From Bradyrhizobium sp. 195 (GTDB lineage Bacteria; Pseudomonadota; Alphaproteobacteria; Rhizobiales; Xanthobacteraceae), in the NCBI RefSeq assembly GCF_023101665.1, contig NZ_CP082161.1:2852001-2916000 (forward strand): a DNA stretch of 64,000 nt, written 5' to 3'. A program made the position numbers and the translations under genes. Below are positions 1 to 64,000 of the stretch, piece after piece. Position 1 is the first letter of the stretch, and each line of letters starts with the position of its first letter. A model generated the notes under the pieces. It ran no database searches. It was not told the origin of the DNA and was given only the letters and a program-made list of their open reading frames with translations.

Positions 1-307
1 GCCCGGATTCGTCGCCATAGGGGTTGCCGGGGCGGTCGTAGAGTTGTGAGCACAGCAGCACGTAGACCGGCATTCCGTCCTTCGTCGCGGCCCGGCCGAG
101 CGAGCAGGCCGGCATTTCCGCGAATGCGGGGCAGCGGCCAACGATCTGAATATGCGTGAGTTGCTCGATGATGTCGCGATAACCGGGCAGCATGATCCGG
201 ATATCGGCAAAGGAGCGAAGGGCGCGGGGGAGGGCGGCCGAAACGGCTCCGAGTCCGCCAACGCGGACGAAGTCGTCCATCTCTGTGGTGACGAACAAGA
301 CCCTCAA
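1..307 (-). CDS. glgA: Glycogen synthase (GT5, ADP-glucose type), N-terminal part
   Basis: Reading leftwards from a TTG at 307, the first 102 residues are visible before the window edge. The start MRVLFVTTEM and the loop VRVGGLGAVSAALPRAL match the N-terminal Rossmann domain of bacterial glycogen/starch synthases, which elongate alpha-1,4-glucan from ADP-glucose in the cytoplasm. The TTG start is chosen because it gives the family's usual N-terminus and has GAGGG nine bases upstream. Residue 15 is Arg where the family's ADP-glucose-binding KxGGL motif has Lys. Family assignment is fairly firm; activity is uncertain because of that substitution and because the rest of the gene is not visible. 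Confidence 0.72.
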   Translation of the reverse strand, partial: MRVLFVTTEMDDFVRVGGLGAVSAALPRALRSFADIRIMLPGYRDIIEQLTHIQIVGRCPAFAEMPACSLGRAATKDGMPVYVLLCSQLYDRPGNPYGDESG

Positions 308-501
308 GAACAGCTGCCCTCTTCCGATCCCGTTCGCTGCTATGCAAGAACGGGTCCAGTTGTCCTGGAATTCTTAAAGCCCGCCCACGCGGCGCGTCCG
401 TTCGGTAAACACTTTCCTACTCAGCCGCCGCCCTCTAGGGTCGCCGCATCAACAACAGAGAACTTCGATAGTTCCTAAGAGACCCAAGGACGTAAGCAGG
501 C

Positions 502-1698
502 ATGCAGCTAGCAGATAAGCATGAGGGGACGACGACAAAGGCCTTCGCGGGGCTGCGGGTCCTGGATTTTTCGACCACGATCGCCGGTCCCCATTGCACG
601 CGGATGCTCGCCGACATGGGCGCCGAGGTCATCAAGATCGAGACTGACGGAGGCGAGACGATGCGGACCCGACCCCCGCTGCGCCAGGGGTGCAGCACCG
701 CGTTCGGCCAGCTCAATGTCGGCAAGAAGAGCGTGGTGCTCGACCTCAAGTCCGAAGACGGCAAGGAGACGGTGCGCCGGCTGGCCGCGAGCGCGGACAT
801 CCTGGTCGAGAACTTTCGCCCCGGCGTGATGCACCGGCTGCGACTCGACTACGACAGTCTGCGTCCGCTCAACCCGAAGCTGATCTACTGCTCGATCTCG
901 GGCTACGGCCAGACCGGCCCCTCGGCCGAGCTGCCGGCCTATGCGCCGGTGATCCATGCGGCCTCCGGCTACGACATGGCGCATCTCTCCTATCAGCCCG
1001 GCCGCAGCCGCCCCGATTCTTGCGGCATCTATCATGCCGACGTCGTCTCCGGCACTTACGGCTTCGGCGCAATCGCGTCCGCGCTCTATCAGCGCACCGT
1101 GACAGGGGTTGGCCAGCACATCGACGTCTCCATGATGGAAACGATGCTGTCGCTGACGCTGACCGAATTGCAGACCTCGCAATTCACGGTGAAGCCGACC
1201 GCGCGCCCGATGTTCGGGCCAACCGAGACGGCAAACGGGTATGTCATGATCACTGTCGCCAGCGAGAAGACGTTTCAGGGCTTGATGGGCGTGATCGGCC
1301 GCCCCGCCTGGATCTCCGATCCGCGCTTCTCGACCTACGCCGCGCGCCGCGAGAACTGGGTCGAGATGATGGACGGTGTCGAAGCCTGGTCACGGCAGCT
1401 CACGACCGATGCGTGCCTCGCCGCGCTGGGCTCGGCCGGCGTGCCGGCTTCGGCCTATCGCACCGTGTCCGAGGCACTGACCGATCCGCAGCTCGCGCAC
1501 CGGCAGGCCTTCTCCGAGGTGCGCGACGAGGGCGGCTCCTTTCAGGTGCTCAACCTGCCGTTCCGGATGTCGGGCGCCGACACCAAGCCCGACAGGACGA
1601 TGGCCGTGCTCGGCGAGCATACGGATGCGCTGCGCGACGAAATCGGCCTCGCCGATGATGCGCCAATTCCGACGGGCAAAACGGCCGCGACACGCTGA
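502..1698 (+). CDS. CaiB/BaiF family (family III) CoA-transferase
   Basis: A 398-residue family III CoA-transferase. These cytoplasmic enzymes move CoA from an acyl-CoA donor to a carboxylic acid through an aspartyl-CoA intermediate. The N-terminal GLRVLDFSTTIAGP segment, the NVGKKSVVLDLK motif, the GYGQTGP loop (about 134-140) and the YHAD motif with candidate catalytic Asp180 are all present. Length is normal for the family (about 400). It stands alone, divergent from the glgA-like gene, with 194 bp between them in which I see no clear promoter motif. The substrate cannot be read from sequence; oxalate, carnitine and aromatic acids are among those used by the family. Confidence 0.85.
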   Translation: MQLADKHEGTTTKAFAGLRVLDFSTTIAGPHCTRMLADMGAEVIKIETDGGETMRTRPPLRQGCSTAFGQLNVGKKSVVLDLKSEDGKETVRRLAASADILVENFRPGVMHRLRLDYDSLRPLNPKLIYCSISGYGQTGPSAELPAYAPVIHAASGYDMAHLSYQPGRSRPDSCGIYHADVVSGTYGFGAIASALYQRTVTGVGQHIDVSMMETMLSLTLTELQTSQFTVKPTARPMFGPTETANGYVMITVASEKTFQGLMGVIGRPAWISDPRFSTYAARRENWVEMMDGVEAWSRQLTTDACLAALGSAGVPASAYRTVSEALTDPQLAHRQAFSEVRDEGGSFQVLNLPFRMSGADTKPDRTMAVLGEHTDALRDEIGLADDAPIPTGKTAATR

Positions 1699-1846
1699 AG
1701 CTGAGTATCGTGCAACAAGCAATGCGGCCTTGCGTTCCGTCGGCTTGTCATCCTCGGCCAGCGTCAACTAGACAGACCCCGGTTTGTCTCGCCACGCCAC
1801 CCATGGCATGGTGGGCGATAACGACAAGCATGCCGGGAGGACGCCG

Positions 1847-2914
1847 ATGAAGAGTTTCAAGGTTGCCGATTTCAAGGCGCCGCTGCAGGAGTTCGACGAG
1901 GCGACGCCGCAGCCGTCGGGCACGCAGGTGCTGATCAAGGTGAAGGCGGCCGGCGTCTGCCACAGCGATCTCCACATCTGGGAAGGCGGCTACGATCTCG
2001 GTCATGGCCGCAAGCCCCTGTCGCTGAAGGACCGCGGCATCAATCTGCCGCTGACCATGGGGCACGAGACGGTCGGCGAAGTCCTCGCCTTCGGCCCCGA
2101 CGTGAAGCCGACCGACCAGGGCGACCTCAAGCTCGGCGACGTCAGTCTTGTCTATCCCTGGATCGGGTGCGGTAAATGCGCCACGTGCCTGGCGGGTGAC
2201 GAGAACATGTGCCTGACGCCGCGCTCGCTCGGCGTCTATTGCGACGGCGGCTATTCCGATCACATGCTGGTGCCGCATCCGCGCTATCTGCTCAATCTGA
2301 AGGGCCTCGACCCAGCGACGACCGCGCCCTATGCCTGCTCGGGCGTCACCACCTACAGCGCGCTGAAGAAAGTCGAGCAGCATTTCGACACGCCGATCGT
2401 GATGTTCGGTGCCGGCGGCCTCGGCCTGATGGCCCTGTCGCTCTTGAAGGCGATGGGCGGCAAGGGCGCGATCATGGTCGATATCGACGCCAGAAAGCGC
2501 GAGGCGGCGGAGAAGGCCGGCGCGCTCGCCACCGTCGATCCCAAGGCGCCGGATGCGCTCGAGCAGCTTGCGAAGAAGGCGGGCGGCCCGATCCGCGCAG
2601 TGATTGACCTCGTCGGCAACGCCGCGACGACGCAGCTCGGATTCGACTGCCTGACCAAGGGCGGCAAGCTCGTCATCGTCGGCCTGTTCGGCGGCGGCGC
2701 GACCTGGGCGCTGCCGCTGATTCCGATCAAGGCCGTGACGATCCAGGGCAGCTATGTCGGAAACTTGCGCGAGACGCAGGAATTGCTCGACCTCGTGCGC
2801 ACCAAGAAGGTGCCGCCGATCCCGGTGACGACAGCACCGCTCGCCAAGGCCAACGACGCGCTTGTGCAATTGCAGCAGGGCGCGGTGGTCGGGCGTACGG
2901 TGCTGACGCCGTAG
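1847..2914 (+). CDS. Zinc-dependent alcohol dehydrogenase (MDR family)
   Basis: A 355-residue medium-chain dehydrogenase/reductase oxidising an alcohol with NAD(P). Catalytic zinc ligands Cys38 (VCHSD) and His73-Glu74 (GHE) are visible, with a complete four-cysteine structural zinc lobe at Cys108, 111, 114 and 122. The nucleotide-binding GAGGLG motif lies in the Rossmann domain. The ATG at 1847 is preferred over an in-frame start 63 bases upstream because it has GGGAGGA directly in front. About 149 bp separate it from the CoA-transferase upstream; a palindromic repeat follows it. The exact alcohol is unknown. Confidence 0.88.
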   Translation: MKSFKVADFKAPLQEFDEATPQPSGTQVLIKVKAAGVCHSDLHIWEGGYDLGHGRKPLSLKDRGINLPLTMGHETVGEVLAFGPDVKPTDQGDLKLGDVSLVYPWIGCGKCATCLAGDENMCLTPRSLGVYCDGGYSDHMLVPHPRYLLNLKGLDPATTAPYACSGVTTYSALKKVEQHFDTPIVMFGAGGLGLMALSLLKAMGGKGAIMVDIDARKREAAEKAGALATVDPKAPDALEQLAKKAGGPIRAVIDLVGNAATTQLGFDCLTKGGKLVIVGLFGGGATWALPLIPIKAVTIQGSYVGNLRETQELLDLVRTKKVPPIPVTTAPLAKANDALVQLQQGAVVGRTVLTP

Positions 2915-2930
2915 TACGACTCTCTCATCC

Positions 2931-3016
2931 GTCATTGCGAGCGAAGCGAAGCAATCCAGAATCCCTCCGCGGAAATAGTCTGGATTGCTTCGTCGCAAGC
3001 GCTCCTCGCAATGACG
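2931..3016. repeat. Interspersed palindromic repeat, GTCATTGCGA type
   Basis: An imperfect inverted repeat that opens with GTCATTGCGAGCGAAGCGAA and closes with CGCAATGAC, with internal arms around AATCCAGA and TCTGGATT. A second copy of the same family lies at 40311-40397. The transcript could fold into a long stem. It sits between two co-oriented genes, as such elements usually do. Confidence 0.85.
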
Positions 3017-3047
3017 AGGCCACACCATCCTTCACGCAGGAACACCC

Positions 3048-4127
3048 ATGTCCGCAAACAACGCCTTCCATATTGCCGTGCTCGCCGGTGACGGCATCGG
3101 TCCCGAAGTCATGGCGCCGGCCCTCGAGGTGCTGCGCAAGATCGAGCAGAAATCGGATTTGCGGTTCCGCTTTACCGAGGCTCCGGCTGGTGCCAATAAC
3201 TATCTCGCCACCGGCAAGTCGATGCCTGACACCACCATCAAGCTGTGCGAGGAGGCGGACGCGATTCTGCTCGGAGCCTGCGGTCTGCCATCGGTGCGCT
3301 ACCCCGACAATACCGAGATCGCGCCGCAGATCGAGCTGCGTTTCATCTTCGACCTCTACGCCGGCGTGCGGCCCGCGCGCCTCATTCCCGGCGTGCCGAG
3401 CCCGATCGTCGGTGCTGACCAGCGCGGCATCGATCTCGTCGTGATCCGCGAATCCACTGAGGGCCTGTTCGCCTCGATGGGCAAGGGCGTCGTCACCCAT
3501 GAGGACGCGCGCGAGACCATGGTGATCACGCGCAAAACCTCCGAACGCCTATTCGAGTTCTCGTTTCGCCTGGCGGAGCGGCGCAAGGCGCGCGGCAAGC
3601 CCGGTGCGCTCACCTGCGTCGACAAGACGAATGTGTTCAAGGCGTTTGCGTTCTTCCGCGGCATCTTCGACGAGATTGAGAAGAAGCATCCTGATGTGAA
3701 GACCGACCGGCTCTATGTCGATGCCTGCTCGGCGATGCTGGTTAAGCGGCCCTGGGATTTCGACGTGATGGTGATGGAGAACATGTTCGGCGACATCGTC
3801 TCCGACATCACCGCGAGCCTGATCGGCGGCCTCGGCATGGCGCCGTCGGCCGACATCGGTGACAAATACGCCGTGTTCCAACCCTGCCACGGCACCGCGC
3901 CCGATATCATGGGGCAGGGGAAGGCCAATCCCACCGGCATGATCTTGTCGGCGGCGATGATGCTGGACTGGCTCGCCGACAAGCACGGCATCGAGAGCGC
4001 GGCGGAAGCCGGCGAGACGATCGAGCGGGCGGTGGACCAGGTCTATGCCGGCGGCATCAAGCCGATGGAGTTCGGCGGCAGCAACGGCACGGCCGACATC
4101 ACGAAAGCGGTGCTCGCGACGCTGTAG
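3048..4127 (+). CDS. Isocitrate/isopropylmalate dehydrogenase family protein
   Basis: A 359-residue metal- and NAD(P)-dependent beta-decarboxylating dehydrogenase. Visible family features are AVLAGDGIGPEV at the N-terminus, VVIREST in the substrate loop, the KTNVFK segment with the catalytic lysine, DACSAMLVKRPWDFDVMVMENMFGDIVSD, and HGTAPDIMGQGKANP in the cofactor site. The substrate-loop sequence is neither a clear LeuB nor a clear TCA-cycle Icd, so it could use isopropylmalate, tartrate/malate or a related 2-hydroxyacid. No leuCD genes are adjacent, which argues against a leucine role. Start ATG 3048 follows AGGAA. A terminator follows. Confidence 0.85.
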   Translation: MSANNAFHIAVLAGDGIGPEVMAPALEVLRKIEQKSDLRFRFTEAPAGANNYLATGKSMPDTTIKLCEEADAILLGACGLPSVRYPDNTEIAPQIELRFIFDLYAGVRPARLIPGVPSPIVGADQRGIDLVVIRESTEGLFASMGKGVVTHEDARETMVITRKTSERLFEFSFRLAERRKARGKPGALTCVDKTNVFKAFAFFRGIFDEIEKKHPDVKTDRLYVDACSAMLVKRPWDFDVMVMENMFGDIVSDITASLIGGLGMAPSADIGDKYAVFQPCHGTAPDIMGQGKANPTGMILSAAMMLDWLADKHGIESAAEAGETIERAVDQVYAGGIKPMEFGGSNGTADITKAVLATL

Positions 4128-4143
4128 TCGAACGCCACAAGCA

Positions 4144-4170
4144 AAAGGGGCCTCGCGGCCCCTTTATTTC
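4144..4170 (+). terminator. Rho-independent terminator after the isopropylmalate-dehydrogenase-family gene
   Basis: GGGGCC-TCGC-GGCCCC flanked by AAA and TTT, ending in a T-rich stretch, 17 bp after the stop of the upstream plus-strand gene. It is close to the 3' end of the convergent small gene and could act on both strands. Confidence 0.75.
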
Positions 4171-4172
4171 GT

Positions 4173-4454
4173 TCACCAGCGACGCCAGTGGCGGTGACCA
4201 TAGCCCCAGCGCGGGCCGCCATAGTACCGGCGCGGGCCACCGTAATAGCCGTAGGCGCCGTAATAGTTCGGACGCCAGAAGCAACGGCCCCAGGGGTTGC
4301 AGACCCAGCGCACCTGATCGATGTCAGCGGCCGGGCCGCTCGCGATTCGATCCGCCTGGGGAATGCCGTTCGGCATTGCCGCGAACGCCGAGCCCGAGGC
4401 GAGCGCCGCACCGCCCAGGGCAGCGAGACCAAGAACAGCAAATTTGAATTTCAT
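4173..4454 (-). CDS. Small exported Gly/Tyr/Arg-rich protein
   Basis: A 93-residue protein with a clear Sec signal peptide (MKFKFAVLGLAALGGAALAS, cleavage probably after SAFA). The mature C-terminal half is rich in Tyr, Gly, Arg and Trp (YYGAYGYYGGPRRYYGG, ending HRHWRRW) and contains two cysteines in VCNPWGRC. Proteins of this style are common in rhizobial genomes, but I know of no defined function. A GGGAG sequence precedes the ATG. It is convergent with the dehydrogenase to its left. A role in the periplasm or outer surface is inference from the signal peptide only. Confidence 0.72.
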   Translation of the reverse strand: MKFKFAVLGLAALGGAALASGSAFAAMPNGIPQADRIASGPAADIDQVRWVCNPWGRCFWRPNYYGAYGYYGGPRRYYGGPRWGYGHRHWRRW

Positions 4455-4558
4455 CGCAATCTCCCTCGTTGGTGGCGAGAGAACCTGCGACAGATCAACT
4501 GGTTGCTATCGAGGTGCGGCTGCGCGCGGATTTAATCTTCCTGAATGAAGGTTCAGAT

Positions 4559-5404
4559 TCAGTGCCCCTGGAACTTGGGCCGGCGTTTCTCCATGAAGGC
4601 TTGCCGGCCCTCGCGGAAATCCGCGCTGTCCATGCAGGCATGGCCGACCGCCTGGATCGCCTCCATGTCGCGCTGGCTTTCGTCCTTCAGCACCTGCGCG
4701 ATGGTGATCTTGGCGGCCTTGATTGCGAGCGGGGCGTTCTCGGAAATGGTCTGCGCGATGGTCATGGTCTCGCCCCAGAGCTCGTCGACCGGCAACACGC
4801 GCTCGACGAGACCGATGCGCAGCGCCTCGGCGGAATCGATCCGCATGCCCGTGTACATCAACAGGCGCGCCCAGGACGGGCCGACCAGCGACACCAGATG
4901 CTTCAACCCGTCATAACCATAGGCGATGCCGAGCCTGGCCGCGGGAATGCCGAACTGACTGCCGTGTGCGGCGATGCGAATGTCGGCGAGCATCGCGACC
5001 TGCATGCCGCCGCCGAGGCAGAAGCCCTCGATGCAGGCAATCGTCGGTTTGGGATAGTCGGCTAGCAGCGCGCGCTGGGCGGCGCTGCGCCTGGCGTATT
5101 CCTCGGACGCGGCTGCGTTATGGCGCGTCTTCTCGAACTGGCTGATATCGGCCCCCGATACGAACGCCTTGCCGCCGGCTCCGCGCAGGATCACGACGCG
5201 CACCGTCTCGTCGTCGCGCAAGGCCGTCAGCGCCTCTCCAAATCCCTCCCACATCTCCAGCGACATCGCGTTGCGCTTGCCGGGATTGTTGAAGGTGATC
5301 ACGCCGACGCCACTGGCTGCGTGCTTGAGGATCTTGCCATCGGCGTAAGGTGTTTCGGTCGTGCTGGAAATGTCGGGCATCGCGCGCTCGCTTGTCATGT
5401 GCAA
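4559..5404 (-). CDS. Enoyl-CoA hydratase/isomerase family protein
   Basis: A 281-residue crotonase-fold protein, slightly long because of about 20 N-terminal residues before the core. The oxyanion-hole segments GKAFVSGADISQF and IEGFCLGGGMQVAMLADIRIAA are visible. The second acid position lies in FGIPAARLGIAYGYDG, where the canonical catalytic Glu is not obvious, so hydratase activity is uncertain. C-terminal FREGRQAFMEKRRPKFQGH is typical of beta-oxidation-type hydratases. Starts are possible at 5404, 5398 or 5380; none has a strong ribosome-binding site. It stands alone between the exported protein and the XRE regulator. Confidence 0.82.
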   Translation of the reverse strand: MHMTSERAMPDISSTTETPYADGKILKHAASGVGVITFNNPGKRNAMSLEMWEGFGEALTALRDDETVRVVILRGAGGKAFVSGADISQFEKTRHNAAASEEYARRSAAQRALLADYPKPTIACIEGFCLGGGMQVAMLADIRIAAHGSQFGIPAARLGIAYGYDGLKHLVSLVGPSWARLLMYTGMRIDSAEALRIGLVERVLPVDELWGETMTIAQTISENAPLAIKAAKITIAQVLKDESQRDMEAIQAVGHACMDSADFREGRQAFMEKRRPKFQGH

Positions 5405-5511
5405 GAGGCAATGTGCTGCGCGGGCGCTTGCGAGGTCAACCGGGGCGGGGCGCGCGAGTCTGCATCCGCCTGTTCCGCGATTGCATGGCGCTTCGTCCTA
5501 AGCATCGTGCC

Positions 5512-5540
5512 GAAAGAAAAAGGGGCGGTCGAACCGCCCC
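5512..5540 (-). terminator. Rho-independent terminator of the LysR-XRE operon
   Basis: Read on the minus strand, an 8-bp GGGGCGGT/ACCGCCCC stem with a three-base loop (5522-5540) runs straight into TTTTTCTTTC. It lies about 115 bp beyond the stop of the XRE gene and fits as its terminator. Confidence 0.8.
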
Positions 5541-5656
5541 GGAAAGACCGCGCGCAAGCGCGCGAGCCGGAATATGCTCATCCGGCCTCGTTCAATCCGG
5601 CCGCGCCCCGTGACGCGGCGGATTGAAGATCGGCCCTAACCGACCGTCGATCGATC

Positions 5657-6061
5657 TCAGCTTTCGTTCGCTGCGATCGATTCCATCAACGAGACGAGCT
5701 GACGTTGCACCGTCTGGTCCTTGATCTTGCTATAGGCGCGCAAGAGGCGGAGGCTGAATGCGCTGTCGAGGAACAGCAGGCTCTCGACTTCGCGGGCCTT
5801 GTTGTCGCCGTCGTAGAAGAAGGTCACGGGCACATCGAGGGCGGAGGCGATCTGCTGAAGTCGAGCCGCGCCGACGCGATTGACGCCCTTCTCGTATTTC
5901 TGGACCTGCTGGAAGCTGACGCCAAGCTTCTCGCCGAGCTCCGCCTGCGAGATCTTCATCTCGACGCGCCGCAGACGGATCCGCTTGCCAAGCTCAATGT
6001 CGGGCTTGCCGGCACTGCGCTGCTTCATTCTTTTCGCCGCTGCTTTCATCTCTGTTCTCAC
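5657..6061 (-). CDS. XRE-family transcriptional regulator (PraR/PhrR-like)
   Basis: A 134-residue DNA-binding protein with one XRE helix-turn-helix at about residues 24-75 (RIRLRRVEMKISQAELGEKL, then GVSFQQVQKYEKGVNRVG). The C-terminal extension, with FFYDGDNKAREVE and RLLRAYSKI, resembles the rhizobial PraR/PhrR group that controls quorum sensing, attachment and stress genes. That resemblance is from memory and not tested. Its ATG overlaps the TGA of the upstream LysR gene by 4 bp, so the two are almost certainly co-transcribed and translationally coupled. A good terminator follows. Confidence 0.85.
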   Translation of the reverse strand: MRTEMKAAAKRMKQRSAGKPDIELGKRIRLRRVEMKISQAELGEKLGVSFQQVQKYEKGVNRVGAARLQQIASALDVPVTFFYDGDNKAREVESLLFLDSAFSLRLLRAYSKIKDQTVQRQLVSLMESIAANES

Positions 6062-7107
6062 CTTTGTTCTTCGGTTGAAAATCCCCCGAAGAGCTGGGTC
6101 AGGGGTTCGCCCATATACGAGTCCTTGAATTCATGCGGGTGCACGAACTCTTCCTTAAACCACGGGAAGCGAGCCGGACTGAAAGCTTCGATCAGCCAGT
6201 CAATCATGTGCCGCACGCGCGGAATACGGCCGCTACCGGGATGGTAGGACAACCAGATATCCAGCGGTCGGTTCAGCTCGACCTCCAGTGGAATCAACTT
6301 CCCGCCAAGCGCAATGGCATAGCTGGGGAAGACGCCGATGCCGGCGCCATTCGCGACGGCCCAATAGTTGGCGCTCGAGACGTTGGTCTTCATGACCAGG
6401 AGGTCACGTTCCGAAACGCCCGGGAAGAAGCTCTCGAAGGATTCCTTGGCGGCGAGCTGATCGGCGAATTGCAGCACCAGGCGATGCTTGATTAATTCCG
6501 CCGCCGAACGCGGCGCGCCATGCTTTTCGATGTATTTCTCCGAGGCCCAGAACATCAGGTGCATGCGGCCGAGCCGTACCAGCTTGATGTCGAGCGCCGA
6601 GGGACGCGACAGATGGATGGCGACGTCGGCCTCGTGACGCGAGACGTCGGCCGAACGCATCGCGCAATGCAGGTCGACCAGAATCTTCGGATAGGCCTGC
6701 TGGAATTCAACCAGGCGCGGAGCGAGCCAGAATGTGCCGAGCCCCTCGGTAACGGCGACCCGAACCTCGCCGGACAAGGCATTGGCCATCGAATCGCTGG
6801 CGCGCAGCACGTCGAAGGTGGCGGCCTCCATGCGCTCGACGGCGGAGACCACCAGCGCGCCTTCATCGGTCAGATGGGTGCCGTGGACGTCGCGGGTGAA
6901 CAGCGTCGTGCCGGTCTGGCGTTCGAAATCGTCGATCCGCCGGCGCACGGCGTTGATCGACAACGACAAGCGCTCGGCCGCCGAGCGGAAACTTCCGCAT
7001 CGGACGACTTCGAGAAATATGCGGGCCGTATCCCAATCAGAGAGGCCGCTGAGATTTGTCTTTGGGCGTTCCGCCAGATGAACGCCCCTTTCCGCTAAGG
7101 AGTGCAT
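6058..7107 (-). CDS. LysR-family transcriptional regulator
   Basis: A 349-residue LysR regulator, longer than the usual ~300 because of an N-terminal stretch of about 24 residues and a C-terminal tail (HPHEFKDSYMGEPLTQLFGG). The winged helix-turn-helix is at about 28-90 (ARIFLEVVRCGSFRSAAERL, SLSINAVRRRIDDFERQTGT), followed by a periplasmic-binding-type effector domain (EVRVAVTEGLGTFWLAPRL). It is the first gene of a two-gene operon with the XRE regulator. No metabolic gene is divergent from it at close range, so the usual LysR target rule gives no clue. Confidence 0.87.
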   Translation of the reverse strand: MHSLAERGVHLAERPKTNLSGLSDWDTARIFLEVVRCGSFRSAAERLSLSINAVRRRIDDFERQTGTTLFTRDVHGTHLTDEGALVVSAVERMEAATFDVLRASDSMANALSGEVRVAVTEGLGTFWLAPRLVEFQQAYPKILVDLHCAMRSADVSRHEADVAIHLSRPSALDIKLVRLGRMHLMFWASEKYIEKHGAPRSAAELIKHRLVLQFADQLAAKESFESFFPGVSERDLLVMKTNVSSANYWAVANGAGIGVFPSYAIALGGKLIPLEVELNRPLDIWLSYHPGSGRIPRVRHMIDWLIEAFSPARFPWFKEEFVHPHEFKDSYMGEPLTQLFGGFSTEEQR

Positions 7108-7277
7108 ACAATTTCCTTCGGGCGACTAAACTGGCAGAATCTGGCGCAAACCACAACCACTGCGGGTTGGGGGACGTAAAGTTTTGAACGTCATCCTTAC
7201 TACCTCGGGGGTGGTATCGGAGTGCTGCCAATGGCTGGGGAATCGGGCGGACTATTTGCCCGGATGAGGGGTGTAGC

Positions 7278-7577
7278 GTGAGTTCCGTTGCGAGCCGTCA
7301 AATGGCTGCGGGATTGCAGGCCCTGTTCGCATTGAATGACTATGCGCGAGAGCGGGCGCCGACTCCCTCGACGGATCAATCACAGCGCGTCAGGCGTTTT
7401 CTCCCGAACTGCTTCGGCAATGACCAACTGCGCAGCGCGGCGATGTTGGCCGGAATCGCGGTTCCAGGGCTGAAACCATTTGAAATCAGGTTCGGAGGCG
7501 CAGCGGCCTCATGCTATCCTCGGTATTCCATGGGGGCCGAAGGGGTCGTTACAACCACGTCTCGCAGGCCGAAATAA
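7278..7577 (+). CDS. Hypothetical protein, doubtful
   Basis: A possible 99-residue protein from a GTG at 7278 with GAGGGG about six bases upstream. I recognise no family. It is rich in Ala, Arg and Ser and lacks a signal peptide or membrane segment. In its favour are the ribosome-binding site and its stop lying only 14 bp before the likely start of the next small gene. Against it are the low-complexity C-terminus and the absence of any recognisable fold. Confidence 0.28.
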   Translation: MSSVASRQMAAGLQALFALNDYARERAPTPSTDQSQRVRRFLPNCFGNDQLRSAAMLAGIAVPGLKPFEIRFGGAAASCYPRYSMGAEGVVTTTSRRPK

Positions 7578-7591
7578 CGGAAAGAACGCCG

Positions 7592-7858
7592 GTGTCGCAT
7601 TCAGACGAACAGTTGCAGTCGGTGCTGGAAACGCTCGAGCAGTGCCGCAGGGTTCTCAACGCGTGCGACAGCCGTGAGTCGGCCGAGCTGCTGTCCATCG
7701 CCATCCTCGACGTCAGGATGAAACTCAAAGGAATTGACAGTGCCGATCTCAAGGCGCTGTGCGACGAAATGCTGCGGAGCGCCGCGAGCGAACCGCCGTC
7801 CCCTTCCAAGCAGACGCAGGACCAGCCCCGGCGTCCGCTGCTCCGCGTGGTGAAGTAG
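7592..7858 (+). CDS. Small hypothetical soluble protein, probably helical
   Basis: An 88-residue protein (MSHSDEQLQSVLETLEQCRR onward) from a GTG at 7592 with GGAAAG seven bases upstream; a longer reading from ATG 7511 adds 27 low-quality residues. The body looks alpha-helical and amphipathic (LLSIAILDVRMKLKGIDSADLKALCDEMLR) with a Pro/Gln-rich basic tail. I do not recognise the family. Codon use looks like the neighbouring genes. It is followed after about 200 bp by ccdA and might be transcribed with the doubtful gene before it. Confidence 0.55.
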   Translation: MSHSDEQLQSVLETLEQCRRVLNACDSRESAELLSIAILDVRMKLKGIDSADLKALCDEMLRSAASEPPSPSKQTQDQPRRPLLRVVK

Positions 7859-8065
7859 CCGCGCCGCCGAGTTTCGCTTTTTGGCGAGATTTGTGCCCGT
7901 CCCGATGCCGCACCTGTGATCGCAGACGGCATCGGGAGGAGCTCTGGTTTCGTGCGCCTCTGTTGCGCATTCCCCGGCATCGGCTACACCAGAGCCGGTT
8001 CGGCTCCGGGCCGGACGCATTCCCCCGTGCGCCCTACCGGCACCTGAGATGGCTCAGACGGCATC

Positions 8066-8797
8066 ATGCAAAATGTTTCGATCCCGGCGGCGCTGATTGC
8101 CGGCCTCGTCAGCTTCCTCTCGCCTTGCGTCCTGCCGCTGGTTCCGCCGTATCTGATCTATCTCACGGGCGCCACGATCGAGCATGTCGAGAGCGACGAG
8201 CCGGGCTCGACCTCCAAGCGCGCGATCATGATGTCGGCGCTCCTGTTCGTGCTTGGCTTCTCCACGGTGTTCGTCGCGCTCGGCGCCAGCGCCTCGCTGA
8301 TCGGCGGCCTGATCCGTGCCTGGTCGGCCGAACTGTCGATCCTCGCCGGCCTCGTCATCATCGTCATGGGCCTGCACTTCCTCGGCTTGACGCGCATCGG
8401 CCTGTTGATGCGCGAGGGCCGGCTGCCGATCCCCAAGCCTGTTGGCCTCTGGGGGGCCTATATCATGGGCCTCGCCTTCGCCTTCGGCTGGACGCCCTGC
8501 ATCGGCCCGATCCTCGCCGCGATCCTCTCGATCGCCGCGGCTGAAGCCACGGTGACGAAGGGCGCCGGCCTGCTCGCGGTCTATTCCGCCGGCCTCGGCA
8601 TTCCCTTCTTGATTGCCGCGCTGATGATCGAACAGTTCTCCGCGCTGTTCGCGCGCATGAAGGGCCACCTCGTCACGGTCGAGCGCGCTATGGGCGTGCT
8701 GATGGTGATCACCGGCATCGGCTTTCTCACCGGTGGGGTCTCGAATGTGAGCATCTGGCTGCTCGAGACGTTTCCGGCGCTGCAGACGATCGGGTAG
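8066..8797 (+). CDS. ccdA: Cytochrome c biogenesis protein CcdA-like thiol transporter
   Basis: A 243-residue polytopic membrane protein of the CcdA/DsbD-beta family, which carries reducing equivalents across the cytoplasmic membrane for haem attachment to c-type cytochromes and other periplasmic thiol reduction. The two redox cysteines are in their signature contexts: Cys21 in SPCVLPLVPPYL and Cys145 in TPCIGPILA. About six membrane helices are visible. Length is typical of the short CcdA form without thioredoxin domains. No cytochrome c maturation genes are adjacent. It is convergent with the sensor kinase. Confidence 0.9.
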   Translation: MQNVSIPAALIAGLVSFLSPCVLPLVPPYLIYLTGATIEHVESDEPGSTSKRAIMMSALLFVLGFSTVFVALGASASLIGGLIRAWSAELSILAGLVIIVMGLHFLGLTRIGLLMREGRLPIPKPVGLWGAYIMGLAFAFGWTPCIGPILAAILSIAAAEATVTKGAGLLAVYSAGLGIPFLIAALMIEQFSALFARMKGHLVTVERAMGVLMVITGIGFLTGGVSNVSIWLLETFPALQTIG

Positions 8798-8809
8798 GGC
8801 GTTCCCCGT

Positions 8810-10318
8810 TCACCGCGCCTCGTCAAGCGTGCAGATCACCGTGCAGACGACGCCGCGCGGCAGGAAGTCGACGGTTGCCTCGCCGCCGAGCTGATCGCGC
8901 GCGCTGCGCTCGATCAGGCGCGAGCCGAAGCCGCGCTGCACCGGCGCCGTGACCGGCGGTCCACCGATCTCGGTCCAGATCAGCCGCAGCCGCGGCTTCG
9001 GCGCTTCGGCGATGACCTCCCAGTCCAGTGTCACCCGGCCGGTCTCGTTGGATAGCGCGCCGTATTTCGCGGCGTTGGTGGCGATCTCGTGAACGATCAT
9101 CGACAGCACCACGGCGAGCCGCGGCGACAGCGGCACCGCGGGACCGGCCATGCGGATGCGGTCGGGACCATTGAGAAGGAAAGGCTGAAGGGCGCGGGCG
9201 ATCACGTCCCGGAGTTCGGAGCCCGCCCATTTCTCCTGGCTCAGAAGGTTATGCGCTTCGGCCAGTGCACCGAGCCGGCCCTCGAACTTGGTCCGCTCGT
9301 CCCGGCTGGCGCTGCGGAAGGTCTGCACCGCGATCGCCTGCATCAAAGCCAGCGTGTTCTTGACGCGATGGTTGAGCTCCTCGATCAGGAGATTGTGTAG
9401 CATCTCGCCGCGCGCGATCGTGGTCGCCATCCTGACCGCGAAGGTCAGGCCGGTCAGCAGCAGGATGCCGCCGATCAGGCTGGTGATCGCGATGTTGCGC
9501 CAGAGCGGTGCGATCAGCGAGCCTTCGTCGACGCCGGCGGCGATCGTCCAGCCCGTCAGTTGCGATCGTGTGTAGGCAGCAGCCAAGGCGACGCCGTCGA
9601 GCGACACCGTTGGGAGCGCTGCCTCGCTACGGCCGAACATCTCGGCATAGAGCGAGGGCGAAGCACGCTTTCCGAACGATTCATTGGGGTTCGGCGCGCG
9701 CGCAAATATGATTCCCTTGGTGTCGAGCAGAGACACGGTCCAGAGCTGGTCGGGCCGCTGCTTCTCCACCAGTTCTTGAAAGATGCTGATCGGTGGACTG
9801 AAGCAGAGGTCGTAGATCACCTCGCCGTTGCGGAACACCGGAACCTCGACGGTGAGCACCTGCCGCCCATTGATCGCGCCTGTGAACAGGTCGGAATATT
9901 GCGGCGACCTGGTCGCGAACACCCTTTCGATGATCTCCAGATGGCCGCGTGGCGGCAGGCTTGCGGTGTCTTCCGTTGCGGAGGAGAACAACAGCCGGCC
10001 TTTCCGGTCGGAGATCAGCACCAGGCCGCCCTTGCCATATTGCTCGACGAAGCCGAGCGCGATGCGGCGAAAGTTTTGGAAGTCGTCGTTGCGCAGTGAA
10101 TTCGTCAACGCCAGGACCTGCAGGCCGCCGGTCATCCGCTGCACCTCGGAATCGAGCACGAGGCGCATGCTGCGCACGTTCTCCAGCACGCGGCGGGTCG
10201 CGTCGCTTCGGTCCTGCTTGTAATTGTAGAAGACAATGCCAACCGCAAAGACGATCAGCGGCAACATCGTTCCCGTGACGAGAAGAGCGAGCCGGACCGG
10301 CAGGGTGAGCTTTGACAA
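8810..10318 (-). CDS. Membrane sensor histidine kinase, HWE family
   Basis: A 502-residue sensor kinase. A transmembrane helix at about 10-31 is followed by a long extracytoplasmic sensor of dCache type (about 35-270), a second helix at about 277-297 and the kinase core. The phosphoacceptor is His317 in EELNHRVKNTLALMQAI; the N-box is HEIATNAAKYGALS; the WTEIGGPPV and GFGSRLIERS segments are typical of HWE/HisKA_2 kinases. The likely start is TTG 10318 (SKLTLPVRLALL), with only a weak ribosome-binding site. No response regulator is adjacent, so it is an orphan here; HWE kinases often feed the PhyR-EcfG stress pathway. Confidence 0.87.
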   Translation of the reverse strand: MSKLTLPVRLALLVTGTMLPLIVFAVGIVFYNYKQDRSDATRRVLENVRSMRLVLDSEVQRMTGGLQVLALTNSLRNDDFQNFRRIALGFVEQYGKGGLVLISDRKGRLLFSSATEDTASLPPRGHLEIIERVFATRSPQYSDLFTGAINGRQVLTVEVPVFRNGEVIYDLCFSPPISIFQELVEKQRPDQLWTVSLLDTKGIIFARAPNPNESFGKRASPSLYAEMFGRSEAALPTVSLDGVALAAAYTRSQLTGWTIAAGVDEGSLIAPLWRNIAITSLIGGILLLTGLTFAVRMATTIARGEMLHNLLIEELNHRVKNTLALMQAIAVQTFRSASRDERTKFEGRLGALAEAHNLLSQEKWAGSELRDVIARALQPFLLNGPDRIRMAGPAVPLSPRLAVVLSMIVHEIATNAAKYGALSNETGRVTLDWEVIAEAPKPRLRLIWTEIGGPPVTAPVQRGFGSRLIERSARDQLGGEATVDFLPRGVVCTVICTLDEAR

Positions 10319-10652
10319 ACGCAGGCGTCCCGGTTCCGGCGCAGCGTCGCCGGATTATGATTTTGGGAAGACCATACGGGCGGGACCTGCGCGACGCCAC
10401 GGTTTTCGCATTCTGCAAGCCGCCGAGAGCTGCGATTTTGCAGCGCAGTTCGGGATGCCCGCGCATCAGCTCAGGCTCATTGCGGTCAGAAGTAGACACA
10501 TGCTGTAGACAGCCACCAGGCTGAGCTGCAAACCCGGGCCTCTCGATGCGATGTCATGCCGCCGGCGAGGGCGACCAGCTTTGAACTGGCCACCCACACC
10601 TCGATCAATCGATTTCCTCAACCAGCATACGTGCACAGCGTTCCCTGGCATA
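10319..10652. other. Intergenic region before the EcfG promoter
   Basis: About 330 bp between the start of the sensor kinase and the promoter at 10653. The reading frames here have no recognisable protein features and I see no clear palindrome. It presumably contains the kinase promoter. Confidence 0.5.
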
Positions 10653-10679
10653 GGAACAAACTGCCATTTTTTCCCGTTT
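10653..10679 (+). promoter_or_regulatory. EcfG-type (general stress) promoter
   Basis: GGAAC at 10653-10657 and CGTTT at 10675-10679 are separated by 17 bp. This matches the alphaproteobacterial EcfG consensus GGAAC-N16/17-CGTT. Expected transcription start is near 10687, giving a leader of about 40 bases to the ATG at 10726. Confidence 0.72.
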
Positions 10680-10725
10680 GTTAGATCGGACCGGGCCGGA
10701 AGCCCGGCGATTGGAGGAGGAGAAA

Positions 10726-10959
10726 ATGAAGCTGAGAATAGCGACCGCAGCGCTGATGCTTGCTGCATTGTCCCTGCCGGCGTTCGCGGCCGACGAGTTC
10801 TATGTCGTCCAGGACGTCAAGACCAAGAAGTGCACCATCGTCGACAAGAAGCCGACGGACACGTCCATGACCGTGGTGAGCCCGTCGGGCATGATCTACA
10901 AGTCGCGGACCGAAGCCGAAAGCGGCATGAAGACCGTCAAGGTCTGCACGTCAAATTGA
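10726..10959 (+). CDS. Small exported protein, probably general-stress induced
   Basis: A 77-residue protein with a clear Sec signal peptide (MKLRIATAALMLAALSLPAF, cleavage after AFAA). The mature part, about 57 residues, reads DEFYVVQDVKTKKCTIVDKK and ends VKVCTSN; its two cysteines could form a disulfide. The start at 10726 is chosen because GGAGGAGGAG precedes it directly; an earlier in-frame ATG would spoil the signal peptide. An EcfG-type promoter lies about 45 bp upstream, so induction in the PhyR-EcfG general stress response is likely. Similar small proteins occur widely in Bradyrhizobium; the function is unknown to me. Confidence 0.82.
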   Translation: MKLRIATAALMLAALSLPAFAADEFYVVQDVKTKKCTIVDKKPTDTSMTVVSPSGMIYKSRTEAESGMKTVKVCTSN

Positions 10960-10971
10960 GGAGGATGACAA

Positions 10972-11052
10972 ATGCCAGTCCTTATTTTGTGGGCCGTGCC
11001 GGCCGTTCTTGTGATCGGCGGCGGCATTTATCTGATTGGCCATATGCACTAG
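10972..11052 (+). CDS. 26-residue single-pass membrane protein
   Basis: A very short gene encoding MPVLILWAVPAVLVIGGGIY followed by LIGHMH. Nearly the whole protein is one hydrophobic helix ending in a His-Met-His tail. It has an almost perfect Shine-Dalgarno sequence (GAGGAGG, seven bases before the ATG) that overlaps the stop region of the exported-protein gene 12 bp upstream, so the two are probably one transcript. A strong hairpin follows at 11073. The ribosome-binding site, the clean membrane profile and the operon position make it credible despite its size. Function unknown. Confidence 0.62.
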   Translation: MPVLILWAVPAVLVIGGGIYLIGHMH

Positions 11053-11072
11053 GCCTGCATCAGCAGGCGAAC

Positions 11073-11099
11073 GGGCCTGTGCGCGCAGCGCACAGGCCC
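11073..11099 (+). terminator. Strong hairpin after the stress mini-operon
   Basis: A perfect 12-bp stem, GGGCCTGTGCGC with GCGCACAGGCCC, around a three-base loop, 20 bp after the 26-residue gene. There is no T-run after it, so it is either an imperfect terminator or a 3'-end stabilising structure. Confidence 0.5.
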
Positions 11100-11341
11100 G
11101 GTAAGTCTTCGGACCTCGCAAGTCTTCGGATCTTTGAAAGCGTGGACCCCGCGCCAGCCCGAGCGCGAGTTGCAGTGCAACAGGTCGTGCAGGGGGAGCC
11201 CTGCGACGAAGGAGTCCCCCCAGCGCAGTCGAAATGACTTCCGTCCCGCCGAGGTTTTTCATACGCTTCCTCTCGCAAGCCGCATACCGGCTGCGCTCAC
11301 GCCCCGGCGACAGGGGCGGAGCATCAAAGGGAGGGGAGACG

Positions 11342-12340
11342 ATGAAGCGAAGGTCATTTCTCGCTGGTATCGGTGCGACCACTGCGGCGGCTACGATCGG
11401 CATGCCGTCGATCCTCAGGGCGCAGGCGCCGATCACCCTGAACGGCGCAGTCCAGTTCAACGACGACCACGCCTTCAACCGGGCGCTGCTCCGGTTCGAG
11501 GAGCTGGTGAAGAAGTACTACGGCAAGCCCGTCAACTTCACCCTGCACAGGAACTCCTCGCTCGGTCTCGAGAAGCAATATTTCGAGTACATGTCACAGG
11601 GCAAGGCCGTCGACTACGGCATCGTCTCGCCGGCCCACATGTCGACCTTCGCCAAGGCGGCCCCGTTCATCGATGCGCCCTTCGTGTTCAAGGGCATCGA
11701 ACACATGAACAAGGTCGTCGAAGCCAATATCCTGGCGCCGATCGCCGACGAAGTCGCGGCGAAAGCCGAGGTGGTCCTGATCGGTTATTCCGGCGGCGGC
11801 ATCCGCAACATCTTCGCCAACAAGCCGCTCAAGAATCTTGCCGATCTCAAGGGGCTCAAGGTCCGCGTGCAGGGCGCGCCGATCTGGTCGAAGACCTTTG
11901 CGGCCGTCGGCATGAGCCCGACCGTGATCGCCTATAACGAAATCTACAATGCGATCCAGAACGGCGTGATATCGGCCGGCGAAAACGAGGCGGCGGGCGT
12001 CGAGGCGATGAAGTTCTACGAAGTGGCTCCGCACCTCAACCTGACCCAGCACGCCGTGTCGATCCGGCCGATCTGCTTCTCGGTGAAGACGCTGAAGACC
12101 TTGCCGAAGGATTTACAGGACGCGATCATGAAGGCCGGCAAGGAGGCCGGCGACTACGGCCGTCAGCTCGAATCCAGCGAAGAGGTCGTCAAGCTCGACA
12201 CGCTCGAGAAGGCCGGCAAGCTCAAGCGCGTCCCCTTCGAGGAGCGGGACGCCATGAAGAAGCTCGCCGATCCCGTGATGGCCACCTACGCCAAGGAAAT
12301 CGGTGCGGAGGGCATTTTCGAGAAGATCAACGTCGTCTGA
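11342..12340 (+). CDS. dctP: TRAP transporter substrate-binding protein (DctP family), Tat-exported
   Basis: A 332-residue periplasmic receptor for a TRAP transporter. The N-terminus MKRRSFLAGIGATTAAATIG carries a twin-arginine motif followed by a hydrophobic stretch, and the mature protein starts after ILRAQA. DctP-fold segments such as LADLKGLKVRVQGAPIWSKTFAAVG and the YNEIYNAIQNGVISAGENE ligand-site region are clear. The start at 11342 follows GGGAGGGGAGAC. It heads a dctPQM operon. Substrate is probably an organic or sugar acid, not deducible further. Confidence 0.9.
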   Translation: MKRRSFLAGIGATTAAATIGMPSILRAQAPITLNGAVQFNDDHAFNRALLRFEELVKKYYGKPVNFTLHRNSSLGLEKQYFEYMSQGKAVDYGIVSPAHMSTFAKAAPFIDAPFVFKGIEHMNKVVEANILAPIADEVAAKAEVVLIGYSGGGIRNIFANKPLKNLADLKGLKVRVQGAPIWSKTFAAVGMSPTVIAYNEIYNAIQNGVISAGENEAAGVEAMKFYEVAPHLNLTQHAVSIRPICFSVKTLKTLPKDLQDAIMKAGKEAGDYGRQLESSEEVVKLDTLEKAGKLKRVPFEERDAMKKLADPVMATYAKEIGAEGIFEKINVV

Positions 12341-12422
12341 GGTCGCTCTGTCCGCCGACGCATTTTCGGGCAGGCCCCGCTTCCTGCCCGGACATGGCGG
12401 ATGACTGCCGCACGGAGTCCCA

Positions 12423-12938
12423 ATGTCTGAAATGCCCGTCCCGTCCACACCGTCGCTGTGGCGTCGCGTCACGGCGGCCTATGCGAAATTCCTGGAATTC
12501 CTGCTGGCCACATGCGTCGGCATTCTCGTCCTTCCCGTCACGCTGCAGATCATCTCACGCTACACGCCCCTCATTCCGTCCTACATCTGGACGGAGGAAA
12601 TGGCGCGCTTCCTGTTCGTCTGGACGATCATGATCGGAGCCATGGTCGGCGTGCGCGAAGCGCAGCATTTCGAGGTCGATGTGTGGCCGGACCTGGCGCG
12701 GCGGCCGGAGGCTGCCGTGCGGATCCTGGCGCGCCTTGGCGTGCTGGCACTGGCGCTGGTGTTCGTGATGGCCGGCCTGGAGTTCACCCGCTTCGCCTGG
12801 AACAGGACCTCTGAACTGGCCGATCTGCCGCTTTGGCTGATTCACGTCGCTTGGCCCGTGACCGGCGTGACGTGGATCGTCTTTGCGGGTGAACAGATCA
12901 TCGATGAGATGCGCATTCTGGTTGGGGCAGAGCGATGA
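12423..12938 (+). CDS. dctQ: TRAP transporter small permease (DctQ family)
   Basis: A 171-residue membrane protein with four predicted helices, the standard DctQ size. ITLQIISRYTP-like and YIWTEEMARFLFVWTIMIGAMVGVREAQHFEVDVW segments are the family signature (here VTLQIISRYTPL). It bridges the receptor gene, 82 bp upstream, and the large permease, which it overlaps by 4 bp (ATGA). It forms the membrane complex with DctM that imports the ligand delivered by the receptor using a Na+ or H+ gradient. Confidence 0.9.
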   Translation: MSEMPVPSTPSLWRRVTAAYAKFLEFLLATCVGILVLPVTLQIISRYTPLIPSYIWTEEMARFLFVWTIMIGAMVGVREAQHFEVDVWPDLARRPEAAVRILARLGVLALALVFVMAGLEFTRFAWNRTSELADLPLWLIHVAWPVTGVTWIVFAGEQIIDEMRILVGAER

Positions 12939-14254
12939 ACGGCAATGTACTTTCTGCCGGACAGGCCGCGATGGTGCTGTTCGGGGTCTTCATCGGCCTG
13001 CTCATCGTGCGGGTGCCGGTTGCTTTCGCACTCGGCCTTGCCTGCGTGCCGATCCTGCTGATCGAGCCTCATCTCTCGATGATGATGCTCGCGCAGGAAA
13101 CATTCAACGCCTACAATTCATTCATCCTGCTCGCGGTGCCGTTCTTCCTGCTGACGGCCAACCTGATGAGCATTGGCGGCATCACCGATCGCCTGGTGGC
13201 GCTGTCGCGCTCGATGGTCGGGCACTGGCCGGGATCGTTGGCGCAGATCAATGTCGTGTTGTCGGTGTTCTTTGCCGGTATCTCGGGCTCTTCCACCGCT
13301 GATGCGGCGAGCCAGTCCAAGATCTTCATCGATGCGCAGACCAAGGAGGGTTACGATCTCTCGTTCTCGATCGCCATCACGGCGGTGTCGGCGGTTCTGG
13401 CGGTAATCATCCCGCCGTCGATCCTCATGATCGTGTGGGGCGGGCTGATCTCGACCTCGATTGCGGCGATGTATCTGGCCGGCATCGTGCCGGGCCTGCT
13501 GATCGCAGGTGCGCAGATGGCGACGGTGCACGTCTATGCAGTGCGCCGCGGCTACCCGACCTATCCGAAGACAAGCTGGGTCGAGATGCGATGCGCCATT
13601 TGGAAGTCAATTCCGGCGCTGATGACACCCTTCATCATCGTTGGGGGCATTCTGCTCGGCTGGTTCACCGCAACCGAGTCCGCCTGCGTCGCGGTGTTGT
13701 ATTCCGTCGGGCTGTCGGCGTTCTTCTATCGCGAGACAGGCATACGGGAATTGTACAAGTCCTTGCTCGACACCGGGCGGCTTGCCGGCGTGGCGCTGTT
13801 CTGCGTCGGCACTGCAAGTGCGTTCGGCTGGCTGCTTGCCTACTACAAGATTCCGCAAGAGCTGCTGGCCAACGTCTCGACATGGGGCATGGGCTCCGTC
13901 ACAGCCGGATTCTTCATCGCCTTCTGCTTTCTGGTGGTGGGCTGCTTTCTCGACGCCATCCCGGCGATCGTCATCGTCGGCACGGTGCTGGAGCCGCTGG
14001 CCAGGTCCGTCGATCTCCATCCGGTCCAGTTCGCGATCATTTCCATCGTATCGCTGGCGTTCGGGCTGGTGACGCCGCCGTACGGATTGTGTCTGATGAT
14101 CGCCTGTTCGATTGCCGGCGTGCGGCTGCGCTATGCTCTGAAGGACACGGTGATCATGCTGATCCCGATGCTGCTCGTGCTCGCGGCCGTCATCGTCTGG
14201 CCGAGCGTGTCGCTGTTCTTGCCGCGTCTGATCGTGCCGGAAATGCTCAAATGA
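12935..14254 (+). CDS. dctM: TRAP transporter large permease (DctM family)
   Basis: A 439-residue membrane protein with about 12 helices, the transport subunit of the TRAP system. Family motifs include FAGISGSSTADAASQSKI, AVIIPPSILMIVWGGL, GWFTATESACVAVLYS and FGLVTPPYGLCLMIA. ATG 12935 overlaps the dctQ stop by 4 bp, indicating translational coupling. A perfect hairpin at 14269-14295 ends the operon. Confidence 0.92.
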   Translation: MNGNVLSAGQAAMVLFGVFIGLLIVRVPVAFALGLACVPILLIEPHLSMMMLAQETFNAYNSFILLAVPFFLLTANLMSIGGITDRLVALSRSMVGHWPGSLAQINVVLSVFFAGISGSSTADAASQSKIFIDAQTKEGYDLSFSIAITAVSAVLAVIIPPSILMIVWGGLISTSIAAMYLAGIVPGLLIAGAQMATVHVYAVRRGYPTYPKTSWVEMRCAIWKSIPALMTPFIIVGGILLGWFTATESACVAVLYSVGLSAFFYRETGIRELYKSLLDTGRLAGVALFCVGTASAFGWLLAYYKIPQELLANVSTWGMGSVTAGFFIAFCFLVVGCFLDAIPAIVIVGTVLEPLARSVDLHPVQFAIISIVSLAFGLVTPPYGLCLMIACSIAGVRLRYALKDTVIMLIPMLLVLAAVIVWPSVSLFLPRLIVPEMLK

Positions 14255-14268
14255 GCGTCTGATGGCGC

Positions 14269-14295
14269 GATCCCGCGGCCGTGGGCCGCGGGATC
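14269..14295 (+). terminator. Hairpin after dctPQM
   Basis: A perfect 12-bp stem GATCCCGCGGCC/GGCCGCGGGATC with loop GTG, 15 bp after the dctM stop and just before the convergent hydrolase gene. Only a weak T-rich tail follows (GGTTCGTTTGGTT). Confidence 0.62.
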
Positions 14296-14306
14296 GGTTC
14301 GTTTGG

Positions 14307-15581
14307 TTACAGGTTGCTTTCGGTGATCGCGGCGTAGACCATGCTGCGCAGCTCGCGGCGGAGCGGGTAGGCGCTCGACGGCAGCACCTGCGTCATGAAG
14401 ATCGCGATCAGCTCTTCGGCCGGATCAATCCAGAACGAGGTCGTGGCCGCGCCGCCCCAATTGTATTCGCCGGGGCTGCCCGCGATCAGCGTCTCGGCCG
14501 GGCGCATCGTCACGGCAAAGCCGAGGCCGAAGCCGATGCCGTTGTAGGTTGCTTCCGAGAACAGCGAACGTGACACCTCGGGCAGGGCGCGTCCGCCCGG
14601 AATGTGATTGCTGGTCATCAGGGCCAGCGTCTTCGGCCCGATCAGCCTGATACCGCCAAGCTCGCCGCCGTTGAGCAGCGCGCGGCAGAAGGTGAGATAA
14701 TCCGCGACCGTCGAGCAGAGGCCGCCGCCGCCGGAAATGAAAGAGGGAGGCGCCAGGAAGGAGCTCGTTGTCGGATCGTCCTGGAGCGTCAGGCCCTCGC
14801 GACGCTGGCCGGCATGGAAGGTCATGCCGCCACCGGGATCGGCGGAATAGCAGGCCGCGAACCGATGCGCTTTCGAGGCCGGCACGTGGAAGTCGGTGTC
14901 GGTCATCCCGAGCGGATCGAGAATGCGTGACTTAAGGAACTGCTCGAAGGGCATGCCGGAGATCTTGCCGACGAGATAGCCGAGCACGTCGGTTGCGACC
15001 GAGTAGTTCCAGGCCTCGCCCGGCGAGAATTCCAGCGGGATCTTGGCAAGAGCTTCGATCATGGTTTGAAGCGTGCCTGATTTCTCGACCTCGCCGATCT
15101 TCTCGGCCCGATAGGCGGCGTCGACATTGGAGCGCTGCTGGAAGCCGTAGGTGAGGCCTGAAGTATGGCGCAGGAGATCGACGATCAGCATGGGCCGCGA
15201 CGGCGGCCGGGTCAGGAAGCCGGGATAGGTGCCGGCGACGAATACGCCGAGATCCTTCCATTCCGGAATGTATTTGGCGACGGGCTCGTCGATGGCGACG
15301 AGGCCCTGCTCGACCAGCATCATGAAGGCGACGCTGGTGAGCGGCTTGGTCATGGAATAGATGCGGTAAATCGTGTCGTCCTTGACCGGCAGCTTGCGCT
15401 CGACATCGGCAAGGCCCTGAACCGAGCTGTGCGCGACCTTGCCGCGCCGGTAGACCAGAAGATGCGTGCCCGGGAAGCGGCCGGCATCGATGTAGCGGCT
15501 CTTCAGATGCGCATCGATGCGGTCGAGTGCGGCCTTGGACATGCCGACGGATTCGGGCGAGGCGGGGGTAGGGGCAAGCAT
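14307..15581 (-). CDS. Serine hydrolase, class C beta-lactamase/esterase family
   Basis: A 424-residue protein of the beta-lactamase-related serine hydrolase family (EstB-like esterases and class C relatives). The catalytic SxxK motif is SMTK in YRIYSMTKPLTSVAF and the Tyr motif is YSV in WNYSVATDVLGYLVGK. No signal peptide is visible, so it is probably cytoplasmic and more likely an esterase than a resistance enzyme. It is convergent with dctM and divergent from the dioxygenase. The natural substrate is unknown. Confidence 0.87.
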   Translation of the reverse strand: MLAPTPASPESVGMSKAALDRIDAHLKSRYIDAGRFPGTHLLVYRRGKVAHSSVQGLADVERKLPVKDDTIYRIYSMTKPLTSVAFMMLVEQGLVAIDEPVAKYIPEWKDLGVFVAGTYPGFLTRPPSRPMLIVDLLRHTSGLTYGFQQRSNVDAAYRAEKIGEVEKSGTLQTMIEALAKIPLEFSPGEAWNYSVATDVLGYLVGKISGMPFEQFLKSRILDPLGMTDTDFHVPASKAHRFAACYSADPGGGMTFHAGQRREGLTLQDDPTTSSFLAPPSFISGGGGLCSTVADYLTFCRALLNGGELGGIRLIGPKTLALMTSNHIPGGRALPEVSRSLFSEATYNGIGFGLGFAVTMRPAETLIAGSPGEYNWGGAATTSFWIDPAEELIAIFMTQVLPSSAYPLRRELRSMVYAAITESNL

Positions 15582-15741
15582 CAGTTCCTCCGGGCAGTTT
15601 TGTCGGTCCGTTGATAGCCAAATGACGGCCCCATTCCAAGCCGCTCGCGCTTAACGCAGGGGGGCCGGCTGGTGTAGGCTGCCCCTGGAACGCCGCCAAG
15701 GAGCCCCCGGGGCGAACGAGAAAAACACAGGGCAAGCCATC

Positions 15742-16659
15742 ATGACGCAGTTCAACGAGACTGATCTCACCGAAGCCGTCGTTAGGAGCTTCGACAGCAC
15801 GCCCAATCCGCGCGCGAAATTCCTGCTCCAGGAATTGGTGAAGTCGCTGCACGATTACGTGAGCAAGACCGGCCTTACCTTCGAGGAATGGGACTACGCC
15901 ATCGATTTCCTGACCCGCACCGGGCAGAAATGCACCGACACCCGCCAGGAGTTCATCCTCTTGTCCGACGTGCTCGGTGTCTCCATGCTGGTCGACGCGG
16001 TCAACCATCGCGACCGCGACGGCGCGACCCAGACCACCGTGCTCGGCCCATTCTATGTCGGCGAGCACAAGGTGACAGCGCATGGCACCGACATCTCGCC
16101 GAACAATCAAACCGGCGAGCGGATGTTCGTGCAGAGCCGGGTCACCGACCTCAAGGGCAAGCCGCTTGCCAATGTCCCCGTCGACGTCTGGCATGCCGAT
16201 GACGACGGCTTCTACGATTCCCAGAAGCCGAACTATGACGAGGTCGGCGCCTCGGCGCGGGCGCGCTTCATCACCGATGACGACGGCCGCTTTTTCTTCC
16301 GTACCATTTTGCCGTGCAGCTATCCGATCCCGACCGACGGCCCGGTCGGCGAGATGATCGTGCAGACCGGCCGCCATCCGATGCGCCCCGCGCATGTGCA
16401 CTTCCTGGTCAATGCGAAGGGCTATGAGCCGCTGATCACCCACGTCTTCATGGACGGTGACAAATACCTGGATTCCGACGTCGTGTTCGGGGTCAAGGAC
16501 GACCTCATTGCCAAGGTCGAGCCGCGCAACGATCCCGCGATGCCCGACGGCACCAAGACCAGCGGGCAGTGGCACCTGATGACCTACGAATTCCACCTCA
16601 AGCCCGGTGGCGGCATGGCGCCGAAACCGCTGGGGTTGAAGGCCGAGGAGCCGGCCTGA
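15742..16659 (+). CDS. Intradiol ring-cleavage dioxygenase (catechol/hydroxyquinol 1,2-dioxygenase type)
   Basis: A 305-residue non-haem iron(III) dioxygenase that opens catechol-type rings between the two hydroxyls. The N-terminal helical domain (about 1-105) is the catechol/hydroxyquinol dioxygenase type. Iron ligands can be placed at Tyr in DDGFYDSQ, Tyr in CSYPIPTDGP, and two His in RPAHVHFLV. Length and domain order fit hydroxyquinol or chlorocatechol 1,2-dioxygenases better than the short protocatechuate enzymes. No maleylacetate reductase or muconate cycloisomerase gene is adjacent, so the pathway is not defined locally. Confidence 0.88.
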   Translation: MTQFNETDLTEAVVRSFDSTPNPRAKFLLQELVKSLHDYVSKTGLTFEEWDYAIDFLTRTGQKCTDTRQEFILLSDVLGVSMLVDAVNHRDRDGATQTTVLGPFYVGEHKVTAHGTDISPNNQTGERMFVQSRVTDLKGKPLANVPVDVWHADDDGFYDSQKPNYDEVGASARARFITDDDGRFFFRTILPCSYPIPTDGPVGEMIVQTGRHPMRPAHVHFLVNAKGYEPLITHVFMDGDKYLDSDVVFGVKDDLIAKVEPRNDPAMPDGTKTSGQWHLMTYEFHLKPGGGMAPKPLGLKAEEPA

Positions 16660-16996
16660 CGGCCTTCACTAAACGCGATGAAATGAGGAGAATCGTCATC
16701 GCGCTTCAGGTTGTTGTTGAAGCATGATCTTTCCGGAAAATCGCTACGCACTTTTCCGGATCATGCTCTAGCCCAGGCCTACCTAAGTATGGTCGCTTGA
16801 TACCTGCGCGCGGTGGCGTCGACCCGGTGCTCGGTGCTACCGATACATCCAGAGTGAAAGCAGCGGAACCGGCCCTGCGAGCCGGCAGTTGCGGGACAAG
16901 GCCGGCGGCGTAACGCCCGCCGGCGCTTCTCCCGATCTAGCGGCGCTTCGCCGCTCAACTGATGCTTATTGCCACGGTTGGTGCAGAGAGTACGCC
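16660..16996. other. Non-coding stretch after the dioxygenase
   Basis: About 337 bp without a convincing gene. It contains the inverted repeat at 16721-16767. A GGAAC at 16865 is followed 17 bp later by AGTT and is too weak to call a stress promoter. Confidence 0.5.
16721..16767. repeat. AGCATGAT...ATCATGCT interspersed inverted repeat
   Basis: AGCATGATC, then TTTCCGGAAAA, a short centre CGCTACGC, and ACTTTTCCGGATCATGCT. The outer arms are perfectly complementary and the inner arms pair imperfectly. This element recurs in intergenic DNA of many Rhizobiales; only one copy is seen here. Confidence 0.75.
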
Positions 16997-17146
16997 ATGA
17001 GAAACATCGCCGATCTCTTGACGCGGTTCTGGCAGGGACGCCAACCCGCGTCCAATGCTCAGGTTGAGGTCATGACTGAAAACCGAGATCGATCCAGCAT
17101 GGCTGATTTTGTCCGGATACTGCAGGCTTACGATCAAGCCCAGTAG
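16997..17146 (+). CDS. Possible 49-residue hypothetical protein
   Basis: ATG 16997 with GAGAG about eight bases upstream gives a 49-residue charged protein beginning MRNIADLLTRFWQGRQPASN and ending ILQAYDQAQ. I recognise no family. It is predicted soluble and partly helical. The reading frame stays open upstream, but the upstream part looks like non-coding sequence. Low confidence. Confidence 0.33.
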   Translation: MRNIADLLTRFWQGRQPASNAQVEVMTENRDRSSMADFVRILQAYDQAQ

Positions 17147-17299
17147 GGCACGAGCTAAAGGCGATCGCGCCAGTCAGTGATACAGACGTCCGAGCAACCG
17201 AAAGCCAAGAACCGAGATCGCACCACTCGACAGGCCCCTCAGCGAGAGGATCTTGAAGTCTCGGAATTCGGCCTGTGCGACGTACGAAGCGTTGCACGA

Positions 17300-17506
17300 T
17301 CACCGATCATGATTGGGGACCCATTCCTCCGCGGTTGAGTCCCAATGATGGGTGTCGTCGAAGTGTTTCCAGAGCGGTCGCCGGGGCTTGCTTTCACCGT
17401 TCTGTCGGTTTGCATTCGGTGCGCGGAGTTGACCGATAAGCGCCCCAGCCATCATCACCCATTCGCGAGCGCTATATCGGGAGTGCCATTTGATTGCCGC
17501 GAGCAT
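17300..17506 (-). CDS. Small hypothetical protein with strong ribosome-binding site
   Basis: A 68-residue protein, MLAAIKWHSRYSAREWVMMA, then GALIGQLRAPNANR and a polar tail containing HFDDTHHWDSTAEEWVPNHD. AAGGAGG lies six bases before the ATG on the minus strand, the best evidence that it is real. The surrounding 500 bp are less GC-rich than the flanking genes. No family recognised. It lies alone between the dioxygenase region and the nitrate region. Confidence 0.5.
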   Translation of the reverse strand: MLAAIKWHSRYSAREWVMMAGALIGQLRAPNANRQNGESKPRRPLWKHFDDTHHWDSTAEEWVPNHDR

Positions 17507-17665
17507 TGGATGCCTCCTTCAAAGCAAGAAGCCTCCGCGATATTAGCCTAGGCCCGGAGCACCGGGATGTAAACTACTTCACAGTCAGTCAACATCTTCG
17601 ACATTGCCCCGGGCGATCACTGCGCCGCGCTTGGCGGCGGAAGCTGACGCTTCCGCCCGTAGGCC

Positions 17666-19405
17666 CTAACGTGCGTGCAGCAGCGCCAGCAGCACGACCA
17701 CAGCGCAGGCGAGCGCCGCCGAGGTCAGCTTCCAAAACATCAGCGGACTGCGCTCAAGGAGCGGCGTGATCCGCGTGTCGAGATACGCCGGATTGGGCGT
17801 GCGAAGCTCGAAGACGAATTCGGACAGATCCTCGTGCCGCTTGTAGGGATCGGGATGCAGCGCGCGCCTGAGCGCGCCGTCGACCCAGGCCGGCACGTTG
17901 CGGTCATCGTCGGCCGGCCGATACCGGAGCTTGCGCACGTCCGCCTTGCGCCGGATCCTGGCAGCCTGGGTGCCGTAGGGAAGCTTTCCTGTCAGCATCT
18001 GGTAGCAGATCACCGCCAGCGAAAACATGTCGGAGCGCGGCGTGCCGCCCTGCCCAAGAAAATACTCCGGCGCCGTATACTGGACGGTGCCCAGGATTTC
18101 GTCGGCCTCCTCCGGCGGTGCCGCTTCCGCGACGCCGGCCACCCTGACCGATCCGAAGTCGATGATCTTCGCGGTGCCGGTCTTGTCGATCAGTATGTTG
18201 TCGGGCCTGAGGTCCTGATGCAGCATCTCCATGCGGTGGAAGGCGCGCAGGCCGGCGGCGATCTGCTCGATGAGGCCACGGACTGTTTCGAGATCGGGAC
18301 GTGGATTGTCGGTCATCCACTGCTTCAAGGTCTGGCCTTCGACGAATTCGGTCGCAACGTAGAGATAACCTCGCCGTTTCGACTGCGACAGCGGCTTCAG
18401 CACGTGCGGGCTGTCGATCCGGCGCGCGATCCACTCCTCCATGAGGAAGCGCTTGAGATAGGCGGCATTGTCGCGCAGGTCGATCGACGGCAGCTTGAGC
18501 GCGACCGGTTCCTCGGTTTCCGGATCGACCGCGAGGTAGATATGGCTGCGGCTGCTGCCGTGGATTTCCCGGACGATCCGATAGCCATCGAAGATCGCCC
18601 GCGGTTCCGGCAGCGGTGGCAGCGGCAATTGTGACGTCTGACTGAAGATGCCGGCCGGCTCGCGTTGAGGCACTGCGTCGATCCGCAGGATCTGGACGGT
18701 GATGTTGTCGTCGCTGCCTCGCCGGTAGGCTTCCTCGACGATGGCCTTGGCCGCTCCGTCGAGCTCGGCTGCATGCTCGTTCAGCGCGTTGGTGACAAAG
18801 CGCGCGTCGACGAATTCATAGGCACCGTCAGTCGCCAGCAGGAAAATGTCGCCGGCCTCGACCTCGAACGCCTGATAGTCGATCTCGAGCTGCGGATTGA
18901 TGCCGAGCGCGCGGCCGAGATAGGTCTGCTCCGAGGACACGATGATGCGGTGATCGTCGGTCAGCTGCTCGAGCGCCTTGCCGGCGACGCGGTAGATGCG
19001 GCAATCGCCGACATGGAAGATGTACGCGGTGGTCGCCTTGATGACCATGGCGCTGAGGGTGCAGACATAGCCCTTGTCGCGGTCATAGGCGTATTGGCTC
19101 TTGCGCGTCTGCGCGTGCAGCCAGGAATTGGTGGCATCCAGCACACGACGGGCGGACGTCTTCACCGTCCAGGATTCCGACGTGCAATAATAGTCCATCA
19201 GGAAGCTCTTGACCGCCGACTCGCTGGCGATCTGGCTCACCGTGCTAGAGGAGATGCCGTCGGCGAGGACGGCCGAGATGCCCTTCAGGCTGAGCAGCGG
19301 CTCCTCCGGAATGAGGACGCCGTGAAAGTCCTGGTTGACGGGCTTGCGACCCTTGTCGGAATGCTGGCCAACCGAGATCAGGAGTCCGCGGGACATCGTC
19401 ATCAC
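17666..19405 (-). CDS. Fused PP2C phosphatase - Ser/Thr protein kinase, C-terminally membrane-anchored
   Basis: A 579-residue signalling fusion. An N-terminal PP2C-type phosphatase (about 1-245) shows KGRKPVNQDFHG, ADGISSS, GDCRIYRV, LATDGAYEFV and DNITVQIL. A Hanks-type kinase follows (about 275-545) with ATP-binding VALKLPS, catalytic loop HQDLRPDN, DFG in IIDFGSV and the APE-like TAPEYF; its glycine loop (IHGSSRSHIYLA) is degenerate. One helix at about 558-575 anchors the C-terminus. Start is uncertain among GTG 19405, ATG 19402 and ATG 19396. It lies 57 bp downstream of the nitrite-channel gene on the same strand, suggesting it regulates nitrogen-oxyanion transport or assimilation. Confidence 0.9.
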   Translation of the reverse strand: MMTMSRGLLISVGQHSDKGRKPVNQDFHGVLIPEEPLLSLKGISAVLADGISSSTVSQIASESAVKSFLMDYYCTSESWTVKTSARRVLDATNSWLHAQTRKSQYAYDRDKGYVCTLSAMVIKATTAYIFHVGDCRIYRVAGKALEQLTDDHRIIVSSEQTYLGRALGINPQLEIDYQAFEVEAGDIFLLATDGAYEFVDARFVTNALNEHAAELDGAAKAIVEEAYRRGSDDNITVQILRIDAVPQREPAGIFSQTSQLPLPPLPEPRAIFDGYRIVREIHGSSRSHIYLAVDPETEEPVALKLPSIDLRDNAAYLKRFLMEEWIARRIDSPHVLKPLSQSKRRGYLYVATEFVEGQTLKQWMTDNPRPDLETVRGLIEQIAAGLRAFHRMEMLHQDLRPDNILIDKTGTAKIIDFGSVRVAGVAEAAPPEEADEILGTVQYTAPEYFLGQGGTPRSDMFSLAVICYQMLTGKLPYGTQAARIRRKADVRKLRYRPADDDRNVPAWVDGALRRALHPDPYKRHEDLSEFVFELRTPNPAYLDTRITPLLERSPLMFWKLTSAALACAVVVLLALLHAR

Positions 19406-19411
19406 CAGGGG

Positions 19412-19446
19412 AAGGGAGCCTGACCCTGCTTGGGCGAGGCTCCCTT
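19412..19446 (-). other. Intercistronic hairpin between the FNT channel gene and the kinase gene
   Basis: A 10-bp stem AAGGGAGCCT/AGGCTCCCTT with a 15-base loop fills the 57-bp gap. There is no T-run. It may stabilise the upstream message or lower read-through into the kinase gene. Confidence 0.5.
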
Positions 19447-19462
19447 GTCGAGACGTATTCGA

Positions 19463-20302
19463 TCAGGCCGCGACGCGGGGCTTCGCAGCCTTGTCGGCCT
19501 GGCGCTTCGGCAAGGTCATGACATGCGTCGTGTAGAGCGTCATGCCGGTGAAGGCGAGGCCGCCGACGAGGTTGCCGAGCACGGTCGGGATCTCGTTCCA
19601 GATCAGGTAATCCAAGATGGAGAACTTTGCGCCGAGCAGCAGGCCGGACGGGAACAGGAACATGTTCACGACGGAATGCTCGAACACCATGTAGAAGAAC
19701 ACCAGGATCGGCATCCACATGGCGATGACCTTGCCGGAGACCGAGGTCGAGATCATGGCGCCGACGACTCCGGTCGAGACCATCCAGTTGCAGAGCATGC
19801 CGCGCAGGAACAGCGTCGCCATGCCGGCCGCACCGTGGGCGGCGTAGCCGAGCGTCCGGCTTTCGCCGATGATTCCGATCGCCGTGCCGACCTTGTCCGG
19901 CGGCTGCGAGAAGCCGAAGGTGGTGACGAAGGCCATCATGAAGGCGACGGTGAAGGCGCCGGCGAAATTGCCGACGAAGACGAGGCCCCAGTTGCGCAGC
20001 ACGCCACCGATCGTGACGCCAGGACGCTTGTCGATCAGGGCGAGCGGCGAGAGCACGAACACGCCGGTCAGAAGATCGAAACCCAGCAGGTACAGCATGA
20101 CGAAGCCGACCGGAAACAGGAGCGCGCCGATCAGCGGCTGGCCGGTGTTGACGTTGATCGTGACGGCGAACCATGCCGCGAGCGTGAGGATGGCGCCGGC
20201 CATGTAGGCGCGGATGATGGTATCCCGGGTGGACATGAAGATCTTGGACTCGCCCGCATCCACCATCTTGGTGACGAATTCCGAAGGCGCGAGATACGAC
20301 AT
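19463..20302 (-). CDS. Formate/nitrite transporter family channel (NirC/FocA-like)
   Basis: A 279-residue FNT-family membrane channel with six helices; it probably moves nitrite or formate across the cytoplasmic membrane. The start MSYLAPSEFVTKMVDAGESK at 20302 is chosen because AAGGAACC lies eight bases upstream; the earlier in-frame start lacks support. FNT signature regions are visible (FVGNFAGAFTVAF, LCNWMVSTGV, FEHSVVNMFLFPSGLLLGA). The closest role by context is nitrite movement, since nrtABC-narK-nasC is divergent from it and nitrite is the NasC product. Genuine nitrite specificity is inference. Confidence 0.88.
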   Translation of the reverse strand: MSYLAPSEFVTKMVDAGESKIFMSTRDTIIRAYMAGAILTLAAWFAVTINVNTGQPLIGALLFPVGFVMLYLLGFDLLTGVFVLSPLALIDKRPGVTIGGVLRNWGLVFVGNFAGAFTVAFMMAFVTTFGFSQPPDKVGTAIGIIGESRTLGYAAHGAAGMATLFLRGMLCNWMVSTGVVGAMISTSVSGKVIAMWMPILVFFYMVFEHSVVNMFLFPSGLLLGAKFSILDYLIWNEIPTVLGNLVGGLAFTGMTLYTTHVMTLPKRQADKAAKPRVAA

Positions 20303-20653
20303 CAATGGTTCCTTTTGCTTCGTAAGTGAGATCGACACGCCCCTGGCGAGAGCGCGACTGAACATCTTTGGCCGTGCGGGCCGGCCTGCCGCGCACGAGG
20401 GCTATTGAAAGTTTGGAAGCCTTGGGAATCGCGTCACGAGGACTGAGCCGGAGAGGGCCGCGAAGCAGTTGAGCTTCCGAATGCAGCCGCCAGAGGCTGC
20501 AACAATGCGGCAAGCCGCAGTCTTCGTTGACGTCCAAGGAGAAGCAAGTTGCGTGCCGCGTGCCCGCGATAAGAAAAACCTAGCGGGATCAATAGCATGG
20601 ATCTCGGCGCGGTCCGCCGGTGCAGCGCTGGTCGGCTTCTTGCTTGATCTCCT
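20303..20653. other. Intergenic region between the FNT gene and the nrtA enhancer
   Basis: About 350 bp upstream of the FNT gene. I find no sigma-54 consensus on the minus strand and no credible gene; the open frames here have no protein-like features. The promoter of the FNT-kinase operon is presumably in this stretch. Confidence 0.5.
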
Positions 20654-20686
20654 GCACAAGTTTTGTGCGTCGCACAAGAATTGAGC
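20654..20686 (+). promoter_or_regulatory. Tandem NtrC-like enhancer upstream of nrtA
   Basis: GCACAAGTTTTGTGC (20654-20668), a GTC spacer, and GCACAAGAATTGAGC (20672-20686). The first box is a perfect GCAC-N7-GTGC NtrC dimer site; the second has one mismatch (GAGC). The boxes are 18 bp apart centre to centre. The pair is centred 112 bp upstream of the -24 GG of the nrtA promoter, a normal distance for a sigma-54 enhancer. Confidence 0.72.
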
Positions 20687-20779
20687 AGACCGCAAGTTTC
20701 CCATGCGCGGCGGACATGCGGCGGCCTGCCGCAGCGCAGATAACGCGTTGATTATTATGGAGTTTCTGAGCTCACGGGC

Positions 20780-20796
20780 TTGGCATAAAGCTTGAA
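20780..20796 (+). promoter_or_regulatory. Putative sigma-54 promoter of nrtA
   Basis: TTGGCATA-N4-TTGAA: the GG (20782-20783) and the -12 element have the right 10-bp separation. The usual -12 GC is GA here, as it is in the narK promoter. Expected start of transcription is near 20807. Confidence 0.6.
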
Positions 20797-20806
20797 TGGT
20801 TCCATG

Positions 20807-20981
20807 CCGACGCCATTGAAGCCGTCCCGCGAGACTTCTCATCCGACTTGCCGACGCCACCAAGCGGGGGTCTCCCCGTCGTGCGTTGGCATGCGCCAAA
20901 GACGGCGCCGCCGGACGGACGGGCTGCTCGTGTGCACTGACGCCAATCACTTCTGCAACGACGCAAAGGACGACACTGCCT
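20807..20981 (+). promoter_or_regulatory. nrtA mRNA leader with ANTAR-type hairpin
   Basis: A predicted leader of about 175 nt. At its very 5' end GACGCC-ATTGAA-GCCGTC (20809-20826) forms a stem with one C-C mismatch and a six-base loop having A at position 1 and G at position 4, the ANTAR-target rule. The 13-mer CTGCAACGACGCA (20953-20965), with a second A1/G4 loop AACGAC, lies 16 bp before the ATG and recurs in the narK leader. A GC-rich stem lies between. NasT-type antitermination is the best reading. Confidence 0.5.
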
Positions 20982-22301
20982 ATGACCAAGCGCACCCGCC
21001 GGCCCTCGGAGACGGGCCTCAGCCGCCGTCAATTGTTGAAAGCCACCGGCTCGACCGCCGCACTTCTCGCCGCAGCAAAACTGAATTTCCCCGCCGGCGC
21101 GTTCGCGCAGGACGCAGGCCCCGAAGTCAAGGGCGCCAAGCTTGGCTTCATCGCGCTCTCCGATGCCGGCCCGCTCTTCGTCGCCAAGGACAAGGGCCTG
21201 TTCGCCAAATACGGGGTGCCCGACACCGACGTGCAGAAGCAGGCCTCCTGGGGCACCACGCGCGACAACCTCGTGCTTGGCTCGGAAGGCAACGGCATCG
21301 ACGGCGCGCATATCCTCACCCCGATGCCGTACCTTATCTCGGCCGGCAAGGTGACGCAGAACAACCAGCCGACGCCGATGTACATTTTGGCGCGGCTCAA
21401 CCTCGATGCACAGTGCATCTCGGTCGCCAAGGAATACGCCGCCCTCAAGATCGGCGCCGATGCGGCGCCGCTCAAGGTGGCCTTCGACAAGAAGAAGGCC
21501 GAGGGCAAATCGGTGAAGGTGGCGATGACCTTCCCTGGCGGTACCCATGATCTCTGGGTCCGCTATTGGCTCGCCGCCGGCGGCATCGATCCCGACAAGG
21601 ACGTCGAGACCATCACCGTGCCGCCGCCGCAGATGGTGGCGAACATGAAGGTTGGCACCATGGATGCCTTCTGCGTCGGCGAGCCGTGGCCCGGGCAGCT
21701 GGTGCATCAGGACATCGGCTACACCGCTGTCAACACCGGCGAGATCTGGAGCAAGCATCCCGAAAAGTCGCTCGGCATGCGCGCGGCCTGGGTCGACAAA
21801 AACCCGAAGGCGGCAAAAGCGATCCTGATGGCCGTGATGGAGGCGCAGCAATGGGCCGACAAGATGGAGAACAAGGAAGAGCTCGCCACCATCATGGCCA
21901 AGCGGCAGTGGATCAACTGCCCGGTCGAGGACATCGCCGATCGCGCCAAGGGCAAGTTCGACTACGGCATCCCCGGCAAGGTGATCGAGAACTCGCCGCA
22001 CATCATGAAGTACTGGCGCGACCATGCCTCCTATCCATTCCAGAGCCACGACCTCTGGTTCATGACCGAGGACATCCGCTGGGGCAAATACGAAGCCGGC
22101 TTCGACAGCAAGGCGCTGATCGCCAAGGTCAACCGCGAGGACATGTGGCGCGATGCGGCCAAGACGCTCGGTGTCGCGGCCTCCGACATTCCAACCTCCA
22201 CCTCGCGCGGCAAGGAGACTTTCTTCGACGGCAAGTTGTTCGATCCGGAAAATCCGGCTGCCTATCTGAAATCGCTCGCGATCAAGCGCGTCGAAGTCTG
22301 A
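20982..22301 (+). CDS. nrtA: Nitrate ABC transporter substrate-binding protein
   Basis: A 439-residue periplasmic nitrate-binding protein of the NrtA/CmpA family. The start MTKRTRRPSETGLSRRQLLK at 20982 gives a twin-arginine signal (SRRQLLKATG) with mature sequence after AFAQ; AAGGACG lies upstream. Family segments include LGFIALSDAGPLFVAKDKGLF, DGAHILTPMPYLI, FPGGTHDLWVRYWLAAGGIDP and DAFCVGEPWPGQLVHQDIGYT. First gene of nrtABC, the high-affinity nitrate import system. Upstream lie the NtrC-like boxes, a sigma-54 promoter and an ANTAR-type leader, so it should respond to both nitrogen limitation and nitrate. Confidence 0.93.
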   Translation: MTKRTRRPSETGLSRRQLLKATGSTAALLAAAKLNFPAGAFAQDAGPEVKGAKLGFIALSDAGPLFVAKDKGLFAKYGVPDTDVQKQASWGTTRDNLVLGSEGNGIDGAHILTPMPYLISAGKVTQNNQPTPMYILARLNLDAQCISVAKEYAALKIGADAAPLKVAFDKKKAEGKSVKVAMTFPGGTHDLWVRYWLAAGGIDPDKDVETITVPPPQMVANMKVGTMDAFCVGEPWPGQLVHQDIGYTAVNTGEIWSKHPEKSLGMRAAWVDKNPKAAKAILMAVMEAQQWADKMENKEELATIMAKRQWINCPVEDIADRAKGKFDYGIPGKVIENSPHIMKYWRDHASYPFQSHDLWFMTEDIRWGKYEAGFDSKALIAKVNREDMWRDAAKTLGVAASDIPTSTSRGKETFFDGKLFDPENPAAYLKSLAIKRVEV

Positions 22302-22309
22302 GGGAGCCA

Positions 22310-22331
22310 GCGGCCGCCCTTGGGCGGCCGC
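22310..22331 (+). other. Intercistronic hairpin between nrtA and nrtB
   Basis: GCGGCCGCCC-TT-GGGCGGCCGC, a perfect 10-bp stem, lies 8 bp after the nrtA stop and 30 bp before nrtB, followed by ATCGTCTTTTGC. It may protect nrtA mRNA or partly terminate, raising receptor over permease levels, a common pattern in ABC operons. Confidence 0.6.
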
Positions 22332-22361
22332 ATCGTCTTTTGCAGCCGGAGAGATATTGCG

Positions 22362-23258
22362 ATGAATATGCCTGCCGCCAAAATTGAGATTGAGACCGCG
22401 ACGCCTGCGGCCAGCGCCGCGCCGGTCGTTGCGATGACGCCAAAGCGTCCCCCGCGCACGGAAGCCTACGCACGCATGGCGAGGGAGACCGCCGTGCGCG
22501 TGATCCCGCCCCTGGTCGTGATCGCGCTGCTTACGCTGGTCTGGGAGCTGATCTGCCGCCGTGCCGGCTCGGCACTGCCGCCTCCGTCAAAAGTGTTCAA
22601 GGACACCAAGGAGCTGATCCTCGATCCGTTCTTCGACCATGGCGGCATCGACAAGGGCCTGTTCTGGCATCTCTCCGCCAGCCTGCAGCGCGTCGCCTTC
22701 GGCTATTCGCTCTCGGCGATCGCCGGCATCGCGCTCGGCGTGCTGGTCGGACAGTCAGTCTGGGCGATGCGCGGGCTCGATCCGCTGTTCCAGGTGCTGC
22801 GCACCATCCCGCCGCTGGCCTGGCTGCCGCTGTCGCTCGCGGCGTTCCGTGACGGCCAACCTTCGGCGATCTTCGTCATCTTCATCACCTCGATCTGGCC
22901 GATCATCATCAACACCGCGGTCGGCATCCGCAACATCCCGCAGGACTATCGCAACGTCGCTGCGGTGGTGCAGCTCAACCCGCTCGAGTTCTTCGCCAAG
23001 ATCATGATCCCGGCGGCCGCGCCTTACATCTTCACGGGCCTGCGCATCGGCATCGGGCTGTCATGGCTCGCCATCATCGCGGCTGAAATGCTGATCGGCG
23101 GCGTCGGCATCGGCTTCTTCATCTGGGACGCCTGGAACTCCTCGCATATCAGCGAGATCATCCTGGCGCTGTTCTATGTCGGCATCGTCGGCTTCGTGCT
23201 GGACCGCCTGATCGCGGGTCTCGGCAAGGTCGTCACCCGCGGCACCGCGCAGAATTGA
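22362..23258 (+). CDS. nrtB: Nitrate ABC transporter permease
   Basis: A 298-residue permease of the NitT/TauT family with six helices. The cytoplasmic ATPase-contact loop is VVQLNPLEFFAKIMIPAAAPYIFTG-like (in two parts). The N-terminus has a 60-residue Ala/Pro-rich cytoplasmic extension before the first helix. ATG 22362 is used because GGAGAG lies just upstream. It forms the homodimeric pore with NrtC as motor. It lies between nrtA and nrtC, with 13 bp to nrtC. Confidence 0.92.
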   Translation: MNMPAAKIEIETATPAASAAPVVAMTPKRPPRTEAYARMARETAVRVIPPLVVIALLTLVWELICRRAGSALPPPSKVFKDTKELILDPFFDHGGIDKGLFWHLSASLQRVAFGYSLSAIAGIALGVLVGQSVWAMRGLDPLFQVLRTIPPLAWLPLSLAAFRDGQPSAIFVIFITSIWPIIINTAVGIRNIPQDYRNVAAVVQLNPLEFFAKIMIPAAAPYIFTGLRIGIGLSWLAIIAAEMLIGGVGIGFFIWDAWNSSHISEIILALFYVGIVGFVLDRLIAGLGKVVTRGTAQN

Positions 23259-23271
23259 AGGAGAGGGGCAC

Positions 23272-24066
23272 ATGACCGCCTATCTGAAGCTCGACCATAT
23301 CGACAAGGTCTTTACCCGCGGCGCCGCGACCACCGAGGTGCTCAAGGAGATCAACCTGACGATCGAGAAGGGCGAATACGTCTCGATCATCGGCCATTCC
23401 GGTTGCGGCAAGTCGACCCTGCTCAACATCATCGCAGGCCTGACAAACGCCACCACCGGCGGCGTGCTGCTGGAAAACCGCGAGGTCAACTCGCCGGGGC
23501 CCGACCGCGCCGTGGTGTTCCAGAACCACAGCCTGTTGCCGTGGCTCACCGTCTACGAGAACGTCAGGCTCGGCGTCGACAAGGTCTTTGCCAAGACCAA
23601 GTCCCGCGCCGAGCGGGACGCCTGGGTGATGCACAATCTCAACCTCGTGCAGATGGCCCATGCCAGGGACAAGCGGCCCTCGGAGATCTCCGGCGGCATG
23701 AAGCAGCGCGTCGGCATTGCCCGGGCGCTGGCCATGGAGCCGAAGGTGCTGCTGCTCGACGAGCCATTCGGTGCGCTCGACGCGCTGACCCGCGCGCATC
23801 TGCAGGATTCGGTGATGGCGCTGCATCAGAAGCTCGGCAACACCATTTTGATGATTACCCACGATGTCGACGAGGCCGTGCTGTTGTCCGACCGCATCGT
23901 GATGATGACGAACGGACCGAGCGCGCGCATCGGCGAGGTGCTGGAGGTGCCGCTGGCGCGGCCGCGCAAGCGGCTCGATCTCGCGACCAGCGCCACCTAT
24001 CTCAAGTGCCGACAGCGCGTGCTCGAATTCCTCTACGAGCGTCATCGCTTCGTTGAGGCCGCGTAA
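23272..24066 (+). CDS. nrtC: Nitrate ABC transporter ATP-binding protein
   Basis: A 264-residue ABC ATPase. Walker A GHSGCGKST (about 41-49), Q-loop FQNHSLLPW, signature SGGMKQRVGIARAL and Walker B LLLDEPFGALDAL followed by the switch His in THDVDEA are all present. It is NrtD-like in size: it lacks the C-terminal NrtA-like regulatory domain of cyanobacterial NrtC. Last gene of the nrt operon; the narK promoter begins about 50 bp downstream. Confidence 0.92.
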   Translation: MTAYLKLDHIDKVFTRGAATTEVLKEINLTIEKGEYVSIIGHSGCGKSTLLNIIAGLTNATTGGVLLENREVNSPGPDRAVVFQNHSLLPWLTVYENVRLGVDKVFAKTKSRAERDAWVMHNLNLVQMAHARDKRPSEISGGMKQRVGIARALAMEPKVLLLDEPFGALDALTRAHLQDSVMALHQKLGNTILMITHDVDEAVLLSDRIVMMTNGPSARIGEVLEVPLARPRKRLDLATSATYLKCRQRVLEFLYERHRFVEAA

Positions 24067-24114
24067 ACCAAAGGTCAATGCGCGAAACATCCGCGCCTAA
24101 ATAATCAACATCAA

Positions 24115-24147
24115 GCTCAATCCTTGTGCGGCGCACAAGGATTGAGC
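24115..24147 (+). promoter_or_regulatory. Tandem NtrC-like enhancer upstream of narK
   Basis: A perfect 33-bp inverted repeat: GCTCAATCCTTGTGC, GGC, GCACAAGGATTGAGC. Each 15-bp arm is a GCAC-N7-GTGC NtrC-type site with one mismatch. Same layout as the nrtA enhancer (two boxes, three-base spacer), and likewise centred 112 bp upstream of the -24 GG. It also resembles a terminator stem for nrtC, but there is no T-run. Confidence 0.68.
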
Positions 24148-24240
24148 GAATCGCAAATTTAGCGTGCGAAAAAGCCCTGCGAACAATTCGGGCAATGCGA
24201 ATAACATCCTGAAATCCCTGTATTTCCAGCGTGCGCGCAA

Positions 24241-24257
24241 TTGGCACGGAAATTGAA
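24241..24257 (+). promoter_or_regulatory. Putative sigma-54 promoter of narK
   Basis: TTGGCACG-N4-TTGAA, matching the sigma-54 consensus TTGGCACG-N4-TTGCA except for GA in place of the -12 GC. Spacing between the -24 and -12 elements is correct. Expected start of transcription is near 24267. Confidence 0.68.
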
Positions 24258-24266
24258 ATGCCTTGC

Positions 24267-24403
24267 GCGACGCCAACGACGACGTCCCTCAAATCATCAA
24301 TCAGCATCGTGAACTCGCCACTGGGGCTTGGCCTCGGAGCGTGCCTCCGTAGCCGGAGGCAAAGCCTGCAACGACGCAGCGGTGAGCCTAGAAGGGATAC
24401 TCA
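24267..24403 (+). promoter_or_regulatory. narK mRNA leader with ANTAR-type hairpins
   Basis: A predicted leader of about 137 nt. The 5' hairpin GACGCC-AACGAC-GACGTC (24269-24286) has the same outer stem as in the nrtA leader and an A1/G4 hexaloop. CTGC-AACGAC-GCAG (24366-24379) is a second A1/G4 hexaloop hairpin. Just before it, TGCCTCCG-TAGC-CGGAGGCA can form a strong stem, and GGCTTGGCCTC upstream could pair instead with GAGGCAAAGCC, giving mutually exclusive folds. This fits NasT-type antitermination. Confidence 0.5.
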
Positions 24404-25783
24404 ATGACGAAGAATCCTACTTGGATTTCAGACTGGCGCCCCGAAGATGAGGCGTTCTGGAATGCGACTGGCAAGACTATCGCGCGACGCAACCTGATCT
24501 GGTCGATCGTGGCCGAGCATATCGGCTTCTCGGTCTGGCTGATCTGGAGCATCGTCACCACCAAGCTGCCGCAGGCGGGCTTCCACTACACCACCGACCA
24601 GCTGTTCCAGCTCGTCGCGGTGCCCGGGCTGATCGGCGCGTTGATGCGCTTTCCCTATACGTTCGCCGTGACGACGTTCGGCGGCCGCAACTGGACCATC
24701 TTCAGTGCGGCGATCCTGTTCATTCCGACGTTGTCGCTTGCCTATTTCGTGAGCCAGCCCGACACGCCGTTCTGGCTGATGCTGCTGATCGCTTCGACCG
24801 CGGGTCTGGGCGGCGGCAACTTCGCCTCCAGCATGACCAACATCTCCTTCTTCTTCCCTGACCGGATGAAGGGATGGGCGCTCGGCCTGAACGCCGCCGG
24901 CGGCAATATCGGTGTCTCCAGCGTGCAGCTCCTGACCCCGATCCTGATGACGCTCGCCGTGTTCAACCTGTTCCAGGCAACGCCCGTCGACGGTATCTTC
25001 CTGCAGAATGCCGGCCTGATGTGGGTGCTGCCGATCGCGATCGCGGTGTTCGGTGCGGTGTTCTTCATGAACAATCTCACCACGGCGAAATCGTCGGTGA
25101 AGAATCAGCTCGCGATCGTCAAGCGCAAGCACACCTGGATCATGGCGTATCTCTATATCGGCACGTTCGGATCCTTCATCGGCTACTCCGCCGCGTTCCC
25201 GCTGCTGATCAAGACGCAGTTCCCGCAAGTCACGATTGCGATCGCGTTCCTGGGGCCGCTGGTCGGCTCGCTGTCGCGTCCGCTCGGCGGCTGGCTCGCC
25301 GACAGGATCGGCGGCTCGATCATTACCTTCTGGAATTTCATCGTGATGGCGGGCGCGACGGTCGGCGTGCTCTACTTCGTCGGGCAGAAGGATTTCATCG
25401 GCTTCCTGTCGATGTTCCTGATCCTGTTCGTGACGACGGGCATCGGCAACGGCTCGACCTATCGCATGATCCCCTCGATCTTCCGCGAGGAGAACCTGTT
25501 CAAGGTGCGCGGCAAGGGCGATGCGGCGCGCGCGGTGGCGCTCAAGACGGCGAGCATCGAGAGCGGTGCAGCGGTCGGCTTCATCGGAGCTATCGGCGCC
25601 GTCGGTGGCTATCTGATCCCGACCGGTTTCGGCAAGTCGATTGCCCTGACCGGCGGGCCGCAGCTCGCGCTCGTGATCTATCTCGCCTTCTACGCCACCT
25701 GCCTCGCACTGACCTGGTGGTTCTATCTGCGTCGCAGCCCGCAGGGCGAAGGCGCCTCAAGCCTTGCCGGAGCGCGAGTCTGA
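24404..25783 (+). CDS. narK: MFS nitrate/nitrite transporter
   Basis: A 459-residue major facilitator protein with 12 helices, NarK/NasA type. The nitrate signature regions are visible: GLGGGNFASSMTNISFFFPDRMKGWALGLNAAGGNIG-like in helix 5 (two parts) and TGIGNGSTYRMIPSIF in helix 11. It imports nitrate and/or exports nitrite. It is the first gene of the narK-haemoglobin-flavoprotein-nasC operon. A 10-bp hairpin follows, so expression of the downstream genes may be attenuated. Confidence 0.93.
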   Translation: MTKNPTWISDWRPEDEAFWNATGKTIARRNLIWSIVAEHIGFSVWLIWSIVTTKLPQAGFHYTTDQLFQLVAVPGLIGALMRFPYTFAVTTFGGRNWTIFSAAILFIPTLSLAYFVSQPDTPFWLMLLIASTAGLGGGNFASSMTNISFFFPDRMKGWALGLNAAGGNIGVSSVQLLTPILMTLAVFNLFQATPVDGIFLQNAGLMWVLPIAIAVFGAVFFMNNLTTAKSSVKNQLAIVKRKHTWIMAYLYIGTFGSFIGYSAAFPLLIKTQFPQVTIAIAFLGPLVGSLSRPLGGWLADRIGGSIITFWNFIVMAGATVGVLYFVGQKDFIGFLSMFLILFVTTGIGNGSTYRMIPSIFREENLFKVRGKGDAARAVALKTASIESGAAVGFIGAIGAVGGYLIPTGFGKSIALTGGPQLALVIYLAFYATCLALTWWFYLRRSPQGEGASSLAGARV

Positions 25784-25801
25784 TACTTGGTATGAATCTC
25801 G

Positions 25802-25825
25802 CTTCTCCCCGTACGCGGGGAGAAG
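25802..25825 (+). other. Intercistronic hairpin between narK and the haemoglobin gene
   Basis: CTTCTCCCCG-TACG-CGGGGAGAAG, a perfect 10-bp stem 18 bp after the narK stop. No T-run follows, so partial termination or mRNA stabilisation is more likely than full termination. Confidence 0.6.
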
Positions 25826-25905
25826 ACTCTCTGATGACGTTTGACCCATGAACCTTGTTCGCAACGGCGCGCACCAAGGCAAACCGAAACAGACAGGATA
25901 ACATC

Positions 25906-26334
25906 ATGACGTCCGAACAGATCACCCTCGTCCAGCAGAGCTTTGCCAAGGTCGCACCGATATCGGAGCAGGCCGCGGTGCTGTTCTACAATCGTCTGTT
26001 CGAGTTGGCGCCGTCCGTGCGCGCAATGTTTCCCGAGGACATGACCGAGCAGCGGAAGAAGCTGATGGGCATGCTCGCCGCCGTCGTCGGTGGCCTGTCG
26101 AACCTCGACTCGATTCTTCCGGCGGCCTCTACGCTCGCCAAGCGCCACGTCGCCTATGGTGCCAAGGCCGAGCACTATCCCGTGGTCGGCGCGGCCCTGC
26201 TTTGGACGCTGGAGAAGGGGCTCGGTGAAGACTGGACGCCTGAACTCGCGAGGGCGTGGACAGACGTCTATGGCGTGCTGTCCGGCTACATGATGTCCGA
26301 GGCCTACGGCGCGCAAGCGCAGGCCGCTGAATAG
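25906..26334 (+). CDS. bjgb: Single-domain bacterial haemoglobin (Bjgb-like)
   Basis: A 142-residue globin of the flavohaemoglobin/Vitreoscilla type without a reductase domain. Tyr28 in VLFYNRLFEL is the B10 tyrosine, Gln49 is the likely E7 residue and His81 in AKRHVAYGAK is the proximal haem ligand. The start at 25906 gives the usual N-terminus (MTSEQITLVQQSF). In Bradyrhizobium the homologous haemoglobin is linked to nitrate assimilation and nitric oxide detoxification. It precedes the flavoprotein gene by 10 bp; that flavoprotein is the likely electron source. Confidence 0.92.
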   Translation: MTSEQITLVQQSFAKVAPISEQAAVLFYNRLFELAPSVRAMFPEDMTEQRKKLMGMLAAVVGGLSNLDSILPAASTLAKRHVAYGAKAEHYPVVGAALLWTLEKGLGEDWTPELARAWTDVYGVLSGYMMSEAYGAQAQAAE

Positions 26335-26344
26335 GAGATGCCTC

Positions 26345-27562
26345 GTGAGTGAACCGCTGGTCATCGTCGGTAACGGTATGGCGGCCGCGCGTCTGGTCGA
26401 CGAGCTCGCCAAGACCGCACTCGGCCGCTACGCGGTCGCCGTGATCGGTGAGGAACCGCGGCTCGCTTACAACCGCGTGCTGCTCTCATCCGTGCTGGCC
26501 GGCGAGACCGGCTCGCACGAGATCGAGCTCCGGCCGGCCGATTGGTGGCGCCATCGCGGCGTCACGGTGCGCTACGGCTATCGCGTCACCGAAATCGATG
26601 TCGGCCGCCGCGAGCTGAAGATCGAAGGCGAAGAGAGCATGGAATATTCCAAGCTCGTGCTCGCCACGGGGTCGACGCCGCTGCGGCTGAACGTGCCCGG
26701 CGCCGATCTCGTCGGCGTGCACACCTTTCGCGACACCCGCGATGTCGACCTGTTGCTGACGCTGGCTGCAGCGAAGAAGCGCGTCGTCGTCGTCGGCGGC
26801 GGGCTGCTCGGACTTGAAGCAGCCTACGGCCTCGCCAAGGCCGGCGCGCCGGTGACGCTGCTGCACCTCATGGACCGGCTGATGGAGCGTCAGCTCGATG
26901 GGTCGGCCGCCGATCTGCTCAAGACGCTGGTCGAGCGCAAAGGCATCCGCATCCTGCTCAACGCCTCGACCGCACGCATCCATGGCGATGGTCATGTCGA
27001 AGCCGTCGAGCTTGCCGACGGCAGCCGCATCGAGGCCGACGCCGTGATCTTCGCGGCGGGCATCAAGCCGAGCGCGGCGCTGGCGAAAGAGGCGGGGATC
27101 GCGGTCAATCGCGGCATCGTCGTCAACGACGTCATGCAGACGTCCTCGCCCGACATCTTCGCACTCGGCGAATGCGCCGAGCATCGCGGCACCTGCTATG
27201 GCCTGGTCGAGCCCGCCTATGAGCAGGCGCGGATGCTGGCGCGGCATCTCGCCGGACGTCCTGCTTCCTATCAGGGCAGCGTGGTCTCGACCAATCTGAA
27301 GGTCTCCGGCGTCAGCGTGTTCTCGGCGGGCGACTTCATGGGCGGGGAGGGCAGCGAGAGCCTCGTGCTGACCGATCGCAGGCGCGGCACCTACAAGAAG
27401 CTCGTGATCGCCGACGGACGGCTCACCGGCGCCGTGCTGATCGGCGATACCGCCGATGCGCTCTGGTACCTCGAGCTGATCCGCAATCGCGACAAGGTGG
27501 CGGCCATCCGCACCGACATGATGTTCGGCCGCGCGCTCGCGCTTCCTTCGAAAGCAGCCTGA
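26345..27562 (+). CDS. flp: FAD-dependent NAD(P)H oxidoreductase (Flp) of the nitrate operon
   Basis: A 405-residue flavoprotein of the NirB N-terminal/rubredoxin-reductase type. FAD-binding VIVGNGMAAARLVDEL at the N-terminus, NAD-binding VVVVGGGLLGLEAAYGLAKAG-like at about 140-160 and the second FAD motif around DIFALGECAEHRG are visible. The start is GTG 26345, 10 bp after the haemoglobin stop. It overlaps no gene but nearly touches nasC (1 bp apart). By context it supplies electrons to NasC and possibly to the haemoglobin; it lacks the iron-sulfur and sirohaem parts of nitrite reductase. Confidence 0.9.
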   Translation: MSEPLVIVGNGMAAARLVDELAKTALGRYAVAVIGEEPRLAYNRVLLSSVLAGETGSHEIELRPADWWRHRGVTVRYGYRVTEIDVGRRELKIEGEESMEYSKLVLATGSTPLRLNVPGADLVGVHTFRDTRDVDLLLTLAAAKKRVVVVGGGLLGLEAAYGLAKAGAPVTLLHLMDRLMERQLDGSAADLLKTLVERKGIRILLNASTARIHGDGHVEAVELADGSRIEADAVIFAAGIKPSAALAKEAGIAVNRGIVVNDVMQTSSPDIFALGECAEHRGTCYGLVEPAYEQARMLARHLAGRPASYQGSVVSTNLKVSGVSVFSAGDFMGGEGSESLVLTDRRRGTYKKLVIADGRLTGAVLIGDTADALWYLELIRNRDKVAAIRTDMMFGRALALPSKAA

Positions 27563-27563
27563 T

Positions 27564-30266
27564 ATGACGGCGATCGACCCCACGCTTCGTGCCACCAAGA
27601 CGACCTGTCCCTATTGCGGCGTCGGCTGCGGTGTGTTGGCGACGCCCGACGGCAAGGGTGGCGCGGCGATCGCCGGTGACCCTGATCATCCCGCCAATTT
27701 CGGCCGGCTGTGCTCCAAGGGCTCCGCGCTCGGTGAGACCGTCGGGCTGGAAGGCCGTCTGCTCTACCCGATGATCCGTTGCAAGGGCGTGCTGGAGCGC
27801 GTGGCCTGGAGCGATGCGCTCGACCACGTCGCCCATCGCATGCAGCACATCGTGGCCCGCGACGGCGCCGACGCGGTCGCGTTCTATCTCTCCGGCCAGC
27901 TGCTGACCGAGGACTATTACGTCGCCAACAAGCTGATGAAGGGCTTTGTCGGCACGGCGAATGTCGATACCAATTCGCGGCTCTGCATGTCGTCATCGGT
28001 CGCCGGCCATCGCCGCGCCTTCGGCGCCGACACGGTGCCCGGCTGCTACGAGGATCTCGATCAGGCCGATTTGCTCGTCTTCGTCGGCTCGAACGCGGCT
28101 TGGTGCCATCCGGTGCTGTTCCAGCGCATGCTGAAGAACCGTGGGGAGCGCGGCGCGCGCATGATCGTGATCGATCCGCGCCGCACGGACACCGCTGATG
28201 ACGTCGATCTGTTCCTGGGGCTCAAGCCCGGCACGGATACCGCGCTGTTTTCCGGCCTGTTCGTCCATCTCGCCGACGATGGTGCGTTGGACCGGGATTA
28301 TATCGCGAACAACACGTCCGGTTTTGATGACGCGCTGGCGCGCGCGCGCAACATCGCCGGCAGCGTCACCGCGACCGCGCTCGCCACGGGCCTCTCCGAG
28401 CAGGATGTCGCCACCTTCTTCAAGATGTTCCGGGACACTGAGCGCGTCGTCACCCTCTACTCGCAGGGCGTCAACCAGTCGGCTCAGGGCACCGACAAGG
28501 TCAACGCGATCCTGAATTGCCATCTCGCCACCGGGCGCATCGGCAAGCCGGGCGCCTCGCCGTTCTCGCTCACCGGTCAGCCCAACGCGATGGGCGGGCG
28601 CGAGGTCGGCGGCCTCGCCAATATGCTGGCAGCCCACATGGGCTTCACGCCGCCCGACATCGATCGCGTCAGGCGGTTCTGGAAGGCGCCGCACATCGCC
28701 ACCCATGAAGGGTTGAAGGCGGTGCAGCTGTTCGAGGCCATCAACCGCGGCGAGGTCAAGGCGCTCTGGGTGATGGGCACCAACCCGGCGGTGTCGCTGC
28801 CCGATGCCGATTTCGTGCGCGAAGCGCTGAAGAAACTCGAACTGTTCGTGGTCTCCGAGAACGTGCTCTCCAACGACACGGTCGAGGCCGGACCGCATGT
28901 GCTGCTGCCGGCTCTCGCCTGGGGCGAGAAGTCGGGCACGGTGACCAATTCTGAGCGCCGCATCTCGCGCCAGCGTTCGTTCCTGCCGGCGCCGGGCGAG
29001 GCCCGCCCCGATTGGTGGATCCTGAGCGAGACCGCCAAACGTCTCGGCTTCGGCGACAGCTTCAATTACAAATCCGCCGCCGATATCTTTCGTGAGCACG
29101 CCGCGCTCTCGGCCTTCGAGAACGAGGGCAGTCGCGATTTCGACATCGGCGCGCTGACCGAGTTGTCGGACGAAGGCTTCGATGCCTTGAAGCCAGTGCA
29201 GTGGCCGGTGCGCGAAGGCGAGGCGCCCGGCGAGCGTTTCTTTGCGAAGGGCGGCTTCTTCACCAATGACGGCAAGGGACGCTTCGTCGCCCCGGAGGTG
29301 CCGTCGCTGCGCAGCGAGACCGGTGCCTCGCGTCCACTCAGACTCAACACCGGACGCATCCGCGACCAGTGGCACACCATGACGCGCACCGGCCTCAGCC
29401 AGCGGCTGGGCGCGCACCTGCCCGAGCCCTTCGTCGAGATTCACCCCGATGACGCCAGCAAATACGGCATCGTCCACGACGGCTACGCCCGCATCACGAC
29501 CGATTACGGCCATTGCATCCTGAAGGCCCTGGTCAGCGACCGCCAGCAGCGCGGCGCGCTTTTCGTCCCGATCCACTGGAGCGCGATGAATAGCTCTCAT
29601 GGCCGCGTCGGGTCGCTGGTGCAGTCGTTCACTGATCCGTTCTCGGGCCAGCCCGAGTCCAAGGCGACGCCGGCTGCGATTGCACCTTACGAATACGTCT
29701 TCCGCGGTTTCGCACTGTCGCGCAGGCAGCTCGATCTGCCGCCGAACCTATTGTGGGCTCGCGTCACGGTGGCGGGGGGCTTCGGTTATCTGTTCGCCGA
29801 CAACGCCGATCTGTCGCGCTGGCCGGCCTGGCTCGGCGGCGTCGCCGGCGAGGACGTCGCCGAATATCGCGATTTCGGCGGCGGCATCTATCGCGCGGCT
29901 TCGTTTGCCGGCGATCGCATCGAGGCCTGCCTGTTCGTCGGCCCCGGGCACGACGCCGGCGATTGGGAGGTGGTCAGAAGTGCCTTTGCGGCCGATCACG
30001 TCACCGACGATCAGCGCCGCTTGCTGCTGTCGGGCAAGTCGACCGAGGGGACAGCCTCGACCGGGCCGATCGTCTGCGCCTGCTTCGGCGTCGGCCGCGG
30101 CACCATCTGCGACAGCATCGCCGCTGGCGCGCGCACGGCGGCCGAGATCGGCGCCAAGCTCAAGGCCGGCACCAATTGCGGCTCCTGCATCCCCGAGCTG
30201 AAGCGGCTGATTGCGACGACGGAAGTACCGGTGAAGCAGGCGAAAGTCGCGAGCGCGGTGGGGTAG
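27564..30266 (+). CDS. nasC: Assimilatory nitrate reductase catalytic subunit
   Basis: A 900-residue molybdenum bis-MGD enzyme that reduces nitrate to nitrite in the cytoplasm. N-terminal [4Fe-4S] ligands are Cys15, 18, 22 and 50 (TCPYCGVGCGV, RLCSKG). Cys141 in NSRLCMSSS is the expected Mo ligand. The C-terminus after about 830 carries a BFD-like [2Fe-2S] domain, CACFGVGRGTI and TNCGSCIPELK, typical of NasA/NasC-type reductases that receive electrons from a flavoprotein. It is the last gene of the operon. No nitrite reductase gene lies in the window. Confidence 0.94.
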   Translation: MTAIDPTLRATKTTCPYCGVGCGVLATPDGKGGAAIAGDPDHPANFGRLCSKGSALGETVGLEGRLLYPMIRCKGVLERVAWSDALDHVAHRMQHIVARDGADAVAFYLSGQLLTEDYYVANKLMKGFVGTANVDTNSRLCMSSSVAGHRRAFGADTVPGCYEDLDQADLLVFVGSNAAWCHPVLFQRMLKNRGERGARMIVIDPRRTDTADDVDLFLGLKPGTDTALFSGLFVHLADDGALDRDYIANNTSGFDDALARARNIAGSVTATALATGLSEQDVATFFKMFRDTERVVTLYSQGVNQSAQGTDKVNAILNCHLATGRIGKPGASPFSLTGQPNAMGGREVGGLANMLAAHMGFTPPDIDRVRRFWKAPHIATHEGLKAVQLFEAINRGEVKALWVMGTNPAVSLPDADFVREALKKLELFVVSENVLSNDTVEAGPHVLLPALAWGEKSGTVTNSERRISRQRSFLPAPGEARPDWWILSETAKRLGFGDSFNYKSAADIFREHAALSAFENEGSRDFDIGALTELSDEGFDALKPVQWPVREGEAPGERFFAKGGFFTNDGKGRFVAPEVPSLRSETGASRPLRLNTGRIRDQWHTMTRTGLSQRLGAHLPEPFVEIHPDDASKYGIVHDGYARITTDYGHCILKALVSDRQQRGALFVPIHWSAMNSSHGRVGSLVQSFTDPFSGQPESKATPAAIAPYEYVFRGFALSRRQLDLPPNLLWARVTVAGGFGYLFADNADLSRWPAWLGGVAGEDVAEYRDFGGGIYRAASFAGDRIEACLFVGPGHDAGDWEVVRSAFAADHVTDDQRRLLLSGKSTEGTASTGPIVCACFGVGRGTICDSIAAGARTAAEIGAKLKAGTNCGSCIPELKRLIATTEVPVKQAKVASAVG

Positions 30267-30300
30267 GCGCGACGTTCTCGGTCGCCGCCGTATACTCCGC

Positions 30301-30402
30301 CGTCATCGCCCGGCTCGACCGGGCGATCCAGTACGCCGAGACGGCTGTGATTGAACCGAGAGGCCGCGGCGTACTGGATTCCCCGCCTTCGCGGGGAATG
30401 AC
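30301..30402. repeat. Interspersed palindromic repeat, GTCATCGCCCG...GGGGAATGAC type
   Basis: Imperfect inverted repeat with internal small stems (CGCCCGGCTCGACCGGGCG) and paired GATCCAGTAC/GTACTGGATT arms. A second copy lies at 59579-59678. It sits 35 bp after the nasC stop and may double as its 3' end. Confidence 0.8.
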
Positions 30403-30497
30403 AGTGAGTGTCAGGCGCCATGCCCGCCGCCAATCGACGCGCCCTCGATTGTGCCCTATGCTGCCGCGCATCCCGCCAGCCAACAACCACAACAACA

Positions 30498-31397
30498 ATG
30501 ATGTACCTGGAAACGCCGCCGCGCCTGATTGAGACCAGGCTCTTCTCCGCGATGCCCGACAAGTTCCGCCGCAAGGGCGTGCGGACGGATTGGGCCGAGG
30601 CCAACCGGCCGGGCATCGCCACAGACAGCTTCATCGAGGGGCCGTCCTTCGACAAGGACAGCCATCTCTACATCGTCGATATTCCCTTCGGCCGCATCTT
30701 CCGCATCGCGCCCGATGGCGAGTGGTCGCTCGTACTCGAATACGAGGGCTGGCCGAACGGGCTGAAGATCGCATCCGACGGCCGCGTTCTGGTCGCCGAC
30801 TACATGCATGGCATCATGGAGCTCGATGCCAAGGCCAGCCGCGTCAAGCCGGTCCTGACCGCGCGCAATTCGGAATCGTTTCGCGGCTGCAACGATCTGC
30901 ATCTCGCCTCCAACGGCGACATCTATTTCACCGATCAAGGCCAGACCGGGTTGCACGATCCGAGTGGCCGGGTCTATCGGCTGGCATCGAATGGCCGGCT
31001 CGACTGCCTCATCGACACCGGTATCAGTCCGAACGGCCTCGTGCTCGACCCGACCGAGACCGTCCTGTTCGTCGCCATGACGCGCGACAATGCGGTGTGG
31101 CGGCTACCGTTCATGAAGGATGGCAGCGTGTCGAAGGTCGGGCGCTTCTGCTCGCTGTTCGGCACCAGCGGCCCTGATGGCATGACCATGGATGCCAAAG
31201 GCCGCCTGTTCGTCGGCCACGCCTCGCTCGGCCACGTCTTCGTGTTCGCCCCAAACGGTGAACTGATCGCGCGGATCAGGTCATGCGCAGGGCCGAACTG
31301 CACCAATGTCGCGATCGGTGGCGCGAGCAAGGATCGCCTCTATATCACGGAGTCGTCGACCGGCAGCGTGCTGGTCGCGGATATCAGCGGACTGTGA
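30498..31397 (+). CDS. SMP-30/gluconolactonase family protein
   Basis: A 299-residue six-bladed beta-propeller protein of the SMP-30/gluconolactonase/LRE family, which hydrolyse sugar lactones with one divalent metal. Propeller repeats with DIPFGRIFRI, NGLKIASDGRVLVADY, GCNDLHLASNGDIYFTD and GPDGMTMDAKGRLFV are visible; Glu in FIEGPSF, Asn in GCNDLH and Asp in GPDGM are candidate metal ligands. The start is one of two adjacent ATGs (30498/30501), with no strong ribosome-binding site. It precedes an aldo/keto reductase by 8 bp, so the two are probably one transcript. Confidence 0.85.
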   Translation: MMYLETPPRLIETRLFSAMPDKFRRKGVRTDWAEANRPGIATDSFIEGPSFDKDSHLYIVDIPFGRIFRIAPDGEWSLVLEYEGWPNGLKIASDGRVLVADYMHGIMELDAKASRVKPVLTARNSESFRGCNDLHLASNGDIYFTDQGQTGLHDPSGRVYRLASNGRLDCLIDTGISPNGLVLDPTETVLFVAMTRDNAVWRLPFMKDGSVSKVGRFCSLFGTSGPDGMTMDAKGRLFVGHASLGHVFVFAPNGELIARIRSCAGPNCTNVAIGGASKDRLYITESSTGSVLVADISGL

Positions 31398-31405
31398 GCT
31401 CCAAC

Positions 31406-32245
31406 ATGAACACAAATCCCTTCGGCAAGGCCGGTGCCAACGTCTCCGTTATCGGGCAGGGCACTTGGTATCTCGACCACGGCGACCGCAAGCGCGCGAT
31501 GGCCGCGCTTCAGCGGGGGCTCGATCTCGGCATGACGCACATCGATACCGCCGAGATGTATGGCGATGCGGAGCTCGTCATTGCCGATGCCATCGCTGGC
31601 CGACGCGAAGAGGTGTTCCTCGTCTCCAAGGTGTTGCCGAGCAATGCCTCGCGCCGCGGAACCATCACCGCCTGCGAGCGCTCGCTGAAGCGGCTGAAGA
31701 CCGACCGTCTCGATTGCTATCTCCTGCACTGGCGCGGTTCCTATCCGCTGGAAGACACGGTCGCTGCGTTCGAAGACCTGATGACATCAGGCAAGATCAA
31801 ATCCTGGGGCGTTTCCAATTTCGACGCCGACGATCTCGACGAGATTTTCGAGGTCGCGGGTGAGGGCCGCATCGCCTGTAATCAGGTGCTCTATCATCTG
31901 AAGGAGCGCGCGATCGAGCACGCGGTGATCCCTTGGTGCGAGAAGCATGGCGTCGCCGTGGTCGCCTATTCGCCGTTTGGTCATGACGATTTCCCGGATG
32001 CGCGCAGCAAAGGCGGCGCCGTGCTGGCGAAGATTGCGGAGGCGCGTCGTGCGACGCCGCGCCAGGTCGCGCTGAGCTTCCTCACCCGTGCGACTACGGT
32101 GTTCGCGATCCCGAAAGCGTCGTCGGCGGAACATGCCGCCGAGAACGCGGCGGCCGGCGATCTCGTGCTGACGAAAGAGGAGATTTCTGCGCTAGATGAG
32201 GCGTTTCCGCGCGGGCCGAAGCCGCGCAGCCTGCCCATGCTGTAA
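31406..32245 (+). CDS. Aldo/keto reductase
   Basis: A 279-residue NAD(P)H-dependent aldo/keto reductase with the TIM-barrel signature. The catalytic tetrad can be placed: Asp and Tyr in HIDTAEMYG, Lys in LVSKVLP and His in YLLHWRG. The cofactor end has IPKASSAEHAAEN. Start ATG 31406 is 8 bp after the SMP-30 gene. It could reduce the aldehyde related to the lactone handled by its neighbour; that is inference from proximity. Confidence 0.88.
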   Translation: MNTNPFGKAGANVSVIGQGTWYLDHGDRKRAMAALQRGLDLGMTHIDTAEMYGDAELVIADAIAGRREEVFLVSKVLPSNASRRGTITACERSLKRLKTDRLDCYLLHWRGSYPLEDTVAAFEDLMTSGKIKSWGVSNFDADDLDEIFEVAGEGRIACNQVLYHLKERAIEHAVIPWCEKHGVAVVAYSPFGHDDFPDARSKGGAVLAKIAEARRATPRQVALSFLTRATTVFAIPKASSAEHAAENAAAGDLVLTKEEISALDEAFPRGPKPRSLPML

Positions 32246-32432
32246 TGCACAAACGCCTATTATTAATGGAGCATTGACGCGCGCGGCGGCTCGCGCATAT
32301 CGGCATCCTGTTTTCGGAAGTTGTGAACGCGGCGCATTTGTCGTTTTTTACAAGTGTTCTCGATTCGCAATTTCCCGGGTTCCAGCCGTGACACCGCCCC
32401 CCGCTGCAGCCGCAAGGCTCGACAGTATTCCC

Positions 32433-33374
32433 ATGCCTGTGCCGGAGAAGAAGCAGGAAGTTCGCCGTGCGCCTGCGCGCGTCGATCATCCCTTCAAGGG
32501 CATCGCGCTTGTGCTGTTGTCGACGGTGTTTCTCGGAACCTCAGACGTCACCGCAAAATATCTCTCGACCAGCCTGCCGTCGATCGAGATCACCTGGATC
32601 CGCTTCGTCACCTTCGCGCTGATGTTCACGCCGGTGATGCTGCCGGGCTCGCCGCTGCATGCGATGCGCACCGAGCGTCTCGGCCTGCAATTGATGCGCG
32701 GCGCCGCGCTGCTCGGCTCCTCGTTGTTCTTCATCACCGGCCTGCGTTTCCTCCCCATTGCGGAAGCCTCGGCCACCGGCTTCGTCTCGCCGCTGTTCGT
32801 CACCGCGCTGTCGATCATCTTCCTGAGCGAGAAGGTGGGCATGCGCCGCTGGATCGCGACGGCGATCGGCCTGACGGGCGTGCTGATCATCCTGCGGCCG
32901 GGCTCGAGCGCGTTTCATGCCGCCGCGTTCTTCCCGATCATCTCGGCGTTCTGCTGGGCTGCCGCGCTGATCCTGACGCGCATGATGAGCGGTCGTGAGG
33001 CCGTGCTCACCACCATGGCCTATTCCGCGCTGACGGGCGTTGCGATCCTCTCGCTGATGGTGCCGTTCGTCTGGGTCACACCGAGCTGGACCGCGATCGG
33101 GCTCGGCATCGTGATCGGCGTCGCTTCCACCGTCGGCCAGTGGATCATCGTGCTGGCCTATCGCTACGGCGATGCCTCGGTACTGGCGCCGTTCTCCTAC
33201 ACGCAACTGCTCTGGGTCAGCATTTTGGGTTTCTTCATCTTCGGTGAGGTGCCTGATCTCTGGACCATCGTCGGCGCCGCCTTCATCGTCGCCAGCGGCC
33301 TCTACATCGCCCATCGCGAGCGGGTCCGTAGGGCCCAGTTGCTGGTGCTGGAAGAGCGTTCTCCGAACCCCTGA
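32433..33374 (+). CDS. EamA/DMT-superfamily transporter
   Basis: About 313 residues with 10 helices and two EamA repeats (LVLLSTVFLGTSDVTAKYLS in the first, WAAALILTRMMSGREAVLTT and SFTYTQLLWVSILGFFIFGEVPDL-like in the second). It exports or imports small metabolites across the inner membrane; the substrate is unknown. The start at 32433 (MPVPEKKQEVRR) is tentative; GTG 32388 would add 15 residues. The frame stays open further upstream into the aldo/keto reductase gene, but that part is not protein-like. Confidence 0.83.
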   Translation: MPVPEKKQEVRRAPARVDHPFKGIALVLLSTVFLGTSDVTAKYLSTSLPSIEITWIRFVTFALMFTPVMLPGSPLHAMRTERLGLQLMRGAALLGSSLFFITGLRFLPIAEASATGFVSPLFVTALSIIFLSEKVGMRRWIATAIGLTGVLIILRPGSSAFHAAAFFPIISAFCWAAALILTRMMSGREAVLTTMAYSALTGVAILSLMVPFVWVTPSWTAIGLGIVIGVASTVGQWIIVLAYRYGDASVLAPFSYTQLLWVSILGFFIFGEVPDLWTIVGAAFIVASGLYIAHRERVRRAQLLVLEERSPNP

Positions 33375-33434
33375 CGCAAGTCCGCGCGTTCCGCTTTGTG
33401 CTATCAACGGTTCCAACGATAGGGGAGGAGCCGG

Positions 33435-34514
33435 ATGCGCGCTGCGATTTTCAGGAACGGTGAGATTGTCGTTGGACAGATGGCCGAGCCGACGCCGGGT
33501 CCCGGCCAGGTGCTGGTCAGGACGCTCGCCTGCGGCATCTGCGGCTCCGATCTGCATGCGCGCCAGCATGCTCGACGGATGGTGGAGATGGCGCGGAAGA
33601 CCGGGCGCAAGCCGATGGATCTCAGCCGCGACGTCGTGTTCGGCCACGAGTTCTGCTGCGAGATCGTCGACTACGGAGCCGGTACCACCCGCAAGCTCAA
33701 GCCGGGCACGCGCGTCTGCTCGCTGCCGGCGCTGGTGACGCCTGGGGGTATCGAGGGCATCGGCTATTCCAACGACAATATCGGCGGCTATGCCGAGGCG
33801 ATGCTGCTCAGCGAAGCGCTGCTGCTCGAAGTGCCTAACGGTCTCGCGCCCGAACATGCCGCGTTGACTGAGCCGCTCGCGGTCGGTGTTCACGCTGTAG
33901 CCAAGGCCAACATTCGCGGTGGCGAGGTGCCGCTCGTGATCGGCTGCGGTCCGGTCGGGCTTGCGGTGATTGCGGCGCTGAAGCTTAGGGGTCTGCATCC
34001 GATCGTCGCTGCTGACTATTCGCCGGCACGGCGCGCGCTCGCGGCCAAGCTCGGCGCCGACATCGTCGTCGATCCCAAGGTTTCGCAGCCCTATGCGACC
34101 TGGGCCGAGCACGCACAGATGTCGGACGCGGAGAAAGCGGCGCGGCCGCCGTTCCAAGCCATGCTGCCGGCGCTCAAGCCCGCCATCATCTTCGAATGCG
34201 TCGGCGTGCCCGGCCTGCTGCAGCAGGTGTTCGAGGGCGCCCCGCGCGATGCGAGGATCGTGGTGGTCGGCGTCTGCATGGAGAGCGACAGAAACGAGCC
34301 CATGCTCGGCATCATGAAAGAGCTCAACGTCCAATACGTGCTCGGCTATACGCCGGAGGAGTTCGCGGCGTCGCTACGGCTGATCGCGGAAGGGCAGGTG
34401 GATGCGGCTGCGATGGTCACCGCGGAGGTCGGTATCGACGGCGTCGCCAAGGCCTTTGCCGATCTTGCCAACCCAGAAGCGCACACCAAGATCATCGTGC
34501 AGCCGTGGAGATGA
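33435..34514 (+). CDS. Zinc-binding dehydrogenase (MDR family) without structural zinc lobe
   Basis: A 359-residue medium-chain dehydrogenase. Catalytic zinc ligands Cys36 (GICGSDLH) and His71-Glu72 (FGHEFC) are present and the nucleotide-binding region is IGCGPVGLAVIAALKLRG. The four-cysteine structural zinc lobe seen in many alcohol dehydrogenases is absent, as in polyol/threonine-dehydrogenase relatives that lack it. GGGGAGGAGCCGG precedes the ATG. It stands alone after the EamA transporter and a GTAGGGTGGG repeat follows it. Substrate unknown. Confidence 0.86.
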   Translation: MRAAIFRNGEIVVGQMAEPTPGPGQVLVRTLACGICGSDLHARQHARRMVEMARKTGRKPMDLSRDVVFGHEFCCEIVDYGAGTTRKLKPGTRVCSLPALVTPGGIEGIGYSNDNIGGYAEAMLLSEALLLEVPNGLAPEHAALTEPLAVGVHAVAKANIRGGEVPLVIGCGPVGLAVIAALKLRGLHPIVAADYSPARRALAAKLGADIVVDPKVSQPYATWAEHAQMSDAEKAARPPFQAMLPALKPAIIFECVGVPGLLQQVFEGAPRDARIVVVGVCMESDRNEPMLGIMKELNVQYVLGYTPEEFAASLRLIAEGQVDAAAMVTAEVGIDGVAKAFADLANPEAHTKIIVQPWR

Positions 34515-34521
34515 CGGTCTG

Positions 34522-34555
34522 GTAGGGTGGGCACGCTGCGCTTTGCCCACCCTAC
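34522..34555. repeat. GTAGGGTGGGC...GCCCACCCTAC hairpin repeat (short copy)
   Basis: GTAGGGTGGGCACGC and its complement-like GCTTTGCCCACCCTAC form a tight stem 7 bp after the dehydrogenase stop. Longer copies are at 40411-40492 and 58643-58730. It lies between convergent genes, so it may also act as a bidirectional terminator. Confidence 0.82.
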
Positions 34556-34573
34556 AAAACTACGAGACCTCCC

Positions 34574-35494
34574 TCAGTACTTCGCCGGCACGTACATCTC
34601 CGGCGGAACCGGACCACGCTGATAGTCGGGGTTGCGGACGCGCGGCGGCAGCACCACGGGCGCGCGCGACACCTCCTGGTAGGGGATCTGGCTGAGCAGA
34701 TGCGCGATGCAGTTGAGCCGGGCGCGCTTCTTGTCGACGGCATCGACGATCCACCAAGGCGAATCCGGCAGGTGAGTGTACTCCAGCATCGTCTCCTTGG
34801 CCTTGGTGTACGCCTCCCAGCGGCTGCGGGCCTCGACGTCCATCGGGCTCAGCTTCCACTGCTTTAGGGGATCCTTGATGCGCATGGTGAAGCGGAACTG
34901 CTGCTCGTCGTCGGTGATCGAGAACCAGTATTTGACCAGGATGATGCCGGAGCGGATCAGCATCCGCTCGAACTCAGGCACCGACTTGAAGAACTCCTGG
35001 TACTCCTCCTCCGAGCAGAAGCCCATCACGCGCTCGACTCCGGCGCGGTTGTACCAGCTGCGGTCGAACAGCACGATCTCGCCGCCGGCCGGCAGGTGCG
35101 ACACGTAGCGCTGGAAGTACCATTGCGTGCGCTCGCGCTCGCTCGGCGCCGGCAGCGCCGCGACGCGGCAGATGCGGGGATTGAGGCGCTGGGTGATGCG
35201 CTTGATCACGCCGCCCTTGCCGGCGGAGTCGCGGCCCTCGAACAGCACCACGACCTTCTTGCGCTCGCTCTGGACCCAGTCCTGGAGCTTGACCAACTCG
35301 CCCTGGAGCCGGAGCAACTCCCGGAAATAGAGCCTGCGGTCGACCGTGGGGCCCAGCAGGTCGGTCTCGTCCAGGAGCTCGTCGAGCCGCGTGTCATCGA
35401 GCTCCATCTCCAGCTCTTCGTCGAGGTCGTCGGCCATTTCCTGGATGATGCGCTCGCGCTTGGCGGTTTGGGAGGTGCGATCGGATGCGGTCAT
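34574..35494 (-). CDS. ppk2: Polyphosphate kinase 2 (PPK2 family)
   Basis: A 306-residue PPK2, which transfers phosphate between polyphosphate and nucleoside diphosphates. Walker A FEGRDSAGKGG, the lid region with RTQWYFQRYVSHLPAGGE and the Walker B-like VLFDRSWYNRAGVERVMGF are all present. The N-terminal 50 residues are very acidic (DDLDEELEMELDDTRLDELL). Length fits one-domain class I PPK2, which usually favours NDP phosphorylation; the class is inferred from size only. Transcribed alone on the minus strand. Confidence 0.92.
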   Translation of the reverse strand: MTASDRTSQTAKRERIIQEMADDLDEELEMELDDTRLDELLDETDLLGPTVDRRLYFRELLRLQGELVKLQDWVQSERKKVVVLFEGRDSAGKGGVIKRITQRLNPRICRVAALPAPSERERTQWYFQRYVSHLPAGGEIVLFDRSWYNRAGVERVMGFCSEEEYQEFFKSVPEFERMLIRSGIILVKYWFSITDDEQQFRFTMRIKDPLKQWKLSPMDVEARSRWEAYTKAKETMLEYTHLPDSPWWIVDAVDKKRARLNCIAHLLSQIPYQEVSRAPVVLPPRVRNPDYQRGPVPPEMYVPAKY

Positions 35495-35590
35495 GGGCTT
35501 TTTCTCTCGGCTAGGGTGCCAGTGCTACCAACGACCATCGACGGGGTTTGTTGCGCCCATGTGACAGCCCTCCGATCCCGCTGAAGCAGG

Positions 35591-36052
35591 TCACACCGGC
35601 AGCGCGATCGAATATTTCACCTGGCTCAGCGCAAAGCTCGACTCGATCGAGGCGATGCCGTCGAGCCGGGTCAGCTTGGTCTTCAGAAATGTCTCGTAGG
35701 AGGCGAGGTCGGCAGCGACGACGCGGAGCAGGTAGTCGCGGTTGCCGGTCATCAGATAGCACTCGAGCACCTCGTCCCATTTTGAGATCGCGCGCGCGAA
35801 GCGGTTGAGGTCCTCCTCCTTCTGCCGCGCCAGCTTGATCGAGATGAACACGCTGACATGCAGGCCGAGCGCCTTCTGGTCCACGGTCGCGACATAGCGC
35901 GAGATGACGCCGCGCTCCTCCAGCAGCTTGACCCGGCGATGGCAGGGCGAGACCGACAGCCCGACCTTGTCGGCGAGCTCCTGCATGGTCAGCCGGCTGT
36001 CGCTCTGGAGCAAAGCGAGGATTTTTCGGTCGATGGCGTCGAGCTCTGACAT
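35591..36052 (-). CDS. Lrp/AsnC-family transcriptional regulator
   Basis: A 153-residue Lrp-type regulator. The helix-turn-helix is at about 7-55 (IDRKILALLQSDSRLTMQEL, ADKVGLSVSPCHRRVKLLEE), followed by the RAM ligand-binding domain (YLMTGNRDYLLRVVAADLASYETFL). It responds to amino acids in this family. The ATG at 36052 is the natural start; the frame stays open upstream, but that part is antisense to the next gene. It is divergent from the PDH-E1-like gene with 135 bp between, the classic arrangement for an Lrp regulator and its target. Confidence 0.9.
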   Translation of the reverse strand: MSELDAIDRKILALLQSDSRLTMQELADKVGLSVSPCHRRVKLLEERGVISRYVATVDQKALGLHVSVFISIKLARQKEEDLNRFARAISKWDEVLECYLMTGNRDYLLRVVAADLASYETFLKTKLTRLDGIASIESSFALSQVKYSIALPV

Positions 36053-36070
36053 TGGGATGAAACCTGTCCT

Positions 36071-36099
36071 TTGGGCGATATGTTGGTAAAATATCCCAA
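36071..36099. promoter_or_regulatory. Candidate Lrp-type operator
   Basis: TTGGGCGATAT, nine bases, ATATCCCAA: a near-perfect palindrome in the AT-rich centre of the divergent promoter region between the Lrp gene and the PDH-E1-like gene. The left arm has two extra bases (CG). It is well placed to control both directions. Confidence 0.48.
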
Positions 36100-36187
36100 T
36101 ACCACCGGGTATGGCGCAAAAAATTGAGAAGTTTGGCCCCGCCCGCGGGCGTATCATCGGTGGGACCTGTTTGCCGGGAGCATTGCC

Positions 36188-38551
36188 ATGCCCGTTGATA
36201 CCACTCGCCTCGACACTCTGAACGCGCTGGCCCGCAAGGCGCTGTGGTTGTCGTCGTGGACCATCCACCATGCCAACCACATCCGTCCCAGCGCGGACGG
36301 TCTCAAGGTCGGCGGTCACCAGGCCTCCTCCGCCTCGCTGGCCACCATCATGTCGGCGCTGTATTTCCACGTGCTGAAACCTGAGGATCGCGTCGCGGTG
36401 AAGCCGCATGCGAGCCCGGTGTTCCACGCCATCCAGTATCTGTTCGGCCGGCAGAGCCGCGAGAAGCTGGAGAACTTTCGCGGCTTCAAGGGCGCGCAAT
36501 CCTATCCTTCGCGCACCAAGGATATCGACGACGTCGATTTCTCGACCGGCTCGGTCGGCCTCGGCGTCGCGCAGACGCTGTTCGCATCGCTGGTGCAGGA
36601 CTACGTCAAGGCGCATGGCTGGATGAAGGACCGCCGCGAGGGGCGGATGATTGCCCTCGTCGGCGACGCCGAGATGGACGAGGGTAACATTTTCGAGGCG
36701 CTTGCCGAGGGGTGGAAGCACGGCCTGCGCAACACCTGGTGGGTGGTCGACTATAACCGCCAGTCGCTCGACGCCGTCGTGCGCGAAGGGCTGTGGGAAA
36801 AGTTCGAGACCATGTTCCGCAATTTCGGCTGGGACGTGGTCATCGTCAAATACGGCCGCCTGATGCGTGAGGCTTTCGACGAGCCCGGCGGCGAGGCGCT
36901 GAAGCGCTGGATCGACAATTGCCCGAACGCACTCTACGCCGCGCTGTGCTTCCAGGGCGGCGCCGCCTTCCGCAAGCATCTGCATGACGAGATCGGCGAT
37001 CAGGGCGCGATCACTGAGCTGATCGACAAGCGCAGCGACGAGGAGCTGCTGGCGCTGATGTCGAACCTTGGCGGCCATGACATGGCGAGCATGCTGGAAG
37101 CGTTCGAGTCCATCGATCACGATCGCCCGGTCTGCTTCATCGCCTACACCATCAAGGGCGTCGGCCTGCCGTTCCAGGGCCACAAGGACAACCATGCCGG
37201 TCTGATGACGGTCGCCCAGATGGAAAAGTATCGCGACAGCCAGAACATCCGGCCCGGGCGTGAATGGGACAAGTACGAAGGCCTCACGCAATCCGCCGCC
37301 GAGCTCGACGCGTTCCTCGCGGGCGTGCCGTTCAACCAGGACGGCCGCCGCCTGAGCGCGCCTGTAATCGAGGTGCCCCCGCAACTGGCCTTCAAGCCGA
37401 CGCCCCAGATGTCGACCCAGCAAGGCTTTGGTCTCGTGCTGAACGAGATCGCCCGTGGCGACAGCGACTTGGCCAAGCGCATCGTCACGACGTCGCCCGA
37501 CGTCACCGTCTCGACCAATCTCGGCCCCTGGGTGAACCGGCGCGGCCTGTTCGCCAGCGCCGAAAAAGCCGACTTATTCCGCAGCGAGAAAATTCCGTCC
37601 ACCTTCAACTGGGATGCCTCGCCAAAGGGCCAGCATCTCGAGCTCGGCATCGCCGAGATGAACCTGTTCATCATGCTCTCGGCGCTCGGCCTGTCGCACC
37701 AGATCAACGGCGAGCGGCTGCTGCCGGTCGGCACGCTCTATGATCCCTTCATCGAGCGCGGCCTCGATGCCCTGAACTACGCCTGCTACCAGGATGCGCG
37801 CTTCATGGTGGCGGCGACGCCGTCGGGCATCACGCTCGCGCCGGAAGGCGGCGCGCATCAGTCGATCGCAACGCCCCTGATCGGCATGGCGCAGGATGGC
37901 CTCGCCTCGTTCGAGCCGGCCTTCGTCGACGAGCTCGCAGTGATCATGGGCTGGGGATTTGACCACATGCAGCGCGAGCCGGGCGAAGGCGGCTCGGTCT
38001 ATTTGCGGCTGTCGACGCGCAGCATCGAGCAGGCGCAGCGGATCATGACACCTGAGCTCGCGCAGGGCGTCACCGACGGCGCCTATTGGCTGCGCAAGCC
38101 AGGCCCGAATGCCGAAGTCGTGATTGCCTATACTGGCGCGGTCGCACCGGAGGCGATCGAGGCCACCGGCTTCATCGGCGAGAGCCGCCGCGACATCGGC
38201 CTGCTCGCGATCACCTCGGCTGATCGTCTCCATTCAGGCTGGACCGCCGCGCGAAGATTGCGGCGGGATCGTCGCGGCGCGCAGCATCTCAGCCACATCG
38301 AGAGGTTGCTGGCGCCGTTGCCGCGCGACTGCGGCATCGTGACCGTGATCGATGGGCATCCCTCCGCGCTCGGCTGGCTCGGCAGCGTCCGCGGCCATCG
38401 CGTCGAGGCGCTTGGCGTCGAGCAGTTCGGCCAGACCGGCACGATCGCCGACCTCTATCGGCACTACGGCATCGATGCGAATGCGATCATCGATGCGGCC
38501 GAAAGCCTCACCACCGGCGCGCCGGTGCTGCATCGGAAGATGGCGGTGTAG
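36188..38551 (+). CDS. Pyruvate dehydrogenase E1-like (AceE/MdeB-type) 2-oxoacid dehydrogenase or transketolase-family protein
   Basis: A 787-residue thiamine-diphosphate enzyme resembling homodimeric PDH E1 (AceE, about 890 residues) but shorter. The TPP motif is GDAEMDEGNIFEALAEGW with Asn in VVDYNRQSLD (about 160-195). Pyrimidine-domain segments LGIAEMNLFIMLSALGLSHQ and SGITLAPEGGAHQSI follow. A divergent Lrp gene makes a closer parallel to MdeB, the 2-oxobutyrate dehydrogenase E1 beside Lrp-type MdeR in Pseudomonas. No E2/E3 genes are adjacent, so a substrate such as 2-oxobutyrate is inference. Confidence 0.85.
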   Translation: MPVDTTRLDTLNALARKALWLSSWTIHHANHIRPSADGLKVGGHQASSASLATIMSALYFHVLKPEDRVAVKPHASPVFHAIQYLFGRQSREKLENFRGFKGAQSYPSRTKDIDDVDFSTGSVGLGVAQTLFASLVQDYVKAHGWMKDRREGRMIALVGDAEMDEGNIFEALAEGWKHGLRNTWWVVDYNRQSLDAVVREGLWEKFETMFRNFGWDVVIVKYGRLMREAFDEPGGEALKRWIDNCPNALYAALCFQGGAAFRKHLHDEIGDQGAITELIDKRSDEELLALMSNLGGHDMASMLEAFESIDHDRPVCFIAYTIKGVGLPFQGHKDNHAGLMTVAQMEKYRDSQNIRPGREWDKYEGLTQSAAELDAFLAGVPFNQDGRRLSAPVIEVPPQLAFKPTPQMSTQQGFGLVLNEIARGDSDLAKRIVTTSPDVTVSTNLGPWVNRRGLFASAEKADLFRSEKIPSTFNWDASPKGQHLELGIAEMNLFIMLSALGLSHQINGERLLPVGTLYDPFIERGLDALNYACYQDARFMVAATPSGITLAPEGGAHQSIATPLIGMAQDGLASFEPAFVDELAVIMGWGFDHMQREPGEGGSVYLRLSTRSIEQAQRIMTPELAQGVTDGAYWLRKPGPNAEVVIAYTGAVAPEAIEATGFIGESRRDIGLLAITSADRLHSGWTAARRLRRDRRGAQHLSHIERLLAPLPRDCGIVTVIDGHPSALGWLGSVRGHRVEALGVEQFGQTGTIADLYRHYGIDANAIIDAAESLTTGAPVLHRKMAV

Positions 38552-38566
38552 TTGGGGTAACCCACT

Positions 38567-38669
38567 GTCATTCCGGGGCGCGCGAAGCGCGAGCCCGGAA
38601 TCCATTGGCCGGCAGAGACGGTGGTGAAATGGATTCCGGGCTCGCGCCTTTGCCGCGCCCCGGAATGAC
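38567..38669. repeat. Interspersed palindromic repeat, GTCATTCCGGGGCGCG type
   Basis: GTCATTCCGGGGCGCG...CGCCCCGGAATGAC with internal paired GGAATCCATT/AATGGATTCC arms. One copy in this window, 15 bp after the PDH-E1-like gene; the sequence style is well known from Bradyrhizobium intergenic DNA. Confidence 0.8.
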
Positions 38670-38821
38670 GCCGTGGCCACCTTGCCACCTTCCCGCCATC
38701 GGCTCATATAACCTCCGTCCGCCGCAACGCTGGCCCCGCATATGGCGGGTTCAATTGCCGGCGCTTTCGTGCAAGGATGCCTGCCGAAACGCCCCCACAT
38801 GCCCCCAAGAAGAGGTTAACG

Positions 38822-40252
38822 ATGGTCAATCGCATGCAATTCTACATCGACGGCGCCTGGGTCGATCCCGCCGTCAAGAAGTCCACCGCCGTGGTCAATC
38901 CGGCGACGGAAGAGGCGATGTACGAGGTTGCGCTGGGCTCCAAGGCCGACGTGGACAAGGCTGTCGCCGCCGCCAAGCGCGCCTTCGCGACCTTCTCCCA
39001 GACCAGCCGTGACGAGCGCGTCGCGCTGCTCACCAAAGTGATCGAGGTCTACAAGGGCCGCCTCAAGGAGATCGGCGCTGCCGTCTCCGACGAGATGGGC
39101 GCGCCGCTGCCGATGGCGGAGAAGCTCCAGGCCGGCGCCGGCCTCGGCCATCTCATGACCACGCTCGACGTGCTCAAGAACTACCATTTCGAGGAGCCGG
39201 TCGGCACCGCCATGGTGCTGCGCGAGCCGGTCGGCGTGGTCGGCATGATCACGCCCTGGAACTGGCCGCTCAACCAGATCGCCTGCAAGGTCGCGCCCGC
39301 GCTCGCTGCCGGCTGCACCATGATCCTGAAGCCCAGCGAGTTCACCCCGACCTCGGCGCTGATCTTCGCGCAAATCCTCCATGAAGCCGGCGTGCCGAAG
39401 GGCGTGTTCAATCTCGTCAACGGCCTCGGCCCCGAGGTCGGCGCCGCCATGAGCGAGCATCCCGACATCGACATGATCTCCTTCACCGGCTCGACCCGCG
39501 CCGGCATCGACGTGGCGAAGCGCGCGGCTCCGACCGTGAAGCGCGTCAGCCAGGAGCTCGGCGGCAAGTCGCCGAACGTCATCCTCGAAGGCGCCGACCT
39601 CACGAAGGCAGTGACCGGCGGTGTGATGCACATGTTCAACAACTCCGGCCAATCCTGCAACGCGCCCTCGCGCATGATCGTGCCGCTGTCCAAGATGAAG
39701 GAAGTCGCCGCGATCGCGAAGGCCGTCGCCGACAAGACCAAGGCCGGTGATCCGCGCGCCGAAGGCACCACCATCGGCCCGGTCGTCAACCGCGGCCAGT
39801 GGGACAAGATCCAGGGCCTGATCAAGAAGGGCATCGACGAGGGCGCCACCCTCGTCGCCGGCGGCCCGGGCCTGCCCGAAGGCGTCAACAAGGGCTTCTA
39901 TGTCCGTCCGACCATCTTCGCCGACGTCACCCCCGACATGACGATCGCCCGTGAAGAGATCTTCGGACCGGTGCTGACAATCATCGGCGCCAAGGACGAA
40001 GCCGAAGCCGTGCACATCGCCAACGACACGCCCTATGGGCTCGCCGGCTACGTCACGGGCGCTTCGGTCGAGGACGCCAAGCGCGTCGGCCGGCAGATCC
40101 GCGCGGGCAACGTCAACCTCCAGGGCGCCCCCAACGACCGCACCGCGCCGTTCGGCGGCTACAAGCAGTCCGGCAACGGCCGCGAGTGGGGCAAGTACGG
40201 TCTCGAGGACTTCCTCGAAGTGAAGGCGGTTGCCGGCTTCAACGCGGCGTAA
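38822..40252 (+). CDS. NAD(P)-dependent aldehyde dehydrogenase
   Basis: A 476-residue aldehyde dehydrogenase oxidising an aldehyde to the acid. Catalytic Cys279 in NNSGQSCNAPSR, general base Glu245 in SQELGGKSP and the cofactor loop FTGSTRAG are present, with the N-terminal ITPWNWPLNQ segment. The start at 38822 (MVNRMQFYIDG) has GAGG upstream; an earlier ATG adds 15 residues without support. A textbook terminator follows. The substrate is not deducible. Confidence 0.92.
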   Translation: MVNRMQFYIDGAWVDPAVKKSTAVVNPATEEAMYEVALGSKADVDKAVAAAKRAFATFSQTSRDERVALLTKVIEVYKGRLKEIGAAVSDEMGAPLPMAEKLQAGAGLGHLMTTLDVLKNYHFEEPVGTAMVLREPVGVVGMITPWNWPLNQIACKVAPALAAGCTMILKPSEFTPTSALIFAQILHEAGVPKGVFNLVNGLGPEVGAAMSEHPDIDMISFTGSTRAGIDVAKRAAPTVKRVSQELGGKSPNVILEGADLTKAVTGGVMHMFNNSGQSCNAPSRMIVPLSKMKEVAAIAKAVADKTKAGDPRAEGTTIGPVVNRGQWDKIQGLIKKGIDEGATLVAGGPGLPEGVNKGFYVRPTIFADVTPDMTIAREEIFGPVLTIIGAKDEAEAVHIANDTPYGLAGYVTGASVEDAKRVGRQIRAGNVNLQGAPNDRTAPFGGYKQSGNGREWGKYGLEDFLEVKAVAGFNAA

Positions 40253-40276
40253 GCTTTAGCGGTTGGACAAACAAGG

Positions 40277-40310
40277 CGCCGGAGCGGGAAACCGCTCCGG
40301 CGTTTTGTTT
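40277..40310 (+). terminator. Rho-independent terminator of the aldehyde dehydrogenase gene
   Basis: An 11-bp perfect stem CGCCGGAGCGG-GAAA-CCGCTCCGGCG with a GAAA loop, followed by TTTTGTTT, 25 bp after the stop codon. The strongest terminator in the window. Confidence 0.92.
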
Positions 40311-40397
40311 CGTCATTGCGAGGAGCTCTTGCGACGAAGCAATCCAGACTGTCTCCGCGGAAACATTCTGGATTGCTTCGCTTCGCTCGCAATGACG
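40311..40397. repeat. Interspersed palindromic repeat, GTCATTGCGA type (second copy)
   Basis: CGTCATTGCGAGGAGC...GCTCGCAATGACG with inner GAAGCAATCCAGA/TCTGGATTGCTTC arms. Same family as the element at 2931-3016. It follows directly after the terminator. Confidence 0.85.
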
Positions 40398-40410
40398 GAG
40401 GAGAGATCTC

Positions 40411-40492
40411 GTAGGGTGGGCAAAGGCGCGCTCTTCGCGCGACGTGCCCACCATCAAGAAGTGGTGGGCACGCTTCGCTTTGCCCACCCTAC
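40411..40492. repeat. GTAGGGTGGGC...GCCCACCCTAC repeat (long copy)
   Basis: Outer arms GTAGGGTGGGCAAA and TTTGCCCACCCTAC are perfectly complementary; inner GTGCCCACCA/TGGTGGGCAC arms form a second stem. It sits 14 bp after the preceding repeat, so the two families are stacked here. Confidence 0.85.
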
Positions 40493-40514
40493 GAGACCGT
40501 CATTGCGGAAGCGC

Positions 40515-41483
40515 CTATCCTCCCGTCGCACCCTGCGTGTTCACATACAGCGCGTAGATCGACTGGCTCGCCGCCATGAACAGGCGGTTGCGCTTGGCGC
40601 CGCCGAAGCAGACGTTCGCGCAGCGCTCGGGCAGCGCAATGCGGCCGATCATGACGCCGTCGGGCGCGAACACCACGACGCCGTCGAGCTCGGGATCGCC
40701 CATGCCCCAGCCGCACCAGAGATTGCCGTCGACGTCGCAGCGCATGCCGTCCGGCGTGCCGGGACCTGCATCGATGTGGACGCGCTTGTTGGAAATCGAG
40801 GTGCCGTCCGCCGCGACGTCATAGGCGAGGATTTTCCGGTTCGGCACGCCGCGGGATTCCACGACATAGAGGATCTTCTCGTCCGGCGAGAAGCACAGCC
40901 CGTTCGGACCGAGCACGCCCTCGGCGACGATGGTCGCTTTGCCGGTCGTGGGATCGAGCCGGTAGACATTCGGATCGATCTCGGGCTCGGCCTTGTAGCC
41001 CTCGTAATTGCCGAGCAGGCCGAAGGTCGGATCGGTGAACCAGATCGAGCCGTCCGATTTAACAATGACATCGTTCGGCGAGTTCAACCGCTTGCCGTTG
41101 AATTGATCCATCAGTACGGTGATGCTGCCGTCATATTCGGTGCGCACCACGCGCCGCCCGCCGTGCTCGCAGGTGACGAGCCGGCCCTGCCGGTCGCGTG
41201 TGTTGCCGTTGGCGAAATTCGAGGGCTTGCGGAACACCGAGACGGCGCCCGTCTCTTCCTCCCATTTGATGATGCGCTGGTTCGGAATGTCGCTGCAGAG
41301 CAGATAGCGCCCATCACCGAACCACACCGGTCCCTCGGCCCAGCGCAGGCCCGTCGTCAGCCGCTCCACCGCCGACAATTTCAGCCAGTATTTTTCGAAG
41401 CGGGGGTCCAGTGCTTTTATCGCGGGATCGGGGTAATAGGTCGCCGGCTGCCAGCCTTGAGGATGGGACGATGCATCGTTCAT
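40515..41483 (-). CDS. SMP-30/gluconolactonase family lactonase
   Basis: A 322-residue propeller protein of the SMP-30 family. Candidate metal ligands are Glu in LRWAEGPVWF, Asn in RLNSPNDVIV, and Asp in GTPDGMRCD; propeller repeats DGSIWFTDPTFGLLG and GLCFSPDEKILYVVES are clear. The ATG at 41483 is preferred to the TTG two codons earlier. It is divergent from the uronate-dehydrogenase-like gene with 91 bp between; a lactonase next to an enzyme that makes aldaric-acid lactones is a sensible pair. Confidence 0.88.
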   Translation of the reverse strand: MNDASSHPQGWQPATYYPDPAIKALDPRFEKYWLKLSAVERLTTGLRWAEGPVWFGDGRYLLCSDIPNQRIIKWEEETGAVSVFRKPSNFANGNTRDRQGRLVTCEHGGRRVVRTEYDGSITVLMDQFNGKRLNSPNDVIVKSDGSIWFTDPTFGLLGNYEGYKAEPEIDPNVYRLDPTTGKATIVAEGVLGPNGLCFSPDEKILYVVESRGVPNRKILAYDVAADGTSISNKRVHIDAGPGTPDGMRCDVDGNLWCGWGMGDPELDGVVVFAPDGVMIGRIALPERCANVCFGGAKRNRLFMAASQSIYALYVNTQGATGG

Positions 41484-41574
41484 GTGCAATTCTCGTTGTT
41501 GCGTTCCCTCTGTCCAAGTCTGCTAGCATCAGATATCTACGGCCGCAAATCGGTTGCTACATACGAGGAAAGAC

Positions 41575-42399
41575 ATGCCGCGCATCTTGATGACGGGAGC
41601 TTCGGGCGGGATCGGCACGAGCCTGCGAAAACTGCTGCCGCCGATCTATCCGGATCTCCTGCTCTCCGACATCAAGCCGCCGGCCGATCTCGGAGCGAGC
41701 GAAAAATTCAAGGCGGCGGACCTCGCCGATCTCGCTCAGTGCGAGGCGATCTGCGAGGGCGTCGACGGCATCATCCATTTCGGCGGCTATTCGGTCGAAG
41801 GCCCCTGGGACGACATTCTCCAGGCCAACATCATCGGCTGCTATAACCTGTTCGAGGCCGCCTACCGCAAGGGCGTCAAACGCGTGGTGTTCGCCTCGTC
41901 CAATCACGCCGTTGGCTTCTACCCGCGCCACCACAAGATCGGCACCGACGTCACCCCGCGCCCCGACGGCCGCTACGGCGTCAGCAAGGTGTTCGGCGAA
42001 GCTGTCGGCGCGCTCTATGCCGACAAGCACGGGCTGAAGGTGACGTGCCTGCGCATCGGAAATTTCGGCGACAGGCCGCTCGACCATCGCCGCATCTCGA
42101 TCTGGCTGAAGCCGGAAGACCTGGTGCAGCTCTGTCATATCGGGCTCGAGCATCCCGGCATCCATTTCGAGGTCTTCTACGGCGTCTCGCTGAACGAGCG
42201 CGCCTGGTGGGACAACAGCCGCGCCTACGAGTTCGGCTATCGCCCCACCGGCCGCTCTGAGGATCACGTCGCGCACGCGATGGCCGAGCAGGCCAAGCTG
42301 AAGCCGGATCCGATCGGTGACCACTATCAGGGCGGCGCCTTCTGCAGCGCGGAGTTCGACGGCGATGTGAGCCGGATCATTGATTGGAATAAGCGGTAG
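41575..42399 (+). CDS. udh: NAD-dependent epimerase/dehydratase family, uronate dehydrogenase-like
   Basis: A 274-residue short-chain dehydrogenase. NAD-binding GASGGIG (8-14), active-site Tyr134 and Lys138 (GRYGVSKVFGE) and the segments NIIGCYNLFEAAYRKG, FASSNHAVGFYPR and WWDNS closely resemble Agrobacterium uronate dehydrogenase, which oxidises galacturonate or glucuronate to the aldarolactone. GAGGAAAG precedes ATG 41575. Its divergent neighbour is an SMP-30 lactonase, which would open the lactone product. The assignment to uronate dehydrogenase is by resemblance and not proven. Confidence 0.78.
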   Translation: MPRILMTGASGGIGTSLRKLLPPIYPDLLLSDIKPPADLGASEKFKAADLADLAQCEAICEGVDGIIHFGGYSVEGPWDDILQANIIGCYNLFEAAYRKGVKRVVFASSNHAVGFYPRHHKIGTDVTPRPDGRYGVSKVFGEAVGALYADKHGLKVTCLRIGNFGDRPLDHRRISIWLKPEDLVQLCHIGLEHPGIHFEVFYGVSLNERAWWDNSRAYEFGYRPTGRSEDHVAHAMAEQAKLKPDPIGDHYQGGAFCSAEFDGDVSRIIDWNKR

Positions 42400-42410
42400 A
42401 CCGCCATGCG

Positions 42411-42438
42411 CTCCTCGCCCCGCGTGCGGGGTGAGGAG
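42411..42438. terminator. Hairpin between convergent udh and K+ channel genes
   Basis: CTCCTCGCCCCG...CGGGGTGAGGAG, a 12-position stem with one G-T pair, 11 bp after the udh-like stop and 26 bp from the channel-gene stop. It can fold on both strands and probably serves both genes; no clear T-run. Confidence 0.5.
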
Positions 42439-42464
42439 GGCTCGACGGCACTGGCGCCGGGAGC

Positions 42465-43295
42465 CTAGTCGAGGCCTTCGTCGGGAATGTTCAATACGGT
42501 CCCGCAGGCCTTGCAATGCACCGCGTCGACATCATGGCGCTGCAGACCGCAGACCGGGCAGGGGAACCGCACCTTGGAGGGCGCGAGCAGGGTCTTGGCG
42601 AGATTCAGGAAAAGGGTCACGCCGAAGATCATGATGACGACGGTGATCAGGCGTCCGACGGTGCCGGGCAGGGTGACGTCGCCGAAGCCGGTCGTGGTCA
42701 GTGCGGTGACCGTGAAGTAGAGCGCGTCGGCATAGTTGGCGATCTGGTGGTTGTGGGACTTCTGGGTCTCGTAGACGATCCCTGTCATCACGAAGATGAA
42801 CACGCCGAGATTTGCGACGGCAAAGACGACTTCCTCGTTGCGCCGGAAGAACGGGCTGTCGATCCGCAGGCGCGCCACCATCTGGTAGTCGCGCAGCAGC
42901 CGCAACGTTCGAAATGCGCGCAGGAAGCCGCCAGCTTCCCCGGCGAGCGGCGCGAGGAACGAGATGATGACGACGATGTCGGTCCAGGTCGACAGCCGCG
43001 CGAGGTCGTGCAGCGGCTGGCGGCTAATGATCATTCGCGCCGAGAAATCCGCAAGGATCAGGATACCGAACAGGACATCGAGCGTCTCGACGGCCCTGTT
43101 GCGCGGCAGGAACGACGTCGCGATGATGAACAGGACCGTGACGATGTCGAGCACGAGCAGGGCGTAGCGGAATCGGATGCAGCCGAACGTGTCACCCTCA
43201 TAGAGTTGCCGGAGCCTGCCCTTCATGATCTCGAATGGGACGGTGACGGCGTCGACCAGCCCGTGTCCCTTTGTGCTGTTGCGATAGAATACCAT
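42465..43295 (-). CDS. Voltage-gated-type K+ channel with C-terminal zinc ribbon
   Basis: A 276-residue inner-membrane channel of the six-helix type. S4 carries Arg126, 129, 132 and 135 (GGFLRAFRTLRLLRDYQ). The pore loop reads ALTTTGFGDVT (about 198-208), a TTGFGD version of the K+ selectivity filter. Downstream of S6 the short C-terminus contains CPVCG (246-250) and CKACG (261-265), a four-cysteine zinc-ribbon-like module; the usual cyclic-nucleotide domain is absent. Transcribed alone. Ion selectivity and zinc binding are inferred from motifs. Confidence 0.85.
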   Translation of the reverse strand: MVFYRNSTKGHGLVDAVTVPFEIMKGRLRQLYEGDTFGCIRFRYALLVLDIVTVLFIIATSFLPRNRAVETLDVLFGILILADFSARMIISRQPLHDLARLSTWTDIVVIISFLAPLAGEAGGFLRAFRTLRLLRDYQMVARLRIDSPFFRRNEEVVFAVANLGVFIFVMTGIVYETQKSHNHQIANYADALYFTVTALTTTGFGDVTLPGTVGRLITVVIMIFGVTLFLNLAKTLLAPSKVRFPCPVCGLQRHDVDAVHCKACGTVLNIPDEGLD

Positions 43296-43324
43296 GGCCA
43301 GCGATCGCCGCGTCTCCCGGCAGC

Positions 43325-44230
43325 CTAACCCTCCGAAGGATCAAGCATCTCGCCGATCTTGTTGACGGCGACATTGATTGACATGCCGAGATAGTCGCCG
43401 GGATCGCCGAACCACGAGCCGGCCAGCGGCACGGCCTGGCCCGGATGCCGCGCTATGGCCACCGGGATGAGGTCGAAACCGGCACTCAAGCTGTTGGTCG
43501 GATCGTAATCCAGCCAGCCGGCGCCGGGCAGGAACACCTGCACCCATGCGTGGGTCGCGCCGGAGCCGGTCATGCCCACGGCACCGCCGTCGAGCGCTGC
43601 GTCGTAGAGATAGCCGCTGACGAAGCGTGAGGCGAAGCCGAGCCGGCGCAGCGTCTCGATCATCAGCCAGGCGAAGTCCCGGCAGGTGCCGGATTTCGTG
43701 CGTAACGTTTCGCTAGGGGACTGGGTGCCTTCGGCATCTCTCCCGCGATAGCTGAACTCGCTGCGAAACATGGCCAGCATTCGGCGCAGCACGTCGGCGG
43801 TCCGATCCTGATCGCCGGCAACGAAGCTCTTGGTCCACGCCGCATGGCTACCGTCGATATCGTCGGCATGTGGACGCAGGTACCCGGCCAGGTCGGTCCA
43901 TTCGTCCGGCGTATACTGCATGGGGACTTCCTCGGCCCGGGCCTCCAGCGGAAACGCCTCCAGGCCCTTGATGCCGAAATAGATGCCGCGAACCTTGAAC
44001 GTGAAAGTCAATTCGCTGCCTGGCTCGCTGAAGTCCATCACCGTGACGGCATTGGAGCGGGAGTCGGTGACCCAATGCACCTTCGACGGCAGGCTGGTGC
44101 GGGCCGACCAGCGAAGCAGCCGGGTCGAGGCGCCGCGCCGCGGCAGGAACATGGCGCGGTGCGTGCCGAACCTCACCGGCTTTGCATATCGGTAGGTCGT
44201 GGTGTGCGTGATCTCGCCAATGATCGCCAT
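43325..44230 (-). CDS. Transglutaminase-like cysteine protease family protein
   Basis: A 301-residue protein with an N-terminal beta region (TTTYRYAKPVRFGTHRAMFL) and a transglutaminase core. The catalytic triad is clear: Cys in KSGTCRDFAWL, His in GATHAWVQVFL and Asp in WLDYDPTNS. Such bacterial proteins are usually peptidases or amidases and not cross-linkers. No signal peptide is visible. It is divergent from the YeaQ-type gene, and a FixK-type box lies between the two. Confidence 0.88.
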   Translation of the reverse strand: MAIIGEITHTTTYRYAKPVRFGTHRAMFLPRRGASTRLLRWSARTSLPSKVHWVTDSRSNAVTVMDFSEPGSELTFTFKVRGIYFGIKGLEAFPLEARAEEVPMQYTPDEWTDLAGYLRPHADDIDGSHAAWTKSFVAGDQDRTADVLRRMLAMFRSEFSYRGRDAEGTQSPSETLRTKSGTCRDFAWLMIETLRRLGFASRFVSGYLYDAALDGGAVGMTGSGATHAWVQVFLPGAGWLDYDPTNSLSAGFDLIPVAIARHPGQAVPLAGSWFGDPGDYLGMSINVAVNKIGEMLDPSEG

Positions 44231-44323
44231 GCATTGATCCGCTTCGCGCCGCGGAGCTCGAATGCTTTGCCGCAGAGGAGCGTCTTTAAAGGCTCCAGCT
44301 TTCGGTCTGGCCGCGTCTGCCCA

Positions 44324-44337
44324 TTGATCTAGATCAA
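44324..44337. promoter_or_regulatory. FixK/FNR-type box
   Basis: TTGATCTAGATCAA, a perfect palindrome matching the rhizobial FixK/FNR consensus TTGAT-N4-ATCAA. Its centre is 88 bp before the YeaQ-type ATG and 100 bp before the transglutaminase start. A class II position (-41.5) would put starts near 44372 on the plus strand and near 44289 on the minus strand; either is possible. Confidence 0.68.
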
Positions 44338-44418
44338 GGCTGCCTCGGGGATCGTCAGGCTCTTCGAACGATGACGCGTACCGTCGGATGTTGATGCGCG
44401 AATTGACCGAATGGAGCG

Positions 44419-44688
44419 ATGGACATGGGCATCCTTTGGACGATCATCATCGGATTCATCGTTGGACTGCTCGCGAAGTTCATCATGCCCGGCGACAAAT
44501 CCGAGCCCAAGGGGTTCATCCTGACGACGGTTCTGGGAATCGTCGGTGCGTTTGTTGCGACCTATCTCGGTCAGGCCGTGGGATGGTATCGGTTCGGGGA
44601 AGGCGCCGGATTCATCGGGAGCGTCGTGGGCGCGATCATCCTTCTCTTCCTGTACGGACTCTTCGTCGGTCGTCAGGGACGCGCTTGA
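44419..44688 (+). CDS. GlsB/YeaQ/YmgE family small membrane protein
   Basis: An 89-residue inner-membrane protein with three helices. GFIVGLLAKFIMPGDKSEPKGF-like (here IIGFIVGLLAKFIMP then GDKSEPKGFI) and TTVLGIVGAFVATYLGQ are the family signature (transglycosylase-associated/stress proteins). Function is not well defined; expression is usually stress linked. A FixK-type box about 90 bp upstream suggests low-oxygen control. It overlaps the next gene by 4 bp. Confidence 0.88.
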   Translation: MDMGILWTIIIGFIVGLLAKFIMPGDKSEPKGFILTTVLGIVGAFVATYLGQAVGWYRFGEGAGFIGSVVGAIILLFLYGLFVGRQGRA

Positions 44689-45098
44689 AAAACGCGCTGC
44701 CCGTCGTCGCAATGCTCGTCGCGATCATGCCGGTATCGGCGCGCGCCGTATCGCTCAGCGACGCCGAGGCGGCCTTCCTCGACCAGCTCGTCACCGCATC
44801 CGTGGTGCTTGAACAGCGATGCGACGGCTACGAAGTCGATGGCAGCGGCAGCGTTCAGTTCGGCGCGCGACTGCTCGGCAGTCCCGAAGCCGCAATGGCC
44901 ATGATCGACGCCTATGCCGCGGCCATCAAGGCCCGAGATGGCGAGAGCTACGATCCCGGCAAGTTCCGCCCCGAAGTGTCCGACGCGGCCGGCAGGACGT
45001 TCAGGCGCGTCCGGGCGGCCTTGATCAAGGACCCGAAAGGGGGCTGCGCCGACTATGGCGATGCCAGCGTGGATCGCGGCCTGCTGCGACGGTACTAA
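44685..45098 (+). CDS. Exported hypothetical protein, TTG start
   Basis: A 137-residue protein beginning at a TTG that overlaps the YeaQ-type stop (TTGA, 4 bp) with AGGGA five bases upstream. The N-terminus, KNALPVVAMLVAIMPVSARA, is a Sec signal peptide. The mature part has two cysteines (EQRCDGYEVDGS and KGGCADYGDAS) and looks alpha-helical. ATG 44712 would cut the signal short, so TTG is favoured. No family recognised. It is translationally coupled to the small membrane protein and shares its possible FixK control. Confidence 0.7.
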   Translation: MKNALPVVAMLVAIMPVSARAVSLSDAEAAFLDQLVTASVVLEQRCDGYEVDGSGSVQFGARLLGSPEAAMAMIDAYAAAIKARDGESYDPGKFRPEVSDAAGRTFRRVRAALIKDPKGGCADYGDASVDRGLLRRY

Positions 45099-45181
45099 AC
45101 GCCCGTCGTAGGATGGGCAATGCGAAGCGAACCCCATCGCACTTCTTCCCTGCAGTCGGATCTTGCAAGAAAGGCCCGACG

Positions 45182-45745
45182 TCATTTTTCAACGCGCGCT
45201 TCCTGTTTTTTGGTCACATGCCACAGCACCACATGGTAATGCGGCACATCCACGCCGGGGTGACCCGGGTTGAAGTAGATGCTGACGTGGTCAACTGACC
45301 GCGCTGGCCCCGCCCCCTCCAACGACTTGTGATCGTCGATGTCCTTGTTCGGGACCATGTACACGGTCGCCACCAGACGATCCCTGCGATCGAAACATAG
45401 GAATGGCCCCAGCGGCAAAGTGTCGGGCTTGACGAAGATGATGCCAAGGCCCGGAAAGAACTTCGGGAAGTTCACGAGATCGCTGACCCGCTTGTATCCG
45501 TTTCTTTCCGCGACCTTCCGCTGATTTGGCGGCGGACGAACGACTTCGTGCTTCCTGCGCGGCTTGCTGCTTCGATGGCGGGCTGTCCTGGCTTGTTCGA
45601 CCTGGTCAGACGGTGGCGCGATGGCCGGTGCAAGGGTCTGCGGCGCTGATGGCCAGAAGGGGGCAAATTGGGCGGCTGGGCGCCTCACATCGGCGATCAG
45701 GGCGAGCAACGCGACCAAGGCTGTGCTCACAAGCGCTTTGCGCAT
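45182..45745 (-). CDS. Exported hypothetical protein
   Basis: A 187-residue protein with an N-terminal signal (MRKALVSTALVALLALIADV), a Pro/Arg/Ser-rich linker to about residue 75 and a globular C-terminal part (FPGLGIIFVKPDTLPLGPFL, then CFDRRDRLVATVYMVP) ending in His-rich HYHVVLWHVTKKQEARVEK. GGGAGG lies five bases before the ATG at 45745. No family recognised; histidines and the one cysteine might bind a metal, which is speculation. It is 39 bp downstream of the TAXI receptor gene and probably co-transcribed with it. Confidence 0.68.
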   Translation of the reverse strand: MRKALVSTALVALLALIADVRRPAAQFAPFWPSAPQTLAPAIAPPSDQVEQARTARHRSSKPRRKHEVVRPPPNQRKVAERNGYKRVSDLVNFPKFFPGLGIIFVKPDTLPLGPFLCFDRRDRLVATVYMVPNKDIDDHKSLEGAGPARSVDHVSIYFNPGHPGVDVPHYHVVLWHVTKKQEARVEK

Positions 45746-45784
45746 CGACACCTCCCGAGGTTTGTTTGCCGTTGTTTGGCTTGC

Positions 45785-46978
45785 TCACTTGCCTGGATTG
45801 CGTTCTCGCCAGCGCAGGAAATCCTGGAACAATTCTTCGCGGTCTGGCGGTTTCGCGGTTGGCTTTCCCTCGAGGAACCGGCCGAACGCCTTGCGAAGCG
45901 CGGCCTCGCCTCCGGATTGCTGCTGGAGCCAGCGCTCTGCCGGTCGGAATCGTCGCCATCCGGGGAGCAGCGCGGCCAGGTTCACCTCGCGCCATTTGGG
46001 GTGATGTGCGTCGCCAAGAAACTCAGGAAAGCGCGTGAACAAGTTCTGGACGAAGAATTCCAGCAACCGATATCGCTCATTGCCGCTCGGCCAGTTGTAG
46101 GCGAACAGAGCGGATTTGATCGCGATCGTGTCGACGCTTGCTTCGGCCGCAATGATATTCGGGTAGTCCTGATGGCGAAGCGTCGATGGCAGATAATCTT
46201 CTTGCAGCAGCTCTTTGGAGTAGGGGATAGGCAGGAGGCGAATACCATCGAGTTGCGAGACCTGCGTCAGGAAGCTGACCGGCTTTCCTGAGACCAACAG
46301 AGCGGCGGAGAGATCTCCCTTCCTCAGACCGTGCAGCGCGGCCTCAGGTCCCAAGTTCGACTCCCTGATCTTGACGCCCAAACGATTCAGCACCTCGCGG
46401 CCAAGCACGGCACCGGCACTGCCGTCCTCGCCGAGATTGACCTTCTTTCCCGCAAGATCCGTCAGGCTTGCGATCTCCGGTCGCGCGAGGAGATGGAACT
46501 CTTCGATATGGAGCGGGGCAATATAGGTTAGCTTGTCAGAGATGTCTCCGAACGTCTTTGCTTCCCGGAGCCGGTCGACCAGGATAACAGGTGCGATCGC
46601 CACGTCGGCACCTGCCAAGGTGAGCACGTCCAGGACGCTGCGGGTGCCGCCGTTTCCAACGATTGGCACAACCCGCAAAGCGACTTCGCCACGAGGGCCC
46701 GTCTCCTGACCACTGGCCAGTGTGGACGCAATATCCTGAGCCATGGCGAATTCAGTGCATTGCGGCGTACCGGTTACGAAACCCACCGTAAATGGGTCCG
46801 CGGAACGTCGGGTTTCTTTCCTGGGGACGCTTTCTTTTCGCGGAGACGCTTTCCCGGGTTCACTTGGAGAAGCGGAAGGTCGCGTTTGTGCGAGGGACTC
46901 CTGGACCTGTCCGCCGAGCCAGGCCGCTGCAATCAATGCGATGAACAAACCGGCCCGCATTGCTCCGCAGACCCTCAT
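45785..46978 (-). CDS. TAXI-family TRAP transporter solute receptor, orphan
   Basis: A 397-residue periplasmic receptor of the TAXI (TRAP-associated extracytoplasmic immunogenic) type. A signal peptide (MRAGLFIALIAAAWLGG) is followed by a charged, low-complexity linker to about 60 and the receptor domain (FTVGFVTGTPQCTEFAMAQD, GKKVNLGEDGSAGAVLGREV, GDLSAALLVSGKP). The start may be ATG 46978 or 46960. TAXI receptors normally pair with a fused DctQM membrane protein; none is adjacent, so it may serve a distant transporter or signal instead. Confidence 0.82.
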   Translation of the reverse strand: MRVCGAMRAGLFIALIAAAWLGGQVQESLAQTRPSASPSEPGKASPRKESVPRKETRRSADPFTVGFVTGTPQCTEFAMAQDIASTLASGQETGPRGEVALRVVPIVGNGGTRSVLDVLTLAGADVAIAPVILVDRLREAKTFGDISDKLTYIAPLHIEEFHLLARPEIASLTDLAGKKVNLGEDGSAGAVLGREVLNRLGVKIRESNLGPEAALHGLRKGDLSAALLVSGKPVSFLTQVSQLDGIRLLPIPYSKELLQEDYLPSTLRHQDYPNIIAAEASVDTIAIKSALFAYNWPSGNERYRLLEFFVQNLFTRFPEFLGDAHHPKWREVNLAALLPGWRRFRPAERWLQQQSGGEAALRKAFGRFLEGKPTAKPPDREELFQDFLRWRERNPGK

Positions 46979-47145
46979 TGCTCAAACCGTGCGCTAGCCA
47001 GTCCTCCATGGGCTGACCATCGTCACTCTGCCCCGTCCGAAGCACGACGGGCGAATGAATCTCGCTCAAGCCTTCCAACGCGGCTGGGCTGGCGACGTTC
47101 CGTCTCGGACGTATACGGCTCGTATCGTGGCAGGAACCTGGCCAC

Positions 47146-47832
47146 CTAGCGCCCCGCCTCATCCTCAGCGATGCGTTTGAGATAATCCTTCTTGCTGAAC
47201 TGCATGTGATCCACACACAGCTGTGCCAATGCCCAGCTGTCGCGCCCCCTCAGCAACTCGACCATCATCTCGTGCTGGCGCCGCGATTGCGCGAGGCCCT
47301 CGCGGTCGGCGAGATTCTTCGCGCGCATCGGCAGCGTCAGGTTCATGTAGTCCTGGAGCGAGCGCACCAGGTAGGGATTGCCGCAAGCAGAGAACAGCGC
47401 GAGGTGGAAGGCGTCGTTGGCTTCGTGGATGCCGCGCAGGTCCTGCGCGTCGGCCTTGCTGCAATATTGCCGTTGCAGCGCGGAGAGCTCGTCGATCAGG
47501 GCTTGCGGTGCGGGCAGGGGGATCATCAGCGCCGCCTGCCGCGTCAGCATCTCCCTGACCTCGTAGATCTGCCGGACCTCCTCGGACGAGTAGTACCGCA
47601 CGGTGGCGCCGACGTTCTTCTCGCGGCGGACGATGCCGCGCCGCTCGGCGTCAACCAGCGCCTGGCGCACGAAGTGGCGGGAGGTGCCGTAGCGCGACAT
47701 CAGCGCATCTTCGGTCAGGCGCGCGCCCGGCGGCAGGCGGCCGAAGATGATGTCCTCTTCCAGCCGCGCGACAACGTCGTCCGGGTCGTCGCGCCGGACT
47801 GGCATGGCGTCTGCGGTGCGAATCTCGGACAT
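47146..47832 (-). CDS. GntR-family regulator (FadR/FCD subfamily)
   Basis: A 228-residue regulator. The winged helix (about 20-80) contains LEEDIIFGRLPPGARLTEDA and YGTSRHFVRQALVDAERRGI; the C-terminal FCD domain contains HEANDAFHLALFSACGNPYL and the final HMQFSKKDY. FCD regulators of this type sense acids or sugar acids. It is divergent from the IlvD/Edd dehydratase, and two ATTG-N-CAAT palindromes lie between, so it probably represses or activates the dehydratase-TRAP operon. Confidence 0.9.
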   Translation of the reverse strand: MSEIRTADAMPVRRDDPDDVVARLEEDIIFGRLPPGARLTEDALMSRYGTSRHFVRQALVDAERRGIVRREKNVGATVRYYSSEEVRQIYEVREMLTRQAALMIPLPAPQALIDELSALQRQYCSKADAQDLRGIHEANDAFHLALFSACGNPYLVRSLQDYMNLTLPMRAKNLADREGLAQSRRQHEMMVELLRGRDSWALAQLCVDHMQFSKKDYLKRIAEDEAGR

Positions 47833-47886
47833 GCCCTCAGCCTCCGGCGCCTGGCCGGTCCGTCCTGTGGAGCAGGGAAGGGATGG

Positions 47887-47961
47887 ATTGTCAATAATTC
47901 GTGTTACTAACGACGCCAGGAACCAGAAAATGCGACAATATGGACCAATCTTATTGACAAT
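47887..47961. promoter_or_regulatory. Two candidate GntR operators
   Basis: ATTGTCAAT at 47887-47895 and ATTGACAAT at 47953-47961. Each is an ATTG-N-CAAT palindrome; together with flanking bases they form a longer inverted pair (ATTGTCAATAA...TTATTGACAAT), centres 66 bp apart. They flank the intergenic region between the GntR gene and the dehydratase gene. Confidence 0.6.
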
Positions 47962-48002
47962 CTAGGGACAGGCTGTACCACAATGGCAACTTGAGGAGTG
48001 GC

Positions 48003-49724
48003 ATGATGACGAGTGGCTTGCGCAAGGGTCTGACGAGCTATGGCGACGCCGGCTTCTCGTTGTTCCTGCGCAAGGCGTTCATCAAGGCCATGGGTTATTC
48101 CGACGACGCGCTGGAGCGCCCGATCGTCGGCATCACCAACACCTATAGCGATTACAATCCCTGCCACGGCAACGTCCCGCAAATCATCGAAGCCGCCAAG
48201 CGCGGCGTGATGCTGTCGGGCGCGATGCCGTTCGTGTTCCCCACCATCTCGATCGCCGAGAGCTTTGCGCATCCGACCTCGATGTATCTGCGCAATTTGA
48301 TGGCGATGGATACCGAGGAGATGATCCGGGCCCAGCCGATGGATTCGGTGATCGTGATCGGCGGCTGTGACAAGACGTTGCCCGCGCAGGTCATGGCCGC
48401 GATCAGCGCGGATCTGCCGACCGTAGTTATTCCGGTCGGCCCCATGGTGGTCGGCCATCACAAGGGCGAGGTACTGGGCGCCTGCACCGACTGCCGCCGG
48501 CTCTGGGCGAAATACCGCGCCGGCGAGATGGACGATGCCGAGATCGAGGCGGTGAACGGGCGCTTGGCGCCATCGGTCGGCACCTGCATGGTGATGGGTA
48601 CGGCCTCGACCATGGCCTGCATGATCGAAGCCATGGGCCTGTCACTGCCGATGAGCGCGACGATTCCCGCGCCACACGCCGAGCGTTTTCGTCTGGCGGA
48701 GGCGAGCGGCAAGGTGGCGGCCGAGATGGCGAAGGCGAAGGGGCCGAAGCCGAGTGAGCTGCTGACGCCGGCGTCTTTCAAAAATGCGCAGGTCGTGCTT
48801 CAGGCGATCGGCGGCTCGACCAACGGCCTGATCCATCTGACGGCGATGGCGCATCGCTCGCCGCATCGGCTCGATCTCGAGATATTCGACCAGATTGGCC
48901 GCGAGGTGCCGGTGCTGGTCGATCTCAAGCCGTCCGGCGAACATTACATGGAGCATTTCCATCACGCTGGCGGCGTGCCGAAACTGCTGGCGCAGCTCGG
49001 TGACCTCGTCGATCTCGAAGCGAAGACCATCAGTGGCCAGACGCTGCGCGACGTCGTCGCCAATGCGGAGGATGTGCCGGGCCAGGATGCGATCCGTCCG
49101 CGCGACAATCCGATCAAGAAGGAGGGCGGCCTTGCCGTCCTGCACGGCAATCTCGCGCCGCGCGGCGCGGTGATCAAGCAATCGGCCGCGAGCCCCAAGC
49201 TGTTGCAACACACCGGGCGCGCCGTGGTGTTCGAATCCGTCGAGGACATGACCTTGCGGGTCGACGATCCAGATCTCGACGTGACCGCCGACGACGTGCT
49301 GGTGCTGCGCAATGCCGGCCCGAAAGGAGCGCCGGGCATGCCCGAGGCGGGCTATCTGCCGATCCCGAAGAAGCTGGCGCGCGGCGGCATCAAGGACATG
49401 GTGCGCATTTCGGATGCGCGCATGAGCGGTACCGCGTTCGGCACCATCGTGCTGCACATCACCCCGGAATCCGCTGTCGGCGGGCCGCTGGCGCTGGTGA
49501 AGAACGGCGACCTGATCAGCCTGGATGTGGCCAAGCGCAGCATCGAGCTGCTGGTCGATGCGGCCGAGTTGGAGCGGCGTCGTGCCGCGTTGAAGCCGGC
49601 CGCAGCGCCGGAGGAAGCCCGGCGCGGTTACGCTTGGCTGTTCAACGAGACCATCATGCAGGCCGACGAGGGCTGCGACTTCGATTTCATGCAGAGGACT
49701 GGGAAGAAGACCGAAAAGGGCTGA
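48003..49724 (+). CDS. IlvD/Edd family dehydratase (sugar-acid or dihydroxy-acid dehydratase)
   Basis: A 573-residue iron-sulfur dehydratase. Cluster cysteines are in GGCDKTLPAQ, CTDCRRLW and GTCMVMGTAS; the C-terminal NGDLISLDVAKRSIELLV and RMSGTAFGTIVLH are family signatures. GAGGAG precedes ATG 48003/48006; the TTG further upstream overlaps that site and is not used. IlvD acts in branched-chain amino acid synthesis; the operon with a TRAP transporter and a GntR regulator argues for a sugar-acid dehydratase (arabonate/gluconate type). The substrate is inferred. Confidence 0.86.
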   Translation: MMTSGLRKGLTSYGDAGFSLFLRKAFIKAMGYSDDALERPIVGITNTYSDYNPCHGNVPQIIEAAKRGVMLSGAMPFVFPTISIAESFAHPTSMYLRNLMAMDTEEMIRAQPMDSVIVIGGCDKTLPAQVMAAISADLPTVVIPVGPMVVGHHKGEVLGACTDCRRLWAKYRAGEMDDAEIEAVNGRLAPSVGTCMVMGTASTMACMIEAMGLSLPMSATIPAPHAERFRLAEASGKVAAEMAKAKGPKPSELLTPASFKNAQVVLQAIGGSTNGLIHLTAMAHRSPHRLDLEIFDQIGREVPVLVDLKPSGEHYMEHFHHAGGVPKLLAQLGDLVDLEAKTISGQTLRDVVANAEDVPGQDAIRPRDNPIKKEGGLAVLHGNLAPRGAVIKQSAASPKLLQHTGRAVVFESVEDMTLRVDDPDLDVTADDVLVLRNAGPKGAPGMPEAGYLPIPKKLARGGIKDMVRISDARMSGTAFGTIVLHITPESAVGGPLALVKNGDLISLDVAKRSIELLVDAAELERRRAALKPAAAPEEARRGYAWLFNETIMQADEGCDFDFMQRTGKKTEKG

Positions 49725-49784
49725 TCGACACTCGAACGAGCGCTCAGACCGCACAAGCGGCGGGCGATAACACAGGGGGAAACG

Positions 49785-50780
49785 ATGATTGCACGATCCA
49801 TGCGTGGGTTGGCGGCTGCGGCTGCTATGCTTTTCGTCACCGGGGCCGGAGCGCAGGAGGTGAAGCATTATCGCTTCGCCTATGACCAGCCGCGCAACAC
49901 CGGCTATTCCATCGCGGGCGACCTCTTTGCCGACAAGCTCAAGGAATTGAGCAAGGGCACCATGATCATCGACCAGTATCCGGGCGCGCAGCTCGGGCAG
50001 GAGCCGCAGGTGCTCCAGCTCGTGAAGGCCGGCGACGTCGAATTCTCGATCATTTCCTCCGCCAACACCGCGACGATCTCGCCGCAGGCCGGTGTGATGT
50101 CTCTGCACTATCTGTTCCGCGACGAGAACCACGTCGTCAAGGGTCTGGCGGATCCCCGCGTGTTCGAAGCGCTCAAGGCCATGATCGACGAGACCACGCA
50201 GGGCCTGCACGTGATCGCGACCGGCTCGCAGGGCGTGCGCCACATGTACTCCAGAAAGGAGATCCATAACGTCGGCGATATCAAGGGCGCGAAGATCCGC
50301 GTGCAGGCGACCGCGACCGAGGACACCATGTTTCCGGCCTATGGCGCCCAGACCGTGCATATGCCGTTCGGCAGCGTCTACACCAGCTTGCAAACCGGTG
50401 TCGTCGACGTCGCCGAGAACAGCATCAACGTCTACCTCGTCAACAAGCATTACGAGGTCGCCCCGGTCCTCAACATCACCGAGCACGAGGCCAACAACGC
50501 GCTGGTGTTCATCTCCGACAAGCTCTGGCAGAGCCTCTCGGCCGAACAGAAGCAATGGGTGCAGACTGCGGCCAACGAGATCAGCACCAAGGAGCCCGCG
50601 AAGGCGTTCGAGCTGGAGCGCACGGCCGCCGAGAAGCTGAAGAAGATGGGCGTCAAGGTCGTGCAGGACGTCGACAAGAAGAGCTTCGCGGCGGTCGCCG
50701 ATCCCTATCTCGACAAGCTCGCCAAGGATCTCGGCCCGCACGCCGAGAAGATCAAGGATTTGATCCGGTCGATTAATTAG
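49785..50780 (+). CDS. dctP: TRAP transporter substrate-binding protein (DctP family)
   Basis: A 331-residue periplasmic receptor with a Sec signal (MRGLAAAAAMLFVTGAGA, cleavage before QEVKHY). DctP signature regions are present: IKGAKIRVQATATEDTMFPA, and GSVYTSLQTGVVDVAENSIN with the conserved Arg (KIRVQ) that binds the ligand carboxylate. Second DctP in the window, not very similar to the one at 11342. It follows the dehydratase by 60 bp and precedes dctQ after a repeat, forming a GntR-controlled sugar-acid module. Confidence 0.9.
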   Translation: MIARSMRGLAAAAAMLFVTGAGAQEVKHYRFAYDQPRNTGYSIAGDLFADKLKELSKGTMIIDQYPGAQLGQEPQVLQLVKAGDVEFSIISSANTATISPQAGVMSLHYLFRDENHVVKGLADPRVFEALKAMIDETTQGLHVIATGSQGVRHMYSRKEIHNVGDIKGAKIRVQATATEDTMFPAYGAQTVHMPFGSVYTSLQTGVVDVAENSINVYLVNKHYEVAPVLNITEHEANNALVFISDKLWQSLSAEQKQWVQTAANEISTKEPAKAFELERTAAEKLKKMGVKVVQDVDKKSFAAVADPYLDKLAKDLGPHAEKIKDLIRSIN

Positions 50781-50803
50781 AGCGCGCACTGGAAGACGGT
50801 GCG

Positions 50804-50976
50804 CTCCCTCTCCCGCCTGCGGGAGAGGGGTGGGGAGAGGGTGTCTCCGCGGAGAGATTCCCAATGAGGAGAGAGCCCTCACCCGGCGCTCCGCCATAGC
50901 CGAGGCTTCGCCACGGCGTGTCTTTAAGGAACGGCCGCCGAAGGCGGCCTATGCCTCTCCCGCAAGCGGGAGAGGT
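50804..50976. repeat. Interspersed repeat, CTCCCTCTCCCGCCTGCGGGAGAGGG type
   Basis: Begins with a hairpin CCCTCTCCCGCCTGCGGGAGAGGG, continues with GTGGGGAGAGGGTGTCTCC and ends with CTCTCCCGCAAGCGGGAGAG. Inserted between dctP and dctQ. A related copy is at 62713-62832. It may separate expression of receptor and permease. Confidence 0.82.
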
Positions 50977-51003
50977 GCAGCCAACCTGCAGCCGGGGACA
51001 ACA

Positions 51004-51582
51004 ATGCCCATCGCCGACAAACTGCTCGTGCAACGCCAACGCCACCTGAAATGGCGCTGGCTCGACTGGCTCGAGCTCGCGCTGATGATCCTCTGCGGCG
51101 TGCTCTGCTTCGGATTTTCGCTGTCGGTGACCGCCGACATCGTGACCCGGACCATCGGCCATCCCTGGCTGTGGCTGCAGGAGGTCACGTCGACGCTGTT
51201 CATCTACGCGATCTTTATCGGCACGGCGGCCGCGACGCGGCGCAACGACCACCTCTATCTCACCGCCATCTCCGAGGCGATGCACGGCACCTCGCGGCTG
51301 ATCGTCGAGGTGATCATCCGTCTCGTCGTGCTCGGCGTCGCCTTCTGCCTGATCTGGTACGGCTACCAGAATTATCTGCGCGGCTTCGGCAGTTTTCGTC
51401 TGCCGTCGGGCACGCCGATCGCCTCGCTTTACGCGATCATCCCGCTGTCGGGCGTGCTGATCGGCCTGTTCACCATCGAGCAGCTTGTCAACGGCCTGCG
51501 CAATGGCTTCGACCATCTCGAGCCACCGGACGAGGATGCGGAGCCGGTCGTTGCTGCCGCACAGATGGGGGTGCAACCATGA
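51004..51582 (+). CDS. dctQ: TRAP transporter small permease (DctQ family)
   Basis: A 192-residue membrane protein with four helices. WLWLQEVTSTLFIYAIFIGTAA-like and RRNDHLYLTAISEAM correspond to the DctQ core. The ATG at 51004 is taken because the upstream open frame is repeat sequence; a Shine-Dalgarno is not obvious. It overlaps dctM by 4 bp. Confidence 0.85.
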   Translation: MPIADKLLVQRQRHLKWRWLDWLELALMILCGVLCFGFSLSVTADIVTRTIGHPWLWLQEVTSTLFIYAIFIGTAAATRRNDHLYLTAISEAMHGTSRLIVEVIIRLVVLGVAFCLIWYGYQNYLRGFGSFRLPSGTPIASLYAIIPLSGVLIGLFTIEQLVNGLRNGFDHLEPPDEDAEPVVAAAQMGVQP

Positions 51583-52919
51583 GCGCACCCATCGTCCTGG
51601 CGTTGATGACGGTCTGCTTCCTGTCGTTCGGCTATCTCGGCGTGCCCGTGCCGTTCTCACTGATGGCCGGCGTCTTCATCGGCGCGCTGCTGTCGGATGT
51701 TTCGCTCGCCGCCATCATTCAGAAGATCTTTGATGGCGTCGATTCCGAAGCGCTGCTGGCGATCCCGTTCTTCCTGCTGGTCGGCGAGCTCATGAGCTCG
51801 GCCAACGTCGTGGTGCGAATAGCCAATCTTTCGGTGTCGCTGGTCGGGCATATCAGGGGCGGGCTGTCGCAGGTCGTGGTCGTTTTCAGCATGTTCTTCT
51901 CGGAGATGTCGGGCTCCACCACCGCCGACGTCGCCGTGATGAGCCGCGCGCTCGGCGGCCCGATGAAGCGCGAGGGTTATGAGCCCGCCTTCATCGCGGC
52001 GATCATCGCGTCCGCATCGACCATCGCCGCGCTGGTGCCGCCCAGCATCACCGCCGTGGTCTACGGCGCGGTCGGCAACGTCTCGATCGCCGGCCTGTTC
52101 ATGGCAGGCGTGGTGCCGGGCATGATGATCGGTTTCGGGTTGATGATCTATTGCTATTTCTTCGGCCCGTCCGGACTGCGCAAGCCACGTGCGCCGCTCA
52201 AGCAGGTGGTGTTCGCGGCCGGCGATGCCGCTCTGCCGCTGATGATCCCGGTGATCCTGCTCGGGGGCATCTTGACCGGCTGGTTCACGCCGACGGAGGC
52301 GGGCGTGGTCGCGGTGGTCTGGATCGTTCTGGTCGTGATCCCCGCGCTCAACCGCGGGCATATCAAGAAGATTCCTTACGATTTCTGTCTCGCGGGCCTG
52401 ATCTTCTCGCTGCCGCTGATCACCATCGGCGCCGCCAACGCCTTCGGCTGGATGCTGGCTTATTTGCGCGGTGCGACTTACATAGCCGAGTGGATCACCT
52501 CGATCGCCGGCAATGATCCACACCTGATCATGCTGTTGATGGTGCTGCTCTTCACCATCGTCGGCGATTTCATCGAGCCGGTGCCGACCATCATCATCTT
52601 CATGCCCCTGGTCAACGCGCTGACGGAAGCCGGCGACATCAATGCCGTGCACATGGGCGTGGTGCTGATCGCGACGCTCGCCTTCGGCCTGATCACGCCG
52701 CCTTATGGGCTGGTGCTGCTGATGGGGGCGAAATTCGTCGGCGTCAGCTTCGCCAAGGCATTACGCGCGGCGCTACCGATCTACCTGGTGTTCCTGGCGA
52801 CGATTGCCTTTGCGATCTATTTCCCGAGCGTGGTGCTATGGCTGCCGCGGCACGTGCTCCCTGAATCGGTCGGCTGCTTCAAGTCACCGGCGGGGACGGG
52901 CTATATCTGTCCGCAGTAG
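51579..52919 (+). CDS. dctM: TRAP transporter large permease (DctM family)
   Basis: A 446-residue membrane protein with about 12 helices. Motifs include MFFSEMSGSTTADVAVMSRA, LVPPSITAVVYGAVGNVSIAG-like, GWFTPTEAGVVAVVWI and LAFGLITPPYGLVLLMG. ATG 51579 overlaps the dctQ stop (ATGA). Its last 41 bp overlap the 3' end of the convergent phosphatase gene. The C-terminal tail after RHVLPESVGC is unusual and probably results from the overlapped end. Confidence 0.9.
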   Translation: MSAPIVLALMTVCFLSFGYLGVPVPFSLMAGVFIGALLSDVSLAAIIQKIFDGVDSEALLAIPFFLLVGELMSSANVVVRIANLSVSLVGHIRGGLSQVVVVFSMFFSEMSGSTTADVAVMSRALGGPMKREGYEPAFIAAIIASASTIAALVPPSITAVVYGAVGNVSIAGLFMAGVVPGMMIGFGLMIYCYFFGPSGLRKPRAPLKQVVFAAGDAALPLMIPVILLGGILTGWFTPTEAGVVAVVWIVLVVIPALNRGHIKKIPYDFCLAGLIFSLPLITIGAANAFGWMLAYLRGATYIAEWITSIAGNDPHLIMLLMVLLFTIVGDFIEPVPTIIIFMPLVNALTEAGDINAVHMGVVLIATLAFGLITPPYGLVLLMGAKFVGVSFAKALRAALPIYLVFLATIAFAIYFPSVVLWLPRHVLPESVGCFKSPAGTGYICPQ

Positions 52920-53487
52920 CGATTTGCTCGATGCTCCATCGCGTGTTTTCGTGCACGTAGCAGAACGGCGTGCCGTGGCTATTCCTGAAGTAGCTGCCGC
53001 ACAGCGCGTTTGCCATGCCCTGCATCACCGCGTCGTGGCAGACGAACAGCAGGTTGTCGTCAGGATGACGCTCGAGCCAGGTCGAGACGCAACGCAGCGA
53101 ACGCTCGGCCATGGCGTCCCAGTTCTCGCCGTCGGTCGGAAGGATCGACACGAGGCCCGTCGCTGATTTGACACCGTGCTTGATCATCAGATCGCGGACG
53201 GGCAGGCCCTCAAAGCTGCCGAAATCGAACTCGATGATGCCTTCGTCGATCGCAAGCGGGACCGAGATCGCGTCCGCGATGATCTCTGCCGTTCGCGCCG
53301 CGCGCACCAGGGGGCTTGCAATGATGCGGCTGATGCCGACGCCACGCAGCATGTCCACGGCTTCTTGCGCCTGCCGCAGGCCGTCCTCGTTCAGCGGATT
53401 GTCGGTCCGCCCCTGGAATCGGCCCTCGCGATTCCAGTCGGTCGCGCCGTGACGAAGGCCGTAGAAGCTGCGCGTGGGCCTCGTCAC
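52879..53487 (-). CDS. Histidine phosphatase family protein (phosphoglycerate mutase-like)
   Basis: A 202-residue phosphatase of the histidine phosphatase superfamily. Catalytic motif LRHGATDWNREGRFQGRTDN at the N-terminus supplies the phosphorylated His; Arg in RAARTAEI and the second His in FVCHDAVMQG complete the site. The start is GTG 53487, which overlaps the TGA of the enoyl-CoA hydratase by 4 bp; the longer frame has no support. It may act on a phosphosugar or phosphoglycerate-type compound. Its 3' end overlaps dctM on the opposite strand by 41 bp. Confidence 0.85.
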   Translation of the reverse strand: MTRPTRSFYGLRHGATDWNREGRFQGRTDNPLNEDGLRQAQEAVDMLRGVGISRIIASPLVRAARTAEIIADAISVPLAIDEGIIEFDFGSFEGLPVRDLMIKHGVKSATGLVSILPTDGENWDAMAERSLRCVSTWLERHPDDNLLFVCHDAVMQGMANALCGSYFRNSHGTPFCYVHENTRWSIEQIATADRYSPSPPVT

Positions 53488-54278
53488 TTTGACTTGCTCG
53501 TGAATTTCTTCACGGCAGTGCGAAACGCTTCCGTGTTCATCGCCATGATGATCTTGTGCTCCTCGGCGTCTAACTGCTGTTTCACCGGGGTGGTGGCGGC
53601 CTGGTAGACCAGCTGCCTTGTGCCGGCGATTGCGGCCGGCGGGTTCTGCGCGAGACGCTCGGCGAGCTTTCGCGTCGCCGCCTTCAATTCCGCGGCGGGA
53701 ACGACCTTGGCAACGAGGCCCCATTCATGGGCCTGCTGTGCGGTGAAATTGTCCTCGGCAAGAAAAATCTGCAGCGCGCGACGGGGGCCGACCGTGCCGA
53801 CGATGCCGACCGTCGAGCCGCCGTCGGGCGATACCCCGATCTTGGCATAGGCCGGCGTGAACTTGGCATCATCAGCGGCGATGCAGAGGTCAGTGACGAA
53901 GGCGAGGCCCATGCCGGCGCCGGCCGCCGAGCCGTGCACGCTCGACAGCGAGATCTTCGGCATGCGCCTGACGATCTCGATGAAGGCGTGATAGTGCTTC
54001 AGGAGCTCGCCTACGACCGGCGTCACCGTACCCGCTTCGGCGGCCGCCCCGATCGTCTGCAGATCGCCGCCGGCCGAGAAGGCGCGGCCTTCGCCTTCGA
54101 GCACCACGACGCGGATGTTGTCGTCGCCTTCGATGGAGGCCGCGAGCTGCTCGAGCTTCTGGGCGATCGCAAGGTTGACGGAGTTGAACGCGGCGGGACG
54201 GTTGAGCGTGATGGTCGCGATCGGGCCGTCGATCCGGAGCAGGGCGGGATCATCGGGTTGGGAGGCGGGCGCGGTCAT
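53484..54278 (-). CDS. Enoyl-CoA hydratase/isomerase family protein (second)
   Basis: A 264-residue crotonase-fold protein. Oxyanion-hole segments are GRAFSAGGDLQTIG and VHGSAAGAGMGLAFVTDLCIAA; the acid region is AKIGVSPDGGSTVGI, with Asp where hydratases usually have Glu, as in PaaG-type and dehalogenase-type members. It is therefore more likely an isomerase or another crotonase reaction than a classical hydratase. It overlaps the phosphatase gene by 4 bp and is transcribed with it; upstream of it lies the divergent flavoprotein. Confidence 0.85.
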   Translation of the reverse strand: MTAPASQPDDPALLRIDGPIATITLNRPAAFNSVNLAIAQKLEQLAASIEGDDNIRVVVLEGEGRAFSAGGDLQTIGAAAEAGTVTPVVGELLKHYHAFIEIVRRMPKISLSSVHGSAAGAGMGLAFVTDLCIAADDAKFTPAYAKIGVSPDGGSTVGIVGTVGPRRALQIFLAEDNFTAQQAHEWGLVAKVVPAAELKAATRKLAERLAQNPPAAIAGTRQLVYQAATTPVKQQLDAEEHKIIMAMNTEAFRTAVKKFTSKSK

Positions 54279-54518
54279 TTGGAAATCCCCGGCAGGAGGT
54301 CATTGCTGCAACTAAATCGCAGAAGGCGAGAGGTGACAATCCCCGGGCCGCCAGTGCCCCGGCGGCTCTTGCGCTGGGCGGACCGATAGGCTCAAATGGG
54401 TCTGCCTTTGCCAAGGAACGGACACGAGCGCCGGCTCCTCGTAAGGCCAGCAAATCAAAATCAGAAAAAGAGGAGACGACATGGGTCACGCTCGTGTCTC
54501 CGGAAGTGGGCTGCTCCA

Positions 54519-55739
54519 ATGACCGACGGTTCGGTGATCATCGTCGGTGCCGGCCATGGCGGCTACCAGGCCGCGGCGTCCCTGCGCCAGGCGGGCTTTT
54601 CGCAGCGCATCTGCCTCATCAATGACGAGGCGCATCTGCCCTATCAGCGGCCGCCGCTGTCGAAGGCCTATATCAAGGGCTCCGCCGGGCCTGAGAGCCT
54701 GATGTTCCGACCGGAGAAGTTCTACCACGACCAGAACATCGAGCTGATCGCGGGCCGCGCGGTGTCGATCGACCGTGCGGGCCGCAAGGTCCTGCTCGCC
54801 TCGGGCGAGACGTTTGCCTATGGTCACCTCGTGCTGGCGACGGGCGCGCGTAACCGGCTTCTTGATCTGCCGAATGCCAATCTGCCTGACGTGAAATATT
54901 TGCGCATTCTCGACGAGAGCGAGGCGCTGCGTGCGGTCATGCCCTCGAAGTCACGGGTCGTGGTCATCGGCGCCGGCTTCATCGGCCTGGAATTCGCTGC
55001 GACGGCCCGGATCAAGGGCCTCGAGGTCGACGTGCTCGAGCTTGCCCCGCGCGTGATGGCGCGGGCGGTGACGGCGGAGGTTTCGGAGCATTTTCAACAA
55101 CGCCATCGCGAGGCCGGCATCCGCATCCATCTCGGCGTGCAGGCCACCTCGATCGAAGCCGAGAACGGCAAGGTCACCGGCGTCTCCTTGAGCGACGGAC
55201 GGCATCTGCCCGCTGACCTCGTCGTGGTCGGCGTCGGTGTGCTGCCGAACATGGAGCTGGCGGCCGAGGCCGGATTGCCGGTCGCGGCCGGCATCATCGT
55301 CGACGAATATCTCTCGACAGCCGACCCAAACATCTCCGCGATCGGCGATTGCGCGCTGTTCGCCAGCCCGCGCTTCGGCGGATCGCTGCGGCTGGAATCG
55401 GTGCAGAACGCCACCGACCACGCCCGCTGCCTCGCGGCGCGGCTGACCGGCGACCGGAAGCCCTATGACGGCCATCCCTGGTTCTGGAGCGACCAGGGCG
55501 ATGACAAGCTCCAGATTGCAGGGCTGACCACGGGCTACGACCGCGTCGTGCTACGCGGCGATCCCGCCAAGAAGGCGTTTTCCGCGTTCTGCTACAAGGG
55601 CGACAAGCTGCTCGGCATCGAGTCCATCAACCGCGCCGGCGACCACATGTTCGGCCGCAGGCTGCAGGGCATGGACCGCTCGATCACGGCGGAGCAGGCC
55701 GCCGACGAAAGTTTTGATCTGAAGAGCGCGTTGGCGTGA
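54519..55739 (+). CDS. FAD-dependent NAD(P)H ferredoxin reductase-like oxidoreductase
   Basis: A 406-residue flavoprotein of the ferredoxin/rubredoxin-reductase family (as in oxygenase electron-transfer chains). FAD-binding VIIVGAGHGGYQAAASLRQA, NAD-binding VVVIGAGFIGLEFAA and the second FAD motif NISAIGDCALF are present. The C-terminal WFWSDQGDDKLQIAG is typical of class A ring-hydroxylating or P450 reductases. No oxygenase or ferredoxin gene is adjacent. Start ATG 54519. It abuts the convergent ribokinase gene with 0 bp between stops. Confidence 0.88.
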   Translation: MTDGSVIIVGAGHGGYQAAASLRQAGFSQRICLINDEAHLPYQRPPLSKAYIKGSAGPESLMFRPEKFYHDQNIELIAGRAVSIDRAGRKVLLASGETFAYGHLVLATGARNRLLDLPNANLPDVKYLRILDESEALRAVMPSKSRVVVIGAGFIGLEFAATARIKGLEVDVLELAPRVMARAVTAEVSEHFQQRHREAGIRIHLGVQATSIEAENGKVTGVSLSDGRHLPADLVVVGVGVLPNMELAAEAGLPVAAGIIVDEYLSTADPNISAIGDCALFASPRFGGSLRLESVQNATDHARCLAARLTGDRKPYDGHPWFWSDQGDDKLQIAGLTTGYDRVVLRGDPAKKAFSAFCYKGDKLLGIESINRAGDHMFGRRLQGMDRSITAEQAADESFDLKSALA

Positions 55740-56654
55740 TCAGCTTGCGGTGATCGCTGCGGCGACCTCTGTGGCCGTCGGCATCGACGGTCCCGCGCCC
55801 ATCCGTTGCACGCTGATCGAGGCGGCGGCGTTGGCGAAGGTGAAGGCGGCGCGCAAGGGTACACCGTCAGCGAGTTGCGCCGCTAATGCGCCGACGAAGC
55901 AGTCGCCGGCGCCGGTGGTATCGACCGCCTTCACGGCGCGCCCGGGCACCGCGACCTCTTCGCGCCCGGCGAGCGCGAGCACGCCGCGCCTGCCGAGCGT
56001 GACGCAGATGGTCTGATCCTGCCGCGCCTGAAGCTGCCGCGCCACGTCGAAGATCCGTGCGGCCTCGTCACGCTCGGACAGTTCCACGCCGGCGAGGAAG
56101 CCGAGCTCGGTCTCGTTCAGCACGAGGATGTCGACCAGCGCGAGCAACTCGCCTGACATCTCTAGCGCCGGCGCCGGGTTGAGCACCGTCATGACGCCAG
56201 CCTCGCGCGCGCGCCCGAAGAAGGCGGCGATGGTCGGCAGCGGGATCTCGAACTGGCTGACTGCGACATCGCCCTTCGCCAGCGGCACATCCGCGACATC
56301 ATCCGCGCTGACCAGGGCATTGCTGCCGGGAATGACGACGATGGTGTTGTCGGCCTCGGCGACCGTGATGATCGCGGTGCCGGTGTGCGTGTCCGCGTCG
56401 CGGACGGAGCCAAGATCGATCCCCTGATCGCCGAGGAAGGTCCTCAACTCGGCCCCGAACGAATCCCTGCCCAGCCGGCCGATCAGCATGGTCTGCGCAC
56501 CGAGCCGTGACGCCGCCACCGCCTGGTTCGCACCCTTGCCGCCCGGAAAATACAGCACCTGCCGGCCGGCGACGGTCTCGCCGACCTTGGGATGGCGATC
56601 GGCGGTCGCCACCACATCCATGTTGATGCTGCCGGCGACGAAGACGCGCCCCAT
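55740..56654 (-). CDS. rbsK: Ribokinase
   Basis: A 304-residue PfkB-family sugar kinase. The substrate motif FPGGKGANQAVAASRLGAQT, anion hole and catalytic Asp in DTTGAGDCFVGALAAQLADG are diagnostic of ribokinase. It phosphorylates ribose, or a related sugar, with ATP. It lies 5 bp downstream of a second PfkB-family kinase gene. No ribose transporter or RbsD is nearby, so a salvage or nucleoside-derived role is more likely than ribose import. Confidence 0.9.
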   Translation of the reverse strand: MGRVFVAGSINMDVVATADRHPKVGETVAGRQVLYFPGGKGANQAVAASRLGAQTMLIGRLGRDSFGAELRTFLGDQGIDLGSVRDADTHTGTAIITVAEADNTIVVIPGSNALVSADDVADVPLAKGDVAVSQFEIPLPTIAAFFGRAREAGVMTVLNPAPALEMSGELLALVDILVLNETELGFLAGVELSERDEAARIFDVARQLQARQDQTICVTLGRRGVLALAGREEVAVPGRAVKAVDTTGAGDCFVGALAAQLADGVPLRAAFTFANAAASISVQRMGAGPSMPTATEVAAAITAS

Positions 56655-56659
56655 TGAAT

Positions 56660-57553
56660 CTAGACCCTGACCTCGAACTCGTGCCTGACCTTGGCGATGT
56701 CGACCAGCGTCGGCAGGCCGGCCTCGTTGCCGAGGCGCTGGATCTTGTAGGTCGAGGCCGCGCGGGCAAAGTCAAAATGCTCGCGCCAGCTTTTGCCGGG
56801 ATGGGCGAGGTAGGAATAGACATAGGCGCCATGGAAGACGTCGCCGGCGCCGTTGGTGTCGATCACGCGCTCGCGCGGGATCGGCATCGCGGGCATCACC
56901 TGGACCGTCCCGGTTTCGTCGTACCAGAGCAGGCCCTTCTCGCCCATGGTGATGCCGCCGATCTTGCAGCCGCGGCTCTTGAGATAGTCGAGCATCTTCT
57001 CCGGCGTCAGGTCCATCTGCTCGCACAGGCGCTCGGCGACGATGGCGACGTCGATGAATTCCAGCAGCTCATGCGTGTTGGTGCGCAGGCCGCCGCCGTC
57101 GAGCGAGGTCAAAATACCGGCCTCGCGGCACACTTTGGCGTAGTGGATCGCAGCATCCGGCTGGTGGCCGTCGACATGCAGCGCGCGGCAGCCGCCGAGA
57201 TTGAGCATCGGGAACGGATGGATGTGCTCGTCGTCGCGGCAGCGGACGATGGCGCGCTTGCCGTCCTTGGGCATGATGAAGGAGAGCGAGGACTGGTTCA
57301 CCTTCCGCCCGTGCAGCGAGATCGCGTATTTCGCGCACATGTCCTGGAACATGCGCCCCAGCCAGTCATTGGCCGCGGTGGCGATCAGATCGGGCACGAT
57401 GCCGAGCTTGGCGCAGCAGAAAGCCGCTGTCACCGCGTTGCCGCCGAAAGAGACCGCGTAGTCCGATGCCACGTGTTTCTCGTCGCCGGTCGGCATGTGG
57501 TCGGTGATGAAGACGACGTCGATATAGGTCTGTCCGATGAAGAGAGCCTGCAT
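56660..57553 (-). CDS. PfkB-family carbohydrate kinase
   Basis: A 297-residue kinase of the PfkB/ribokinase family. The N-terminal SFGGNAVTAAFCCAKLG corresponds to the GGKGAN substrate motif and the catalytic Asp is in DTNGAGDVFHGAYVYSYL. The sequence FPMLNLGGCRALHVDGHQPD is characteristic of a subgroup I cannot name with certainty. It is the first gene of a two-kinase operon (5 bp to ribokinase). Substrate unknown; a sugar or sugar acid from the neighbouring module is a guess. Confidence 0.86.
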   Translation of the reverse strand: MQALFIGQTYIDVVFITDHMPTGDEKHVASDYAVSFGGNAVTAAFCCAKLGIVPDLIATAANDWLGRMFQDMCAKYAISLHGRKVNQSSLSFIMPKDGKRAIVRCRDDEHIHPFPMLNLGGCRALHVDGHQPDAAIHYAKVCREAGILTSLDGGGLRTNTHELLEFIDVAIVAERLCEQMDLTPEKMLDYLKSRGCKIGGITMGEKGLLWYDETGTVQVMPAMPIPRERVIDTNGAGDVFHGAYVYSYLAHPGKSWREHFDFARAASTYKIQRLGNEAGLPTLVDIAKVRHEFEVRV

Positions 57554-57765
57554 TGCTTGTCCGTGATGCGCTTGTGGTCCCGGCCGGCGGGATTACTCTA
57601 GCACCGGTTCCGCTCCGGAGGGACGCTGAAATTATTCGCAAAACTGCCGCCCGGAGCGCTTGAGGTCAGCATGTTGCCGGAATACGACCATGTCAGGCCA
57701 ATGCCAAGCCCGGACAAACGCCGTCTTTCGGTCCGTGGGTTCCAAGTCGATCAAATGGGTGCAGG

Positions 57766-58614
57766 ATGATCACCGGGCTTGATCACATCGTCGTTCTGGT
57801 GAGCGACATCGGTGCGGCCAAGGCGGCCTACCAGACGCTGCTCGCCCGCGCGCCGGCCTGGCAGAATTCGGGGGAGGGCGCCGACCGGGTGCTGTTCACC
57901 CTCGGCAACATGACGATCGAACTGATGGCGCCGAGCGGCTTCAGCGTGACCGCGGATCGCATGCGGGCACTGCTCGGCGACCAGGAAGGCGTGCTCGCCA
58001 GCCTGTGCTTTCGTGTCGCAGACATCGGCAGGATGCACCGGCGGCTGGAACGGGTGGCGTTGAGCCCCGATCCGGTCGCCGAGGTCGAAAGCAGCGACGC
58101 TGAATCCGGCAACGTCTTGCACTGGAAGCGCACGCGTGCCGCCACGGAGCTCACGCGCGGCGTGCGCATGTTCTTCCTCGAATTGGCCGATGAGCGCCCG
58201 CTCTCCCCGGCGACCGACATCGCGCCGATCGAGGCGCTCGACCATGTCGTGATCACCACCGAGGATTCCGAACGCGCCGCCGCGCTCTACGGCGCGCGGC
58301 TCGGCCTCGACCTGGCGCTCGACCGCTCGCACCAGGATTGGGGCCAGTTGATGTTCTTCCGCTGCGGCGACCTCATCGTCGAGGTGGTGCGCCGGCCCGT
58401 CGCCGGCGGTGACCTCACGCATGACCGTCTGTGGGGCCTGAGCTGGCGCGTCGCCGACATCGACGCAACGCGCGCCCGCCTGATCGCTGCAGGCCTCGAC
58501 GTCACCGAGGTCCGCAACGGCCGCAAGCCCGGCACGCGGATCATGACCGTGCGGAACGGCACCTGCGGGATTCAGACGGTGCTGCTGGAGCGCTCGCCGA
58601 AGCCGGCGGATTGA
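57766..58614 (+). CDS. VOC family protein (tandem glyoxalase-fold domains)
   Basis: A 282-residue protein with two vicinal-oxygen-chelate domains: one starting GLDHIVVLVSDIGAAKAAYQ, the other ALDHVVITTEDSERAAALYG at about 160. Family members are dioxygenases, glyoxalases or resistance proteins. Metal ligands could include His in LDHIV and LDHVV. It follows GCAGG-ATG and stands alone before a repeat and a TetR gene. The reaction is not deducible. Confidence 0.82.
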   Translation: MITGLDHIVVLVSDIGAAKAAYQTLLARAPAWQNSGEGADRVLFTLGNMTIELMAPSGFSVTADRMRALLGDQEGVLASLCFRVADIGRMHRRLERVALSPDPVAEVESSDAESGNVLHWKRTRAATELTRGVRMFFLELADERPLSPATDIAPIEALDHVVITTEDSERAAALYGARLGLDLALDRSHQDWGQLMFFRCGDLIVEVVRRPVAGGDLTHDRLWGLSWRVADIDATRARLIAAGLDVTEVRNGRKPGTRIMTVRNGTCGIQTVLLERSPKPAD

Positions 58615-58642
58615 GGGGCGCTCTCTCCTCTCGAAGACCCCT

Positions 58643-58730
58643 GTAGGGTGGGCAAAGCGTAGCGTGCCCACGTGCTGGTGGCTTGATAGAAGACGTGGGC
58701 ACGGCGCAAGTGCGCCTTTGCCCACCCTAC
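58643..58730. repeat. GTAGGGTGGGC...GCCCACCCTAC repeat (long copy)
   Basis: Outer arms GTAGGGTGGGCAAAG and CTTTGCCCACCCTAC, with inner GTGCCCACGT/ACGTGGGCAC stem. Same family as at 34522 and 40411. It lies between the VOC gene and the TetR gene. Confidence 0.85.
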
Positions 58731-58816
58731 GAGGCTTGCGTCCGGGCACGAGATCGTTCTCAAACGCCCGTGCGCGTGTTACATGCGTCACTAGAGCACC
58801 CAGCGAGCACCCCGGT

Positions 58817-59524
58817 TTGGCGACAGCAAAGCGAACTCTGAAATGGCAGCGTGATCCCGAGGGGATGCGGCTGCGCATTCTCGAAGCCGCCAAGCAGGAA
58901 TTTTCCGCCCATGGCCTTGCCGGCGCGCGCGTCGACCGCATCGCGGCCAAGGCCGGCGCCAACAAGCGCATGCTCTATTATCACGTCGGCAACAAGGACG
59001 AGCTTTATCTGGCGGTGCTGGAAGGCGCCTATGACAAGATCCGCAGCGAGGAGCGCGGGCTCGATCTCGAACATCTCGAGCCGCCGGAGGCCATCAGGCG
59101 CCTGATCGAGTTCACCTGGAATTACTTCCTGCGCAATCCCGAATTCCTGTCGCTGCTCCAGACCGAGAACCTCGCGCGGGCAAAGCACTTGAAGAAGTCG
59201 ACCAAGGTCAAGTCGATGCACTCGCCCTTCGTCGAGATGATCCGCACCGTGGTGCGCCGCGGCGTCGACAGCGGCGACTTCCAGGTCTCGGTCGATCCGG
59301 TGCAGCTCTACATCTCCATCGCAGGGCTGTGCTTCTTCTATCTCTCGAACTCGGCGACCCTCAGCGTGATCTTCGGCCGCGATCTCCTGGATAGGAAGGC
59401 CAAGGACGAGCGGTTGGCACACATGGTGGGCCTCGTGCTGGCGGCGCTGACGGGACAGTCGGTCGCGCTGTTCGAGATCGCGAAAGCGCCGAAGGCGCGG
59501 AGCGCGGTGGCGCAGACGGTGTAG
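58817..59524 (+). CDS. TetR-family transcriptional regulator
   Basis: A 235-residue regulator from a TTG at 58817 (MATAKRTLKWQRDPEGMRLR); the longer frame runs back into repeat DNA. The helix-turn-helix is ARVDRIAAKAGANKRMLYYH with the following GNKDELYLAVLEGAY, typical of TetR. The C-terminal domain (about 80-235) is all-helical and would bind a small ligand. Its target is not evident; the ABC operon downstream starts 428 bp away after two repeats. Confidence 0.82.
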   Translation: MATAKRTLKWQRDPEGMRLRILEAAKQEFSAHGLAGARVDRIAAKAGANKRMLYYHVGNKDELYLAVLEGAYDKIRSEERGLDLEHLEPPEAIRRLIEFTWNYFLRNPEFLSLLQTENLARAKHLKKSTKVKSMHSPFVEMIRTVVRRGVDSGDFQVSVDPVQLYISIAGLCFFYLSNSATLSVIFGRDLLDRKAKDERLAHMVGLVLAALTGQSVALFEIAKAPKARSAVAQTV

Positions 59525-59578
59525 CGGTCTGCTGCACGCCGGTGGACGGAACTGTCCGCTGTTTCCACAATCTCCGCC

Positions 59579-59678
59579 GTCATTGCCCGCGAAAGCGGGC
59601 AATCCAGTATTCCAGAGGCGCTTATCGTCAATACGAGAAGCCCGGCGTACTGGATTCCCCGCTTTCGCAGGGAATGAC
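59579..59678. repeat. Interspersed palindromic repeat, GTCATTGCCCG...GGGAATGAC type (second copy)
   Basis: GTCATTGCCCGCGAAAGCGGGCAATCC at its left end contains a small hairpin, and AATCCAGTAT/GTACTGGATT arms pair across the middle, as in the copy at 30301-30402. Confidence 0.8.
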
Positions 59679-59698
59679 ACCGAGGCCGGGCGATCTCG

Positions 59699-59825
59699 TG
59701 CCCCGGACGCGGCGCAGCACGAAGTGGTGCGCTGCAGAGCCGGGGCCCCTGTCGCTGTGGAACACGCGGCCCCTGGGTCCCGGCTCTGCGCAGCAACGCT
59801 TCGCGTTGCAGCGCGTCCGGGACAC
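59699..59825. repeat. Interspersed palindromic repeat, GTGCCCCGGACGCG...GCGTCCGGGACAC type
   Basis: The ends are near complementary (GTGCCCCGGACGCG and CGCGTCCGGGACAC) and the centre carries GAGCCGGGGCCC and GGGTCCCGGCTC arms. Only copy of this family in the window. Confidence 0.8.
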
Positions 59826-59952
59826 GGAAGCAACAGTGCGGCCATCCTCCACAGCCAGGAACCCGCCGCAAAACGTCACAGGGAAAGCTCTGGACAGTAT
59901 TTATCCAACGGGTTAATTTCTCCGCCAACGACAAGAATGCCGGGAGTGAAAA

Positions 59953-60762
59953 TTGGCCGAGCTGAAGCAGCAAGGTGCAGTGTCCAGGATGCTGAATGCG
60001 GCCTGGATTCGGCCGTTTTTGTTCCTGGTCTTCATCGTGGTCGCCTGGGATCTTTCGATCCGGCTGTTCAGGATTCCCGCCTACCAGATCCCGGCGCCCC
60101 TCGATGTCGTCGCGGTGCTGCGCACGGAATGGCCGGAACTGCTGCGCCAGTCCTGGCCGACGACCTATGCGACCGTCTGCGGTTTCGCGCTGTCCGCTCT
60201 GTTCGGCATTCCCGTCGCGATGTTGATCGCGGGGTCCAAGACGGTGGAGAGCTACGTCTATCCGCTGCTGGTGTTCTCGCAATCCGTGCCGAAGATCGCG
60301 ATCGCGCCGCTGTTCGTGGTCTGGTTCGGCTTCGGCATCATTCCCAAAGTCATCTCGGCATTCCTGCTCGGCTTCTTCCCGGTGGTCGTCTCCGCCGTTC
60401 AGGGCTTCAAGTCGGTCGACCCCGACATGGTCGATCTCGCCCGTGCGATGCAGGGCAGCCGCTTCCAGGTGTTTTGTGCGGTGAATCTGCCGCATGCGCT
60501 GCCTGCGATCTTCTCCGGCCTCAAAGTGTCGGTGACGCTCGCCGTGGTCGGCGCCGTCGTCGGCGAATTCGTCGGCTCCAATTCCGGCATCGGCTACGTG
60601 ATGCAGCGTTCGATCGGCACGTTCGACCTGCCGACGATGTTCGCGGCCCTCGTCATTCTCGCGCTGCTCGGTGTCGTCCTGTTCTGGGTCGTCGACCGGA
60701 TCGAGAAGCTGATCATTCCCTGGCATGTCAGCCAGCGTGAGGACGTGATTTTCGCCTCTTAA
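59953..60762 (+). CDS. NitT/TauT-type ABC transporter permease
   Basis: A 269-residue permease with six helices. The ATPase-contact loop is DLARAMQGSRFQVFCAVNLP and the sequence QSVPKIAIAPLFVVWFGFG is typical of NitT/TauT/SsuC permeases. The start is TTG 59953 (AELKQQGAVS) with GGGAGTG six bases upstream. It heads a permease-receptor-ATPase operon. Substrate is not identified: nitrate, sulfonates, aromatics and thiamin precursors are possible in this family. Confidence 0.88.
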   Translation: MAELKQQGAVSRMLNAAWIRPFLFLVFIVVAWDLSIRLFRIPAYQIPAPLDVVAVLRTEWPELLRQSWPTTYATVCGFALSALFGIPVAMLIAGSKTVESYVYPLLVFSQSVPKIAIAPLFVVWFGFGIIPKVISAFLLGFFPVVVSAVQGFKSVDPDMVDLARAMQGSRFQVFCAVNLPHALPAIFSGLKVSVTLAVVGAVVGEFVGSNSGIGYVMQRSIGTFDLPTMFAALVILALLGVVLFWVVDRIEKLIIPWHVSQREDVIFAS

Positions 60763-60835
60763 GTACTTCGGCTCTGAAGTGAATCAACGAACGGCCATCA
60801 ACGGCCGACGCAACAACGGCAAAGGGAGAGTAACG

Positions 60836-61828
60836 ATGAAGCGGTGGATAGGGGCTGTCTCGGCGGTGCTGATGACCTTCGCGGCCATGCCGGCGCAGGC
60901 GGCCGACAAGGTCGTGCTGATGCTGAACTGGTATGTCTATGGCGAGCACGCGCCGTTCTATTACGGCAAGGCCAAGGGCATTTACGCCGCCGAAGGCATC
61001 GACCTCGAGATCCAGGAAGGCCGCGGCTCGGCCGCGACCACGCAGGCCGTCGCCGCCAAGACCGCCGACTTCGGCTATGTCGACGTGCCCACCATGATGC
61101 GCGCCGCAATCAAGGGGGCGCCCGTGGTTGCGACCGGCGTGCTGCTCCAGACCTCACCGATGTCCGCCATGGGCTTCGCCGACAAGAACATCAAAAAGCC
61201 CGAGGACATCAAGGGCAAGACGGTCGCGATCACGCCGGCCGATTCCATGACCCAGATCTGGCCGCTGTTCCTGAAGAAGACCGGCCTGAAGGAAAGCGAC
61301 TTCAAAACCGTTGCCGGCGACGGCCAGACCAAGCTCAACGCCGTCATCAACGGCCAGGCCGATCTGCTGCTCGGCTACGTCATGGACCAGTCGATGAAGA
61401 TCAAGGACGCCACCGGCAAGGACGTTTACCCAATCAAGTTCGCGGACTACGGCATCAACATGGTGTCGTCAGGCATCATCGCCAACGCCGACTATGTGAA
61501 GGCCAATGCCGATCTCGTCCGCCGCTTCATGTCGGCGACGACCAAGGCGGTCGAAGCCGCCGAGAAGGAGCCGAAGGCCGCGGCACAGTCGATCCTCGAT
61601 GCCAATCCCAAGGGCGGCAAGATCGACACGCTGACGCAGGGCTTTGAGCTGACCATTCCGCTCTACCGGACTGCGGAAACCAAGAGCAAGCGGCCGTTCC
61701 AGGTCACCGACCAGAACATGACGGACTCGGTCAATCTGATGGTCGAATATGGCGGTCTCGACGCCAAGGCCAAGGAGAACCCGAAGGCCTTCTACACCAA
61801 CGACTATCTGCCGAAGAGTGGCTCGTGA
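60836..61828 (+). CDS. ABC transporter substrate-binding protein (NMT1/THI5-like fold)
   Basis: A 330-residue periplasmic receptor with a Sec signal (MKRWIGAVSAVLMTFAAMPA, then QAADKV). The fold motif NWYVYGEHAPFYYGKAKGIY and PADSMTQIWPLF fit the NMT1/THI5-like group within NitT/TauT receptors. The ATG at 60836 follows GGGAGAG. It lies 73 bp after the permease gene and overlaps the ATPase gene by 4 bp. Members bind pyrimidine precursors, nitriles or sulfonates; the ligand here is unknown. Confidence 0.88.
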   Translation: MKRWIGAVSAVLMTFAAMPAQAADKVVLMLNWYVYGEHAPFYYGKAKGIYAAEGIDLEIQEGRGSAATTQAVAAKTADFGYVDVPTMMRAAIKGAPVVATGVLLQTSPMSAMGFADKNIKKPEDIKGKTVAITPADSMTQIWPLFLKKTGLKESDFKTVAGDGQTKLNAVINGQADLLLGYVMDQSMKIKDATGKDVYPIKFADYGINMVSSGIIANADYVKANADLVRRFMSATTKAVEAAEKEPKAAAQSILDANPKGGKIDTLTQGFELTIPLYRTAETKSKRPFQVTDQNMTDSVNLMVEYGGLDAKAKENPKAFYTNDYLPKSGS

Positions 61829-62673
61829 AACCTGCGACAGTCATGAGTGAAACCGCGCAGCCGGCCGCACATCTGAGACTGGTGAGCGACCGGGCTGCCG
61901 GCGATGCGTCGGGCATCAAGCTGTCAGGCGTGTCCAAGACCTACCGGACGCGCGATGGCGACGTGCCCTCGCTGCGGCCGCTCGACTTCCACATCAATGA
62001 CGGCGAGTTCTTCGTCGTGGTCGGCCCCTCGGGCTGCGGCAAGTCCACGCTGCTCAAGCTGATCTCGGGCCTGCTGCCGCCGACCACGGGCGAGATCCTG
62101 GTCGAGGGTGAGAAGGTGACGACGCCGCACGGCAATGTCGGCATCGTGTTCCAGAATGCGCTGCTGCTGCCGTGGCGCAACATCCTCGGCAACGTGATGC
62201 TGCCGATCGACATGAAGCGGCTGCCGCGGCAAAAATACCTCGATCGCGCGAAGGCGCTGCTGAAGCTGGTCGGGCTGGAAGGGTTCGAGAAGAAGCTGCC
62301 CTGGCAGCTCTCCGGCGGCATGCAGCAGCGCGCCTCGATCTGCCGCGCGCTGGTGCACGACCCGAAGATCATGCTGATGGACGAGCCGTTCGGCGCGCTC
62401 GATGCGCTGACGCGCGAGCGCATGAATGTCGAATTGATGCGGATCCAGCGCGAGACGAGGAAGACGGTGCTGCTGATCACGCACTCGATCCCCGAGGCCG
62501 TGTTCCTGGCCGACCGCGTGCTGGTCATGACCGAGCGCCCCGGCGCGATCGCCGCGATCTACGACGTGCCGCTGCCGCGCCCGCGCTCGCTCGACGTGAT
62601 GGCCGACCCTGTTTTCACCGAGCTCGTGCAACGCATCCGCAAGCACTTTTTCTCGCAAGGTGCATTGGATTAA
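61825..62673 (+). CDS. NitT/TauT-type ABC transporter ATP-binding protein
   Basis: A 282-residue ABC ATPase. Walker A VGPSGCGKST, signature SGGMQQRASICRAL, Walker B LMDEPFGALDAL and the switch His in THSIPEA are present; the N-terminal 30 residues are an extension. The GTG at 61825 overlaps the receptor stop by 4 bp; ATG 61843 is an alternative. Last gene of the transporter operon; a repeat follows it. Confidence 0.9.
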   Translation: MKPATVMSETAQPAAHLRLVSDRAAGDASGIKLSGVSKTYRTRDGDVPSLRPLDFHINDGEFFVVVGPSGCGKSTLLKLISGLLPPTTGEILVEGEKVTTPHGNVGIVFQNALLLPWRNILGNVMLPIDMKRLPRQKYLDRAKALLKLVGLEGFEKKLPWQLSGGMQQRASICRALVHDPKIMLMDEPFGALDALTRERMNVELMRIQRETRKTVLLITHSIPEAVFLADRVLVMTERPGAIAAIYDVPLPRPRSLDVMADPVFTELVQRIRKHFFSQGALD

Positions 62674-62712
62674 GGGCGATGGGATTCGCTGTGATCAGCC
62701 GCACGAACGGTG

Positions 62713-62832
62713 CGCTCCCTCCCCCGCCTGCGGGGGAGGGTTGGGGAGAGGGTGTCTCCGCTGGCAAGACTCCCCAAGAGGATAGAACCCTCACCCGGCA
62801 CTTCGTGCCGACCTCTCCCGCGAGCGGGATAG
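62713..62832. repeat. Interspersed repeat, CTCCCTCCCCCGCCTGCGGGGGAGGG type (second copy)
   Basis: CCCTCCCCCGCCTGCGGGGGAGGG hairpin followed by TTGGGGAGAGGGTGTCTCC and, at the right end, CCTCTCCCGCGAGCGGGATAGG. Same family as at 50804-50976. Confidence 0.82.
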
Positions 62833-62890
62833 GCGCGTTGCCCGCGGCACCACTGCTCGAAACAAATTCCCCTCGCTTTGTTGTTAGACC

Positions 62891-64000
62891 ATGTCACCCC
62901 GCCTGAAGCTGCGAGACATCTCCTTTTTCGAACGTCCCGTGCAGTTCGCGCGGCCGTTCCGCTTCGGCGCTGTCACCATCAACGCGACGCCGCAGCTGTT
63001 CGTGCGGGTCGAGATCGAGGTCGAGGGAAGGGGCGTCGCCGTCGGCGCCAGCGCCGAGTTGCTGGTGCCAAAATGGTTCGACAAGCGGCCGGAGCTGTTG
63101 CCGGCGCAGACGGTCGACGGCCTGCGGCAGTCGCTGGACATCGCGCGCGGGCTTTATCTGGCGCGGACGGGATTTCTGACGGCGTTTGACCTTCATGCCT
63201 CGTGCATTGGTGCCCAGGTCGCGACCTGTGCAAAAAAGAACATTCCGGCGCTTGCGGCGGCCTATGGTCCGGCGGAGATCGACAAGGCGATCCTCGATGC
63301 GCTGCTGCGCGGCGTCGAGACCAGCTTCTTCGACGGGATGGCCGCCAACATTGCCGGCATCGACGCGCGGCTGTCTCCTGACCTGAGCGAGAGGGATATC
63401 AACACGTTACTCTCCGGCCGCAAGCCGCTGCCCCGTGTTGCCATCAGGCATACCGTCGGCCTCGATGATACCGTCGACGGCGAGGGCGGTGTTGCCGATG
63501 CCCATGAAAACGCCGGGGCAAATTACTTCAAGCTGAAGCTGTCGGGCGATCCTGTGGCCGATGCGGCGCGGCTGGTGCGGATCGGCAAGGAGCTGGATAC
63601 GCTCGGGCGCGACACCAAGGTGACGCTCGACGCCAACGAGCAGTACGCCGATCTTGCCGTGCTGGGCGCGCTGATGGACCGGCTCGATCATGATCTCGCA
63701 TTGCGGCCGATCGCCTCGCGCTTGCTCTATGTCGAGCAGCCGATGCCGCGCGACATCACGCGGCAATCGCCGCTCGGCTCGCTGGCTTCGCATGGCTTCA
63801 TCATCGATGAAGCTGACGATTCCTACGATGCGTTCCCGGCGGCGCGGGCGCTGGGCTATTGCGGCATTTCCTCGAAGTCCTGCAAGGGGCTGTACAAGTC
63901 CATCGTCAACGCGACGCGCGCGGCGAAGTGGAGCGCGGGCGGCGAAAGGTTCTTCGTGACCGGCGAGGACCTCACCTGTCAGGCGGGCCTTGCCGTGCAG
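62891..64000 (+). CDS. Mandelate racemase/muconate lactonizing enzyme family protein, C-terminus cut off
   Basis: 370 residues from ATG 62891 to the window edge with no stop. The enolase-superfamily catalytic set is visible: Lys214 and Lys216 in YFKLKLSG, metal ligands Asp247 in VTLDANEQY, Glu282 in YVEQPMP and Asp306/Glu307 in IIDEADD, and Lys329 in GISSKSCKG. The reaction is set by residues that cannot be judged here. It follows the ABC transporter after a repeat; the transported compound could be its substrate. Confidence 0.8.
   Translation, partial: MSPRLKLRDISFFERPVQFARPFRFGAVTINATPQLFVRVEIEVEGRGVAVGASAELLVPKWFDKRPELLPAQTVDGLRQSLDIARGLYLARTGFLTAFDLHASCIGAQVATCAKKNIPALAAAYGPAEIDKAILDALLRGVETSFFDGMAANIAGIDARLSPDLSERDINTLLSGRKPLPRVAIRHTVGLDDTVDGEGGVADAHENAGANYFKLKLSGDPVADAARLVRIGKELDTLGRDTKVTLDANEQYADLAVLGALMDRLDHDLALRPIASRLLYVEQPMPRDITRQSPLGSLASHGFIIDEADDSYDAFPAARALGYCGISSKSCKGLYKSIVNATRAAKWSAGGERFFVTGEDLTCQAGLAVQ

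What the first reader, a model, noticed from the sequence alone, without database searches (positions are those of the whole stretch)
20654..24257. Two promoters with identical NtrC/sigma-54 geometry
nrtA and narK each have two 15-bp NtrC-like boxes joined by three bases (18 bp between centres). In both, the 33-bp pair is centred exactly 112 bp upstream of the -24 GG of a TTGGCA-N6-TTGAA promoter. Both share the same unusual -12 (TTGAA, not TTGCA). The boxes differ between copies while spacing is exact, so geometry seems to be under selection. It suggests co-ordinate, ammonium-repressed expression of uptake and reduction genes.
Basis: partly seen in the sequence, partly recalled or inferred. 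Interest (0 to 1): 0.72.

Follow-up and report, generated by a model that had tools for sequence, protein, structure and literature searches.

The report
Shared enhancer for nitrate uptake genes
In this soil bacterium the genes for taking up and reducing nitrate appear to be switched on by a standard nitrogen-starvation enhancer with fixed spacing, and one copy of it seems to drive two operons in opposite directions.

Summary
nrtA and narK each carry two 15-bp GC-N11-GC boxes 18 bp apart, centred 112 bp from the -24 GG of a TTGGCA-N6-TTGAA promoter. A pattern shaped on them finds only these two places in the 9.1-Mb genome.

The layout is larger than described. The nrtA doublet also faces a divergent consensus sigma-54 promoter for fnt (formate/nitrite transporter family), 113 bp on its other side. 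All 19 loci with fnt have that promoter at 110-113 bp; 0 of 57 scored loci without fnt do. A third box, an IHF-like site 35 bp from GG, and NasT-type hairpins at about +2 accompany it.

Exact 112-bp spacing is not a genus rule: 19 of 45 nrtA loci have it, range 111-138. nrtA and narK promoters look like diverged duplicates, so the match is partly inherited; within the fnt-bearing set it is nevertheless constrained (1 change against 13).

Most likely: NtrC/sigma-54 control, probably IHF-assisted, plus NasT antitermination. This is a known kind of regulation with a shared two-way enhancer as its unusual feature. Protein binding is untested.

The parts
19463..20365 (-). fnt, formate/nitrite transporter family gene, divergent from nrtA
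   Evidence: TIGR00790 at 127.9 bits, below its cut-off of 232.3
20496..20511 (-). hexaloop hairpin (ATTGTT loop) in the predicted fnt leader
   Evidence: 16 of 19 fnt leaders at this position, shuffled leaders 1.1%
20520..20531 (-). possible first hexaloop hairpin (AACGAA loop, 3-bp stem here) of the fnt leader
   Evidence: meets the 4-pair test in only 5 of 19 leaders
20543..20558 (-). sigma-54 promoter of fnt, CGGCACGCAACTTGCT, GG 113 bp from the doublet centre
   Evidence: 19 of 19 loci with fnt, 0 of 57 scored loci without
20635..20649 (.). weak fourth box, about 140 bp from the nrtA GG
   Evidence: absent or poor in some loci (L018, L019, L036)
20654..20668 (.). NtrC-like box 1 of the nrtA/fnt doublet
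20672..20686 (.). NtrC-like box 2 of the nrtA/fnt doublet
   Evidence: all four GC ends kept in 42 of 45 doublets
20692..20706 (.). third box, centred 83 bp from GG
   Evidence: 1.31 bits per column against 0.50 and 0.36 in the flanks
20741..20753 (-). IHF-like site TAACGCGTTGATT, centred 35 bp from GG
   Evidence: 9 of 9 consensus letters
20780..20796 (+). sigma-54 promoter of nrtA, TTGGCATAAAGCTTGAA
20809..20826 (+). NasT-type hairpin P1 (ATTGAA loop) at about +2 to +3 of the nrtA leader
   Evidence: 44 of 45 leaders, shuffled 0.7%
20954..20965 (+). possible second hexaloop hairpin (AACGAC) of the nrtA leader
   Evidence: 15 of 45 leaders
20982..24066 (+). nrtABC nitrate ABC transporter genes
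   Evidence: NrtB and NrtC models above cut-off; NrtA only by weaker match and context
24095..24109 (.). weak fourth box, 141 bp from the narK GG
24115..24129 (.). NtrC-like box 1 of the narK doublet
24133..24147 (.). NtrC-like box 2 of the narK doublet
24153..24167 (.). third box, centred 83 bp from GG
   Evidence: 1.69 bits against 1.36 and 1.32 in the flanks
24202..24214 (-). IHF-like site TAACATCCTGAAA, centred 35 bp from GG
   Evidence: 7 of 9 letters only; same place in 19 of 20 narK loci
24241..24257 (+). sigma-54 promoter of narK, TTGGCACGGAAATTGAA
24269..24286 (+). NasT-type hairpin P1 (AACGAC loop)
   Evidence: 20 of 20 leaders
24366..24379 (+). NasT-type hairpin P2 (AACGAC loop)
   Evidence: 20 of 20 leaders
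24404..30266 (+). narK, single-domain globin (bjgb), flp, nasC
   Evidence: several models below cut-off; order as in blr2806-09 of PMC4724949

Best explanation
These are NtrC-activated sigma-54 promoters of a nitrate-assimilation regulon with a second, nitrate-responsive layer in the leader RNA. Phosphorylated NtrC (low nitrogen) binds the doublet and its flanking boxes; IHF bends the DNA about 35 bp upstream of the -24 element; NtrC then remodels sigma-54 polymerase at the TTGGCA-N6-TTGAA promoters of nrtA and narK. At the nrtA locus the same near-palindromic doublet also serves a divergent consensus sigma-54 promoter for fnt. Hairpins with A..G hexaloops, beginning almost at the first transcribed base, let NasT, freed from NasS by nitrate, prevent termination. 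Shown here: the motifs, their places and their conservation. Published: lower nrtA, nrtB, nirA and fnt expression in DOA9 rpoN mutants; NasT-dependent narK and nirA expression. Inferred: NtrC and IHF binding, use of one enhancer in both directions, ammonium repression.
For: Doublet, spacing and promoters. Divergent fnt promoter in 19 of 19 fnt loci and 0 of 57 scored others. All four GC ends kept in 42 of 45 nrtA doublets. A matrix trained on nrtA/narK boxes peaks before glnK2 at 114 and 93 bp (8.4 and 7.4 against a maximum of 4.0 in 300 column permutations), and before nirA at 103 and 131 bp (8.6 and 3.7 against a maximum of -4.9). NtrC has GAFTGA and NasT is encoded. IHF-like sites at 35-37 bp with 7 or more of 9 letters in 30 of 45 nrtA, and at 35 bp in 19 of 20 narK, 13 of 19 fnt and 14 of 30 nirA. 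Hairpin P1 in 44 of 45 nrtA and 20 of 20 narK leaders. PMC13207237, PMC4724949 and PMC6759348 (passages).
Against: No binding or start-site data were seen. 18 bp between centres is about 1.7 helical turns, unlike the enteric spacing (recalled). nrtA and narK depart from the -12 consensus C. nirA lacks the doublet, and its 83-bp place has GC at both ends in 0 of 30. glnK2 shows no IHF-like site above shuffles (5.90 against 5.96), and narK reaches at most 7 of 9 letters. The fnt first hairpin passes in only 5 of 19. narK goes up, not down, in a nasT mutant under denitrifying conditions (PMC6759348).
Confidence: 0.72

Rival explanations
1. The boxes belong to NtrX, the regulator encoded next to NtrC. 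NtrX would bind here and either repress or modulate, with another activator supplying the sigma-54 remodelling.
For: GCACAA-N3-TTGTGC fits both published NtrX motifs, CAAN3-5TTG and GCAN9TGC (PMC9223101, passages). That paper also says NtrYX affects nitrate uptake in other bacteria.
Against: NtrX of this genome lacks GAFTGA, so it should not activate sigma-54 by itself. CAA/TTG is not kept in many nirA and glnK2 boxes. The same motif stands before glnK2, whose usual activator is NtrC (recalled).
Confidence: 0.14
2. The doublet is one site for a single dimer that reads the inner palindrome TTGTGC-N3-GCACAA, for example a PhaR-like repressor; the outer half-sites are incidental.
For: The inner half-sites are the best conserved. 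The perfect core occurs once more in the genome, before a gene that looks like a phasin (the phasin and PhaR reading is recalled, not tested).
Against: All four GC ends are kept in 42 of 45 nrtA doublets and the outer halves in 20 of 20 narK doublets. The third site lacks matching outer halves and has no sigma-54 match at score 17 in its locus.
Confidence: 0.05
3. The identical 112-bp geometry is inherited: narK's promoter is an old duplicate of nrtA's, and the exact spacing is not needed.
For: In-register identity is 50.5% against 24.0% out of register, and 36.6% against 25.6% (highest offset 30.2%) outside boxes and IHF site. Both leaders begin with GACGCC hairpins. nrtA spacing drifts elsewhere in the genus.
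Against: The unrelated fnt side keeps 110-113 bp. Within the fnt set spacing changed once against 13 changes in GG-to-ATG. This rival concerns why the spacing matches and can be true together with the main explanation; its odds are for descent being the main cause.
Confidence: 0.45

Closest known systems
Klebsiella oxytoca nas operon (NtrC plus NasR antitermination)
   Same: General nitrogen control by Ntr proteins combined with a nitrate-responsive ANTAR antiterminator on the leader (stated in PMC5424462, passages)
   Different: Here NasS-NasT rather than NasR, several separate operons, and a shared divergent enhancer
[quoted passage not shown]
   Same: Same genes in the same order; NasT dependence and predicted leader hairpins of narK and nirA are published (PMC4724949, PMC6759348, passages)
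   Different: The NtrC doublet, -24/-12 elements, IHF-like site and fnt-nrtA shared enhancer were not in the passages read
E. coli glnA enhancer (recalled)
   Same: Two strong NtrC sites a little over 100 bp upstream of a sigma-54 promoter, weaker sites closer in
   Different: Sites about 32 bp apart rather than 18; serves one direction

Membership tests
sigma-54 promoter | GG at -24 and G at -13 with 10 bases between (C at -12 is consensus preference) | tested here: met
   GG-N10-G in nrtA, narK and fnt. The C at -12 is present in fnt but replaced by A in nrtA and narK
sigma-54 promoter | Needs RpoN for expression | not testable with these tools
   Published for nrtA, nrtB, nirA and fnt in DOA9 (PMC13207237, passages)
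NtrC enhancer | Palindromic GC-N11-GC sites about 80-150 bp upstream | tested here: met
   motif TGC-N11-GCA as in PMC10746234
NtrC enhancer | A sigma-54-competent NtrC in the genome | tested here: met
   L087 has GAFTGA
NtrC enhancer | NtrC binding and ammonium repression | not testable with these tools
   no binding or expression data seen for NtrC here
IHF-assisted promoter | IHF consensus between enhancer and promoter | tested here: inconclusive
   nrtA 24 of 45 with 8 or 9 of 9 letters; narK at most 7 of 9 but at 35 bp in 19 of 20; shuffle means 6.3; fnt 7.32 against 6.23
ANTAR (NasT) leader | Hairpin with A1/G4 hexaloop | tested here: met
   P1 in 44 of 45 nrtA and 20 of 20 narK leaders
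ANTAR (NasT) leader | Two such hairpins, the second overlapping a terminator | tested here: inconclusive
   Second loop in 20 of 20 narK but 15 of 45 nrtA; terminator overlap not tested
NtrX site | CAAN3-5TTG or GCAN9TGC | tested here: met
   Met by nrtA/narK boxes by sequence, not by many nirA/glnK2 boxes. A motif match alone does not make it an NtrX site
NtrX as direct sigma-54 activator | GAFTGA loop | tested here: not met
   L094 lacks it

The most novel reading that the evidence does not exclude
The near-palindromic doublet is one bidirectional enhancer whose place midway (112 and 113 bp) between two divergent sigma-54 promoters, each with its own IHF-like bend, is kept because it must serve both. 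Spacing is then locked only where the enhancer is shared: 2 of 19 loci with fnt depart from 112, against 4 of 5 loci of the same clade without fnt (few independent events, so only suggestive). The conserved -12 GA would tune nrtA and narK relative to the consensus GC of fnt.
Probability: 0.3. Interest if true: 0.58.

Novelty: new variant of a known kind. Interest (0 to 1): 0.42.

Why it matters
It gives a concrete, testable promoter layout for nitrate assimilation in Bradyrhizobium, a genus of legume symbionts in which NasC can generate NO (PMC4724949). It also shows that searches that require GC at -12 can miss such promoters: the 2026 DOA9 study lists an inverted repeat inside the predicted leader as the nrtA RpoN site. 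A natural, nearly symmetric enhancer between two divergent sigma-54 promoters would allow clean tests of how spacing and orientation affect enhancer action.

Tried and rejected
Rfam search of the window gave no match at gathering scores, so the leader hairpins rest on motif and conservation. RegR control through the published putative narK boxes: by sequence they fall in the leader hairpin region, and that paper saw no RegR shift on this promoter (PMC4064962, passages). glnII as an NtrC control: I did not identify it among the three PF00120 hits. glnK1 (L085): no sigma-54 match at score 17 upstream of the gene. Other genome hits of the core palindrome do not form the full doublet. Shared box places with nirA: an earlier reading that nirA also has a box at 83 bp did not hold when both GC ends were required (0 of 30; 103 bp 6 of 30; 131 bp 15 of 30), and the matrix score at 83 lies below the control maximum. 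glnK2 at 93 bp passes the matrix test but has both GC ends in only 1 of 30.

Rows dropped. Of 80 relatives fetched, L033 was left out because its nrtA match did not reach the start, and L042 and L051 because their upstream DNA was short. Of the 78 rows (window included), L035 and L043 could not be scored on the minus strand. The nrtA counts of 44 or 45 keep the window, L003-L050, L057 and L059 where doublet and sigma-54 scores reached 17; this leaves out Rhodopseudomonas (L038, L045, L048), which have a different promoter and no clear doublet, L043, which has the TTGAA promoter but no doublet found in its short upstream DNA, and the more distant loci, where most lack a doublet. So the percentages are conditional on having the doublet. 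The tree used 44 (without L050). nirA and glnK2 used the 30 loci returned from 60 genomes each; one search used 26 of the 30 nirA loci, all 30.
Full report
What is in the sequence. The window lies at G000:C1:2852001-2916000 of a 9.1-Mb genome; it is a Bradyrhizobium by inference, since the closest named relatives are. It carries nrtABC (20982-24066) and narK-bjgb-flp-nasC (24404-30266). NrtB and NrtC pass their model cut-offs; NrtA, NarK, the globin, Flp, NasC and Fnt match below cut-off and are named with the help of gene order. The order is that of blr2803-05 and blr2806-09 of B. japonicum USDA110 (PMC4724949, passages). A pattern shaped on the two doublets finds no third in the genome, and the reversed control finds none.

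A third box follows the doublet after 5 bp (20692-20706, 24153-24167). In nrtA its columns carry 1.31 bits against 0.50 and 0.36 in the flanks; in narK 1.69 against 1.36 and 1.32, a weaker contrast because those 20 loci are closely related. A weak fourth box lies 140-141 bp from GG. An IHF-like site lies about 35 bp upstream of GG: with 7 or more of 9 letters at 35-37 bp in 30 of 45 nrtA, and at 35 bp in 19 of 20 narK, 13 of 19 fnt and 14 of 30 nirA promoters. Best matches average 7.64, 6.95, 7.32 and 7.17 against 6.26, 6.31, 6.23 and 6.48 in shuffles; glnK2 has none (5.90 against 5.96).

On the minus strand CGGCACGCAACTTGCT (20558 to 20543) points at fnt (19463-20365), its GG 113 bp from the doublet centre. 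Of 78 rows examined, 19 have fnt divergent within the fetched DNA and all 19 have this promoter at 110-113 bp with score 18 or more. Of 59 without fnt, 57 could be scored and none does (best 17.5).

Leader RNA. A hairpin with an A..G.. hexaloop starts 26-27 nt after the -24 GG, at about +2, in 44 of 45 nrtA and 20 of 20 narK leaders; shuffled leaders give 0.7%. A1 and G4 were required by the search; the other letters vary between loci (ATTGAA, ATTGAT, ATCGAT, ATTGTA, AATGAA, ATCGAC). narK has a second such loop in 20 of 20, nrtA in 15 of 45, and nirA has one in 30 of 30. fnt has one at 51-53 in 16 of 19, but the one expected nearest its start in only 5 of 19. NasT-dependent narK and nirA expression is published for aerobic nitrate assimilation (PMC4724949), and NasT hairpins for narK and nirA are predicted in PMC6759348 (passages). 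The same paper reports narK up in a nasT mutant under denitrifying conditions, which a simple NasT-activator model does not explain.

Is the geometry under selection? On an nrtB tree of 44 loci the doublet-to-GG length needs 15 changes and GG-to-ATG 33. Within the 19 fnt-bearing loci the counts are 1 and 13 for nrtA and 5 and 16 for fnt; narK has 2 and 8 in 17 of them. The comparison intervals are 1.4 to 2.3 times longer, so for fnt the difference is slight; for nrtA it is large. Over 45 nrtA loci the spacing is 112 in 19, 113 in 10, 114 in 6, 126 in 4, 111 in 2, 116 in 2, 115 in 1 and 138 in 1. nrtA and narK regions are 50.5% identical in register against 24.0% out of register, and 36.6% against 25.6% outside boxes and IHF site, which suggests an old duplication. 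nirA is barely above its offsets outside motifs (30.8% and 29.8%; highest offsets 30.2% and 29.3%), glnK2 is not.

Which protein? Nine strong sigma-54 activator domains are encoded. NtrC (L087) has GAFTGA; NtrX (L094), about 4.4 kb away, does not. The boxes match the NtrC motif TGC-N11-GCA of S. meliloti (PMC10746234, passages) in their GC ends, and NtrX motifs of Brucella and Rhodobacter sphaeroides (PMC9223101, passages). The matrix trained on nrtA/narK finds boxes before glnK2 at 114 and 93 bp and before nirA at 103 and 131 bp above all 300 permuted controls. nirA therefore shares the 103-bp place but not the doublet, and its 83-bp place is not supported. This favours NtrC; a modulating NtrX is not excluded. 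A Caulobacter preprint reports NtrC ChIP peaks at narK and nasT, though that NtrC lacks GAFTGA (PMC10274813, passages).

The -12 element. GA stands at -12 in every nrtA and narK promoter counted and TTGA in 30 of 30 glnK2 promoters; nirA has TTGA in 13 and TTGT in 17; fnt has TTGC in 19 of 19. It may explain why the DOA9 study chose CGGGGGTTCCCCCGT as the nrtA RpoN site (PMC13207237, passages). In DOA9 (L020) that sequence lies 84 bp downstream of the conserved GG, inside the predicted leader, while the conserved promoter and doublet stand at 112 bp.

Literature. Nine searches listed no paper that I could recognise as describing the doublet or a shared fnt-nrtA enhancer. Only passages of thirteen papers were read, supplements were not available, and Franck et al. 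2015 on the B. japonicum NtrC regulon is not held, so earlier description of NtrC control cannot be excluded.

Verdict. A known kind of regulation (NtrC/sigma-54, probably with IHF, plus ANTAR antitermination) in a variant layout: one near-palindromic doublet serving two divergent promoters at equal distance, with the layout repeated at narK and in part at nirA.

Noticed in passing
G000:C1:5165156-5165200 (L106, L108): Two copies of a TTGTGC-N3-GCACAA-like palindrome 30 bp apart lie upstream of a minus-strand gene that looks like a phasin; possibly PhaR sites (recalled, not tested).
   Followed up: partly
L146-L175, upstream of glnK2: All 30 glnK2 promoters have TGGCACGG-type -24 and TTGA at -12, with boxes about 114 and 93 bp upstream, and GC-N11-GC at 153 bp in 26 of 30.
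   Followed up: partly
L020 (Bradyrhizobium sp. DOA9) 3500-3514: The published nrtA RpoN site lies inside the predicted leader, 84 bp downstream of the conserved -24 GG.
   Followed up: yes
L058-L082, mostly Methylobacterium nrtA loci: Several show one GC-N11-GC-like box ending in TTTGTGC instead of a doublet, and a CTGC -12 element.
   Followed up: no
20718-20732 and 24179-24193: A further GC-N11-GC sequence sits 57 bp from GG in both promoters; it may be a low-affinity site.
   Followed up: no
narK leader, about 24340-24370: The RegR boxes proposed for blr2806 in PMC4064962 resemble this leader hairpin, and that paper saw no RegR binding to the fragment.
   Followed up: partly
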